A stretch of DNA of 64,000 nt from contig JAQGEQ010000380.1 of assembly GCA_034620365.1 (NCBI GenBank), positions 1,054,001-1,118,000 of the forward strand, given 5' to 3'. Positions 1 through 64,000 of this stretch are shown here, one piece after another (the first letter of the stretch is position 1; every line of letters begins with the position of its first letter). The position numbers and the translations under genes are program-made. This DNA is from Pegea sp. RAD2-039. Taxonomy: Eukaryota > Chordata > Thaliacea > Salpida > Salpidae. The notes under the pieces were generated by a model. The model was given only the letters and a program-made list of their open reading frames with translations, had not been told where the DNA came from and searched no databases.

Positions 1-2077
1 ATAATAGAATTCAGCAGAAGAACATTTAAAAATTAAAAAAAGTCAGAGCTTATTAACTGAAATCTTCAAAAGCAGAAGTAGTTCTTTTAGTAATTCTAAT
101 ACAATCAATTATAAAAAACTTTGGTATTGAAAGCTGAGTTTTGTTTTCCTGTGATTCAGTTAGAGGCTGATGTCGATTTTATTTTCAGAGTTTATGTTGA
201 TATCGCTAAATATTACCATTAAGCAAATAATAAGCTCTCATCCATCTTTCAACCTCTTTATTTAATAATCTCTTGTTATTTTACTTTAGGTGTTATACAA
301 GTACACATATTACATTCAAGTTTATTCACTTTAATAAATTTTTAGGAAGACCTACTAGAGAATTTGTTTATTGTTAAAAAGTGTTTTCTAAATGTATGAT
401 AAAAACTAATGATGTTTCCTTTGTGCTTCCTTAAACGTATAAAATGTTTTCCTTAAGAAATTAGTTCTTCAACTAAATATATTTTCTTATGAGGTAAACA
501 GTCATTGCAAGTTGCAATTAGAGTTCATTTTAGTTCTACCCTTGTAGGTTAACTTTGTAAAATAAACTGAGTTATTTCATACTTTTATCAAATAAACTTA
601 AACTAACAAGTCATCTATAGATATAGACGTTATTTTTTTCAAAGGAATGTTTCTATTCTAATTACTGTTTAAGAATACTAGTAATGACATTTTCATTAAA
701 ATTGCAGCTGGATGAGTTTTCATCTGATAAATTTGTTGATAAACGGAAATCCTATTTTCGAGAATCCATCTCAAGAACACAATCAAAAAAAGTCTTGATA
801 GAGTTTTAGGCAACTTTTTTTGCATTACATAATTTTTTGTAAGATGTGTCTTTACTGATTTTTACAGCTTCATGGCTTCAAATAACTTCTGAACAAATAT
901 CTTACCGAAATAATTTATTACGTCTAAAATTTCGGGTTTATTTTTATTTTCTATAGAGTTTTAAAACTTTCTTTTCTAAATTTGTTTATCATTAGTCATT
1001 GAAAAATAAATTCAGCCATGTTGAAAATATAAGTTTTCTATGATTTAGAAATACATTGATTTATACTTATAAAAAGTTTCTGTCAAATTAGTTTCTCTAA
1101 ATAAAAAATACAAATAAAAAAGTGAAAGTTTAATATGACCTAAATTTTAGTTTTATAAATCCAAATATCAACTATTTACAATTTTAATCTGAAACTCTTT
1201 TAAACTCAGTTGTTTATTTTGTAAATCTGAATTTCTTTAAATTTTGAAAAAGTTAGATGAAACTTATAAGAGTTTCAAATGAAACTAAACCGTCAACGAA
1301 ATCTGTAGAACTGACAGAAGTCAAATTATTAACAAAATTATTTATTTTGAATTTGTAATTCTATGAAAGTAAAATAAACTATTTAGTTGTTCAAAAAATT
1401 CTTATAACTATATTAAAAACATTTAAACGGTCTTATTAAAAATTTGATATGTACCAAGAAAAATGTGATATTATAAACTTTTAATTTATTTCTGACACAG
1501 TTTTAAAGTATACGAATAAGGTACTTTTTAGATTTTTAAAGAAAAAAGATTTTTTTTTACAAACGCAACAAAAACTTAGAAAATGAAAACGGATGTGACG
1601 ATGAGTTATCTCATAAGAGCGTAAGCCCGCGTGATATTCATTTGTGTCTATTCATTTAAAGTTTTTTACTTCAATTGTATTACAAGCAAAAACAACAGAA
1701 TATTTTTGAAATACGTAACTACTATAAGCATTAAATTGCAATAAGTCATTCGATGATAGATTGATTAGTATTTGGTAGTAATCTAATCATATTTTAGCTA
1801 GTATGTACTTCACGTAAGTTATATTTTTAGTTATGAAAGATATATCTGAGAATATTCGGCAGGCAGATTGTAGCTTTGATCAGCTGCAAACTTTTTAATT
1901 TATTGATTTATTTTCGTTTTAAAAAGTGTGCTTGTAAATTTTTATATAGAAGTTCCATTCGTAATATCAAAAATGTAAGTGTAACTAATCTTGAGTTTAA
2001 AAAATCACTTTATGTTGGTAGGTTTTGTTAAATAAATTTATATTATCAAATTGCTGAAATACTTAACCGATAAACTG
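1..2077. other. A+T-rich upstream region, no gene seen
   Basis: I find no exon-like open stretch on either strand here. The last few hundred bases presumably hold the promoter and 5' UTR of the p101-like gene. Around 1590-1640 base composition is slightly more balanced (it includes agcccgcgtgat), the most promoter-like patch, but no TATA box or initiator can be assigned with confidence. The frame of the first coding exon is closed by TAA at 2033-2035, and there is no AG acceptor between that stop and the proposed ATG at 2078. Confidence 0.4.
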
Positions 2078-5000
2078 ATGAATGAAAAAGCAATAACAGA
2101 AGACAAAGATTTGGAAGTGATTGATCAATTTGTAGATCAACTTGCTTCTTCCGGCCCTGAGCCAAATGAAAATGACTCGAAAACTCTTGAAACAATTTTC
2201 GAAAATAATACAGAAGCACAAGAAAGGTTAGAAATTCATATAAATGATAGAAGTTAAAATTAAAAATCTTTAGTTTTAAAATTGGTAAGATGATATTATT
2301 ATTTGATATATATTATAAGTTGATATGGTTTCCTTAAATTTAACAAATAATAATTTTAAAGTTGTATTTCTTCAAACTCAAATTAAAAATAGCTTACAAT
2401 AAACATTTTAAAGGTTTTAAGTATAAAAGTGAGTCAAAGTTATACAAGAAAAGAAAGTTTAACTTCGATATAACTTAATTGTATAAAAGACTGTTAAACA
2501 AAAAACAGTTTTACATAATTATAAAAATCATTATGGCTTACGTAAGATAGAAGCAAATATATTTTCTAAAAGATTCTGATTTTATTGTTTACCTTTTGAT
2601 CAAATTTTATAAAATTCACCAAAAAATTCACGAATGAATAATTTTAAACTTTCTTGTTATCAAAGACAACAAATTTTTTATTTTTTTTATAAATTGTTGA
2701 CGTATACCATGAAACTAAACTCTTTGCCATAGCTCAAGGTAAAGGTTTCAGGAAATAAGGTTTTCTTTAAGCAAAAATGATAAACAACTGAATCTGTTAT
2801 CATTTTAGCTTCAACTTTGTTTCTAGTCTTATTAAAAATTCTCAATTATTAAATAACAAAGTTTGAATACCCGTGGAAAAAAATAAAAATTAGTCAACCT
2901 TTTTAGTTCTTAGAAGAATACTTCATATTTCATGTTATTTTATTAAACAAGATCTATTTTCAGATTCATCAAATCTTTGGTGTACAAACTTATTTCTTTC
3001 ACCTATAATTTAGGTGAGTTAATTAAAATTAAACATTAAAATGTTTTTTTTTTATCAAATAACATAAATGTATAATACTAAAATTTAGATAGTTACTTAC
3101 TACAAACTTGTGTTGAACTTCCAGGCAGCAAACCAGTATCTGAATGTTCAAATGTAATTGAGAATGCAACAAAGTTTCAAACTATTTTTCATCATGGTGA
3201 AAATATTTCTGCAAAACTTTCCAATGAAAGTCAGACATCACAAAGTAATGACAACAAAGTCAAAGCGGAAAACGAAATTTTAAGAAGACGCAAAAGTTGT
3301 GAAAACAAAACTCATGTGCAGCGTAAGTCCATAGTTAGCGGGTCCTTGACTTCGAGTCCACAGAATCAAAGAATAAAAAAGCAATCTAGTTTAAAATTAG
3401 GTATTTTATTTTGTCTTGCCCATATATTTTGCAAAACTTACTTTTGAATACATTCAGACTTTGATACGGAAAGTTCTAATAAAAAAGTTATTAGAAACAT
3501 TCTATATTCGTTAGCATATATGAGGGTTGCTTATGATGACTCAAAATGGAATTTTCAGTGTCTAAGAGAACTATTCTTGTTGTGGAATAAAAGTAAATCA
3601 GCAATAAATATTTAAATCAACCGTAAATACGGCTAACATATATTTCAAATTCTAAATAACTCAAGTTTAGAGAAACTGACAGAAAATCGAATTACTTTCA
3701 TGTTATTTTCACAATCGTTAAATCTTTTATAAGTCTAAATATTATTAAAAAAAAATAGTTGTAAGAGGTAAAATTATTAACCAATTTTTAAACCAACGAT
3801 TTTCAGCAAGAGGTTGGAGTGATCAACCAACAAAATTTGAAACGACTGTGAGTTTAATTGAAACCATTTTTATCATTGTAAACTTTTTGACTAAAAACTT
3901 TAGGTATTAGTTGAATATTGAAAAATTTAAAAATGATCTTACATCTTAGATAATTGTTGCTGTAAGTAGTAATGTAGATGACGAGCCAATGGAATTAATA
4001 GATCAACAAAATACAAGTTTAGTCAAAATTTCGTTAATTTACTGTTTTATTTTAAAGGTTTTGAAACTATTATCACAAGCTCCTAAGGCTGTTTCTTTAA
4101 AAGACAGATGGATTGAAATATTTGAAAAATTTCTGGGCCATTTTTCTCCAAGTAAACTTTCTCATGAAGATGGATTAGATGATCATACAGGTTATTCAAA
4201 ACTACTCAGCTTTGTAAACAAAAGTTTTTATCAATAAGATGATCAAGCATAGTGAAATTAATTATATGACGTTTGTTGGACTGATTACGTAATTAGGGTT
4301 AACTAATAATATTGAGAAAATGGTTTTTGTTTACGTTTTATCATCATATGAACGAAATAACATGAACTATCACAATATTTTGTTTAAGGGTAAAACGTCA
4401 TTTAAAAACTTTTTTTTACGTTAGTAATCAATGGCATGGTTTATTGGGTCACAAAAAAAAGGGCTGCTAAAGAATTGGCTATTAAAGACAAAATAGTTTG
4501 TATTCTGTCTTTGGCTGAAAAAGTAAATTCTTAAAGATAACAAATTGAATTGATTAGCTTCAACTGATACCTATTTACAGATTTTTATCTCTTGGCAGTT
4601 TTACAAACTTCTGCCTCTTCTTCATGTATTTCGAGAAACTTTGATAACAGTAAGTTATTTTGCTTTTAAAAAAAAACTGACGATTTTAAAATAAACAACT
4701 TGTCAATATATTTGTACAAAAATTTCTTTTTTAGGCGGATTATATCCCTTTAGAAATTTTACAGCAATCATATTCAACTTTTCTTCGTTTCTATATTTGG
4801 CCAACAACCTTTTCTTCTGCAGTTAAAGATACATTAGACATAATTCAAACTGAGATGAAATCACCTGGTACTTACTTTATATAAACAATATTTAAAAGTT
4901 TTTAATTTACAAAATTAGATTGAACATAAAAAAAATAATGTTAACAGAAATAGTGACCAATAATATCGTCAAAGTATTGATTAATTACTAAAGTATTACA

Positions 5001-6402
5001 ACAACATTTTCATGTAATTATTTTAGAGCATTTCAGTACAAAAATAGTATATCATGAAAATTAGTTACGTTTAACATTTGTTGTAAAGGTTATTATTTTC
5101 GAATCCTCTATTTACAAGAACACGATTTTAGTCGGTTATTTGAAAAAATTGAACTGGTTACCACGTAAGTAATCTGGTTAATAAACTTTGTTTTGTAGAT
5201 CTTATTTTTATAAATTTTCAAAAAACAAAAAAATTGCTTTTTACAACAAGCAAATTTTTCGATGAAAAACAAATTTTACATTTTTTTGCTGTTACAGAAG
5301 GAGTTTTTTAAATATTTATTTGGACAAAGACGTAAAGTTAACAAAAAAGCTTGCTCCAATTTATGAGAAAGTGTTTGAGAGTTCTTTGCAAAATGATTCA
5401 GAAAACCTTGAAAAAAAAACTTGTTACTTATTACTTCAAATGTTTCATTCAACGTTTGGACCAGAAGATTGTGATTTAGATTTACTTTCTAATATAATAC
5501 AGGTATTTTCTATCCAAAGTTATTATCAATTAAAACTTATATTTGTTTTTACTATCTACAGAAATGTCCCAATAATTTGATAAACTCTCTATGTGCTGAA
5601 TCACTTTATATTATGGATGAATCCGCAAAAATGGAAAGTCATCAAGCTGCACAAACATTTATTCGAGAAAAACTTGAATCAATTTCGATGAAACTAATAA
5701 AAGGTAACCCAAATTTCACCAACTAAAGATGACTTTTTTTATAAAAACAAATAAAAAAAAATAAAAAAAAAAATTGCTTCAAATTACATAAAAAATTTAT
5801 AAATTAAACTTAAAATGAACTTCTAATCAAAATCGTATACTAATAAACAATGTGTTAACAGAAACAGAAAAACATTTTTCCAAAAAAGCAAAGCAACATC
5901 GGTTAACTGTGATAGTTCAACCAGCATCTCTTCCGATTCCATCTGATCCTATCTCATCATCTTCTCTTCAAGATGGTTCATCATTTAAACGACTCACATC
6001 ACAAGATTTTAGTCACAGCGACGGCTACAAAAGCATAAGTTACAATCTAGATGTAAGTCTGATAAGAACTGTTTCCAAAACTTTGTTAACCAATTTAACA
6101 AAGATTAAATATCATCATTTGAAATTGATCAACATCTTCTTTATACATTAACTTTTTAAATGAAAACAATCAGCTAAATTTGTTTCTATTTGGTTAATTA
6201 TTGAAGTATTTCACTGAAAGCTTTAATATTAGTTTAGTCAATATCCTACTAAAAGTTTTACCAACAATTATATAGAAATACCTAGATCCTTTACTTATTT
6301 GCTAGATTAAAATCAAAGAGTTTGACTTCAACCGTTTCCAAATAGAAATTTTTGAACTTTTAAGAAGTTCAGCTAAAAGTTATATGGAAGAAAAAAGAAA
6401 CA
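2078..6402 (+). other. PIK3R5: p101-like gene, exons 1-14: N-terminal helical region
   Basis: Exons: 2078-2226, 2964-3013, 3125-3400, 3458-3592, 3807-3847, 3950-4190, 4425-4522, 4581-4649, 4735-4867, 5089-5164, 5298-5502, 5562-5703, 5862-6052, 6306-6402. They give residues 1 to about 634. Residues 1-158 are polar and not recognised. From exon 4 onward (DDSKWNFQCLRELFLLW) the sequence follows the helical half of p101. Exon 3 has a second in-phase donor at 3322/3323 (GC|GTAAGT). Exon 8 could instead start at 4599. Intron 1 (737 bp) is A+T-rich with nothing visible in it. Confidence 0.75.
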
Positions 6403-9400
6403 GTGAGTTTCATTCATCGATTTAAATGAAGTATATTTTATTTAAAAGGAATAAACAATTGTTCTATAAATTTTTATCAAGACAAACATTCAATGTTGTT
6501 TTTCTTAATATATATTTTTTGTAAATCATTAGTAAATTAATTCATCAGCAGTACGCCATAACTCATGTGATAATGATGTCAGAGACAGTGGTGTAATTGA
6601 TGATGATGAAACAAGTTACAGCTTTGCCACTGATAAATCAGATAAAGATGTTACTAGTGAAAAAAAGGATGAAAAAGTAAATTTTAGTTGATATTTTAAT
6701 ATTTAAATAATTTTAAACTAATTATTTCTTCGACTGAAGCACTGATCTAGAAGTAAAAATATTTATATTTTGGTTTGATATTAGTCAAAATAATTAATAA
6801 TCGATTGTAATGTTTGAAAAACATATTAACCAGTCGTTCAATAATATTTTATATCAAATTTTTGATATAATAAGAATAAATTTATTACATTAATTTGTTG
6901 AGATCAATTACAAAATAGTTTGTTCATTGCATATTAAAAGAGTCTTAGAAAAATGTTTAATCAGAAACTTGTTGAAATTTGATGATTGAGTTGACCCATC
7001 GAAATGATGCAACAATAATTGCAAATTTTTGAGCTAACATTTCAAACAACATGTACAATCGTTAAAATATAAAAATGTCATCATTGCAATTTTAAATAAA
7101 TAAAACATTTTGAATTCATAATAGCTGACCTTACACGGGAAGTATTGATTATTATATCTTTAATTAGTTGTACTTAAAATAAACTCAAGTCAAAAAACAC
7201 TTTCTGGAAAACGATTTATTTTAGGAGGTTGAAGAAATGTGGCAATCATTCAGTACAAATGGATTTAGTGATGACAAAGATAATGCTATCTTAGATAACT
7301 TGCTGAAATCTATGTCTCTAGACTCATGTATATCTAACAGAAGCTCTTTGAAAAGTAATTTTGGAGCAGATGATTATGAAGACAGTTGTGATATTGATTC
7401 TAAGTTTCAAAAAAACTTGGAGCAAATTTCAAATACTGAAGATGTTAATGAGTTTGTTGAAAAAGTGAAACCAAATTATGAGCCACCTAAAGATCGAAAC
7501 AAAAAACGAAAGAATTTTAAAGAATATAAAAATCGTATAAAGACAATTGGTAGAAAAGGTCTTGGGAAAATGATGACATCAATACGAAAAGACCCATCAA
7601 CAATTGGACTTGATAGTGCTTTCAATACAACGGTTTGTGATTTCACGCAAGGAAGTCAATCTCAAAACACTTCTCCGTTTCATGGTTTGTTATTATTCCT
7701 TAAAAATAGTACAACAAAAAGTAAACTATAAAACCTTAAATTTTTACTTAAACGTATTTTTATTTCAAAATATGATAAAAACAAACGTTTTATCATACCT
7801 CATTAAATTTACTGCGAGTATTTTTTAAATTTATTTGTAGATTGTAACAAATTGCATCCTGATATCAATGTAGGTTTCGACGACCTTGAATTAAGAACAT
7901 GGGCAAAATATTGCAAAAATCGTAAAATTACAAATATCAGAAGCCCCTTTGAAAATGATCAAGGACCCTCATCAGCAAGATCATCATTTTCAGTTGCTTC
8001 AGGTAAAACAAGTCCTGTTTCAAATTGATAAGAAGTTTGTACACTTGATTATGTATTTGATAAAAATGATGCTATAAGATTTAATAAAATATGAATATTT
8101 CAGTACCTGAAGATTCTTATGACACAAATAGTAAATCAAGAATCAGGTTTGTGTTTTTAGTTTTGAAATTCTTTGCATTAAACTGAGTTTTGAATTATTT
8201 AAAAGCTGAATTTTAATTCAGAGTTGATTCGGGGATAGTAACCGACCGAGAAGACCTTGAACTAATGAGCATCAAAAGATCCCGATCTTCACCTTTTCCT
8301 AGTTTCTTCCAAATGAGATCGGAAGTATATCTTTCTGGAATTGGAAAGTGGCAAACAAAGTAACTTTGAATAAAAAATCTAACATCGAAAAGAATAGTTC
8401 TAAAAAAGAGTTTAAAAAGTCATTTCCTCAAAAAAGTTTTATTTTATATTTAAGTTGCTCAGAAAATACAGATTTTCATTCTTCAAAATGTCTGTCAGTT
8501 AAATAATTCTCTTTTTAGGCAAAATCATGAAGATGAAGAATCAAAAGAAGTAAATTTACATCGAAAACAGTTATTGAAGCTTGTAGTTGTTGGTAACGAT
8601 ACTACAATTGGACAAGTCGCAAGATCTTATTATTATTTACGGTAACTCAGTGAGATAAGAAAAAAAGCTAAAGCAAACTGTTATGTGATGTATAGACAGC
8701 AGCAAGCTTCGAGATCACCAATGTTAAACTATGTCGATTTGAAAATATATTACATTCCAATCGGAAACTGCATGCATTTAGACGAAAGTGAAAAGAAAAG
8801 TAAATTTTCAACATTTTCTAGTGATTCACTTCCATTGTTTTAACTATTTTCAATGAGTTTGTGACTTTCAAAGACTTTTAAAAACAAATTCAATACAAAG
8901 GATAGTTCTAAATTTATCGCTACAATTCTATTTTCATCAAATAGCTTTTTAGTATGATTGAAAAACTTCCCTAGGTGAAGCCTTTGACTTACGTTATGCA
9001 AACGTGATAAGTAAGGTTGACTCTTGGCACTATTTAGTAAACGCGATGGCAGTGATAAGCTTATTACGGCTTCATAAAAACCAGGTACTGTGCAATTTTA
9101 GTGTGTTGAAATTGTAAAGCTAAAAATATGATTATTTGCTGAAAACAATCTTTGGTAATTACAGAAAAAAGTAGATACCGAAGAACCTATAACCGCAATT
9201 GAAAAGGTAATTACTTAAAACTGTTTACCAAAATACGATTTGAAGCTTTTACTATGGTAGTGGATTGTTTTATGAAAATAAATAGGAAGAAGCTATATAA
9301 GACGATTATATAAAATATTTTCAGTGGTTTCTTTCAGCAATTTTAATGTAATTGCATTATTAGTTATCATATATCTTACCAAATGCATTGTGAGAAATAT

Positions 9401-11440
9401 AAATCACAGAGCTTATAAATTAAATATAACAATAAACCTTTTAGAGCCATACTTTATGACTTGTACAGTTTAATTGATGATTTATTGTTTCAAAAATTTA
9501 TATTGTTGAATATAAATTTTAAAACAAAAACTAGTTAAAAAAGCATAAAGTAAGTATTTAAATTTAGTTATTGTTAAGAATTGTAAACTATAAAATCCAA
9601 AAACTTTTACATTTAAATGGATGAGCAGACTGTGTACAGTTTAAAGTAAAATTTTAAATGTATAATCGCAAATAAGATAACTTGGTATCTACAGATGATT
9701 GCTTCTTCATTGATATCATATAGTCGGTTTGCAATTAATACTTTCAACGTGCCGTTATTCAAGGTATGTTTACCATTAATATCTTAATGAACGGCTGAAA
9801 TCGATAACTTTAAGCTAATATCAGTTTTAAATAAGATCATTTCCAAAGGTTAAGTCTTCAGCCTAATGTTGTAAAAGTTATTTGCTTTATTATTCAAACA
9901 TATTTAGAGGGCTAATTTGTAGGTGGTAATTGAAACAAGTACTCCTGAAACTATCAAAGAAGTTATGGCTATTGGAGTGGATATTGGAAGCTTTGCTTAT
10001 ATGAAGGCTGTTGAATCAGGTAAGAAACAAAATCGGCAACTTGTTATCTCGATGAAGTGATGAATAACTAAATGATAAAATATTTTCAGGTAAATTTGGA
10101 AAATTAGTTGATCTTAGTGAAAATGCTAGACCACCAGAAACACTATCAACTATCGAATTTACAAAAGTAATTACAAAGTTTTTTATCTATTAGTCCGTAA
10201 AAAATAATAAAATAAAGTTCATTTTGAACCATATAAATTATAGAACTATCAACAAGCTAAGAGCATAAATCATAAATGAACATATAAGATCAATCAAATA
10301 TAAAAATTAATATATACATATGTATATGAAGAATCAAAAAAGTGAGTAACTTCCTACTTATGAGCAAAACATTCAATCACCACTAAAGAAGTAAAGACAT
10401 TTCAACGCCGATTATATTTATTTTTTGAGATACAAAAGTATAAATCTCAAAATTGATGTTTTGTAGTTAAGGCCACATTAAAGGTTATCGTAAACTGTCA
10501 TTAATTGATGTTCTTTGTTCGTAAAGGTTGGTTCTTTTGGGAACATCATCAGTAGTGAGCTTTTAGATCCGGTATTTTATGATTATGTTGAAATTGAGCC
10601 AGAAATCCTGAACATTACATCCAGCTCATGTGAGTTAATCAAAAGCAAATTTGCCACTTTTTATTAATTTAGAATTTGCTATAAAGTGTTAGCAATTTAC
10701 TTAAACTAATAGTTTTGACAACTTTTTAAGGTGGTTATCAAAATACGGAGAATTTGGCTATTTACACATCTGAGTTTGATAAAAAATCAAAAGGAAAAAG
10801 GGCGTTTCGTAGGGTGAGGAAAATATAATGATCCAAAAAGATACAAAAAACAGTTATAAATGATTTTTGAATTAATCTCAGATCTTAGCACAAGATAATT
10901 TTTCTGTCGCTTAATTGATGAACAATATTTTTGCAAATTTGTAACCATATCTGATTTTATACAAATACTGATTTGTGTTTACATAAAACTGTTGCAGCGT
11001 GTTGATATGAATGAGTCACAGCATCAAATAAATTTAATCAATCAAGTAAAACTACAAGTAACAAGTCCCCCTCAGGGAACACTCACTATATGCATCGACA
11101 ACAAGATAATTCATACAAATGTTAAAAGGTAAATATAATTTTAGAGAAGTATTACCATCTTTTTAAATGAGCTAATATTCTTGTTGAACTTTAATTTTGA
11201 TAAGTTTTATATTTGTAACAATAGGGGTTTAGTTTCAGTTACGGCAACAAATAATTTTAAAAACAGAAAATTTGATGAAAATAAAATGAACAACAAAGTG
11301 ATACAAATTTCAGTGTTTCTGTTTCACGCTGTTTGAGACCAGACCAGGAGAAAGGTGTACATGGTGAAGGATCCAACTTAGCGTCAGAAGATCTCTTCTT
11401 GAACCTTCCAGTAAACATTTATTGGCCAGAACAATTCTGA
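2078..11440 (+). CDS. PIK3R5: PI3-kinase class IB regulatory subunit p101/p84-like (30 exons)
   Basis: The spliced product is 1298 residues; vertebrate p101 is about 880. Family role (known): this subunit binds the catalytic p110gamma and links it to G-protein betagamma at the plasma membrane, so GPCRs drive PIP3 synthesis. Seen here: helical N-terminal blocks in family order (LLPLLHVF, then STFLRFYIWPTT, then LLLQMFHSTFGPEDCD, aligned to the p101 'LLLHAFQATFG' block; then FDFNRFQIEIFELL). A long acidic/Ser-rich linker follows, then the C-terminal alpha/beta part with LKLVVVGNDTTIGQVARSYY, LKIYYIPIGN, SLISYSRFAINT and a C-terminal block ending near SRCLRPDQEKG. All 30 exons join in phase and sum to 3897 nt. 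The start is ATG 2078, the first Met in an exon closed upstream by a stop. Orthology to p101 versus p84 cannot be decided, so the symbol means 'PIK3R5/6 family'. Confidence 0.85.
6552..8359 (+). other. PIK3R5: p101-like gene, exons 15-19: disordered linker
   Basis: Exons: 6552-6676, 7225-7684, 7841-8002, 8104-8146, 8222-8359, about residues 635-943. Exon 15 has the motif DSGVIDDDETSYSF, matching the acidic 'DSGYVED' area of vertebrate p101. Exon 16 (460 nt) is the largest in the gene and is rich in Ser, Asp, Asn and Lys, with a basic run near KKRKNFKEYK. Exon 19 contains the Arg/Ser run KRSRSSPFPSF. The 548-bp intron before exon 16 shows nothing else. Confidence 0.75.
8519..11440 (+). other. 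PIK3R5: p101-like gene, exons 20-30: C-terminal alpha/beta domain
   Basis: Exons: 8519-8641, 8696-8799, 8975-9084, 9165-9206, 9695-9763, 9923-10019, 10090-10166, 10527-10629, 10731-10813, 10998-11128, 11314-11440, about residues 944-1298. This is the best-conserved part: GNDTTIGQVARSYYYLR matches the p101 'GSDRISGKVARAYSNLR' type of motif. It is followed by the YYIP strand, the SYSRFA helix, and a final block with VSVSRCLRPDQEKG before the TGA at 11438-11440. In vertebrates this region contributes to Gbetagamma binding. Confidence 0.85.
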
Positions 11441-12995
11441 ATGTGTGTATAGGTATTCGATGTTTAACTTTTAGTATGCTTTCGATTTTCCATGTATTTT
11501 TATACAAAAGAGTATATAATATAAAATTGTTGCGTTTATAATGAATCATAACAAATATTGCTAATGACATAAAAAAGTATGAAACTAAATTTTCGAATAT
11601 TCTAAAATTTTATATTATTTTATATTTTCTTATTTTGTTACTTCTCTTTCATTTTTATGTTTGATTTGCTTAATATCTAAAAAATTTCTTTCGCTATTTT
11701 AATCTAAAGTGAATTGTAAGAAACAAAACTTCAATTCGTTGTCAAATTCATTTTGTCTTTATTTGTTACTATTTAAATCACAAAAGAGAAAATGTTCAAA
11801 TGTTGTAGAAAAGATTTGAAAAGCTTATATAACAAAATAAATGGTTTTCAAACTATTTAAATGTATTTGAGAGTACCATGAAGGCTTAATAGAAATGTTG
11901 ATACAAACAAACTATTATTAGATTGATAAACAAGTTTTATCAATTAATCAAATTCTTTTTCTATCATCATAATCATACTTAACTAAAGGTTTAATCCTAA
12001 ATTGATTGCAAACTTAATTGATGCAGTTTCACTTAATGTTAGGCAGCTTCAGTTTTTTTAATTTCCTTTGTCTGCTTATTATTCATATTATCTAAAAAGT
12101 ATTTAGTTATTAATAACCGAAAAGTTAACAAAATTGATCAGTTGCTTTAATTGTTCATAAACTCCTTATAATAGGCCCGATTAAAGATCATAGAAAATAT
12201 GCATACATTTGACTTATGAGTTTATATCATATTTTATTATGAAACTGCATCATGTAAAGTGTAATTGTAGTGAGTGTTTAATAGCCTAATGTACAGTATC
12301 AGTATTTGAGCAATAATTATATTTTATATCACCTAGAAAACATTCTTTTTCATAATTAACTCTTGTAATATATGAGGTAAAAAAAATATCAAAGCATTTA
12401 ATAATTACCAGATAGTTCAGTATTATGTCTCGATAATGATAAAACAAATATAGTTTAGATGGCAAATGATATATTCCTTGTTTATTTTATCATATGTTGA
12501 ATTATATATCAACTAATTTAAACTGCTTTTCAAATTTAGTGAATAATAGTCATTCTTAGTATTCGAAGTTTTATTTTAGAAAATATCATTTTAAATCTAA
12601 AATCAACTCTAAAATCACAATAAAAACTTAATGCAAGTACAATGAGTTTTATAGAATATTATGTATTGATGAAAAAGGTCTTATTATAATTTGGTTTCTT
12701 GCCTCTAAGCTTTGTAAATCTTAAAGTTAAACTTCCAATACGGTTTAAATTAATTGGATTCCTACTTATTACTTACTTCAGCTATTCAAAATAGTTTTAG
12801 CTGTTGTACAAGCAACAATTGTTAAAAATCAAAAAGGTGTTTCTGATAGAAATAGACAAGTGATTAAACCATTCATTTAGTTGAATCTTCACAAATAACT
12901 AAATTTGAAAAAAACCAAGCAAATACATTTGATTTTTTGTTCTCACCAAACGCTGTTCTATCTTTTTACTCACAAGATGCAGTTTGGTGCTCTAC

Positions 12996-13559
12996 ATGAG
13001 GTAGACAAGCTTATAGGACTTTGATTAACAGGATCGGTTTTATTATAAAATAAGATGCCAAATAAATTAATTTGTTTCTTCTAATTTATAGGACTTTATT
13101 TCAAAAAGCTTTTCAAAGAGGTTTAGACTGGCATCAACAGCAAACCTTATTTGCAGCTAGTGAGTAACAAGAAACAATTTATTGAAAATTAATTAACGTG
13201 ATTATTCAAAATTCTGTCACTAAAAAGACTTGTTGACGGCAAGAATTTTATTTCAGCTTTTAACAACTTTGATCAACTGGAAATATATTTTGAAAGATTT
13301 TAAGTGTGAATAAAAGTTTATACTTTAAAATCATTTGAGCATATCTTTAAAATAAGGATACTTGAAACTATTTGAAAAATTTAACTCTAAAAGTTAAAAA
13401 TGATTGTAAACTTTGTTTCTAAAATTCTTTCTAAAAGAATCTAGAATCCATTTATAAACTTAACTTTCTACTTTTTGTACAGTTATTGTAAATCTCACTA
13501 ATGAAATGAAACAGGAAGCTATTGAAACTCGAACTGATCTAGAAACTATTTTACTCTAG
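12996..13559 (+). CDS. Possible 49-residue microprotein, or the 3' end of a longer gene (3 exons)
   Basis: Three pieces join with correct phase: 12996-13000 (ATG AG before GTAGAC), 13092-13159 (acceptor TTTATAG, donor A|GTGAGT) and 13483-13559 (acceptor TTGTACAG, stop TAG at 13557-13559). The 150-nt product begins MRTLFQKAFQRGLDWHQQQ and ends MKQEAIETRTDLETILL. Both larger exons are stop-free in only one phase-consistent frame and have more balanced codons than the surroundings. I recognise no family. The first piece could be part of an 18-nt exon (12983-13000), in which case upstream exons of a larger gene are missing. It lies about 1.5 kb downstream of the p101-like stop on the same strand. 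Confidence 0.4.
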
Positions 13560-13590
13560 TAGCATAAGAGTTTGAAAAAATTCTTCATGA

Positions 13591-13640
13591 TTTTATAAAA
13601 AACTGTTTTATAAAATTGTTTTATAAAATTGTTTTATAAT
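13591..13640. repeat. Short tandem repeat, TTTTATAAAATTG unit
   Basis: About three to four copies of a 13-bp A/T-only unit (TTTTATAAAA with a short spacer) lie head to tail just after the candidate microprotein stop. Each TTTTATAAAA core is self-complementary. No function is implied. Confidence 0.7.
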
Positions 13641-15811
13641 ACACAATAATGATTATTATAGCATAAACTTTGGAATAAATAGTTTCTTATATTCTATAAG
13701 TTTACTAATTGTTATAAATCAAATGTAATTCATTGTACAATCAAGGCTACTTTAAATACCCAACAAAATATGCTTACCATAAAGATATCTGTTTAAAAAC
13801 TTTGACTTCAGTGATAATCTTGGTATACAGCGACAAATTAATTTTTTGTTGATTTTTCTAATCAACAAATAATTGTAAATACACTTATATCAAATAGTTT
13901 AGTAAATGTGCAAATCGAAATATGAATCGAAATGATGATTACAACAAAATTCGCTCTATAAAGCTATATAGAGCTCTTTTTGAATCATTTGATAGTATTT
14001 TATTTGATTCATAACAGATTTTAATATAGGTTGCTTAGTACAAGTGAGAACTTTATTGAGTATACTCTTGGCTAAAAATATACTTTTGTGTAACTGTCCG
14101 ATACTTCTGTTTTGCTATGATAGTTAAATATTTTAGCATTACTTCAGAAAAAGACTTAAAATAGCAGAGATCAAGACTCAACGCTCTTTTATTAGCTGAT
14201 ATTTAACAGTTAACTCGTACAACTTTAGTTTATAAACACAATTTTAATTCTTTTAAGAAAATTTTATGCACAGTAATTTAAAAACTGTTTTGCTAAAAGT
14301 AGCTTACTTAATATAACAGTTGAAATAAAATTATTCACTTAATTTAACTTACAGTTTACAAAATTATTTTTAATAATCACATTCAATTATATTTAATGTT
14401 TATTTATTTACTGTTAGCAAAATTTTATTATTACTTGTTTTAAATGTGTTTTTAGAAGATTTTATTCACTATTTTAAATGGAACTACTATAATTGGATCT
14501 CCTTTTTTGTTTAAATTATTTTATTGAACATTTTTCTGCTGGTTTAAAAGTAAAGTCAGTAAAATCTCAGATTAATCACTAATTCATTATTTAGTTGTTC
14601 ATCATCAAATTTTAGCACATCTAATGATCGACTACAAAATAGTTTTGTTAACAAAGACAAGCACTAGAAGAAATTACGTGGGTTATGTCAATAGTACTTG
14701 GTTTATACTAGCATCTGTTATAACTGCTAGTAAATCCTCATTCAAAGTTGATTTAAGCTTATCATTATGATTTTTAATTTGGGTAATAAACTAAATAAAA
14801 AAAGTTATTCCAAATTTGAATTAAATATATTTATAAACAAACTTTACGAAGCCTTGTATAACTGAGATAATTGATATCTAAATAGTTGATAGAGCTTGTT
14901 GTTTTATGCCTACAATGTCTTAAAATTTAATGCAATTACTTAGGATTTGCCAAAATTAGATACGAAATAGTAAAACAATGTTTCATTCATATCCATTAAA
15001 TTATCTAACTAAAGTTTTGATGTTCCTGATTATAAGCTCACCAAAATGATATAAAACATTATAGTATAAAATTGGTAATATTATTTTAATGTAAATAAAT
15101 GAATAATAATCAAATGCTGATTAATTAAATTTTATTTTTACGGCAGAAACTATATGTACAGGCATTATAAAACTGTTTAATTCTTAAAGTATAATTTTTC
15201 AGACTTTCATATTTAATGTTTGCTTTCTGTTTTAAACAACTTGAAAAATGATTTCCATATTTTAACTAGTTTTAAGTTAGTTAATGTTTTATGGTATTTA
15301 TATAAAAATTTATCAAACAATTTTTTTTTAACACTTTGATAGTAAAAATTGCTTTTGACAAAAATGGTGTTTTTGTAAGTTTTATAAATCCAAATGTTTT
15401 TTTTGGTACTATTGAATTATAGTATAATTTATAATATGGTTTAATATGTGTTCATAGGATGCAGTTTTAGTAAAAATTCCCATTGAAATAATGCAATTAA
15501 AAGTGGAATAAGATACAATTTAATTTAAAAATCATTTCTAATTAAGATTATGTATAAAAAACTAGAAAATAATAAATTACTAAATAAATAAATTGTTTAA
15601 CTGAAATTTACTTACAAAACCAAGTAATGAGTAACCACAAAACTATATAATACAAAAATACAAATTATATTCTGTTTTGCTCTAAATAAAATAAAAATTT
15701 ATAACTTATATAGTCGATAAAAAACAATATTTTTCTTTTTATGATAAAACAATGATAAAAGAACATAATTTGATAAAAGATTGTAGAAAGAATAATTTCA
15801 CCAAGAATTAC

Positions 15812-15898
15812 TTTGATTGCAATTAAAGTGGTGAAAATCGAATGAGCTTCTGATACTTCGAGATGATGGGCTTTTTCACTAGCTAACATTGCTGTCAT
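15812..15898 (-). CDS. Possible first coding exon of a minus-strand gene
   Basis: On the minus strand an ATG at 15898 in an AAAA-ATG context opens a frame beginning MTAMLASEKAHHLEVSEAH. It runs 29 codons to AAA|GTAATT, a plausible donor, after which the frame becomes low-complexity and hydrophobic as if intronic. The 29 codons have mixed, coding-like composition unlike the flanks. I could not find matching downstream exons at lower coordinates and recognise no family. It may be a chance frame. Confidence 0.2.
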
Positions 15899-17729
15899 TT
15901 TTATTTAAAGATGATTAAAATTACTATAAAATATTTACCCAAAACTCTTAACGAGTAATCAAATCATCAGTCAATCATCTTACATCCACAGCTATATATA
16001 AGGAAATAAAAAACTTTGTATTCCTTTAAGTTAAATTTATCTGAATTTTTACTTTGCTTTTTAACCATAAGTAAATAGTTTTTCCAATGTATATATATGA
16101 AGTCACAGATTTTTATCTGAACCATCTCGGAGTTTCATAATCAATTGAGCTAAATCAGGATGACACCACTGAGCAGTTGCTTGCTTCAGCTTCACGGTTC
16201 AATGAGCAGAGTGTTTCAAAAGTACTTTGCTGAGAGCTAGTACAGCATATGTTGCTGGTTACTGGCTCCAAACGTTTTAAAGATCAAAATCTGAAGCGCT
16301 TGATTTGTAATAAAGTTTTATTAAAAAATATTATTTATAGCAAAAGCTCTAAATTTTGTTTGTTACTTAGCATAAATGAAAAGAAAAAAAAGAGAATGTA
16401 TATGAGCACATTTATGCACAGGTTCAGTTTTAAAGTTAAAAGATTTTGTCATTTCAGCTTTTTTGTTTTCTTTAAATTCTGTTTTATAAGACTAGACTAG
16501 TTTCGAAGAGGATGAAGAAGTTTGATTTCAAAATGCTGATAAAGTGAATTTATAAACAGTAGGTAGTATAAGGAAGGCAATTCCGACTAAAATAAGTTAT
16601 TTCTTACAATTTAAACCTTTTTAAGTTATTTAAAAATAATATAGTTAATTAAAATAGAAATATGATGCTATATATTACAGTTGATATAACAGCTAAAAGA
16701 AAAATAAGTTGATCTTGCTGAGTTAGCTTGGCTCATAAAAGAATTTTTTCAAATAATTTGAAAGCTTTTCTACTCAGTATACCAACACGAGTGTTGCTCT
16801 TGGAGAAAGAAGAGAAAAGAAAAACGAGCAGCAAGTCAGTTTATCGCTTCTTGCTTCTCACTCGAAACGTTAGCTGTTCCATTCTGATTTTGTTACTCAA
16901 TAGAGAAGTTGAAATCTTGCTCTAGTGGTTGCGAGACTTTATTTGTATTGTACAGGAAAAGCCTTCAAGTATTATTTTTAAGAAATTATAAAAATTGTCC
17001 AGTAATAAATTGAATGTTTTTAGCTTGAGTGAGCAAGATTGAAATTGATTTTGGAATTAATTTTTGATTTAATTGTAGATGAATGGTAAGCTTCTTCATA
17101 TAATCACAAACCTTTTTAGTTGTATTGATATGTAGGAGTTTAATAGAGTTAGCCCCCTTTTGAAAGTTTAAAAAAACTTTTTCTTTTTATTTGCATCATT
17201 TATTCTTATATTTGTGATAAAGTTTCATATAATTTGACTCAAAAATGAATTATTTAGATTGCATACGAATGTAAAATAAATTAAGATCTCATAAGTAAGA
17301 CTTCGCTTTATAAAATAACTTCTACTTTTATTAACTTAAAGTGAACAATTGACAAAATTCACAAATGGTTAACGATTTTAGTTTTGATGTTTTTCAAATT
17401 TCGCACAAAAAATCTATGTTACTAAACATTTGAGATAAAATTGTTTTAAAGATGAATTAAACTTTCTAAAAATAAGATTAGTTTTATTTATAAAATAATT
17501 TATTTTTAAATCTATTTACAAGGTAGTAAATATATGTGTTTTAGAACTTGAAGTTTTATACTTCCAACCAGCTAACTTTTTTGATAACTCTTTAATTCAT
17601 CTTTAAAACTAATGCTTAAATTATGTTAATAGTTTCTTTAAAGACGTCGAAATAAGATTTGAAAATAATATATAATGATAATCGAAAAAATAAGGTTTTA
17701 GAACATATCAAATATCCATCCTAAGTCAT

Positions 17730-17890
17730 CCTGCACGCTTGTAGACACACTCACTGACATGTTTCATCATGCTGGCGAAGTAAGACATTCAAACGCGCTA
17801 CACACTCATTCGATGGGCGTGCATATGCAAATGATCGTTCTAGGTCTTACTTAAGAGCAGTGGGGGAGTAGAAGCTTTATTTTCACAGCT
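17730..17890 (+). promoter_or_regulatory. Base-balanced island, probable promoter or 5' UTR exon of the RREB1-like gene
   Basis: About 160 bp stands out from the surrounding DNA by its higher G+C and CpG content (cacgcttgt, ggcgaag, aacgcgcta, gatgggcgtg). It includes an octamer ATGCAAAT at 17825-17832 and a consensus donor GAA|GTAAGA at 17780. It lies 2.4 kb upstream of the first coding exon of the zinc-finger gene, where a promoter and noncoding first exon would be expected. The assignment is inferred from composition and position; a conserved enhancer is the alternative. Confidence 0.35.
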
Positions 17891-19580
17891 AGATATGAAA
17901 TAAAGAAAGCAGTATTTCTGTTGAATTCTAAATATTCTGTGATTTTGTACACTTCATTTAAAAAATAAGTTTTCAATGCTAACATTGCGTTTATTACCAT
18001 AACTATGAAAATAATATATAATAGAAATTTTATAACCTCTGAAGTATGAGATGAACAATTTGAACTTTCTGAAATTTTACTAATTTTTGATTGATGGTTG
18101 GTTTACAGTTGATAAAAGAAACAATTTATTTAGAAAGAAATTAATTCAAAGAATTTGATTATAAAAAATTGTCTAGTGGTAAAGTATGAATATATTAGAA
18201 AGTTATGGTCTTATCAATTTTTATTATATCTTTGATGTATATTCTTGCTTAGTTCTATATACTGTATGATTATCAAATTTTAAAACAAATTATATTTATA
18301 GCATAACCATCTAGGAGTTAAATACCAAAATCTTATGAAATAATTCATAGCTTTTTGTATCACTTATTTTTAGTATTTTTGGTTGAGTTGATTTTTTTAA
18401 TTATATAGCAACTGATTATTATAATTATTGATGAACTTGCTTATTATTAGTTAATAATATAAGTAGTTACGAATGTTTTTGATACTTAAATATAAAAAAA
18501 TCCCTAAATATAAAGAGAAGATATTCGAATAAAGAGCAACTCTTTTTTTTCATCTTCAAGTTTCTATTCTACATCCATAACACTTCTCAATGTATAATTT
18601 TAATTTATGTCTGATTGTAATGTGTTCTTTCAAATAACTTATGTTTTTTTATTGTAATATCAAATTACTAAATAAACTATCACATATTTTTTTAAATGAT
18701 AGTATCTTACATGTCTTTTAAATTGTTTGGATTATTTGATGTGGTTTTTTTGATAGGTATTTTTTAACCATTTAGTTAATAATTTAGAATCTATAAATAT
18801 TTTTATATATACATTTTATAAAAATTTTTTATATTGTTTTATGATTTATATACTTTTGTATATGAATGGCTTAGAGTTAAAAAATATAAATTAAAGAATG
18901 TGAAAAACATTTTTATAGGTATATCTTGTATTATCCATAAAACACTTATAAATTGAAACACATTTTGATTATTTTCTTATATAACTTTTTAGTTTTTATT
19001 GTTTTAAACTTTATACAACAAAAATATAAGTTAATTTAAACAATGAATTATATCTTGTGACATAAGAATATGGTGTGGTTTCTATTTTAATAAATTTTAA
19101 TTATATGAAATCTGTCTGGTCAAAATTTAGTCTAATAAACTGGCGAAAGTTATACCAAAATACTTCCAAAAGTTTATAGTACTAAAAAAGGTATTAATCA
19201 TTTTTTGTACTGATATAAATAAAAAGGAGAATTTTTTTTATACCTATTGTATGCTAGATCTGAACGTGTATAGTTTTAAAAGTTCTGATAAATTGTTAGA
19301 TGAACGTTTGAGAATAGTCTTTGTAATTTATCAAGATGTAAAGCATATTTTCATGTTTTTGAAAATGTCAAACTACTTGTATAATTACTGTCAGGAATTT
19401 TTAAGTTTTTACTTTTATTAATTAAACAAATGCATCAATCTAATTATATAACAGCTTCTTTGATGGACTTAAGTTTGATTCACATTATATCCGAAATAGT
19501 ACTTTCTTTGAAATTTTATTTTCCTACAGAAAGTTAAGGAAATTTATTTTCATAAAAATTAGCCCATAATAGTAGGAACT

Positions 19581-19670
19581 ATGTCAGCCACCAGAGGAGC
19601 ACTTTCTCACGTGAAGAAGAAAGCCTCCAAAAGAAAGACTCTTTACGATTTTTCTGTTTCGTTTCAATCA
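19581..19670 (+). CDS. RREB1: Possible alternative first coding exon of the RREB1-like gene
   Basis: An ATG at 19581 opens MSATRGALSHVKKKASKRKT, a basic frame that stays open to a stop at 19686-19688. Donors at TCA|GTGATT (after 19670) or CAC|GTGAAG (after 19610) are both phase 0. Either would join in frame to the acceptor at 20086/20087, whose exon reads VLTSI straight into the MDQSIDST start at 20102. This would add an N-terminal basic extension. The G+C here is also higher than in the flanks. Transcript data would decide. Confidence 0.35.
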
Positions 19671-20101
19671 GTGATTCATTTCTTATAATAATTTACAGAA
19701 TGCCACCTCCAATAATTCAGTTTATTGACTTTTACTCTTTGAATATACTGATTTCTTATACTGCTAACATCTGTGCTTATTTTCCCTAATTTGATTTTGT
19801 TATAAGACAGAATATCCAAATTTATCATTTATACTTCAGTGAAATTAATTTTGCCAATTTCAACTTTTAAAAATTTATTTCGTTACTAAAGGCTTGCTTT
19901 TTAAAATTATTTAGAATGATATGATTTATGGTGGATAAATATTTTTTCATCATTTATATTTTCATTTTATTATAGAATAATTTTATCAATTTTTTTATAG
20001 TGTATTACATCATTTGATTAATACTTTTGCCTATTCTTTTTGATTTCTTTTTTTGAAGTCATTTTGATGCTGAGAAACTATTTTAGGTTTTAACATCTAT
20101 T

Positions 20102-23100
20102 ATGGATCAATCTATAGATTCCACCAAAAGTAAGCTATTCTTTTTATTACAATTAGTTGTGTTCACGATTGACTTATCACAAAATTCTCTTTACATCTAA
20201 AAGTATTTAAAGTATTCATACATTTTTTTGCTCAGCACTTTCATGTATTGCCCAGTTCTAAGAATAGATAAAGATTTTTTATTTCCATTTTTTTTAAGTC
20301 TGAAATTATACTGTTTTTTTATAATTAAACTTTTTACTGAATATGTCAGAGCTCTAAATATTATCTAATCGCTTCTTGTTAGAAGATTTTTCATATATTT
20401 GGTTTTTGTTAAAGCTTTTGGTTATTATATTTAATTTTAATATAAAGATTTTTGTGTTAATATATATAGTTGAGAAATCATTATTTTAAATTGTCATCTT
20501 CAAATTCATAATTTTGTAATAAAGATAACTCTTTTATAAACTGTCTTTGAAAAATTATTAAAAATCTTAAATTATAAATCTTGAAATTTATTCAAAATTA
20601 TAATCACATATATTAGTTTGTTAATTGATATAGGGTTATTTGTCTATTTACATGTACAGGTACTTTTATAATGATAAGTAATAAAGTATTGATAGAAATA
20701 ATTATAGATAATTTTTTATATAGTATTTCAATTATTTTCTCATCTTCACATTTTTGTAAATATTATCCTAAACATTAGAAAAAAAACTTATAAATTAAAT
20801 ATTTTTGATATTTAAAGTCAGAATATACAAGTTTTTAATTTTTTTTTTAAATTGGATTTTGACTGATTTTATATATATTTTTAATTATTAAATGATAATC
20901 ACAAAATAAACCAACTTGGATTTTGAAGAGTTTAGTAAGGCTGCAGAATATTTGATTTAATAAATATTAATAAGGTATAGACAATATATTTATATGAACT
21001 TCCTCATAGATAAGCAATGTGATAAAATAGTTATGATTTAGCTTTAAAGTTACTTTTATTATCATCTGTGCTTTTTGATAGGTTCATGTAAAAATACCAG
21101 TAGACAAACTGAACCTGGAACATTACCATCTAGTAAAAGATATTCTTCTGGTTTTGGAAAAGATGAAAGTTATTACTATTGTTCAGCTCAGGGCTGCAAC
21201 AAAACATTTAATTCACTTGAAGAAGTTCAAAGGTTAGTGTTATCAGATTTTGGTATTTAAACATTTTTTCTTAGTTTTTCTGCGAGTTGATATAATTTTT
21301 AACCACTGACCTATTTTATTCTTTTAGCCTTTTGCAATTTGATTTATATTTAAACTAAAAAATGTTTAAGGCTATATACAATATCATTAAAGCAATCATA
21401 TCTCATCATATTGAGTCTTAATGTCAGCATTGTTGAAATATATGAAATGTTTTCTTATCTATACACATCTCTTAAACAACATTTTCACTAAAAAACTTTC
21501 AAAGAACATAGCTGAAAGATTTCATAATTTTAAATGATCAGATTAGATAATAAATTATAAAATGAAATGATATTATAATATATTAGGTAAATATTATAAA
21601 TAAATTATGTATGATTTTGTTTGAATATTCTAATACTTAATTGATATATTACTACAAAATTTCTCTATATATTCTGCAGTCACATGCGGAATCATGGAGT
21701 GGCTACTAGTCAGTCAGATAGCTTAAAAAATCCGCAGCAACGTTTTTCTGCGAGGTTGCGCGCCAGATCCATCCGCCAATCAGATGAAAAAAAATTGAAA
21801 GAATCAGAAGCAGCAGAGGTAGCAGCGGCGGCGGCGGCAGAATCAGTTGTCACTCCCACCGCAGAGGATATTCAAAAGGTTGCTGGGAGAAAGCGAACTC
21901 TTGAGGTTCAACTTATTTTAATTTTCTAGCTTGAATACGTTTGTATTAAGTGTTGTAATTTTCACTAAATCTTTTGTGTGCTTGTTAGCATGACTGTTGG
22001 CTGCTCAAACCAACTTCAATAACTGTTTCTACCTCTTCATAAACGTTTCCAATTCCATAAAAGTTGAAGTAATATCCCATAACTTTTTACATTAGATTTT
22101 CATAATAATTTATATTTTCGAAGATAATTTTCATGTATAAAAACTTTGATAGTTCAAGATGGTGACTATTACAGGTTTGTATAAGTGGCATGTAGAGCTC
22201 ATCTAGGCTCTTGTCTTCAGAATAACAATTTTGATTTTGCTTGCTTTATTAATTGCCTGGCTTCAATTTGCTTGCATCAAACATTTTTGTTTACTTATAT
22301 CTAAGTTATTTCATTTATCCAAAGTAATCTTGTATACTATCTATCTTTGATGATAAATTTTGATTTTAGATTTGCAAATTATTTTAAACTTCATGATTGT
22401 TTTGCTCTTCCTTATACATCTAGATGCACTTTATACTTTGAGTATTTTTTGGGTAAAAAATCATAAAATCGAAATCAGAAACATTGTTTTGCTTAAAGAT
22501 ACTAATTCTGAATCATGAACCTTTTTTGTTCACTAACTTGAAAGCACTAAATGCTTCTCCTGATCACTTCTCATGTGATTGTTGCTCGTTGCAAGGCCTG
22601 ACAGTTATTACTTTGTGGAAGAAATGTGAATTTATCAACAGGAAGCACTTTTGCTAGTTAAGAGGTTTTTGGCATTAGTGCTTCACGATTTTTCGTTAAG
22701 TTTCTTGTCTACTAGATTGGTTGGATACAAGAGGATTTTTCTATTTGCATGAAAACTTAAAATCAAAAGTTTTGATAATGAATAGCTCCAAATGTTTGTT
22801 TAAAATAATGTGCTGCACTTTTAAAGTCTCAACTGTATGCACTTAGATCTTTTCAAGTTAAAAAAGCATGCTAGCACATATTGATGTATTTTATTTGTTG
22901 ATTTCAATAATTTTTTTTTGATGGAAGAACCAAGAAAATCTTCAAGCACTCTCCTCTGATATAGAATCTGAAAAAGTTTCATTTTAATGAATAATTACCA
23001 ACTTCACTAGAACTATTGATCACAAAAAAGCGTCTTGAGCATGTCAGTAATCAAGTCATGTTACAATAACCAAAGCTCATTTTGAGAAAGCTGCCAGCTT

Positions 23101-26100
23101 CAACTACTAGCGGCTACTTTTACAACCTCCTGTATCTTTGCATGTGAATTTGCAGACTATTTTATCTAGATAGAGTGAAGTATAGGTAGAAACTTTTGTT
23201 TTCAACTTAAAGCAGAAGTTAAAAGCAGTCTTAGTTAGTTTTAGTATTCCTGTCATTTGGATGCTTCTAGTAATTCGTTCTAGCTGCCACTGAAGAAAGG
23301 GATGCTCTTGCCTCCGATTACATCACTTCTAGCAGGATATGAGCCTAGGGCAGAATTATAAAAGAGAAGAGAGAAACTAATGAGAACAAGAGTAGATTTG
23401 CTGAGCGTTCAGTGAGAGAATGAAAGGAAAAAAGAAGTTTGTGAAGAAAAAAGAGAATGGTAGAAGTTGCTATTCAGCGTTCAACTGATGATACTACGCT
23501 TTTTAAGTTCCGTGTGTCACGTCCTAGGATATGTAGACTTCTACCAGTCAGAACAGAAGATTTTCAGGTTTCAGCTTATTTTTATATGAGCTAGAATAAT
23601 CCGTTAATGCGTTTTGCTGTTGTAGTTATTACAAATACTTGCTGCCAGCAAATCTGACAGAGTAAGTCAGAGAGAGATTTGTTCAGTAGGTGTTATGTTT
23701 AGGAAGTCTTTTTAAAAGAAAATGTTTGGTGAGTTGGTGTTGAACTTAGCTCTTAATTTCAGCTGGATCAACCACTATTAGGTTAAGCAAACAGCTAGCT
23801 ATTAAAGTGTAGTTGTGAGCAAAGAAGGTTTGTTCCATCTGTGTTAACTCTCAAGAAAGTTTTAGTTACATTTTTTAGATTCAGGTTTGGTATTGAATGA
23901 TTGATAATAACTTTTTATGTTGAGATATCTATTTTTGTCAGCGATGTTTTGAATACTCGCTTAAACATTTAAAGACTTTAAATTTTGTTCTCGTTTGACT
24001 CTTACTATATTGTCATGTTGCTGAGTTTTCTGTTTAATTCAGCTTTGGATGTTTTTTATGAAATTTAATTTACATTTTTTCATGCTTATACATTATCAAA
24101 CTGTTTTGGCAATATTTGAACATTGATACTTAAATATTTAATCTTTTTGTTATTATTATTATTCAAATTGTATATTTTTTTTAGATGTTTTTGTTTATTT
24201 TAAAGTCCGTTTTTTCTTAGTAAGTTTTAGTGATGATCAAAAGTTGTTGTTTTTTATCAATAGGTCAAATATATAACAGCTTCAGTATAAATATAAATTA
24301 ACAACCAAAATATACTTTGGATGCTGAACTTAATTATGAAGTGAGAAAAGTTTATTATTTATAAAATGAATTTGAAGTCAGTTTTTATTCCAGCTGCTTG
24401 TTTATTATTGAATACAACAGTTGAATATTTTCCTCGATATTTCCTTATTGCGTTATAAGAACAAACCTTGTTTTGCACATTTACAGTTACTCAAGGAATA
24501 TTTCTAACAGAGTTTTTTCAGTTAGTAGTTTCATCAGTTTTATTTACATCTGTTATTAGCAATCAGGGCTTTGTATTTATTTATTTAGGAACGTTTACTT
24601 GAGTGATATATTAGTTCTTTTTTCTATTTAAGAAGTTGATGGAGAAAGTGTCCTCGTTCATAATTCCATATTTTTTAGCAGTTGGAAGTTTTTTTTTGTA
24701 TTTAAACTGATATGACATTAGGATTACTTTTCTATATTTTAATCTTTTTATATGTTTTGTTTAATCATTAATTAATTAATTTTAAATCAAGTTGTGTATT
24801 TAAAGTATCTTAATATATTTTTTAAAGACTTTTTTGAAACTTTTAGCAAACCTTTAACAAGTAACTTGTATACTAAGATATTTTATTTTTATTACATCAA
24901 GTTTTGTGATAAATTCTGCTTCTTCTTTGGTACTACTAACCTCAGGTTTGCCTAAGCAAGTTTTAATATATTTAGTTATAGTTCTACTAAATTTTAGTAA
25001 CATTTTTAATTGTCTAGCATGTTTCAAAGAAAAACTTTGTGTAATGTTGAAAAATGAAATCGTCTTCATTCTATATATTTTTCACATGTAGGTATTTGTA
25101 GTTTAGATAATTGGTTGCTTGTGCTAATAGAAAACAGTTTGGAAAATATTTGCGTTACGTAAGACACCCTATTGAGGTAGGTTTATAAACTTGTTTTAAT
25201 ATTATGGAGATTTATAACACTATAAACTTCTAGTATCTGATTTTACTAACTTATTGTGTAGTAGCAAGCATAGTTGTGTTGCTTTGTAATTTACTGCAAT
25301 CACTAATATTGGCATGTTTTTCTATTTGAGGGTAATCAACTAACACCAGTATTTATCGTATTCGAATTTTGTCCACAAACTGTAAAAGCTTTTTCTGTAA
25401 TATTTTTCAAAATCTTTTATGATAATCTCTCTTCTATCATCTTTAAATCTTGTATAGGGTCAGAGACTTGCTCTGTCTGATGATAATTTTTTTCTTTTTT
25501 ATCATTTCTATTTTGTGTAAATATTTTTAGTAACATTACCCTAAATTAGAAACCGTTTCGTTCTTGTTTACATCTAAGATACTTTTTGTAGTAAAAATGT
25601 TGCTTCAATATATGTCAATCTTAAATCATTTGAACTTTTTGTTATAATTTTTATGTTATTTATTATCTAATTAAATACCTTTAGTTATTTTGTGACATAT
25701 TTGGTGAAAACTGAAATTCGATGTAAAAAAAATTCAAGGGAATTTGCAAAAAGTTATTTCAATTTTTCATATTTCATCATATCCTTGTTGAAAATCAACC
25801 TTAAAAGTCTAAATCTTCTAAATATCTAGCTCTAGACCTTTTTGGTTCAATAATCTGAAATCTACCAAATAATATTTCATTTACACATGATGACTAAATG
25901 CTTTTGTTGTTGTTTCATCGAAACTATCAACAACATTTACTAGTTTAATTGTGACAACTATCAAGAAACATTCTATTTCAGCAGGTTGAATCACCCATCA
26001 TCAAATTGTCAAAGATTAAAAAAATAAGTAATAAGCTGGAGGAAAAACAGTCCATCGAAAATAAGCCTGCGGATAAAGAGAGTCCGAGCCTGGTCAAGCC

Positions 26101-29100
26101 TTCTAACCGGTCACCTAAATTTCGACAAGCCAAGATCAGTGGGGAGTGTCCAATCTGTTGTAGGACTTTCTTGTCTAAGACTGGATTGTGGATCCATCTA
26201 CAATATTATAAAATTAGTGAATTAAGGTAAGAAGTTTTTGCTAATTTCTCATTTTAGTTTCTTATCTTTATACTAGACTAATTGTTTCTTTTATTTATAT
26301 AAATTTTCCTCTTTTATGTAAATTGCATTTACTAAAAATCTCTTTTTTTTTGTAAGCTTGTAACACAAGAATTGTTTCTTATCTATTCAATGATTTTCTA
26401 GTATGACTTGTAAATGTTATCTGCTGCTTTATATTCATTTGATTTCACTGCTAGAGGTGTTATTGATATTTTTATCTAAATTGTGGTTAGTAATAGGAAG
26501 TAGATATCTTCATCATTTGCTCTTGAAGAAATTAAAACTTATTTTTTTCAAATTAGCTTTCAACAAATTACACTGTTAATTGTCAGAGTTTCTTAAGTTT
26601 TTGAAAACTGTCATAAAAAAACATAAAATCCTAAGATGTGAAATATAGTCTTAAAACTAGTGCAGGATGTAATGATGACTAAAACTTTATTTTCTTATGC
26701 CAACTCGTCTCATCCTCCTGCTTGCTTTCAACTGACGTCACTTTCAATGCGTTTCAAATCTCTTCCTTGGTTTTTGCGGATAGGGTTTCCGAACAAGTTG
26801 CAAAAAACTGAATAATAAGAAGGCCACTTCTGAGTGGGAGCAGACTTTGTGATGAATTGAACAATACTTCACCAGCTTCATTGTTTATCTTTTTTGTTAC
26901 CCATGAACTCTTCCTTTGCTTGAATTTATTGCAAATATTTTTATTTCACTTTTTTAGCAACTTAAAAGCATCAGATTGAAATTCCATCTACGAAATCATT
27001 TTCGATCTAACCTCATTACTTGGATGGTTATTTGATGATTATGTAAATGAATGTTTGTTCGCAGGTGTGATAAATGCTGTTTGGTGTTCGACAAACACGA
27101 ATCGTTAATGATGCATGTTTTGGACTCCCATTTAACTAAAAAAGACAAGCCCCCTTCCGAAGCTCCTTCTGTTCTCAACAATCGAGACCAGAACGAAGTT
27201 CAGCAGAGCGAACCGACAAAGGTTGAAGAAAAAGTCCCAGATGAGGAAGAAACTGAAAATTTGGAGGTGAAGCCAGTAGAAACCGAATCACCAGCACCAG
27301 CAGTTGTGGAGCAGCAACCAGTTGAAGCTCCAAGCTCAGATCCTAAAGAGAAAGTAATTATTCGCCCGAAGCGCTTCAAAAAGTCCGAATTTGTGAATGG
27401 ATTTGATGATCTTGCTAATTACGAATTCTCTACTCCTTTGTTCCCTCTAGTGGCCGAGGTTTGCTTTCACTCCATCTTCATCTTTTTACATCATCTTATT
27501 CTTACAGATGTTATGCACCAACAATCCTCATCTTCTCAATGATCGTGATGGCCTCTATGTATTTCATTGCAAGATTTGTGATTTGATGTTCCCAAAACTT
27601 GATGTCCTGGATTTCCATTTCACTCGCAAGCACATGGATGTGTACGAGACTCTTCATTCTGGAAGTCCTTCGTCTTTGGAGCAAAATACAGCTCCTGAGA
27701 GCAAAGACTCTAAAATTCAAAATGTGGAAGATACTACTGCTGACACCATAAGTGAGTCCGAAGACACGCCACCTGATGAATTTTTAGCATTGCTCAAATT
27801 GGAGCGCAAAGGAGTCCGTGATGCAAGTAAGATCAACTTCTAACTCTTTTTGAGATCACTCGCTAATTTGATGTTAATTAGAACTGGAAACGAAGAAAAT
27901 GGAAAAGGATCAAACTCCGAAGACGTTTGGTATCACTTACGGGATGAATAATGAATACTTTTATACCTCACCTACTCCTGGATACCACAAGCAGCCGGCT
28001 TGGATGCGAAATGATGGTTCAGGAACAATCACTATCCCCGGTAAGATCCCCACAATGATCTTCAATCTCATTCCTTATACAATTGTCTTTTGCAGACAAG
28101 AGATATTTTGCTCCTGTTTCTGGTGAGTTGCTTTTGTTTGAATTTTATCGAATATGTCAGCTAGCGTTGTTTCTTGCAGCACAAACTCCATCTTCAGCAC
28201 CAAACACCAATCAAATGATTGAGTTGTACGGAATTAAGGTGGCAGTAGATGATAATGGCAAACGAACTTACCGATGTCGTATTTGTACTTATGACTCGCA
28301 TGAGAAGAGTACAATTGTCAGGTGAGTTGTCGAGGACTGTATTTGAAGCCTAACTGATGATTAGGCGAATATTTGAAGCTTGTTTTAAATCACTATTTAA
28401 TTTCTAAATCATTTCTCTGAAGACATCAACGGACTCATACTGGCATCCGACCCTTTACATGCAGCAACTGCAAGTATTCCTTCACCACTAAAGCAAACTG
28501 TGAGCGCCACATTAAGAAGAGACATGCTGATATTTTGAAGAGGGAAAGATGTGATGCGAAGAGTTTGGTAAGTGTAAGTTGCTTTCGACATCATCATTTT
28601 ATTTTATTACATTTAGTTTGCTTCAAATCTCATTTTTTTCATTTCTGTTCCTTTTTTTTTCTGAATCATAAGATTTCATCTTCAATTTTGCTTATCAGAT
28701 GTTTCAGTTGCTTGAGAAAATTTATTAACTTTTTTGATTAACTTTTCAGCTATTGATAAGATCAACTTAAAGTCCATACATTTTATCACAGTCATCTTTT
28801 TTTAACTTTTTACTTATAGCAACATCCACCGATTAATTGCTATAAGATCAACTTTATTCAAGAGATGATGTATATAGTTGCTAGACAGATCCAAATTCAT
28901 TCCTTCAACTTCTATTTTTTCTTTTTCACTTGAAACATGATGAAATTACCAAAGTCAATTTTTATCATAGAAATTTCTACTTCCTTCATTCTTTTAGAGC
29001 TTCCAATTGTAAATTGAAAGTGGAAGCAACCAGCTAATGATGATACAAAAGCCGCAATTCGTTGTCATTTCAAATTTAAGACGAAAAAAAATTTCCAAAC

Positions 29101-32100
29101 TTTCTTCAAAATCTTCAATTTGCTATAAAAAACCAAACCTCTATTTTTTCTTCTTTCATAACTTTCTCATTTCTTTCCTAAATTAAATCTTTTCAAAACA
29201 ACTTTCTATTTACAAAGTTTTTATCTGTTAATTAACATCTGTTTTCATCACATCTCCAGCAGCAGCTTCTTCTCATTCAAATTAGCTTTCATTTTCTTTC
29301 AACTTTTTACTGATTTTCAACCAGTTGCTTTTTCTCAATAGAATTCTATTCAGCTCTTATATTATTCACTTGTTTGCTGAAAATAAGCAGCAAATAGAAA
29401 TCAATTGATGTTATTTACAGGTGGAATCAAATGACGAACAAATCAAACGTCTTAGAGAAGGCGGGTACGGTCTAAGAGACCCCAATTTTATTTCAAATGG
29501 AACTAATGTGCGTCAACGTCACCGGCCCTTCAGGTAGGTTTGCTTCATCCACGTTAATCATTGATCTATTATTCGAGGCCGATTTCTCTTTATTTTTTGA
29601 TGTACGTGATTAATACTTGGATCAGTAAATGTTTTTATCTCACATTATAATCTTTTGTTATATTTTCAAAAATTGATTTGATTATTGTTCTTGAGACAAA
29701 TCGATGATGAGCGATTATTTGATTATCAGCTGAAATTGCTTTCATTTTCAGCTCCAAATGTTTGGTGTGTTTGATGGTTTTTTCATCACATGCTGCTTGT
29801 GTCAAACATTTAGCTCGAGATCATAATGTTCCTGAAGACAAGGCAGCTGGCAAACTCGCCAACATCCTACCTTCTGCATCAGACACTCCGATGTCAATCA
29901 GTCCAACAATGATGTCGCGAGATGCCGATGACTTCAATAGTAAGAGGTTATCTTTTTGAAATCATCTAAATGTCATCTCCTCTAGATTTTAGTCAATGTC
30001 TCTCTGCTGAAAGTGACAATATGGATTACACAAGTGGTAACTCCACTCCAGTTCCCAGCTGTCAACGTCAGGACTTTGAGGCAAGACTGAAGTCAGTTCT
30101 ACAAACTGGCGATGATAGAAAGGTTAGTTTGATCAACATGTTTGTTTAATTTCTTGTTGAAATTTTCTGCTAGTTGTATCAATGATGTAACTCTGTTTTT
30201 TACTTGACTTTTGCAACTGTAATATACACCAACTTTTATTTCTAGGTTTTTATTTTTAAACTAACTTTTTGGTGTTGTCATAAAATCTACATATTATCAA
30301 AATCTTCAAAACTTCATTTTGGGACTTTTACATCATTTAATTCTTTTACTTTTCTGACTTCTTAAATATTTACTAATTTGCATAATTCTCTTTTAAATCA
30401 TAAAGATTTACAACTTAATTAATCATTGAAATATTGTTTTCAAGCCACATAAAATCAGTGAAGTTTTTAGCTGCTCTCATTTCAACAACTAGTTTGAATA
30501 CAGAAGATTTAAATATATCTTTCACATCCTTTTAATCACCTCAAATATGTAATCAACCATTCCTAACTTCGCCTATTTGATTTGTTTTTAGAGCTCTACT
30601 GAAACTGGTATCTGGAAACGTCGCTCAATTATACCTCTTGCTCAAGTGGAAGCTTTTAATAATGCTACTAAGAAATTGCGCGAATATTTTGAGCGCGATT
30701 ATGCTGCTGTGATCGACTCAACCATCAACAACACAGGTGATAAACTATAAACCGGTTTTGTTTGTTTTAAGAAGCTTCCAGCTTATCAATTGTTCTTCAT
30801 CGCTCTTTTTTCTCTGATTTCTAAAGCTTTTTATAAAAAACTTATTTTCATGACTTTTTAAAGTTTATTTTTAGAATATCATTATCAGCAAATCTTCTTA
30901 TGACTGTAAAACTCTTGCAATCACTCAAATCTTTTCCTTTTACTTCTTTCAATTTAAATCCAATCTTCAACTAGCGTGACGTCAGAGCTCAGTGAAATCA
31001 TTTCCTCTTCGTTATATGCTACTTCATCAAAATTTGACGTTTCAGCATTTAAAAGGGATAACTTCTCAATTGGTTGAGACTTTTCTACTTTCACAGCTGT
31101 ATCCTTATGTCTCTTTCCAAGCTTCACTCAGCATCTGATGAATTTTTCGTCTTGTTTATCATTTTGCGGCAGAAATAATCGAAAACTTAATCTGATTTTC
31201 CTCCTGGTAGATTATGAAGGAGTACATTCAGTTCGAAGACTGAAATCAAAATTTGCTTCTCTTCTTACTGCTGCTTCTTGTCAAATAGTCAGAAGTAAAA
31301 GAAAAAGAACTTTGTCTCGAACCATTCACTCCGCTCCGTACAACCGGCTGCGCCCGCAGCAACCTCCTTTTAAAAGTTCTTTTCCAACTTCGCGCCATAA
31401 TAACTTCAGACCAATCAAACCGAAGCTATTGAGAGAGGATAGCTACAAGGAGTCTGTTTCCAGTAGCAGCTTGACTGGTTGGTATTTTTCTCACTATCAT
31501 TATCCGGTAGATGTCTTCGTGAATAATTCATCTTTTTCACAAATGTCATTTATCCCTAAACAACTCTCAACTTATTCAATCTTCAGTTTACTGCTTGAAG
31601 TATTTTTTAAATCTTAAATTTTAGAAGTCTTTTAAGTCACTGATTTCTCTCATAAAGAAGCCACAAGGTCATCGAGACTTTAAAGCTCTCTGCCGCCACT
31701 TAGTGTGCTTTTAATGGTATGTTTTCCAGGTGTGGCCCATCAGTCTAGCAGTGAAGCCTCTCAACTGTGTACTGAAGCTCGTACAGAAGCGACTGACTCA
31801 CAATCTTCAAATGCTGTTGCCAGCTCTTCTATCTTCAATTCTGACTATGCTCAGCTCTACAAGAATATCTTGTTTGCAAGTAAGAAGTATTTCAATAGCT
31901 CGTGCTCTGTTTGAACTTGTCATTTGTTCGTTGCTGATAATCTTCTTCTATGTAAACTTCTCTCTCTCTCTGCTTTTACGATTTCTTTTCTGAAATCTTT
32001 TGTTGGAAGCAAATATTAGTTTGTCAGAGTTTAATAGCCATAAAATTTACTAATTCAATTGATTCAATCTTTTGTTTAGATGATTCGTGTCCAAGTATGA

Positions 32101-35100
32101 ACGGGCAAAGTGAAGCAAACTCAGTGGAAAGAACGACTCCGAGCCAAACCGGATACAACGACAGTTTGTCAACGATTGAAAAATCTGTCAACCAAACTGA
32201 GCAGCAGTCCACGTTCGGGAACTCAACTAGTAAGTTAATTGAACTTGTTTATAAAACATCTTAACTGTAATCAGCATGAAATAATTATTTGATGTCATTA
32301 ACAGATGAACCTGTGGATAATATAGAGGCAAATGAATCTGCTGAATCTTTTATGAAAGACACAGAGTGTAATGAAGCGACATCAAGTCCAGTAAGTTAAT
32401 CTTGAAGTTTAAAAACGAAAATATTAGTCAATGATGAAGAATAGCTCACTTCAGATAATATTTGCTCTTCAATTAATATCTAATCTCATCTGCTCTTCAC
32501 TAAAACTTTGAAATCACTTACCACTCATCTAATTTTCAATTTATGCAAACTTTTTTTTCTTCAGAGTACCAGTCCAAAAATTTCTACTTTTCAGATGAAG
32601 TAGGTGTCTTCTATTGTTGTCCAAACTCTATCACATGCAAATATTCTTTTCTAAACTTTTATGTTTTGTAGTCTGTTGAATAATATGAAGAAGAACTTGA
32701 TGATGCACTCGAAAGGGAACCGTCATGGCAACTCCTATATGCTGCCAACAATGGTTGATATTAACAAGAGTCAGTTGCAATAAAATTCGAAACTTTTTTC
32801 AAATATTTGTTTGATGAGAAATAGTTTGAAAATTAACTCTTAAATCTGTTTAAAGTTCAACAAAAGATTGAACTTATGTTTCAACTACCTCCATATCACA
32901 ACAAATATTTGATTTTCAGAAAACCTTGTCTATCTTTCGGATGCTGTGGTAGGCACGAACGGGGAGCATTCAGACAAGCGTTTTTCACAACCACGAAAGT
33001 GCCCCAAATGTGTAAAGACCTTCCCTTGGGCATCATCTCTCCGAAGACACATTATGACCCACACTGGATTAAAACCTAACATGTGTTCTCTCTGTAACAT
33101 GCGATTCACCACGCGAAGCAACCTTCTACGTCACGCGTACCGACGTCATCAGATAGATCGCAATTCTGTCGAGCGACAAAACATTGTGATAAGTTTGAGT
33201 CCAGAAGAACAACAGCGTTTCGCTGAAGAGGAAGCGCGCGCGCTGGTTGAAAGCAATCAGGAAGCAGTAGTTGAACAGGTAGACATCGGGCTCCAGCTCG
33301 ACACCCATTAACTGATTCTAACTCTAGGAAACCACCAATGATGATGCTGAGCAGCAAGAGCAACAAGATTCTTCCTTTAATCATCTTCATACTCCGGATA
33401 ATAATGGTGATGTAGAAGGCTCAAATAGTTTTTTGTCTTCTTCTTTTGACACCACTGCGGAGACCAGTAGTTTGAATTCATCAACTTATAACAGTTCAGT
33501 CAAAGTCAAAGTAATTATTTTCATCTGTTTCTTGTTGTCTCTTCGAATTATTCTTGATTTATTCATCGATTCACAGAAATATCTTTGTGGTCGATGTAAT
33601 GTTCCATTTGCAAACCGCTCTAACGTCGTTAGACATCTGTCTAAACAACACAGCATCACTAAAGATCACAAAGACTTTAAAGTAAAGATCAATTTGATAT
33701 CCTAGCTTCTATCTCAACCTCTTCTTCTTACAGTCCTTATTAGTGAAAATTGAAGGAAGCTATGTAGTTGAACGACCCAATCGAAACGTCATCAACAACA
33801 ACAGCTCCTTGCTATCAATAACTTCACCAAATTCCTTTCTTGATAATACTTCGACTCCAACATCCAAAACAAAGTCCGAATCAAATCACAGTACTCCGAT
33901 CAGCAAGACATCGACCAACAAATCTGTGAAGTCTGAGACTCAGCTTCATTCCGCAACTACTAAACCACCGAAGGTAAACTCACAACTTTTATCGAATTTT
34001 TATCGAACTTTGTAAGTTTCTTTCAAGGAGTTTAAATGCACCATATGCAATATCGGATTCACTAAACGCAACAACGCTGCCAGGCATGTTCAACAACAAC
34101 ACAGCGCTCAAGCTCAAGGTGTTAGCAAGTCGAATTTTGTTACACGAATCACAAACACTCCTCCAAAAACCAACCATTTACAAACCAATAACATCAAAAT
34201 AGATAAGCAAGTGCAAGAATCAAATGGCGTGGTTATAAAAGAGGTGCAATATTTTAGTGATTAACATCAGTTAGTAATTGTTGGTTGAGCAGCTGGAAGA
34301 CACCGAGATCACCAGCAATCGACGTTCAGATGATGTGGATGAGAATGATAGCTGTGGAGATGAGGCAAGAGCTGCTACTGTTGTTATTGATATAATTGAA
34401 CCAGGAAACGCAGTGAGTAATTTCATCTACAACGAAGTGATTCTAGAAAGCAATATAAAAGTCATTGAGAAAAGTAGCAAGGTTTTTTAAGAAAGAAATT
34501 GATCTGTTGTTAGAAGCATCCACAGTTTCATTTGTCCTTCTATTCTTTTACTCATCTGAGAAAAATTGATGATTAAAAGAGTTATGAGCAGTTTTAGTTG
34601 GTTTTGTAGAGATGTGGTTGTTTAGATAAAATTGATGCAAAAAGCCACTTCATATTTTGTTGTAGTCGATGAATTCAAACGATTCATCCCCTGTCATGGA
34701 CAGACCTCGCCTAGTCACTCGAATAAAAGTTCCTCCTCTGGAAACTTCATCTAATAACTCAGAGGATGCTAACTCAGCCGAATCCGATCCACAAAAAGAC
34801 TCGACAAAGAGTTTTCGAGCCTTCGCCAAAGTGTGTATGAAGTTTCATTTACAATTTAGTTGTATGCTCAAACATGCCGCATGCAAACCAAGTTGCTCGC
34901 CTAAATTGCTTCTGACTTGCTACTTGCCACTACTACATGAACCAAACAACTGCAACCTCCAAAATCATTTGCTGCTTTCAAATTTCATGTTAATGTCAAA
35001 TATAAGAGCAAGAAATCGTATGCACGATTTTTCTATTATTTTTTTTTGCTGCTTTTGTTACTATTCAGAGATCATCTTAACAGTAAGATGCTTGTCAAGT

Positions 35101-37083
35101 GAACCTTCTTTAATATTTCTACTATTTGTTACAGGCTAAAGAACATCAAGAACCTAAACAAGTTTCTACTGATGAATCTTGTGAGCCTCCAAATAAAAAG
35201 GTAATTTTGTTGAGTTTTTGATTTTTCTATTAACAATCTAACTGATGTGGACTTAAAATTAAAACTTCATCTTTTCTATATATACTAATATTTATAAAAA
35301 GTCACATACTGCTTCACTAACTGTAAACAGTTTTAGCAGTAGCTGTTGATCTGAATGTTTAAATGCTTCTTCCAAAATAGATAAACAAAACTGATTTGTT
35401 TCTTACACATTTGTAGTTTTATTTTCTTGTTAAAAACATAGATCTTATGATCGCTAGAAATCAATCTTTTCACTTTCTTTAGACTTGAAAAAGTATAAAA
35501 TAGAAAAACTAATTTGTTGGTTGTGAGAAAGTTGCTTACAGTTTTATTTCTCTCTTTAAAATTGTTCTTCAAGTGGATTGTAATTAGAGTAATGTAGCAC
35601 AGAAGCTTAATCTTCTGATTGTTGCTGATTTAAAAGATGGTTTGAAAACAATTCTTTGTTTCAAATGAGCTTTTAGCTGATTTTCAATCAACAAATTGTT
35701 TTTCATCTTATGATATCATCTACATCTGACCATTACATACCATCTTTGTTTCTATTTGTCATAACATCACTATATTTCGTGTCTAAAATGATTAATATTA
35801 AATGATGAGCTTTTTCTAAACAACTTTATTTTTTTTCAGTTGTCTAAATTAACTTTGATCATTTTGTATCAGTTCTTAAATCCAATATGTAAATATCTGA
35901 GAGCTCATCTTCACTTCCTACTTCTAATAATCTTCTTATATATAGACATAAAAGTTTTTTTTATCTTTTAACTCTTTCAATTAATTTGATTTTGTAACCC
36001 TGATGTTTAGCCCAACTAGACTCCTATTACCAAACATGAAATTTCACCATACTACTTTCAACATTTGCTTGTCTTGTTTTCTAGTTTTCATATTTTTCTC
36101 AATGCATGAGTAGTATATATTGCATCATGTTGTTATCTTAGTAGCTAGTTCATCATCTACCCAAGCTACCAACAGTATTCTTTACCCAATAATTAATTCG
36201 TCACAAACGATGATGAAACCCTTTTCCACTATAGATTTGAACTTCTTAGATAAATCTTCACTTTGAAGCTTTTCTTAAAATTTCAAAAAGAGAAAAAGTC
36301 GATGCCTGTTGTGAGTTACCATCATTGAAATGAAGAGAGTTTGTGATCTCTACACCACTTCAAATCACTCATAGTGTGAAGAGGGACGACTTCCTCTGCC
36401 ACTTCTTCCTATTTTCTACTCTTATTCTACATAAATTGGAGATTTTCTTTCACTACTACTGCTACATGTTGGTACAAACTGCTTTTTAGAAAAATCCATT
36501 TAAAATTTCGACCAAAATTTCTCATCAACAATTTGAGATAAAAACTGATTCTAAAGTCGAACTTGTTCAGCTTTTTGCTTCTTTTTCTGATGACATATCC
36601 AAACTTATTTCTGAAACTTAAATAGTTGCTAATTAGTATCCTTATTACAAATTGTTTCCAAGTTTCATGATCACTACAAGCTACTGGAGATGTCTTGTTT
36701 GCAGTATTTTGTTTAAATCGATAAATTTCACGATGCAAGCTCACTAAGTCGCAACTGGCTATTAAGCATTGAGAAAATGTTCATTTAATAAATTTTTGTT
36801 GGTAAATTATTAACTGACAAGGAAGCAGGATCAATAATAAAGAGACTTTTTTTCTGTTCCCCGGTTTGTTTTTCTAGTCTTTTGTAGTCCTCATCTTCTT
36901 CAAAAGTTTTTAAATGTTTTATTTAGAAGTGGCAAGCAAACAGCTTCACAAAAGCAATTTCATCACCTTCAAATCTCTTATCTTCATTGAAATGTTCACA
37001 AAACTCAACTCGAAAATTCTTTTCAGATACACCTGTCATCACCAGACATGAAAGATGCCAAATCGGAAATATCTAACATATAA
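20102..37083 (+). CDS. RREB1: RREB1/hindsight-type C2H2 zinc-finger transcription factor (29 exons)
   Basis: The spliced product is 1571 residues from ATG 20102 to TAA 37081-37083, and all 29 exons keep phase (4716 nt). Eleven C2H2 fingers sit in the clustered arrangement of vertebrate RREB1 and fly hindsight/pebbled. Diagnostic stretches are the finger pair ending FTTKANCERHIKKRH, the finger with TFPWASSLRRHIMTHTG, the linker GFDDLANYEFS, and DEFLALLKLERKGVRDA, which matches the 'GFLALLGL' segment of human RREB1. Family role (known): a nuclear DNA-binding factor downstream of Ras/MAPK signalling, controlling epithelial and tracheal/retinal development in fly and Ras-responsive genes in mammals. 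Between fingers are long Ser/Thr/Asn/Gln-rich, probably disordered segments. Finger 2 has lost its second His. Noncoding first exon(s) probably lie upstream. Confidence 0.9.
21906..25981 (+). other. Intron 3 of the RREB1-like gene (4.1 kb)
   Basis: This is the largest intron in the gene. Most is A+T-rich and featureless, but about 22530-23760 is more base-balanced and may hold regulatory elements or an internal promoter (separate entry). The overlapping short open frames at 24854-25091 on the two strands are mirror chance frames. No zinc-finger-like segment was seen in this intron. Confidence 0.6.
23270..23700 (+). promoter_or_regulatory. Candidate internal promoter in intron 3
   Basis: A consensus-like TATAAAAG at 23357-23364 is followed by a purine-rich stretch and then by more balanced sequence with a possible donor context near 23570. 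A promoter here would give a shorter isoform lacking finger 1. The evidence is only the TATA-like word and the compositional change, so this stays speculative. Confidence 0.22.
27065..28567 (+). other. RREB1: RREB1-like gene, exons 5-10: fingers 3-6
   Basis: Exons: 27065-27458, 27508-27826, 27882-28040, 28096-28122 (27 nt), 28180-28321, 28423-28567. Finger 3 is CDKCCLVF...HVLDSH (from about residue 218). Finger 4 is FHCKICDLMF...HFTRKH (from about 369). Fingers 5 and 6 are a linked pair, YRCRICTYDSHEKSTIVRHQRTH plus the following FTCSNCKYSFTTKANCERH; the boundary between exons 9 and 10 falls just before the His of finger 5. The acceptor of exon 10 is AAG rather than CAG/TAG. Confidence 0.88.
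29421..32769 (+). other. RREB1: RREB1-like gene, exons 11-20: finger 7 and linker
   Basis: Exons: 29421-29533, 29752-29939, 29986-30122, 30592-30736, 31211-31477, 31730-31879, 32080-32229, 32305-32390, 32565-32599 (35 nt), 32672-32769. Finger 7 (from about residue 653) reads KCLVCLMVF...HLARDHNVPED; the NVPED tail parallels 'HVPEQD' after the corresponding human finger. The remainder is Ser/Thr/Asn/Gln-rich with one basic region in exon 15. The 853-bp intron before exon 11 shows only pyrimidine-rich DNA. Confidence 0.85.
32920..37083 (+). other. RREB1: RREB1-like gene, exons 21-29: fingers 8-11 and C-terminus
   Basis: Exons: 32920-33278, 33328-33510, 33577-33681, 33734-33973, 34028-34243, 34293-34412, 34666-34830, 35135-35200, 37027-37083. 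Fingers 8 and 9 (from about residue 1096) are a linked pair containing TFPWASSLRRHIMTHTG and MRFTTRSNLLRHAYRRH. Finger 10 (from 1253) and finger 11 (from 1368) are single fingers, each ending in a xQH motif. From exon 22 to the end every exon is phase 0-0. The last exon encodes only 18 residues and lies beyond an 1826-bp intron, so alternative 3' ends are plausible. Confidence 0.85.
35201..37026 (+). other. Last intron of the RREB1-like gene (1.8 kb)
   Basis: The intron separates the 66-nt exon 28 from the 57-nt terminal exon. It is A+T-rich with pyrimidine-rich stretches. I see no further coding exon on either strand; the minus-strand open frames at 35333-35572 and 36427-36744 are low-complexity and have no family signature. 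Confidence 0.55.
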
Positions 37084-40000
37084 AGCTACAAACTTCTCTC
37101 GATATGATGACGTAAATATCCAATCAGAACATGGATTCGTATCTCTACTTCACCCGCACACGGTCTACTGTGACATAATGCTCCAAGTCACACCAAAGAT
37201 GTGGCTGTGGCCTTATACTCGATTTTGTCATCAACTTCTCTTTAAGATGTTTGGTTTCGGAGCAAGCTGACTTGCTTCTCATCAAACATTTGGAAATGAT
37301 ATTTTTTTAGTGAAACTATTTATTGTTTGTATCGCCGATAAAGAGTAGAAATAGTTCTTTTACCCGATAAAATGAAGATTATTACTCAGACTTTGATGAT
37401 TAACATTTGATTTCGGTTGAACTTTTGTTGACAACCTTACTGTATTCCAGTAGAGACGGCAAACATGCAGATCTCTTGTTATTTGTCGGATGTTTTGCCT
37501 CAACTTATAGCATCGCCATGAGCTGCGCGAAGCCGCTCTCCATTCCTCAGCTGCATCATGTCTAAATCCTCATTTCAGTTCAACAAATCGCTGATGTTAG
37601 TTTATAACTTTTTGTTTGTAAAAAAAGTCATGTTTTGTTGCTCTGGTTATTAAAATATCGGCTTCTTCATTTACTTGCGTCTTTGATAAACTAATCAGAT
37701 AAACTGAAGCTCGAAATTATCAGTAACTTGTTGATGATATTCACATACAAACCTTTCCCAATCAACAAATTACTCAAACAAATTACAAGGTAGTTGTAAG
37801 ATAGTTGTGTAATATCATATCCGGCATTATGTGGTCCTTCATTGTACGTCACTCATCTATTGATTACATCTGACCAAACGTATATTCTACATCAAGCTAA
37901 ATTCCAACATTGAGTTTATTGAATCGAATTTAACTCATCAGATACAGATGTCAATATCAATTTGTTAGAAAGGTTAGAAGTTGCTGTTTTACTATGATAA
38001 AATTCAATTACTCTTTTTAAATTTCAATTAGCTTGGTTGTCAAATTGAATTTTAACTAATCAAAACTTATTACTAATTGGTTATCCGATTCTGCTTTTGT
38101 CAATCAATTTGGTTTTGTCTCTGACATTTTAGTTAAGGTCTCATCAATTATCAAAATCGGAAGTACTTTCTTCCTTTTCAAAGATGGAATCATGTTGCAA
38201 ATTATTATCAATTTCTATAAAATTTCTTCTTTCACCATAGTCTATATACAGATTTTAGATGACACAAAAATTAGATCTTATGACCTTTTTGAAACCTTGA
38301 GTTATTTTTATACAATATGGTGCTAGTTAAGAAATAAATTGTCAAATAGACAAAGATAATATTACCATGAAGATAGTTAGTCAAAACAGACTTACTAATT
38401 TTCATTTAGATCAGCTTATATGTTTGTATCTGAGAAGATCTAGCATCTTATTAAATATTTCTTCTGAACTTTTTTCATAAATGATTTTATCAAATCGCTC
38501 AATTTCTGTGATTATTTGAAAAGCTTACACTAAAAATTTCATTTTTTACTTTAGAGCTTAAACATTTTAAACCATATGTGAAAAATAAGTTAAGACTTTT
38601 CTGATGATCATCTATCTGAACGTGACTACGCATTAGTAGAAAAGCAGCATAACTTTTCATGCCTGGGTGAAGTCATAAAAACGTGAAGCATCAGCCCTTT
38701 CCAAACTGATGTCGTCATTATTTCACTTACAGATAAGCTTTCTTTCATAATTATGTTCCAACTTCATCTATCATCATATTTATAAGCTGAACTTATAAAT
38801 CAACAAAGTTAATTATTAACAAGTTTTTGTTTAAAAGTGATAAATGTTTTGCTGATTTACTTTATTATGAAGCATTCAGCAACTTTTATTTTGTGTTATT
38901 TAGTTTTCTGCTATAGCGAAATAAGTTAAATTCCAAGGCGACAATAGGGCAAGACTATAAGACTGAATCGTTAACTGTGTTTAATAGCATTTGACATACT
39001 GGCTATTTAGTACATCACTTCCTGCTAACACAAAAGATCAAAATCATGATTTTTAATTTAAGGTATAATTGTTTCATATGATCAAACGACAATTCTAGTT
39101 AAATTTCTAACTTTCAGTTTAAATTAAACTGATTAAAATCAAATAGCTTAAGTATAATATAAAATTAGGATTAGTTTTAAAGCGTTATAACATTAGTGTA
39201 ACAATTCATAATATGATAGTTTATATTTTCATTTTTAGATATTCTTTTGGCAAATCAGATAGCTAAAAATTGTATTTGATCGCAAAATTACATATAAAAC
39301 ATTTAACTTTTTTGAAATTAAACAAATTAGTCAGCAAAATATACGAAAAAAATATTTTGTAAGTTCATTATTTATTTGGGTTTAAATCTTTCACTGTAGA
39401 TAAGAACTGGGAGTAAATAGCTTTAAAAGATTTGTAACTTATTGTTGCCATTTTATAGAACCAAAATTAAGGTCTTGTTTTTAATCAAAAAATTTATGAA
39501 TGACATGAAAGTAACTAAAATAACTTCAATATTGAGCGTTATCTTCTAGAAGACAGTTGAATAGAATATAATATGCTAGTAGAAGTAGGTGTACATATCT
39601 GTATTGTATTTGTAATCGGATATTGTTTTTGTAACTTGCATCTGTCATTAAATGCAATAGCACATCAAGGAAGTTAGGTTGGCTCCATGATTTAACTCAT
39701 CACATGAGCGCTTAACACAAGAAACATTTATAAGTTATTGATAAAACAAATTTCATGAATTAAAATGTAAAGCCAAAGCTAAATATTTAAGATTAAAATC
39801 ACCAAATTGCGCTTACTACTTTATTCAAATATTGTCAATGAAACAATTTCTAAAAGTGGCTAAAAAATAAACATTTTATAAGAGATTAGTAAATTAAAAC
39901 AAATAGGCCAAATTGATTCTTTTATCAAAGTTAGAATGTCTAATAAGATCTACAAATTCAAAAAACTTAATTTAATTGAAGATTATTTTTTGGTGCAGGA

Positions 40001-43000
40001 AGAACAAAGTTCAGTTATTCTTATCTCCATCATTCTTTAAAGCTTTTAATCAGCAGTCAGTTATCTTTATAGACTTTTATTAGAATAGTCTGGTAAGCTT
40101 GATATAATGATAAAATTCATTTTTAAATAAGACTATTTCAAGTTGTTATCTTTAAATGTTCATTTTCTATTTGAATTGAAAGTAATATAAAACGTTTTTT
40201 CGCAGTATCATTTTTCTTTTTTTTTCTTTTAAATAGATCGTTTAATAAAAGTAAATTTTACAGATTTAAAAGTTGTAAGAGATAACTTCAAATCTTTTAA
40301 TGTTTTTGTGTTAGTTGTCCGACATGAAATATATTAGATGACGTCGAAGATGAAGTTGGAAGAAGATTTTCTAATTTTATGGATTCTGAAAACAATTTAA
40401 GACAACTCAGATTGCGACTGAAAACTAAAAAAACAATTTTTTTGTATTTCTTCGATTTATATATTTTATATTATGATAAAAATTGCTTTTTATATCCAAT
40501 CTTGGTTACTTTGAAAACAATTTGTAGAAAGTGTAAACAAAATAAATAAGTTTTTCAAATATTTTTCTTCCTGATTTCATCATTTTTGATATTTTTGACT
40601 TTAATGACATCTCAAAGTTTACTTCAATGTTTCTAAAAGTTTCTTTAATACTGAAGAGAAATGTTAGAAAATCTGATGATTGATAGAACAAAATATCTTT
40701 TTAGATGCAATCTCCTGTATAAGTTTTAAAAATGTTTTATTTATCAAACAGAATCACAAAAACGTGTTTTCTATTCTTAATCTATTAAACAATTAGGTTT
40801 AACTTTTAAGAATAACATGATCAAATTGAAATGATTTCAGGAAAACAATAATTACAATCTAAAAAATTTGCTTAAATATTGTTTTCAACAACCTACAAAA
40901 TATATCAGAGTTTTAAACATCCGAAAGACTACTAAGAATAAGTTTATTTAATTAAAAGTCTAAAACAAAACTGGTTTAAGAGTTTTTGCAAATGTCAAAT
41001 TTAATTTGAATTAGTAAAGAACATAAATGTAAGATCTAAATAATATTGATTTTAAAAACTGGATTTCAGATAGATTAAAGTTTCTCTTTGATAAAATGTA
41101 AATATTCTAAATACTACAACAATTTATTAAATTATTGATAATTATTATTATTATATAAATCTTATCTAAACTAAAATTTGCTTAAGAAAATATTTTATAT
41201 TAAGTGTAAGTTTTCAGAACGAGAGAAACTTCAGTAGACTTTTAAGCAAAAATTATATTTAGTTTAAACTTTCAGAAATATTCAAATTGTTTATACTTAT
41301 TATTTGGTACTAAAATTAGTAATTTTTTAACTTTTAGCTGTTTTAGCTGTAAAAATTATAAAATATTTTTTTTCTAATTTTTAGTTTTTGAATACTCAAA
41401 TGTACTTGTCATAAACCTCGTATATCGATACTAAAAATTTATTTAGTAAAACAACTTTAAGCCATAGGAAAAACGAAGCTGATAACCCTTTTCTTTTATG
41501 AATATATTTTTCTACTTGTGATCAAAACTTAAACTATTTAGAATAATCAAAAGCCAGCATTGAAGGGTGGATTAATTGTATAACTTTTGAAATTCGTTAT
41601 AAATCAATTTCACCGTTTTAATTACTTTAAATATTTTTATATTTTTTAGTTCAAACTGACTTAATTTTGGAAAACGAAAATACTATTTTTACAAAGAGCG
41701 TTGAGTTCTTCTATAATTTTGCGGAGTATGAGAGCTTCAAATACTTAACATCATTTACCATAAATCTTAAGACTTTTCCAAAGAATAAATTCTAAAGTCC
41801 TTATTTTGTTATCAACCTATGAATGAGAAAATCCAAATGATAAACCAAACCTATTGGTATTTTATTCAATTGTTTGTCTAAACAAATCTATGACAGTCTT
41901 ACAAGTGTCACAGCTTAAAGTTCTGATTGTATTGCTTATTAGATACTATTTTTCTTTCTGTATAATATATATTTATTTTAAATTTTCTATCTATTTTTGG
42001 TATGAATATCAAACACTTTTAACTATGTTACATTGTGGTGATAGTTACTGACTTATATTACAAGCAAATGATGCATATTTACCATCTATCTTTTAAATAG
42101 CACATGATAGATTATATATTTTTCTATATAAGATAGTGGAAAACCAACAAGCTTAGAGCTATTTAATTATCTTTAAAAGCTTAAATATCTTATTGTCAAA
42201 ATTTTTAGGTAAAATAAAGAATAGATAAAAAGGTATAGCTTTCGCTTATCCTAAATTAGGCTAAAATAATATTTTTTTAATTGTTACCCAATTTTGTCAA
42301 TATTTAGTAAAATAATTCAGTAAAAATGATATTTTGTTACAAAAGACACTCTTAGGAGCCATTATTATTACATTGAATAACTCATTAGGGAAATCACCTT
42401 AATACAACAACATTCTTACAAAATTGATAGTAAGTCAGTTCATGTAGACTGAAGTAATGCAACTATCGAAAACTTAAACTGTTAAATTTTTCAGATGTAA
42501 ATATCAATTCAAGTTTATTAAAAATCTTCATTATAATATTACTATAGTTTAAATAGTTTGAAAATTTTGTTTATTGTATGTTTACTATGTGTGTTTATTT
42601 ATAGTAGAATGAAAAAAATAATATTCAAGATTTTTATATCATATTAAAAATTTACTTTGATAAAAATGGTTTTAAATTATTTAGCTTTATAATCCCTTCA
42701 TAGTCAAAATTAAATGTGGAAGTTCTGTCTGTATATATAACAGAACAATTTTTGAGTAATAATTATGTTTGCTCGTCTTTAAATACCATTTAGAAATAAA
42801 AAAATGTGGTTTTAATTAATTAGATTAATTTGGCACTTTGGCCAATGAAATTTTGTGTTACTTGCCTAAAGTATTTGATGATTGACAATAAATAGAAATT
42901 ATCTGTCTATAGCAATGTACATCAAAACAGTTTATCTGATAGCACTATGTATGTTTTTTTTTAAATATAAATTTATTAGAAGAGTTTTCTTTTAGTTTCA

Positions 43001-43268
43001 ACTACATCAACTTCATCCATGTCCATCAGTTTTTTTAAGCTTTTGATCACTTGAATTCAATCTTTTATATATGGAAATTATTATTCTGTAATACTAGTTA
43101 AAACATTTTTTAAAGCTTATGATCATATTTAGAGCTTTTAAATGTTCTTAATATTGAAATTCAGAACCAATTTCAACTTCATCTTTACCTTATTCATATT
43201 CTTATGTATTGCTTCTTCAATCAAATGCTCCTTCTACTCAGGTAATTAACATTGTAGACGAAGATTCA
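37084..43268. other. 3' UTR of the RREB1-like gene and intergenic A+T-rich DNA
   Basis: The first few hundred bases after the stop (37084-37560) are more base-balanced than the rest and are probably 3' UTR. An ATTAAA at 37649-37654 and an AATAAA at 38333-38338 are possible poly(A) signals. From about 38700 to 43000 the DNA is featureless and A+T-rich on both strands. The end (about 43000-43268) should contain the promoter and 5' UTR of the CSPG4-like gene; an acceptor at 43241/43242 precedes its start ATG. Confidence 0.45.
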
Positions 43269-45326
43269 ATGTTATATGCTAAAGTTATCATAATAATTTT
43301 TATTTTTCAAGCATCATTCTATGGAGATAGTTTAATCTACCAAAAACTTACTTCTTTATCTCCTGCAACAAATATAAGCTTCAAATTTCAAACTCAATCA
43401 AGACATGGCTTACTTTTAGCTTTAGCTAGTAAAGAACAATACATAACTGTTGGTTTAAAGAATGGAAGGTTGAAGGTAGAATAATTACTTGTTTGTATTT
43501 ATATGGAGTAAAATATGCTTTAAAATAGATGGAAAATTATAAACAATCAGATTATTTTGTAGATTACACTGTCTTCTGAGAATCTAGAAAATCAATTAGA
43601 TTTAACTGGTGATGAGGTTCTTGATAATCTTGTATGGCATCAAATGAATCTTTATCTTGATGATCAGCATGCTTCATTATACTTGAATGGTCAATCTATC
43701 TTCTCATCTGAGCTTGCAAATATCTTTCACAAAATGGATTTTGTTTTTCTTGGGGGTTATGGTAGCTACTTGGCTTATAGTTGAATATTTGATTAAATCT
43801 TAAAAGTTTACCATTTCTTTATACCACAACAGATATTTATTAAATTTTCTGAAATAATTCTATTTACAAGGTTGTGTAATAATATCCTAACATCTTCAGA
43901 TAAATCAGTAAGGATGTTATTTGGAAACCAAAGTCAGATATTTTACAGAGGTTGCCTGTTAGACGTTCAACTAAATACTGTTGATATGTTGTACCCTTTA
44001 AATGATTTTGGCAACACAAAAGCTGTAATTAACGTTAAGCCAGGTATGAAACATAACTTAATCAAAAACTAAAGGTAAAACTTTATAGCTTATTAATTAA
44101 CTTTTCATAGCTGTATTTTGAATGTAATTACCTAGAATTACTTGAATAATATAGATGATTAAAAAACTATTGAAATATAGGATGTTCAAATGATTTAAGA
44201 GCACAAAGAAATGAAGTTTTTTCTTTTCTGTCTACCAACGCATACTCCGTTTTCCGAATGATTCCAGTTTTAAAAGAAGAAATTTTGTTTGAATGTATGA
44301 TCATGACCACAAACAATAGTGGATTAATATTTCTTAATGTTGATGATTTTTCGTGAGTTTTTTGGTAGCTTTAAAACCTCTTTTACTGATAAAGTTTTCT
44401 TAAAGTTGTAAACTTTTTGAAATAAACTACTCAGCTAAAACTTATTTGGTTCTAATGTTTAAATCAAAAGTTATTAAGCTATCTTTAAGTTTTATTTTAA
44501 CTTAGAAATGATTTCATTGGAGTTGAACTTATGGATGGTAGAATTCAGGCTCGTGTAAAGATTGAACAATCTCATAAGACCTTACGTTTAGATCAGTCAG
44601 TGAATGATGGAAGATGGTATCGTATCAGGTAGATATTTAAATGAGAATTTATTGATCAATTTGCTGAATACAGTAACAAAATTATTTTGAAAGTTATGTA
44701 TCTGAACTTAATTTAGATTAAAACTCAAAGCAAAGGAACTGGAACTAAAAGTTGGAAGAAATAAAACGAAATTATATTTCAATAACAACACTTCACATTT
44801 TGGTAATTCTATTTTTGTGGCATCTGGGACTAATCAAAAAATGTGTTTTGTTTAACTGACTATGAAAAATTGTTTTAAGATGGGAAAATATCGTTAAAAG
44901 GATCTCTTTTCGTTGGCGGAGTTGATCAAAATGTTAGGAGCCAACAGCAAGATATGTTTACTTCATCTACCGCTTTTCCTGGATGTATTAAAAAGATATT
45001 CGTCAACCAAAAGTGAAATTTGTCTTTCTTAATCCTAAAGCAAGATTTCTGTACAACATCTAATTTGTTGAATTGTTAATTAATCAACTCTAATCAACTC
45101 TTAATAATTGTTTTTTAGTGTGTTGAGCTTTCATGACATCACAGCCTCGCATGATATTACAGATGGCTGCAAAAATTCACAATACTTCCTCTTAGAAGCA
45201 AGTCAACCGGCTCTAAGGCCTATTTTTGTAATTCCAAATTCCCAAAAAACCATCAACTTTAACAACACTGAATCATCACGAATAATTAAGCTGCATTTCT
45301 CAAATACATCTGATAACAGCGATGAT
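43269..45326 (+). other. CSPG4: CSPG4-like gene, exons 1-8: signal peptide and laminin-G domains
   Basis: Exons: 43269-43475, 43563-43761, 43900-44043, 44181-44352, 44506-44628, 44717-44802, 44880-45012, 45119-45326. The first LamG domain contains ITVGLKNGRLKV and ends with the Cys in FYRGCLLDVQLN. The second has FIGVELMDGRIQARV, LFVGGVDQ and FPGCIKKIFVN. The cysteine before the second-domain stretch (GCSNDL) corresponds to 'GCAEEF' in human CSPG4. The Met at 43269 is chosen because it begins a clear hydrophobic signal peptide directly before SFYG. Confidence 0.88.
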
Positions 45327-48300
45327 GTAAGTGATAAAATCGATTTGTGTTTGAAACTGAAGATGTTAATTACACTTCAACTGGTTTGTAGTTGGAAGCT
45401 GAAACACAACAGTGCTTTACTATCGACCTTTCTTCTTTGCACGTGATTGAAGGTGCTGAAGCGGTGATGAATTTGACCACCCCTGGTCTGCACCAACTAA
45501 TCGACCATGAGTTCTATTCTCAAAACATATTTGTGCGATTGGTCAAAAATGTCGATTCTGGAAGGTTGGAAAATAATTCAACTGTCATCAAAATTGGGGA
45601 TATCTTCTCAATCAGTCAATTAGATAGCAATCAGATCCACTATAAGCATTCTGGGGATGATTCTGTTTCAGATCAAGCGATATTTGAGATAATTTCACGA
45701 AACTTTAGTCTTTGTCGTCAGGTAGAAGTCATAAAATTTTGAAATATAATTTCTCAAATTTTTTTTACAGAATTTCTCATCGAACTACTGCAAATGTCAA
45801 TCTCATTCCATCCAAAATCTTCTTCAACTTAATATTCTCATCCAACCAGTAGATGATCTTCCTGTTTTAAAGATTCCGACTAGTTTCATCTTTCAACCTT
45901 TTGTAAACATCCCTACCTCTCTTCCAATCTTCTCGATGTTTGATCCTGACAGTGATGAAGATCAAATTATTTATCATCTGCTTGTCACTGGACATGAATT
46001 TTATTTAGAAGATGTGAGGGACCCAGGCAGACCTATCTCGACGTTTACACATCAAAGACTACTTCAAGGAGGCGTTAAGCTCATCTACATCGGCAGATCT
46101 ACAAGAACAAGATTATTGCTTCGTGTCAGTAACAATGAGACCTCAAATGAAGCATCTGAGACTTACATCATTCGTGTTGAAAGTCGAACCTTAACAATTA
46201 AAAGTAAATATCAATTTGATGATTAGTTGAATGTAGATTTAAATTAGAAATTTTACATGGAAATAATTTTGTGAATATTTTTGTAGTTGATAGTAACAGT
46301 GAGATCAGTTTGTTGGAAAAAGAGGACTTTGTTCTTTCAAAAGAGGAGATCTTTGTCACTTCAAATGCTGGTGATATCATAAAAGATTTTGATATTTCGA
46401 TTATGTCTTCACCACGGTATGGTGAAATACAGGTTTGCTGAAAATGTTAAAGATCGTGAAAATAAAACTTGAAGATGAAAATATTTGTAATTATTCATCT
46501 ACATCTATTCAGCTTTTCAACAATCTAACTAACTCTTGGATTGAAGTTGACTCTTTTCAATATTCTCATTTAATAGCTCGTCAAGTACGATACAAAAATA
46601 TCAAGTCTTCTTCCACAAATACAACTGACAGGTCGAAATTTCAACTAACATTTGTAGTTGGAATTCAAAATTCCATTTTCAACAGTTTTTCGTTTATTGC
46701 ATCCAAGTTCAACTCTTCCTCTCGAACCCACAACATCAACATAAGCATCAAAGACGTCATTGTTACCTTAGAAACAAGTTCATTAGTAATTAGAGAGCCT
46801 TCAGATACAATTTCGTTAACAGAAGAGGAAATAAATGTGAGATCTTCACCTCATTTTGATGATGATCGCATTCAGATTGTTCTCATCAGTCTACCTCAGC
46901 TCTTTGTCATCAAACACAAGTACATGATCCTCATCTTCTACTTGTGTCTCTTAAAAATATCTTTGGTAAAAGATTTTCAGGATTTGAATTGAGCATCAAT
47001 GACACAATGACGATGCTTGAAGTGAAGTCCTCTCAGTTCCAACTTCATCTGATCTTTGCTAATCTTCATCAAGTAGAAGGAAACCGACTTGAAGATGGCT
47101 TTCATGTGTCTTCGATAGTTGATCACAAACACCAATCCGAAGTTCAATTCATCAAAATTATTTACTTCCGAAATTCATCCTCAATCAAGGTTCCGTCGCA
47201 TGACTCCTTACAAAATCATAATTTCAAACATCTTCAGATCACTAACACTCCCCTGACTGTGGAAGAGGGCAAGGAGGAGACTATCTTGCCCACAAACCTT
47301 TTCGCCCAAAATAATTTTCACAAATTTTTTCAATTCAAGGTCTTTATCAACTCCAATCTTCAGAGGATCTAATCTTACTTTCTATCCAGGTGATTAGTGG
47401 ACCATCTAATGGCCAGTTGGTCCAATCAAACCCCGAAACTTTCACCAATCGTCAAATCAGTACGAAGCAAATCGTTTATCGGTGAGAAAGTCATCAACTT
47501 GATCATATCTTCATATGATCTTCTCAGACATGATGGAAGTGAAACTTCCTCTGATGTCATTAGGATGCAAGTAAGTCCTGTGTTGGTCGGATTACTCCCG
47601 GAGCAAGCTGAGAAGTTGAAACATTTGACGGCAACCATCGATTTTCAAATCCGCGTCCAATTAAGTGAGTTGCTTGGACACAAGTGACCACAAGTTGATT
47701 TTGTTGTCTAGTTAATGACAACTCGCCGGTCCGGACAGTCGACCGTCCTTTCAATTGCGTCATCAACTCGGGTCGAACCATCACCAAGCACGATCTCTGG
47801 TTTCACGATGATGACGTCACCAACCTCGACCGCGATCTCATTATTTTCCGTCGTGGGATTGGAAACGGAGAAATCTACAACACTTCACGTCCAGATGAGA
47901 AGGTCCTCCTCCTCTTCAAGATCAATTGAAACTTTTACGAAACGATCTTTGACAATTTTCTTTTTAGTTGTATGAGTTCACTCAAAACGACATCGAATCC
48001 AATCAAGTCTTCTTTCAGCATCGTGGGCGACAAGTTGGTCGTTTTGTTTTTTGGGTTAAAGATGGAAGACACAAGATTCCAGGTGATGACTTCGAAATGC
48101 AAATATATTTTAATCAACTTCTCTTATCGTGTTTTAGATCTGTTTGTTGTAAGAGCGTCTGATCCATTCTTGAAACAAACAAATAAAAGTGAGATTGTTT
48201 TGATACGAGGTTCTGCAGCTCAAGTAAACTCTTCGGTGATTCGTTATGAGACAAACCTGGATGGGAATCCAGACAAGATCATTTACAAGTTGGTTTCTTT

Positions 48301-51300
48301 CTCGTCCACACATATAAGTAATTTTGTTCGAATCTTATTTCAGACTCTACAAGTATCCGATGTTCGGTAAATTAGTTTTGAATGATTGTTCCTCACCACA
48401 GATTTCCAACTTCACTCAATATCAAGTTGATCAAAATCAGGTTTTTTACTGTAACCATGATAAGCACTCCAGCAGAAAATTCGATGGTTTTAATTTCACT
48501 GTAACAATCAACGACTTGTCTGAAAACAATTCGGTACTACCTAATTACACCTTTATTTGACAACTCAATTTTCTGAATAATTTCAGGTTGAAATCTCCCT
48601 TCGTCAGTTTATACAACCAGCCACAATACGAAACCACCGAGATATTTTCACTCATCAAAATTCTTCTGTTTTCATTCATAAATCCGACCTACGCGTCACG
48701 CATGAGCAAGCACGTCCACGTGACATAGTTTTTCGTGTAATTTCACACCCATTATTCGGTCACCTGATATTAGGTAGCAAATTACTCGACAAAGAATTCT
48801 TCGGTTTGAAATTATTTCTTTAAAATGAAGACGACAGACTTTTAAAAAATTTATTTTCAGAATTCTCTCAATTTGATATTAATCAGGATTTAATAAAATA
48901 AAATATGAGACAAGACATAGATCTTATTAAAGATGATCTTACACCTTCCGATAACGTCTTGTTTTCAGTTGATGTTTTAGGAATAGGAGCTCATTTAGAT
49001 AACTTGAATATGACAATCCATATAATCCCAAAGTTGATCCCATTTAGGTCTCTTCTTATCACTGATCTTCATCAATTGACTTAATTTTTCAAATTTTAGA
49101 GTTTCTAACTATTCCGTCGATGAAGGCAAATCTCGTGTTTTAATTCCATCTTTACTTAATGTTGCTACTTCTTCAAATGCAAGATCTGATCTTCATCATG
49201 ATCTTACAGTTATTGTCGTTAAAAAACCAAAATTTGGTCAGTTAGAATCTGGAGGTAAAATCTTGAATCAATTCCCACTTCGGTTGTCTTTGAACGAGTT
49301 TGTTTACTACTCACATGACAACAGTGAAAGTTCAGAGGTTTGAAGAAACATCATTTATAATCTTTTAATCAGTTATTTTAATTAGGATTCATACCAATTA
49401 CAAGTAGTTGACCTCACTAATGAAAGAAAGAGTCGAGTTTTAACTCAACATGTTTTTATCAATCCAATCGATGACTTGCCTCCGACTATTATCAACAACA
49501 CAGGATTACTTGTACGTGCTTCCAGAAGTTCATCTTTCATTTACCTTCTTCACTTCATTTAACAATTTAATTAAAGGTCTGGACTAATTCCGTAACACTC
49601 CTTAATAACAATCATTTGTCTGCTTCTGATGAGGATTCATCTTCTGATCAATTAGTCTTTATCTTCTCTCCACCCAGCAACGGATACTTTGCTCACAAAA
49701 CCAACCAATTAAAACCCATCAACAACTTTACCCAAACAGACATCAACAATCATCAAATTGTTTTTATACACCAAGGTATCTGTCAACATCAAGTTGAAAA
49801 TATCTTCTTGATGTTAATGTTGTAAGGTGGCAGTAAGGGCGGTTTCTCCTTCCAAGTCACTGATCATCAAAACTTCGGCAAGAAATCGATATTTGTCATC
49901 AATTGCAGACCTTTGGTATTAAAAGTTGAAAGAAAGCAGCCAGTAAAGGTATTTGCATTTTCAAGTGAACTTCATGATTAATTAAATTATGTTCAGATGT
50001 ACCCCGGAAGTACAGCGATGATTAAAAGATTAAATTTAAATGCTTCGACAAACGATGAGGAAGAGAGGAAAGTCATTTATGTAATTATAAAAAAACCGAC
50101 TTCGGGAAAGCTGTTAATCATCAACTCCAGTAAGTCTCCGTCAATCTCAAGTTTTAAGTAAATCTGGTAAGATATCTTTTTAATTATTTGTAGATTCATC
50201 ACACGGATCAGATGATGATGATGAAATTGAGGAATTTACGAATAAACAGATTGAAGAAGAGCAAGTTTTCTACTTTCATGTAAGCTCCATGTCTTAATCA
50301 GTCATGTAGAGATATCAGAATATCCTCAAATGGAAGCCAAGTCCTCTTTTCTTTCGTGAAATAACCAAACTCCAGATATCAACTATTTGTTAGTTCCCTG
50401 TTACCCAGGTAGGGACAGTACTTGGTAATGGTTTTCCCGAGGTGTTGGTCCACATCACCTTTTCTCTTTCCCCACTTGTCCACTGATAGTTTACCTACAG
50501 AGGGTTGAATGTCACAAGCTCCGTACATCTACGGATGCAATTATGAAACTATTCTTTAGCTAAACAGTCTTGAAGCTAAAGTATTTTAGAAATCCAAATA
50601 TTTATCTCTACCAAAGCTTCTCGCCAGCCAGGTACCTCTTTCGTGTCCATTATAAGGCTTCACTTTCTATATTTCTTAATCTCACACTTTCTGTATCTTT
50701 GTCCAACAGACTACTTTCAATTGATATAAATGAGTAGAAATTATTTGAAGCAAATTTCAGAACTCACCCGTGAATGAATGGAGCTTAGTGGATGATTTTT
50801 GTGTAACAGCAACTTCAAGCCCAGCTCAAAATGTTTCTAATATTTGTGTCAACATCAACATCACATTTGATGCTTTTGAAGAAACTAACCGAAGAAGCTG
50901 TTTGAATACAAACAAAGGTAACTTGTTACATGGACGATTTAGTTCCATTTCATCTTTATTTTATTGGATTAACTTCAGCTGAAAATCTTTGAATTTAGAA
51001 ATACAAGTGGATGAAGGAGCAAATTTTACTTTTACATCTGCCTTTTTAAATGCCAGCAACTTACTCTACAAGTTAAAGAAGAAATCAAAATTACTTTCAT
51101 ATATAAAGTTTGTTTTTAAACAGTTTTATAGAATTTCTGAACAAGTTTTGTTAGTTTGTTTTTCAAACCTTATAATTTATTTAGATATCAAATTGTCAAA
51201 CAACCTTCATATGGAAAATTGTTCTTAAATGAAAGTTATTATGAGAAGAGGTTGTTTTTTAATGACTCATTTACTCAAGATGATATCAATAGAGGTAAAC

Positions 51301-54300
51301 TTATATACCAACATGATGATAGTGAAAATGGAAAGGTTTGTAAAAGCAAATAATTATTTTCATTTGTAAAATGTACGTTTATAATAATTATTAGCTTTGG
51401 TTTTTTACTAACAATTTTGTTAATTAAATTATATCTTAAAAGCTTACATTAGAAGTCATTCAATTTTTTATTCATATCTTCAGTTTTTAGTAAATATTTC
51501 TATTTTAACAAGGATGAGTTTTCTGTGGATATTTATCTTCTAGATGAAGAACAGAAGTTTATAACCAATGATTCAGTTCTTATCTCAGTTAATCTATTAA
51601 ATGATAACAAACCAGTATTAATCAAAAAAGCAGCTTTACTTCAAGTAACACAAAATTGTTTCAAATTTGATCAAATGATATTTATCATGTCTTCATTCAT
51701 ACTTTTTATTAGTTTCTTTCTACTAATTTTCTTAGATATTTGAATACTTCTTATCTAACTCATTAGAAAAGTTAAAAATCTTTAAATTGTGTTTCACTAA
51801 AACCTATCTTTGAATACTAACTGATTCTAGATTTAATTCTAAATTCAAAAATAAATCTGTTTTTAAGATTATAACTACTCAATAAATAAACTGAATGGTT
51901 TTTATCTAAAAAACTCAAATAAATTTCATTTTTTGATCTCACAATCAAACTGCCTAATATTTTGAAGGTTAATGATGGGTTTCCTTCACTAATAACCACA
52001 GAAGTTCTTTGTGCATTTGATGCTGATGCAAATGATCAAATTATATTTGAAATGATTCAACCTTCAAGACTTGGAAATTTATATTTGAACTCAAATGTAA
52101 CTTTGCATTTTTCACAATCCGATATTGAAATGAATAAAGTTTCATTTAAACAAAACAACTATTCCTTATCATCAGGTATTTATTTAATTATTATATTATT
52201 AAAATTAATTAAATTTTATCTTAATTTATTACAAACAAACTTTGTAATGAAGAAATATATTTCAGGTAAAGTTGAACACGATGTATTTTATTTTGGTTTT
52301 TCTGATTTGTATCACCCTTCAACATATACATCTCTTGCACTTGAGGTTGGTTCTGGAGGTTTTTAATCAAAAATAGTTGCTACTTCAGAATAATGAAACG
52401 TTTTAGTATTATTTGATGAGTGTATACAAATTTTAATCCAGATGATTTATATAAGATATAATCTAAATGCTTATTTATAAAATTGTTCATTTCTATATGA
52501 GCAAGATAACTTTTTTATAGATATGATCTTATAGTGGTTACGCCACAATGTTTCGTTTGTGTGTTTCAGAACAAATAGCAAATACTTCTGATATTGTAAA
52601 AAGTCTAGCCTCCTCTTTATTTTCATTATTTGATTTGAAAATATTTATTTTCAAAAGATTCATCCCATCAAAGTTAGCTTTACATCAAAGAACATATCAA
52701 TGAAGCAAGGAACATTTATTGTCCCAATTACAAAAGAAATTCTTCAATATGACACCAATGGAGACATGAAATATTTAACTTTCTACTTACAAGAACCTTT
52801 CAAAGCTGGAAACTTTCTGATTAATAATAGCGAAGTATTTCTCAAATGTTAGACATGAAATCTGTTACTGATTTACCTATACTTAGGTTCGTTATTTTAA
52901 TCCTTATCATCTTATGTCTGGTGACTTGTATTATGTGATGAGTAATCGTACCAGTCTTGGAGATTCTGCAAATATCACTTTGTTGTATAATGACACAAGA
53001 TTGAACTACCAAGTATCTTTATCTAAACTTCTTTCTGTCAATGTAGATCTCAGCATACAAATTCAGCGTAAGTGTAAAGATTTTGTTGATGGTTAGTTTT
53101 ATTTGATTCAAAAAATGTTGGAGACACTAACAGAGAACAATTTCAATTTATTTCTAATATAGTTGGACTTTTCTTCTTTTCTTTTTTCTTATGTTTGAAA
53201 TTAATCAAATTCTTCAATTGATTAGAAAACTTTACTTTAAACATCCGTGATTCCATCATCCTTTCAACCTCTATGATCAACTGCTCGGAGTTGCTTCAAC
53301 TTACAAACACAATTGCTTCATTTCTAGTTATCCAAAAACCAAAGTTTGCAAAATTTATCAAAGTTCAAAGTCCGTTCACATACAAAAAGTTGAATTTTTT
53401 TGTTCAAAATTCAATTACTTTTCAGATGAGACATTAAAGGAATCTCATCTTTTTCGTTTCACTGATCAAGATATTGCTCAAAATCGAATCAAGTTAAAAG
53501 CTTTTGATAATATTTCAGCTCCAATTCAAGATTCCTTTTTACTCAAGTAAAAAAAAATCAATTTTCTACTAAGTTAGAAATCTGAATAAAAAATATTTCA
53601 GATCTTATTCTGAACGAGAATTATTTCAAACAAAACTGATTAATATTCACTTTCACATCAGTCTCATATCCAGCATTTCAACTACAAGTTTGTTTTAATC
53701 TACAATTTTAACATAAAAATATTTCAAATCATAACTTGAGATATACTTGTAGCAATTTCTTCAAACACTTCATCAAAACCGAATAATGTGACTGAAAATT
53801 ACAAGATAACTAAAATTGAAGTTTCAAATTCAACTACAATGTCGAATATCGAACCCCAAAAATCGAATCTTGAAGTTAGTAATTTTATTTAAATTTCAAA
53901 AGTTGTATAAACTAAAATACAACATTAATCAACATCACATAACACTTTTATTATTTATAAATTTCCAGGTATCGTCCAATACAGTTCCATTGATATGGAT
54001 CGTAATTGGAACAATTCTACTGATTTTACTTTTAGTTATTTCTGTGTTACATATACGTTACAACTCTCAACTTTGTAAACCAGAACAAGCACCATCTGAG
54101 CAGAACAATGCAGTTAATTGTGAAGATGATTTTGAGAAAATTAGTTGGTATCACAAAAGTACAAACAACTCAACTATTGTGAAAGTAACAGCAACTCGCC
54201 AAGAGCAAGGAGTTGAAAGGTGTCTTACTGCTCCTGTTGTAGTTCATTCTCTCAATAGACCTGAAATTGAAAGTGATGAGATGCTAATTGACGAGAATTG

Positions 54301-54445
54301 TGATCTCAACTCTCAATATGATGATTTTGATGAAAGAGGGTCTTTAAACCAACTGGATCAGTTTCTCAGTGACGGGTATAGTGATATATTTCAAGACAAT
54401 CTAGTAGATTCAAATCCAGGATCTGTCAGACATTATTTCATTTGA
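43269..54445 (+). CDS. CSPG4: CSPG4/NG2 (kon-tiki) transmembrane proteoglycan (40 exons)
   Basis: The model has 2410 codons before the stop (human CSPG4 is about 2320). Order: signal peptide (residues 1-15, MLYAKVIIIIFIFQA, then SFYGDS at the mature N-terminus as in CSPG4 'ASFFGEN'); two laminin-G domains (about 16-170 and 230-410); a long series of CSPG repeats (about 425-2230), each with a PxxGxL strand and an F[ST]QxDI motif; a transmembrane helix (about 2258-2281, WIVIGTILLILLLVISVL); and a cytoplasmic tail of about 129 residues ending HYFI. Family role (known): a cell-surface adhesion and guidance receptor, kon-tiki in fly muscle and glia, binding PDZ proteins through its C-terminus. Oddities: an in-frame TAA at 48899-48901 in the best model (codon 1346), and an ambiguous exon 12/13 joint. 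With that codon included, all exons keep phase over 7233 nt. Confidence 0.88.
45392..48533 (+). other. CSPG4: CSPG4-like gene, exons 9-19: first CSPG repeats
   Basis: Exons: 45392-45721, 45771-46203, 46287-46432, 46513-46919, 46994-47339, 47390-47481, 47528-47664, 47712-47902, 47968-48082, 48138-48288, 48344-48533. Repeat starts such as LHVIEGAEAV and LTVEEGKEETIL, and ends such as YKHSGDDSVSDQAIFEI, mark the modules. The 46919/46994 joint is uncertain: 46888 joined to 46981 also keeps frame but loses the expected LPQLF strand. Exon 15 may contain a removable 45-nt segment (47571-47615). Exon 16 is unusually G+C-rich for this locus. Confidence 0.82.
48587..50280 (+). other. CSPG4: CSPG4-like gene, exons 20-27: middle CSPG repeats, with an in-frame stop
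   Basis: Exons: 48587-48773, 48861-49047, 49100-49337, 49386-49511, 49577-49775, 49827-49948, 49997-50129, 50195-50280. Exon 21 begins EFSQFDINQDLIK, the standard repeat motif, and then has TAA (48899-48901) where the family normally has Tyr. Reading resumes NMRQDIDLIKDDL in the same frame. A phase-correct detour (donor after 48804, acceptor before 48910) removes the stop but also the FSQFDI motif. Exons 22-25 match the human repeat ending 'NDQPPILTTNTGL' (here DDLPPTIINNTGL). Confidence 0.75.
50330..50700. repeat. Base-balanced insert in a CSPG4 intron, possible interspersed repeat
   Basis: The 480-bp intron 50281-50760 is much longer than its neighbours (45-90 bp). Most of it is base-balanced sequence with words such as cccaggtaggga, gttttcccgaggtgttgg and gtacatctacggatgc that look unlike local intron DNA. 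It has no long open frame. I infer an inserted repeat fragment, but I saw no second copy in this window and no clear target-site duplication. Confidence 0.35.
50761..54445 (+). other. CSPG4: CSPG4-like gene, exons 28-40: last repeats, transmembrane helix and tail
   Basis: Exons: 50761-50917, 50999-51107, 51185-51335, 51513-51644, 51968-52175, 52266-52345, 52658-52834, 52887-53067, 53226-53369, 53426-53546, 53602-53687, 53753-53874, 53969-54445. Repeat motifs include SYGKLFLNES, FTQDDINRGKLIYQHDD and FRFTDQDIAQNRI. Exon 39 is a Ser/Thr/Asn-rich stalk. The last exon encodes the membrane helix and an acidic tail with SDGYSDIFQDN, ending in HYFI before TGA 54443-54445. Several acceptors here are AAG (exons 31, 32 and 34). 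Confidence 0.85.
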
Positions 54446-56209
54446 CATCAACTAAAAGACCGTATTCAGTGGTGAATATTTGCGATTTTATTTTAAATCA
54501 TTCTTCTTTAAATATTTCAGTTCTATTCATCTTGAGTGGAAGATTTTTGATGATCAAATATTTAAAAATCATTCAGAAACTTTTTCATCTAAAAAGTAAT
54601 AAGACAATCTCTTATACATCATGTATTTGAGAGCTAAATGATCTTTTGATCTACAACTGCTTGTAATTTATAAAGCTTTATTTGCTTTAATGAAGTTCTC
54701 ACAAAATTCTGTCAAGAACTTGCTTACAACTCTAACTACTACTACTCTATCTAGATACAGAGACTAGTCGCTGACTAAATCCTTTTTGTATTCAAATACT
54801 GAGCTCTTACAAATTTGTGAGTTAACAGATTCTGCTTAATACTCTTCTCAGATTTTTGTAAAATACCAAAATGTGGCAAACGAAATGACTGATGCACTCT
54901 ACATTTGTTTCATTGGTACATCTACTAATGTGTGTTTTCCTGCCAAATATGTAAACTACCTCTTTAACTCTATCATTCTAATAACACTTTTTCAAAATTT
55001 ATTTAAGGTAATCACTAATACAACATTTTTATTTGAATCTATATTGTACTGTTTTACTTCTTTTCTTGAAAGTTCAAAGTTTGTGGTACAAAAATTCAAA
55101 GGTATTATTTATTGATTAGAATTATACGAGAAACATCGTTACGTCTGTAAATAAAATAGCCGATAATATTTCAAAACAGATTGAACTGTTTAAAGATATT
55201 TTCATTAGAAACATGGCTTACAACTTTGTGTTTAAAATATAGAATTTAAAACTATTTTATATTTTTTATACTGATAAAAGTTGATATACTCGGTTTGTAA
55301 CAAAGAATCTATTAAGTATACAATCTACTGAAACTACTTTTAAGTAACTAGATGCATAACATTTAAATACACGTTAAATGTTTATGATGTAACTTTAAAA
55401 CAAGAGTTATCGGTCATTTATTCAAATAAAATGAATTTTTAAAACTAGATTAAAAGGATAGTGATGATACGATAATGTTGATGCTTATTTCTGCGAATTT
55501 ATCTACTTTCTAATGAATAATGAAAACAATAAAAAAGCTGTTGCTTTTATTTAAATTATTGGATAATCGGTAACCTCAAAAAGTTCACAACTTATGTTTT
55601 AATTAGTTAATGTGTTTTGATTAAAAGCTTTGTCAAGTTTTTTAATTGATTTAAAATTTTAAAAGTTTCTTTTGCTTTAAATGTGATTTGGTTTCCAGGA
55701 AAGCTTATATGATCCTCTAAAACCATGAAACTTCATTTGAAGAAATATTGAATGTTTTAACTACTTTTTATACTAATCAATAACATTTCAAACAGTCAAT
55801 TGAAATAAACGGTGACTTTCGGATAACTGTTGATTCTGAATAAGCTGTAGTTTTTAAATGTTGGTTTTATGCAGAATTAGTTAAAAGACACAAAATCTGG
55901 CAGTCTGCTTTCTAAAAATAAAGATATTTGTGATCTGAAAAAATTCTGTAGTGACTAAAGGTTCAAAAAAATTACAACTTAAAACCAAATTAAAGTGTGA
56001 AGCAAGTTAAAAAGATCAAATAAAGAATCTTTGATCAGCCAAATGATCGAGTCTTGAAACATAAAATATCTAACAAAACAACTAAATCTGTTTTTTTACA
56101 TTTGAGATACTATTGTTTTTAACCAGAAAATTTCTTAAGATGTTCAGTTTAAAGCTAAGAGCAGTTTTTGAATTTAACATTTTTTTTCCTAAGAACTGCC
56201 TATTATCAA
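54446..56209. other. 3' UTR of the CSPG4-like gene and intergenic DNA
   Basis: No gene is seen. AATAAA at 55150-55155 is a plausible poly(A) signal for the CSPG4-like transcript, about 0.7 kb after its stop. The open frames at 54442-54630 and 54873-55115 lie in this probable UTR and are low-complexity. The rest is A+T-rich up to the retrotransposon. Confidence 0.45.
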
Positions 56210-56393
56210 TTTAGGCCACGGTAGCTCTACTTTCACCTTGGTGGATTGACTTGTTATCTCAATCTGTGTCTTCTCAGAGTAGTTTTGCTAAATGTTCAAT
56301 AATTATTAATCGGTGCTCTTGTATCAGCTAGTTGGGATTCAAGAAAGCTAAATAGCAACCAGCTGATTTCAAATACAAAGTTCGAGGTCCACC

Positions 56394-59300
56394 ATGGGCT
56401 TTAAAGATTGTGAAGGTCTTTTCAAAAAACGGAAATGCAAAATAACCACTGGACCCACATCACCCTTATTCAACCTCTCTTCGCACAAAATTATTAATAC
56501 TATGCTTCCAGCCCAAGATAACAGTACACAGAAGACTACCACCAAATCTTACAAGTGTCAAAAAGACAATTTTTCTTTTATATATATAAAATATATAGGT
56601 ATGTTTTTCAACGCACGGTCAATTGTCAACAAAATTTTCGAATTGAAAGCTCTTTTGCTTTCTCAAGATTTTACATTTGTTTTCATTACCGAAACTTGGT
56701 TGAAACCCTTTTATCCTGACTCCTTTCTGGATGACAGTGATATTTTTCGTGCTTTGCGCTGTGATAGACTGTTTGGTAGAGGCGGCGGTGTTTGTGTAAT
56801 CTATAAAATATCACTGGCACCCATGATTTCAAGAATTAAGATAAATACCATTGATTGCCCAGGATTTGAGATTATTGCTTTCAATTTTCATTACTCAAAA
56901 TCTAAGTTTTCCCGCTTTATATGTACCTACCTACCACCGTCTAAAGTTAACGATGAGGTTACTATTAAGGCCTTATTGAAGGTTCTGAAAAGCCTTGTTT
57001 GTCCTGAGATTTATATTCTCGGGGATTTTAATTTTAGTAGAATTGATTGGAATAACCCAAATTTAGCATTCAATGGAAAAATGTTTAATTTGAATGGAGA
57101 CAAAACTAATTTAGCCAATCTGAGTCATGTCTTTGTAAACTTCCTTGATGCCAATAATCTATCTCAGATGGTTACTTTTCCAACCCAAGTTAGTGGTAAT
57201 ACTTTGGATCTTCTCATCACATCAAAACCTGATAACGTTATCTACGTTGATCAAAATGAACCTTTTGCTCTGACATGCGATCACAACATGATTGAATTCA
57301 AGCTCCAACAAACTTTTTCTACGAACGTTAAAACTCCAAGCATACGGAACTTTTATCGTGGAAATTATAACAGTATAAACAAGTTTTTATCAGGTGTTGA
57401 CTGGATTTCTGTTTTCAACTCTACCGAAGACATCAATGATATCTACTCGAGGTTTACTAACATTGTTAATGAGTCAATTAAAAAGTTCATACCTTTATAT
57501 AGAGTCAACAAAAAACAACACTTGCCAAGATATTTAAGGAATTTACAGCATTTGAAAAACCTCTTATACAAACAAACTAAAGCAGATCCTTCCATCAAAC
57601 CTCTATACAAAGATCTTTGTCTAGTCTACAATAAATCAGTTTATAGCCTCTATTTAGGAAAAGAAAGTGCAATCTTATCTTCACCTAGCAAGAAAACGTT
57701 TTTTGGCTTCATTAATCACAAGCTTAAGGCGAGATCTCATCTACCTCCCTTGCTTGATAACGCCAATCAGCTGGTGATGGAACCAAAGAATAAAGCTGAA
57801 TTGCTAAACAAACAATTTGAAAAGGTTTCTATAACCGATGATGGCAATACTCCTACTATTTCCTACTCCAATATCCTTTCAAATATCTCTGAGATGGTAG
57901 ATCTAGACATAACAGTTGATATAGTATCTAAGGCTATTTCTTCTCTAAAATCAACAGTTTCCAACACCCCAGATCAAATCCCAGCTTTGTTTTTAAGGAA
58001 AAGTACTTCTTCTTTAGCGCTACCCTTATCGCTACTCTTTAACATGACTCTTAAGCGGGGAAGACTTCCACAAATTTGGAAGAATGCTATTATTACTCCA
58101 ATTTATAAGAAGGGTCCCAGAAACACTGCACTTAACTACAGACCAGTTTCGCTGACGTCGGTTATCTGCAGAACTCAAGAACACATCATTCACAACCATA
58201 TAACTAGCCATTTGACGGAGCATCATCTAATATCTGATGCCCAGCATGGCTTTGTTAAGCAAAGATCTTCTTTGACTCAACATCTCACTTTTTTCAATGA
58301 GCTTACAGCTCATTACGAAAGTAATACTCCATGTGACATCATATACCTTGATTTTGCCAAAGCGTTTGATTCTGTTCCACACAACAAGCTCATTACTGTA
58401 TTGAAAAACATAAAAATCAGCAACTCTATCTTAAAATGGATTGAAGATTTCTTATCAGGTAGAACCCAACGAACCCGTGTAGAAAGATCTTTATCTACTC
58501 CTAGTAAAGTCACCAGCGGCGTTCCTCAAGGTTCCGTCCTGGGTCCACTTCTCTTTTTGATTTTCATTGAAGACCTCATCAGAAGACTAATAACAGTAGA
58601 CAATGTCAGTGTGTTTGTGTATGCAGACGACATCAAGCTATTATCTGGTTCTCACTCAAAACTCCAAACTGCACTTAATATTGTAGAAAACTGGTCTGCG
58701 AATTGGCAACTTAAAATCCAGCCAACAAAGTCTGAAGTTATAACATTCTCCCGTAAGCCAGCTGCCAACTTCAGCAACCAATACTACATCAATGGATCTA
58801 TTCTTGAACGAGTATCCTCAGTCATAGACCTCGGCATTACTCTGACATCTGACTTCAAATGGCACAGTTATGTTTCCAGAATCTTTGGAAAATCTATCAG
58901 GCTTGTCCACCTCATCATAAAGACTTTTAATTCTAAAAATCCATGGTTTTACGTGAACCTTTTCAAACTGTACATACGCCCTATTCTTGAATACAATGTC
59001 AGTGCATGGATGCCATATCAAGTTGGTGATATCAGAAAAATCGAACATGTTCAGGCAAAATTTACGAGATTGGTTTGCAGGAAACTTAATATCAAATACG
59101 AGAGTTATAAGCATCGTCTCAGCTTCTTCAATCTAGATACTTTGGAAATCCGAAGAATTAAATACGACCTTATTCTGATTTTTAAAATTATTCATAACCT
59201 AATTGATCTTCAGTTTGATGACGTTTTCTCCATTAGTCCCTCCCTCAAGTTATATCAACTTAGAAGACATAAATTACATCTTAATAAGCCCACTCCACCA

Positions 59301-59453
59301 GCTACGTTAACCAGATTAAGTTTTTTCTCATACCGCACAATCAGTACATGGAACAATCTGCCATCAGAGATTGTCATGTCAAAATCACTTATGCTGTTCA
59401 AGAAAAAGCTGAATTGTTATAACATCGCCAACATTGCCGTTTCTAAACTGTGA
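56394..59453 (+). CDS. Retrotransposon endonuclease/reverse transcriptase polyprotein
   Basis: This is one uninterrupted 1019-codon ORF, starting in a strong CCACC-ATGG context. An apurinic/apyrimidinic-type endonuclease domain (about residues 70-305) shows NARSIVNK, ITETW, ILGDFN and CDHNMIEF. Reverse transcriptase (about 565-830) shows LNYRPVSLTS, LDFAKAFDSV, SGVPQGSVLGPLLF and the catalytic YADD at 743-746. The C-terminal part (HRLSFFNLDTLEIRR) is typical of CR1/jockey-group elements. The protein nicks target DNA and copies the element RNA by target-primed reverse transcription. No separate ORF1 (RNA-binding gag-like protein) is present upstream; the N-terminal 65 residues are polar and unrecognised. 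All catalytic motifs are intact, so the protein could be functional. Clade assignment is by motif memory only. Confidence 0.95.
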   Translation: MGFKDCEGLFKKRKCKITTGPTSPLFNLSSHKIINTMLPAQDNSTQKTTTKSYKCQKDNFSFIYIKYIGMFFNARSIVNKIFELKALLLSQDFTFVFITETWLKPFYPDSFLDDSDIFRALRCDRLFGRGGGVCVIYKISLAPMISRIKINTIDCPGFEIIAFNFHYSKSKFSRFICTYLPPSKVNDEVTIKALLKVLKSLVCPEIYILGDFNFSRIDWNNPNLAFNGKMFNLNGDKTNLANLSHVFVNFLDANNLSQMVTFPTQVSGNTLDLLITSKPDNVIYVDQNEPFALTCDHNMIEFKLQQTFSTNVKTPSIRNFYRGNYNSINKFLSGVDWISVFNSTEDINDIYSRFTNIVNESIKKFIPLYRVNKKQHLPRYLRNLQHLKNLLYKQTKADPSIKPLYKDLCLVYNKSVYSLYLGKESAILSSPSKKTFFGFINHKLKARSHLPPLLDNANQLVMEPKNKAELLNKQFEKVSITDDGNTPTISYSNILSNISEMVDLDITVDIVSKAISSLKSTVSNTPDQIPALFLRKSTSSLALPLSLLFNMTLKRGRLPQIWKNAIITPIYKKGPRNTALNYRPVSLTSVICRTQEHIIHNHITSHLTEHHLISDAQHGFVKQRSSLTQHLTFFNELTAHYESNTPCDIIYLDFAKAFDSVPHNKLITVLKNIKISNSILKWIEDFLSGRTQRTRVERSLSTPSKVTSGVPQGSVLGPLLFLIFIEDLIRRLITVDNVSVFVYADDIKLLSGSHSKLQTALNIVENWSANWQLKIQPTKSEVITFSRKPAANFSNQYYINGSILERVSSVIDLGITLTSDFKWHSYVSRIFGKSIRLVHLIIKTFNSKNPWFYVNLFKLYIRPILEYNVSAWMPYQVGDIRKIEHVQAKFTRLVCRKLNIKYESYKHRLSFFNLDTLEIRRIKYDLILIFKIIHNLIDLQFDDVFSISPSLKLYQLRRHKLHLNKPTPPATLTRLSFFSYRTISTWNNLPSEIVMSKSLMLFKKKLNCYNIANIAVSKL

Positions 59454-59597
59454 ATTTTTCTATTTTACAATACTATGATTCTGTGCAATTCTTCATTGTC
59501 ATATACTTTTTCGTTTACAGGTCAAATAGATCTAATTTGTGAGAATGTGTGTTAGTGAGAGATGCTCTCTTTAGGCACCCTCCTTCACATTTATTGT

Positions 59598-59628
59598 AAT
59601 AAATAAATAAATAAATAAATAAATAAAT
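59598..59628 (+). repeat. TAAA microsatellite tail of the retrotransposon
   Basis: About seven TAAA units follow the sequence cacatttattgtaat. Simple-repeat tails of this kind mark the 3' end of many CR1/jockey-group LINEs, where reverse transcription starts. Confidence 0.85.
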
Positions 59629-60564
59629 TGGAAGTTTAAATTATCATAAAAATTAGAATTAATAAAGTTTCTGAGTATAAAATGATCAGTCTGTATGAGA
59701 CCCTTTAAAGATAATTGACAAATGCACGTCTATAAAATTTCATTTACTTGCATTACTACAACAGTATAGATTTTTTTTCATATTCAGAAAGCATAACTTA
59801 GTAATTGAAATTAATTTGATATTACTATTTGTTGGGAGATTTTATAACTAGAACATTAAATTTTTCAATTTTTTTTAGTTAAAATTTCTATAAACAATTT
59901 GATTTTACTGCGCATCACCCAATTAGAAAAAACCTAGGAAACCTTATTTTGCACAAATGTTTTATTTCGCGTTGTGTAAGTGTAAGTTTTCTTTCCTTGA
60001 GCTGTAATCATAAATATAATCTCTTCTTTCTAACCTTATTTGTAATGAGTTAAGAGCTAGATCTATACATAATGGATTGACATGATAGGTGAAACTTATT
60101 GAATTTGAAAGTAATGCAACACTTCTGTTTCGATTAACTTGAGGTACCTAAAAAAATTATCGACATTTTTAATGAACATTGAAATGCATGTAATCACTTA
60201 AACGTATATTTCAAAACAAAGACCACTGCAATAATTTTCGTATACTACTAAAAATATCTTAATTAATAAACTATTTTAATAAACTTAATTATTTAATTTT
60301 TTTATTAATTTAAAGAAAATAAATAAACGTAAAATTGAAATTATTGCGTAGCAAACACAGGTGTTATTCTCAGCCAATCATATTGTTTGCTTTTAAATGT
60401 TTTTGTTTTTGTTCTTCCGAACTAACAGTTTTAAGTCCGAGCCTAGCAGAGACGGACATTGAAATCTCTGTTTGATTACAAAATAAGTTTAATTTACCTC
60501 ATAAGATGCCAAATTTGTAATTAAGGAGTAAAATCAGTAAAATTATTAAAGAATTACCCGCATA
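59629..60564. other. Intergenic DNA and promoter region of the acidic repeat gene
   Basis: The first 700 bp are A+T-rich with nothing recognisable. From about 60400 the sequence is more balanced (tccgagcctagcagagacgg) and probably forms the promoter or 5' UTR of the downstream gene. No TATA box is evident. Confidence 0.4.
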
Positions 60565-63500
60565 ATGTTTCGCATTATTTTTTACCTCGTCCTAATAACA
60601 GGTAGGTAATATTTTTATCTGACATTTTATAACGTATTTTCAAAATTTTATGTTTTAGCCATTTATTTGTATAATACTAAACCTTATATAGTTGCTTTCT
60701 GTAAAAACTTTTCGAAACCGAAAAAAATGTTAATTAATTGTAATGTTTTACCAAGACCTCTCAATTAACTTATTTCTAGTTGAAAACATGAACTTAATCA
60801 TGTGCTTTTAAGTTTACTAATAAATAAAAACTATTTTAAACTAATATCCTTAAGTTATGTTCATCAAGGTTAATGAAATTCCATTAAAAGTTTTCTTAAG
60901 TCACAATGATGATGAATAAAGTAGTTTTGTACTTAAATTACAAAGTACGCATAAACTAATTCATTAAATCTGAATAAAACTTTTAGCATTTTTTAAAGTT
61001 CAACCATTACCTTGATTTTAGTATTATTTCTAACTGCTCTCATTAGAATTTCGTTATTTTTTATAACTTTATGAGCAGTTTTTGATTAAAATTTTTTGTT
61101 TCAATAAAAATAATGTCTAAATTCGGTTTTAATCAAATTATTCACGTTAGTAGATACACAAAAAAGACGTTTTCAGATTTAATGCTGCATGGAAAATATT
61201 GTGAACTAACTAACGAAATATAATTAACGACAAACATGATTTTTTTATATAATTTTATAAAAATTGTATAAAAAAGTGAAAAACGTTACAACACTGTTAA
61301 TAAATCAATTTCGAAATACTTGAGTAAAAACTTTAATTTAAATAATTGATTATTGATAAGTAAGCAATAGTTCAGACAAATTTAACATTTACCATCTATA
61401 TTTTTCACAATTTATGTTATTTATTTTAATACTTTTTCATTCTCAACCTGTTTATTCGAAAATAATATTTATTTAGTTATTAGATAAAGCTTCTTAACTA
61501 CTAAGCTTGTATTATTTTAGGATTAACTACAACTTGCTTTGCAAAAGAATCGATTGGCGGTGAGATGATCCTTACCTTATTTTCTAAAACAAATTTTTTT
61601 ATTTAAAAATTTATAATATTTTATGTAAGAAAATTTGTCTAAATATTTAAACAAAAAGGTGTATGAAATAGCTTTTCAGTTTTACAGCCTGTGTGTAAAT
61701 GACCTCACACTAACGTATATAATTTAATAACTTTTAACTCATATATTAAGATAAAACAGAGCCTCGTACTTTTTCAATTGAAAATGAAGAAAGAGATTTA
61801 CCTGAAATAATTGAAACTTTGCAGTCAGATTCAGGTGAAAATTCTAAGATTAAATCAATGCAATATATGTTACTTTTGTTAAAGAGCTATTCTGTGTTTT
61901 ATAAAAAAATCAGTATTATAGATTATTAGAAAAATGAGCTAGATTTTAATCATTTTATTTCAATTAAAACTATAACTAACACAACAGAAACTGCTGATCT
62001 AGTAGACGATAATTTTGGTTTAAAAGAACGCTCATCAGATATTTCTATAGAACCAAAAAGCCAAACTGAAAGTAAGTTATTTCTAATTAGAAAATGAATT
62101 TGCCGAAATTCTGTATTTTTCAGTAATATCGCTTAAAGCATGATAATCTTATCATATAAAAAGCCATTAAAACAACTTTTTCTAACCAAATATAACCATC
62201 TTTAAAAAAAATCACTATTATTTCAACAAACACTATTTAATATTTTGTTTCAAAATTATCTGTATCATTAGATCCTCATGATACAGATGAAGATGAGAAA
62301 GATTATGTTGATAAAGATGGAAGACCTCTTGATAAAGAAGATGAACATAAAGGTTTGTATTTATCTAACATACATTTAAGTATTTATACATTTGTTTCAA
62401 TTTTTACTTTAATATTAAACAGATACTCAAATAATTGTTGATGATGAGAAGGATTATGATGATAAAGATGGAAGACCTCTTGATAAAGAAGATGAACATA
62501 AAGGTTTGTATTTATCTAACATACATTTAAGTATTTATACATTTGTTTCAATTTTTACTTTAATATTAAATAGATACTCAAATAATTGTTGATGATGAAA
62601 AAGATTATGATGATAAAGATGGAAGACCTCTTGATAAAGAAGATGAACATAAAGGTTTGTATTTATCTAACATACATTTAAGTATTTAGACGTTTGTTTC
62701 AATTTTTACTTTAATATTAAATAGATACTCAAATAATTGTCGATGATGAAAAAGATTATGATGATAAAGATGGAAGACCTCTTGATAAAGAAGATGAACA
62801 TAAAGGTTTGTATTTATCTAACATACATTTAAGTATTTATACATTTGTTTCAATTTTTTACTTTTATATTGAATAGATACTCAAATAATTGTTGATGATG
62901 AGAAAGATTATGATGATAAAGATGGAAGACCTCTTGATAAAGAAGATGAACATAAAGGTTTGTATTTATCTAACATACATTTAAGTATTTAGACATTTGT
63001 TTCAATTTTTACTTTTATATTGAATAGATACTCAAATAATTGTTGATGATGAGAAAGATTATGATGATAAAGATGGAAGACCTCTTGATAAAGAAGATGA
63101 ACATAAAGGTTTGTGTTTATCTAACATACATTTAAGTATTTAGACATTTGTTTCAATTTTTACTTTAATATTGAATAGATACTCAAATAATTGTTGATGA
63201 TGAGAAAGATTATGATGATAAAGATGGAAGACCTCTTGATAAAGAAGATGAACATAAAGGTTTGTATTTATCTAACATACATTTAAGTATTTATACATTT
63301 GTTTCAATTTTTACTTTAATATTAAATAGATACTCAAATAATTGTTGATGATGAAAAAGATTATGATGATAAAGATGGAAGACCTCTTGATAAAGAAGAT
63401 GAACATAAAGGTTTGTATTTATCTAACATACATTTAAGTATTTAGACATTTGTTTCAATTTTTACTTTAATATTAAACAGATACTCAAATAATTGTTGAT

Positions 63501-64000
63501 GATGAAAAAGATTATGATGATATAGATGGAAGACCTCTTGATAAAGAAGATGAACATAAAGGTTTGTGTTTATCTAACATACATTTAAGTATTTAGACAT
63601 TTGTTTCAATTTTTACTTTAATATTAAACAGATACTCAAATAATTGTTGATGATGAAAAAGATTATGATGATAAAGATGGAAGACCTCTTGATAAAGAAG
63701 ATGAACATAAAGGTTTGTATTTATCTAACATACATTTAAGTATTTATACATTTGTTTCAATTTTTTACTTTTATATTGAATAGATACTCAAATAATTGTT
63801 GATGATGAGAAAGATTATGATGATAAAGATGGAAGACCTCTTGATAAAGAAGATGAACATAAAGGTTTGTATTTATCTAACATACATTTAAGTATTTAGA
63901 CATTTGTTTCAATTTTTACTTTAATATTAAATAGATACTCAAATAATTGTCGATGATGAAAAAGATTATGATGATAAAGATGGAAGACCTCTTGATAAAG
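60565..64000 (+). CDS. Secreted acidic protein with tandemly duplicated exons (3' end outside the window)
   Basis: Exon 1 (60565-60601) and exon 2 (61521-61559) encode a signal peptide, MFRIIFYLVLITGLTTTCFA, with likely cleavage before KES. Exons 3 (61760-61834) and 4 (61988-62071) encode polar, acidic sequence (NEERDLPEIIETLQ; LVDDNFGLKERSSD). Exon 5 (62272-62352) is a diverged founder of the repeat, reading DEDEKDYVDKDGRPLDKEDE. Exons 6-16 are copies of one 27-residue unit that begins DTQIIVDDEKDYDD, continues KDGRPLDKEDEHK, and returns to the same phase; the last is cut by the window edge. Every internal exon is phase 1-1. The product would be secreted, highly charged and probably disordered. 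No family is recognised. A DKDG word recalls calcium loops, but the spacing does not fit an EF-hand. The architecture resembles that of variable secreted proteins built from symmetric exons, such as flatworm micro-exon genes (comparison only). Confidence 0.78.
60602..61520 (+). other. Intron 1 of the acidic repeat gene (919 bp)
   Basis: This A+T-rich intron splits the signal peptide between Thr12 and Gly13. No repeat unit, ORF or regulatory word stands out. It is much longer than the later introns of the same gene. Confidence 0.6.
62272..64000 (+). repeat. Tandem array of 151-bp exon+intron units
   Basis: Founder exon: 62272-62352. Near-identical copies: 62423-62503, 62574-62654, 62725-62805, 62877-62957, 63028-63108, 63179-63259, 63330-63410, 63481-63561, 63632-63712, 63784-63864 and 63935 to the edge. 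The period is 151 bp (152 where an intron gains one T): an 81-bp exon plus a 70-bp intron with donor G|GTTTGT and acceptor CAG or TAG. Introns are as similar as exons, so the units were copied recently as genomic blocks. The copy at 63481-63561 has ATA for AAA (Lys to Ile). The true copy number is unknown because the window ends inside the array. Confidence 0.95.

Follow-up and report, generated by a model that had tools for sequence, protein, structure and literature searches.

A tandem array of symmetric exon–intron units in a putative giant stereocilin-like gene of the salp Pegea sp. RAD2-039

The window, i.e. the whole 64,000-nucleotide stretch of DNA analyzed here, corresponds to C6:1054001-1118000, so that window coordinates plus 1,054,000 give positions on contig C6, and position n of L009 is window position n+60000. 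Its right-hand part contains the 5′ end of a predicted gene on the forward strand. According to both the reading of the sequence and the gene model, exon 1 (60565..60601) carries the start codon and a signal-peptide core (MFRIIFYLVLIT plus G) and ends in phase 1. Three phase 1-1 exons follow on the same strand: exon 2 (61521..61559; LTTTCFAKESIG), in which the signal peptide appears by eye to end, exon 3 (61760..61834), for which an alternative acceptor would move the start to 61751 and leave the phase unchanged, and exon 4 (61988..62071). The N-terminus, MFRIIFYLVLITGLTTTCFA, is by eye a plausible signal peptide. A search of Rfam returned nothing in the window. Elsewhere in the window, the stretch 45750-46226 matches Pfam Cadherin_3 (29 bits, cut-off 25.5) and reads as CSPG4-like.

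Downstream of exon 4 lies an array of exon–intron units, for which Tandem Repeats Finder reports a period of 151, 11.3 copies, 97% matches and a score of 3198 at window positions 62288-64000. The founder unit, u00 (62272..62422), comprises an exon at 62272-62352 and an intron at 62353-62422; its exon head differs from those of the other units, and its intron is like theirs. It is followed on the same strand by units u01 (62423..62573, exon 62423-62503), u02 (62574..62724, exon 62574-62654), u03 (62725..62876, exon 62725-62805, with a 71-bp intron), u04 (62877..63027, exon 62877-62957), u05 (63028..63178, exon 63028-63108), u06 (63179..63329, exon 63179-63259), u07 (63330..63480, exon 63330-63410), u08 (63481..63631, exon 63481-63561), u09 (63632..63783, exon 63632-63712, again with a 71-bp intron) and u10 (63784..63934, exon 63784-63864). 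Unit u11 (63935..64000) is cut by the window end. The window thus holds the founder and 11 further unit starts, 10 of them complete, each unit being 151 or 152 bp long and composed of an 81-bp phase 1-1 exon and a 70- or 71-bp GT-AG intron. The repeat period and the splice sites bear out the earlier note, which had described a founder followed by eleven nearly identical, symmetric exon–intron units.

The eleven units are nevertheless only the start of the array, which continues on the same strand beyond the window with u11-u19, up to position 65317. Over its full extent (L009 2288-5393), Tandem Repeats Finder counts 20.4 copies at 95% matches. The array was divided into 20 units, from the founder u00 to u19, which were then aligned. 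Splice sites are intact in 20 of 20 exons, with AG before the exon and GTTTGT after it. Exon lengths are 81 bp in 15 units, 84 bp in three, 93 bp in one and 82 bp in one, and intron lengths are 70 bp in 17, 71 bp in two and 72 bp in one. A splice/codon dynamic programme that was blind to the claim picked 19 of the 20 exons, all in phase 1-1; the one it left out, u15, lacks 2 bases of its exon. Unit u17 carries a 9-bp internal duplication. At one place in the introns, TAG is found in some units and TAT in others, and intron retention would therefore introduce a stop codon in only part of the units.

Three kinds of exon head are distinguished: PHDTDED in the founder, TQIIVDD in the 14 type A units (u01-u13 and u19), and HDKDYDY in the type B units (u14-u18, including u15). 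Every head is followed by the core EKDYDDKDGRPLDKEDEHK, which is common to all types, except that in the founder a V replaces the first D after DY. The peptide is identical in 13 of the 14 type A units, a K to I change in u08 being the sole amino-acid difference among their exons.

The gene extends far beyond the array on the same strand. Array 2, the first of two intronless 54-bp array exons, occupies 65318-66045, and is separated by unique phase 1-1 exons (66250-67960) from the second intronless array exon (68122-68583), after which a stereocilin-like body runs to about 91.2 kb. The gene was modeled with a home-made exon model based on splice weights and codon usage, which yields 78 exons up to position 91177, with 20,211 coding bases and, roughly, 6,700 residues; exons placed past 91177 are uncertain, and several of the body's small or atypical exons may be wrong. 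Upstream of position 69500, 34 of 34 internal exons of the model, a set to which u15 does not belong, are in phase 1-1, and 13 of these lie outside the arrays. Downstream of that position, only 2 of 43 are. The array exons are frame-neutral with the exception of u15 and their donors are identical, so that the skipping of a regular unit keeps the frame. A locus whose main use is variable exon inclusion, giving many product lengths per cell, could be built in this manner. However, the unique neighboring 5′ exons are likewise all symmetric (13 of 13), the phase being no peculiarity of the array, and with one peptide in 13 of the 14 type A units skipping would alter length only. We consider this use of the array quite unlikely.

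The two intronless exons repeat the core without introns: 13 copies in 65318-66045, at spacings of 54 bp (n=11) and 53 bp (n=1), and 8 copies in 68122-68583, where 7 of 7 spacings are 54 bp. In regularity they match the intron-bearing array, with 18 of 19 spacings equal to 54. Divergence among the 54-mers of these runs is 3.7-3.8%, compared with 1.5% in type A exons. Four further intronless coding tandem arrays are present in the gene, with units of 57 bp (10.4 copies, L010 5444-6034), 96 bp (3.1 copies, L010 7347-7644), 225 bp (12.9 copies, L019 247-3160) and 60 bp (22.5 copies, L019 3902-5255); two of them, the 225-bp and 60-bp arrays, contain frameshifts as assembled.

A comparison of the units reveals that, contrary to the earlier note, exons and introns are not equally conserved. 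Within type A (14 units), divergence is 1.5% for exons and 3.9% for introns, whereas types A and B are 9.8% apart in their exons and only 4.3% apart in their introns. The description of the founder as diverged holds for its exon, which differs from type A by 10.2% with a head of its own, but not for its intron, which is 3.2% away from type A introns that are themselves 3.9% apart. Introns are therefore equally alike across types whose exon heads differ, which indicates a single intron pool over all types. The proposal that a whole frame-neutral exon–intron unit was duplicated at the DNA level is supported.

The variants are also distributed among units as a mosaic. In type A (14 units), 14 of 36 pairs of sites fail the four-gamete test, and likeness is highest between units that are six apart (permutation p 0.039); both features are as would be expected from exchange between units and block duplication. 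Type A exons have four variable sites, three silent and one not, out of 13.3 silent and 67.7 non-silent sites. In these small numbers, drawn from type A units only (u15 and the B units excluded) that share a history and are not independent, non-silent variation (1 of about 68) is lower than intron variation (8 of 70; Fisher p 0.033) and than silent variation (p 0.012). The mostly silent exon changes hint that selection may keep the unit peptide.

The unit was searched against the genome set (105.7 Mb, 387 contigs), and 44 matches were obtained, 42 on C6 at the array gene, one on C10, which represents the same locus, and a single one on C23. The last is a relic on the reverse strand at C23:331968-332131 (L033 4869-5032), 73% alike over 179 columns (E 5e-23) and thus about 27% diverged, in which an exon end is followed by a complete intron and the beginning of a second unit exon. 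Other parts of the protein gave no convincing match near the relic (best E 1.5). Two further tandem repeats lie in its neighborhood, with units of 11 bp (61.5 copies, L033 8588-9260) and 30 bp (7.5 copies, L033 9707-9931). Two protein searches for a paralogue of the array gene matched only C6 at the gene itself (14 and 13 matches), one of the matches being an internal repeat at 28% identity.

These observations bear on the age of the array. The earlier note had regarded the amplification as recent, and the near-identity of the living units, together with the restriction of the 151-bp array to a single locus, would suit an array made lately from one unit, its uniformity reflecting youth. Three head types sharing one pool of introns, the four-gamete conflicts and a relic that points to a tandem pair of long ago all argue against such a burst, which appears unlikely to us. 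Since a tandem pair decayed by some 27% stands against living units that differ by a few percent, concerted evolution provides the better explanation. We therefore favor an older array whose uniformity is maintained by unequal exchange, the tandem state being older than the present uniformity, and the earlier proposal of a recent amplification holds only in part.

The spliced 5′ part is not open in the sequence as assembled. When u15 is included, stops are encountered; when it is skipped, a net shift of -1 arises near 65551, in the first intronless array. The shifts of u15 and of array 2 do not compensate each other, the shifted stretch being full of stops. The gene model needed five skipped bases at four places, and since all of these places lie in tandem repeats, the frameshifts are likely errors in the repeat consensus. 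Were they real, the gene could be a dead or dying allele whose array is free to expand as the gene no longer works. No reading of the whole array as assembled is free of stops, and shifts are also found in the downstream 225-bp and 60-bp arrays; yet the model has no frameshift at all outside tandem repeats, the array splice sites are all intact, and changes in type A exons are mostly silent. Loss of function is, in our judgment, very improbable.

The same features raise the question of whether the number and order of the units are a product of assembly and the true allele contains many fewer units or many more. C6 is the only contig that crosses the array. C10 (738,644 bp), which carries the same 5′ end, matches window 56350-62338 and stops inside the founder exon (C10:738580-738644, L032 5081-5145), the frameshifts cluster in repeats, and C6 is apparently mis-joined at a LINE 4 kb upstream. 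On the other hand, 13 columns vary among the 14 type A units, which are thus not copies of one read; the units change in order from type A to type B to intronless, with unique sequence at both ends and no N in 106 kb; and the C23 relic repeats the exon–intron–exon design. An artefact of this kind is very unlikely.

The presumed mis-join itself involves a LINE whose reverse-transcriptase-like frame, of 1028 codons, spans window 56367-59453. C6 and C10 differ at 48 columns, all within 56353-57998, and at none from 57999 to 62338, whereas C34:1-10172, which matches window 49442-59628, differs from C6 at 27 columns up to 57354 and at 39 from 58085 to 59575. This pattern implies that the window's LINE combines two copies, changing at about 57,999-58,084 from that of C34 on the left to that of C10 on the right. 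C6 is probably mis-joined near 58.0 kb, so that the left neighbor of the gene would be the C10 sequence, with C34 as the proper context of window 1-58,000; genuine ectopic recombination at the switch is a possible alternative to a mis-join. The array lies outside the affected stretch. TTAGGG telomere-type repeats occur at contig ends, at least in C108, C125, C139, C142 and C342, and speak against most arthropods (TTAGG) and nematodes (TTAGGC). Searches of the genome with PF00115 (COX1) and, at up to 1 mismatch, with a rotifer spliced-leader sequence had no match, and PF01484 (nematode cuticle collagen) matched neither the genome nor any control.

The second intronless array exon shows probable traces of movement. 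Upstream of 68122-68583 are 49 bp of the 3′ part of the array intron, and downstream are 47 bp of its 5′ part, neither likeness being equaled in score by any of 1000 shuffles. The two pieces overlap within the intron, which implies that the source unit had array introns on both sides. In our reading, this exon would have been moved within the gene to a site 2 kb downstream, the breakpoints falling within the introns on either side. The introns that border the whole array, upstream of the founder and downstream of array 2, do not resemble the array intron significantly (304 and 908 of 1000 shuffles, respectively), and were accordingly discarded as sites of the duplication breakpoints.

As to the product, a 1290-residue downstream piece matches the Pfam family Stereocilin (PF21058) with 37.6 bits (cut-off 26.6, E 1.8e-9), in a single hit that spans profile positions 300-395 of 397. 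A 583-residue C-terminal sub-piece reaches the cut-off neither for Stereocilin (21.3, cut-off 26.6) nor for Mesothelin (16.6, cut-off 25.8), and has no match in the PDB. An exon-by-exon search with PF21058 yielded no hit in the genome, and none in its controls, which were all prokaryote. Stereocilin paralogues were sought with this profile and in the protein searches, whose matches all lie on C6 at the gene itself. The array gene likely encodes a giant secreted extracellular protein of the stereocilin/otoancorin/mesothelin-like type. A 163-residue piece that holds the units matches nothing in Pfam at E<=1 or among PDB sequences at E<=10. Among the papers listed in the open-licence literature searched, none describes the 27-residue unit or an array of this kind in a stereocilin-like protein, in keeping with the earlier note, which knew of no described family having this unit.

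The repeats are composed of D, K, E and Y. The array region (758 residues) has a net charge of -191, about -25 per 100 residues, and at least three acidic residues are found within five positions of each tyrosine, both in the array region (62 of 62) and in the second intronless exon (23 of 23). The array is thus the polyanionic, tyrosine-rich N-terminal part of a probable stereocilin-like protein. The plausible signal peptide and the strongly acidic unit agree with the earlier note, but its description of the product as a secreted acidic protein is not supported in that form: the array makes up no more than the N-terminal portion of a giant protein, one stretch of which is stereocilin-like. 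The most economical reading is a disordered polyanionic segment, perhaps tyrosine-sulfated or cation-binding, on a large matrix-type protein. We considered an EF-hand or a thrombospondin type 3 calcium loop for the DYDDKDGRP core; its spacing, D-x-D-x-x-D-G, does not fit these motifs.

Arrays of whole exon–intron units are known from a few genes, best from those of spider silks. In the Argiope MaSp2 and flagelliform silk genes, exon–intron pairs are iterated within one gene with nearly identical introns, smaller repeats are nested, and repeat versions occur with and without introns (PMC9779670, PMC3522626). The gene described here is comparable in that a secreted repetitive protein is encoded by iterated exon–intron pairs with near-identical introns (20 units, 3.9% in type A). 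Between types, its introns are as uniform as its exons or more so (4.3% against 9.8%, A-B), as in MaSp2/Flag-like genes, with the reverse holding within type A. Unlike spidroins, it has an acidic D/K/Y-rich unit with an 81-bp exon and a 70-bp intron, confined to the N-terminal part of a large non-repetitive gene. Its D, K, E, Y composition and an N-terminal piece without a Pfam match at E<=1 set it apart from the spidroins. For silk genes, it has been proposed that repeated introns help unequal crossing-over to homogenize the coding units (PMC9779670). The idea that introns aid the homogenization of small repeats is not clearly supported here, as the intronless runs are equally regular and a need of introns for regularity finds no support.

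In human LPA, the KIV-2 unit measures 5.6 kb, contains two exons, encodes a folded kringle and is present in 1-40 units per allele (PMC11201333). Both genes encode secreted proteins and contain arrays of frame-neutral units including introns, in which few shared variants and subtypes separate the units. By contrast, the present unit has 151 bp, one exon and no known fold, and is represented by one assembled array only. Schistosome micro-exon genes encode secreted proteins through many small symmetric exons, which are divergent and separated by long introns. The aphid bicycle genes are a family of separate genes for secreted proteins with many small symmetric exons (PMC9168663). The 5′ part of the array gene resembles both in its small symmetric exons (34 of 34 in phase 1-1), but differs from them as one single-copy locus with near-identical units; a multi-gene family like that of the bicycle genes was not apparent, no paralogue having been found in the two protein searches. 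Members of the stereocilin/otoancorin/mesothelin family are predicted to be superhelical ARM-type, GPI-anchored proteins that bind the extracellular matrix (PMC2628672). The downstream body corresponds to this family by its Pfam match above the cut-off, and the protein departs from it in its length of about 6,700 residues, its acidic repeat head and its several other tandem arrays. Genes of this design have thus been described for spider silk and human lipoprotein(a), and here the design is found in a different protein.

Taken together, we regard it as reasonably probable that a symmetric exon with its intron was tandemly duplicated to 20 units and homogenized within a giant stereocilin-like gene. 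All predicted 5′ internal exons are symmetric, and one of them, together with its intron, would have been duplicated in tandem to this number. Exons and introns would be kept uniform, and copy number would shift by whole frame-neutral steps, through events of unequal crossing-over and conversion among units whose breakpoints could fall at any point of the 151-bp period. The length of the acidic segment could then be altered in steps of 27-28 residues with no loss of frame. A flexible polyanionic segment may serve to space or charge the N-terminus of a matrix or attachment protein, and the acidic setting of every tyrosine would suit tyrosine sulfation or cation binding. It is tentatively suggested, as a rather doubtful extension, that introns act as handles by which whole exons are exchanged and inserted, in an ongoing exon shuffling within the gene, and that individuals would consequently carry a stereocilin-like matrix protein whose polyanionic, possibly sulfotyrosine-rich stalk differs in length between them.

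With intron-bearing and intronless runs of one peptide, the gene contains an internal control that has no parallel in genes with a single form, and this is complemented by an exon insertion caught with its breakpoints inside introns and by the decayed relic. The turnover of the two forms between alleles would show whether introns matter for homogenization and exon shuffling. The exon–intron array is also placed in an apparent giant relative of the inner-ear matrix proteins.
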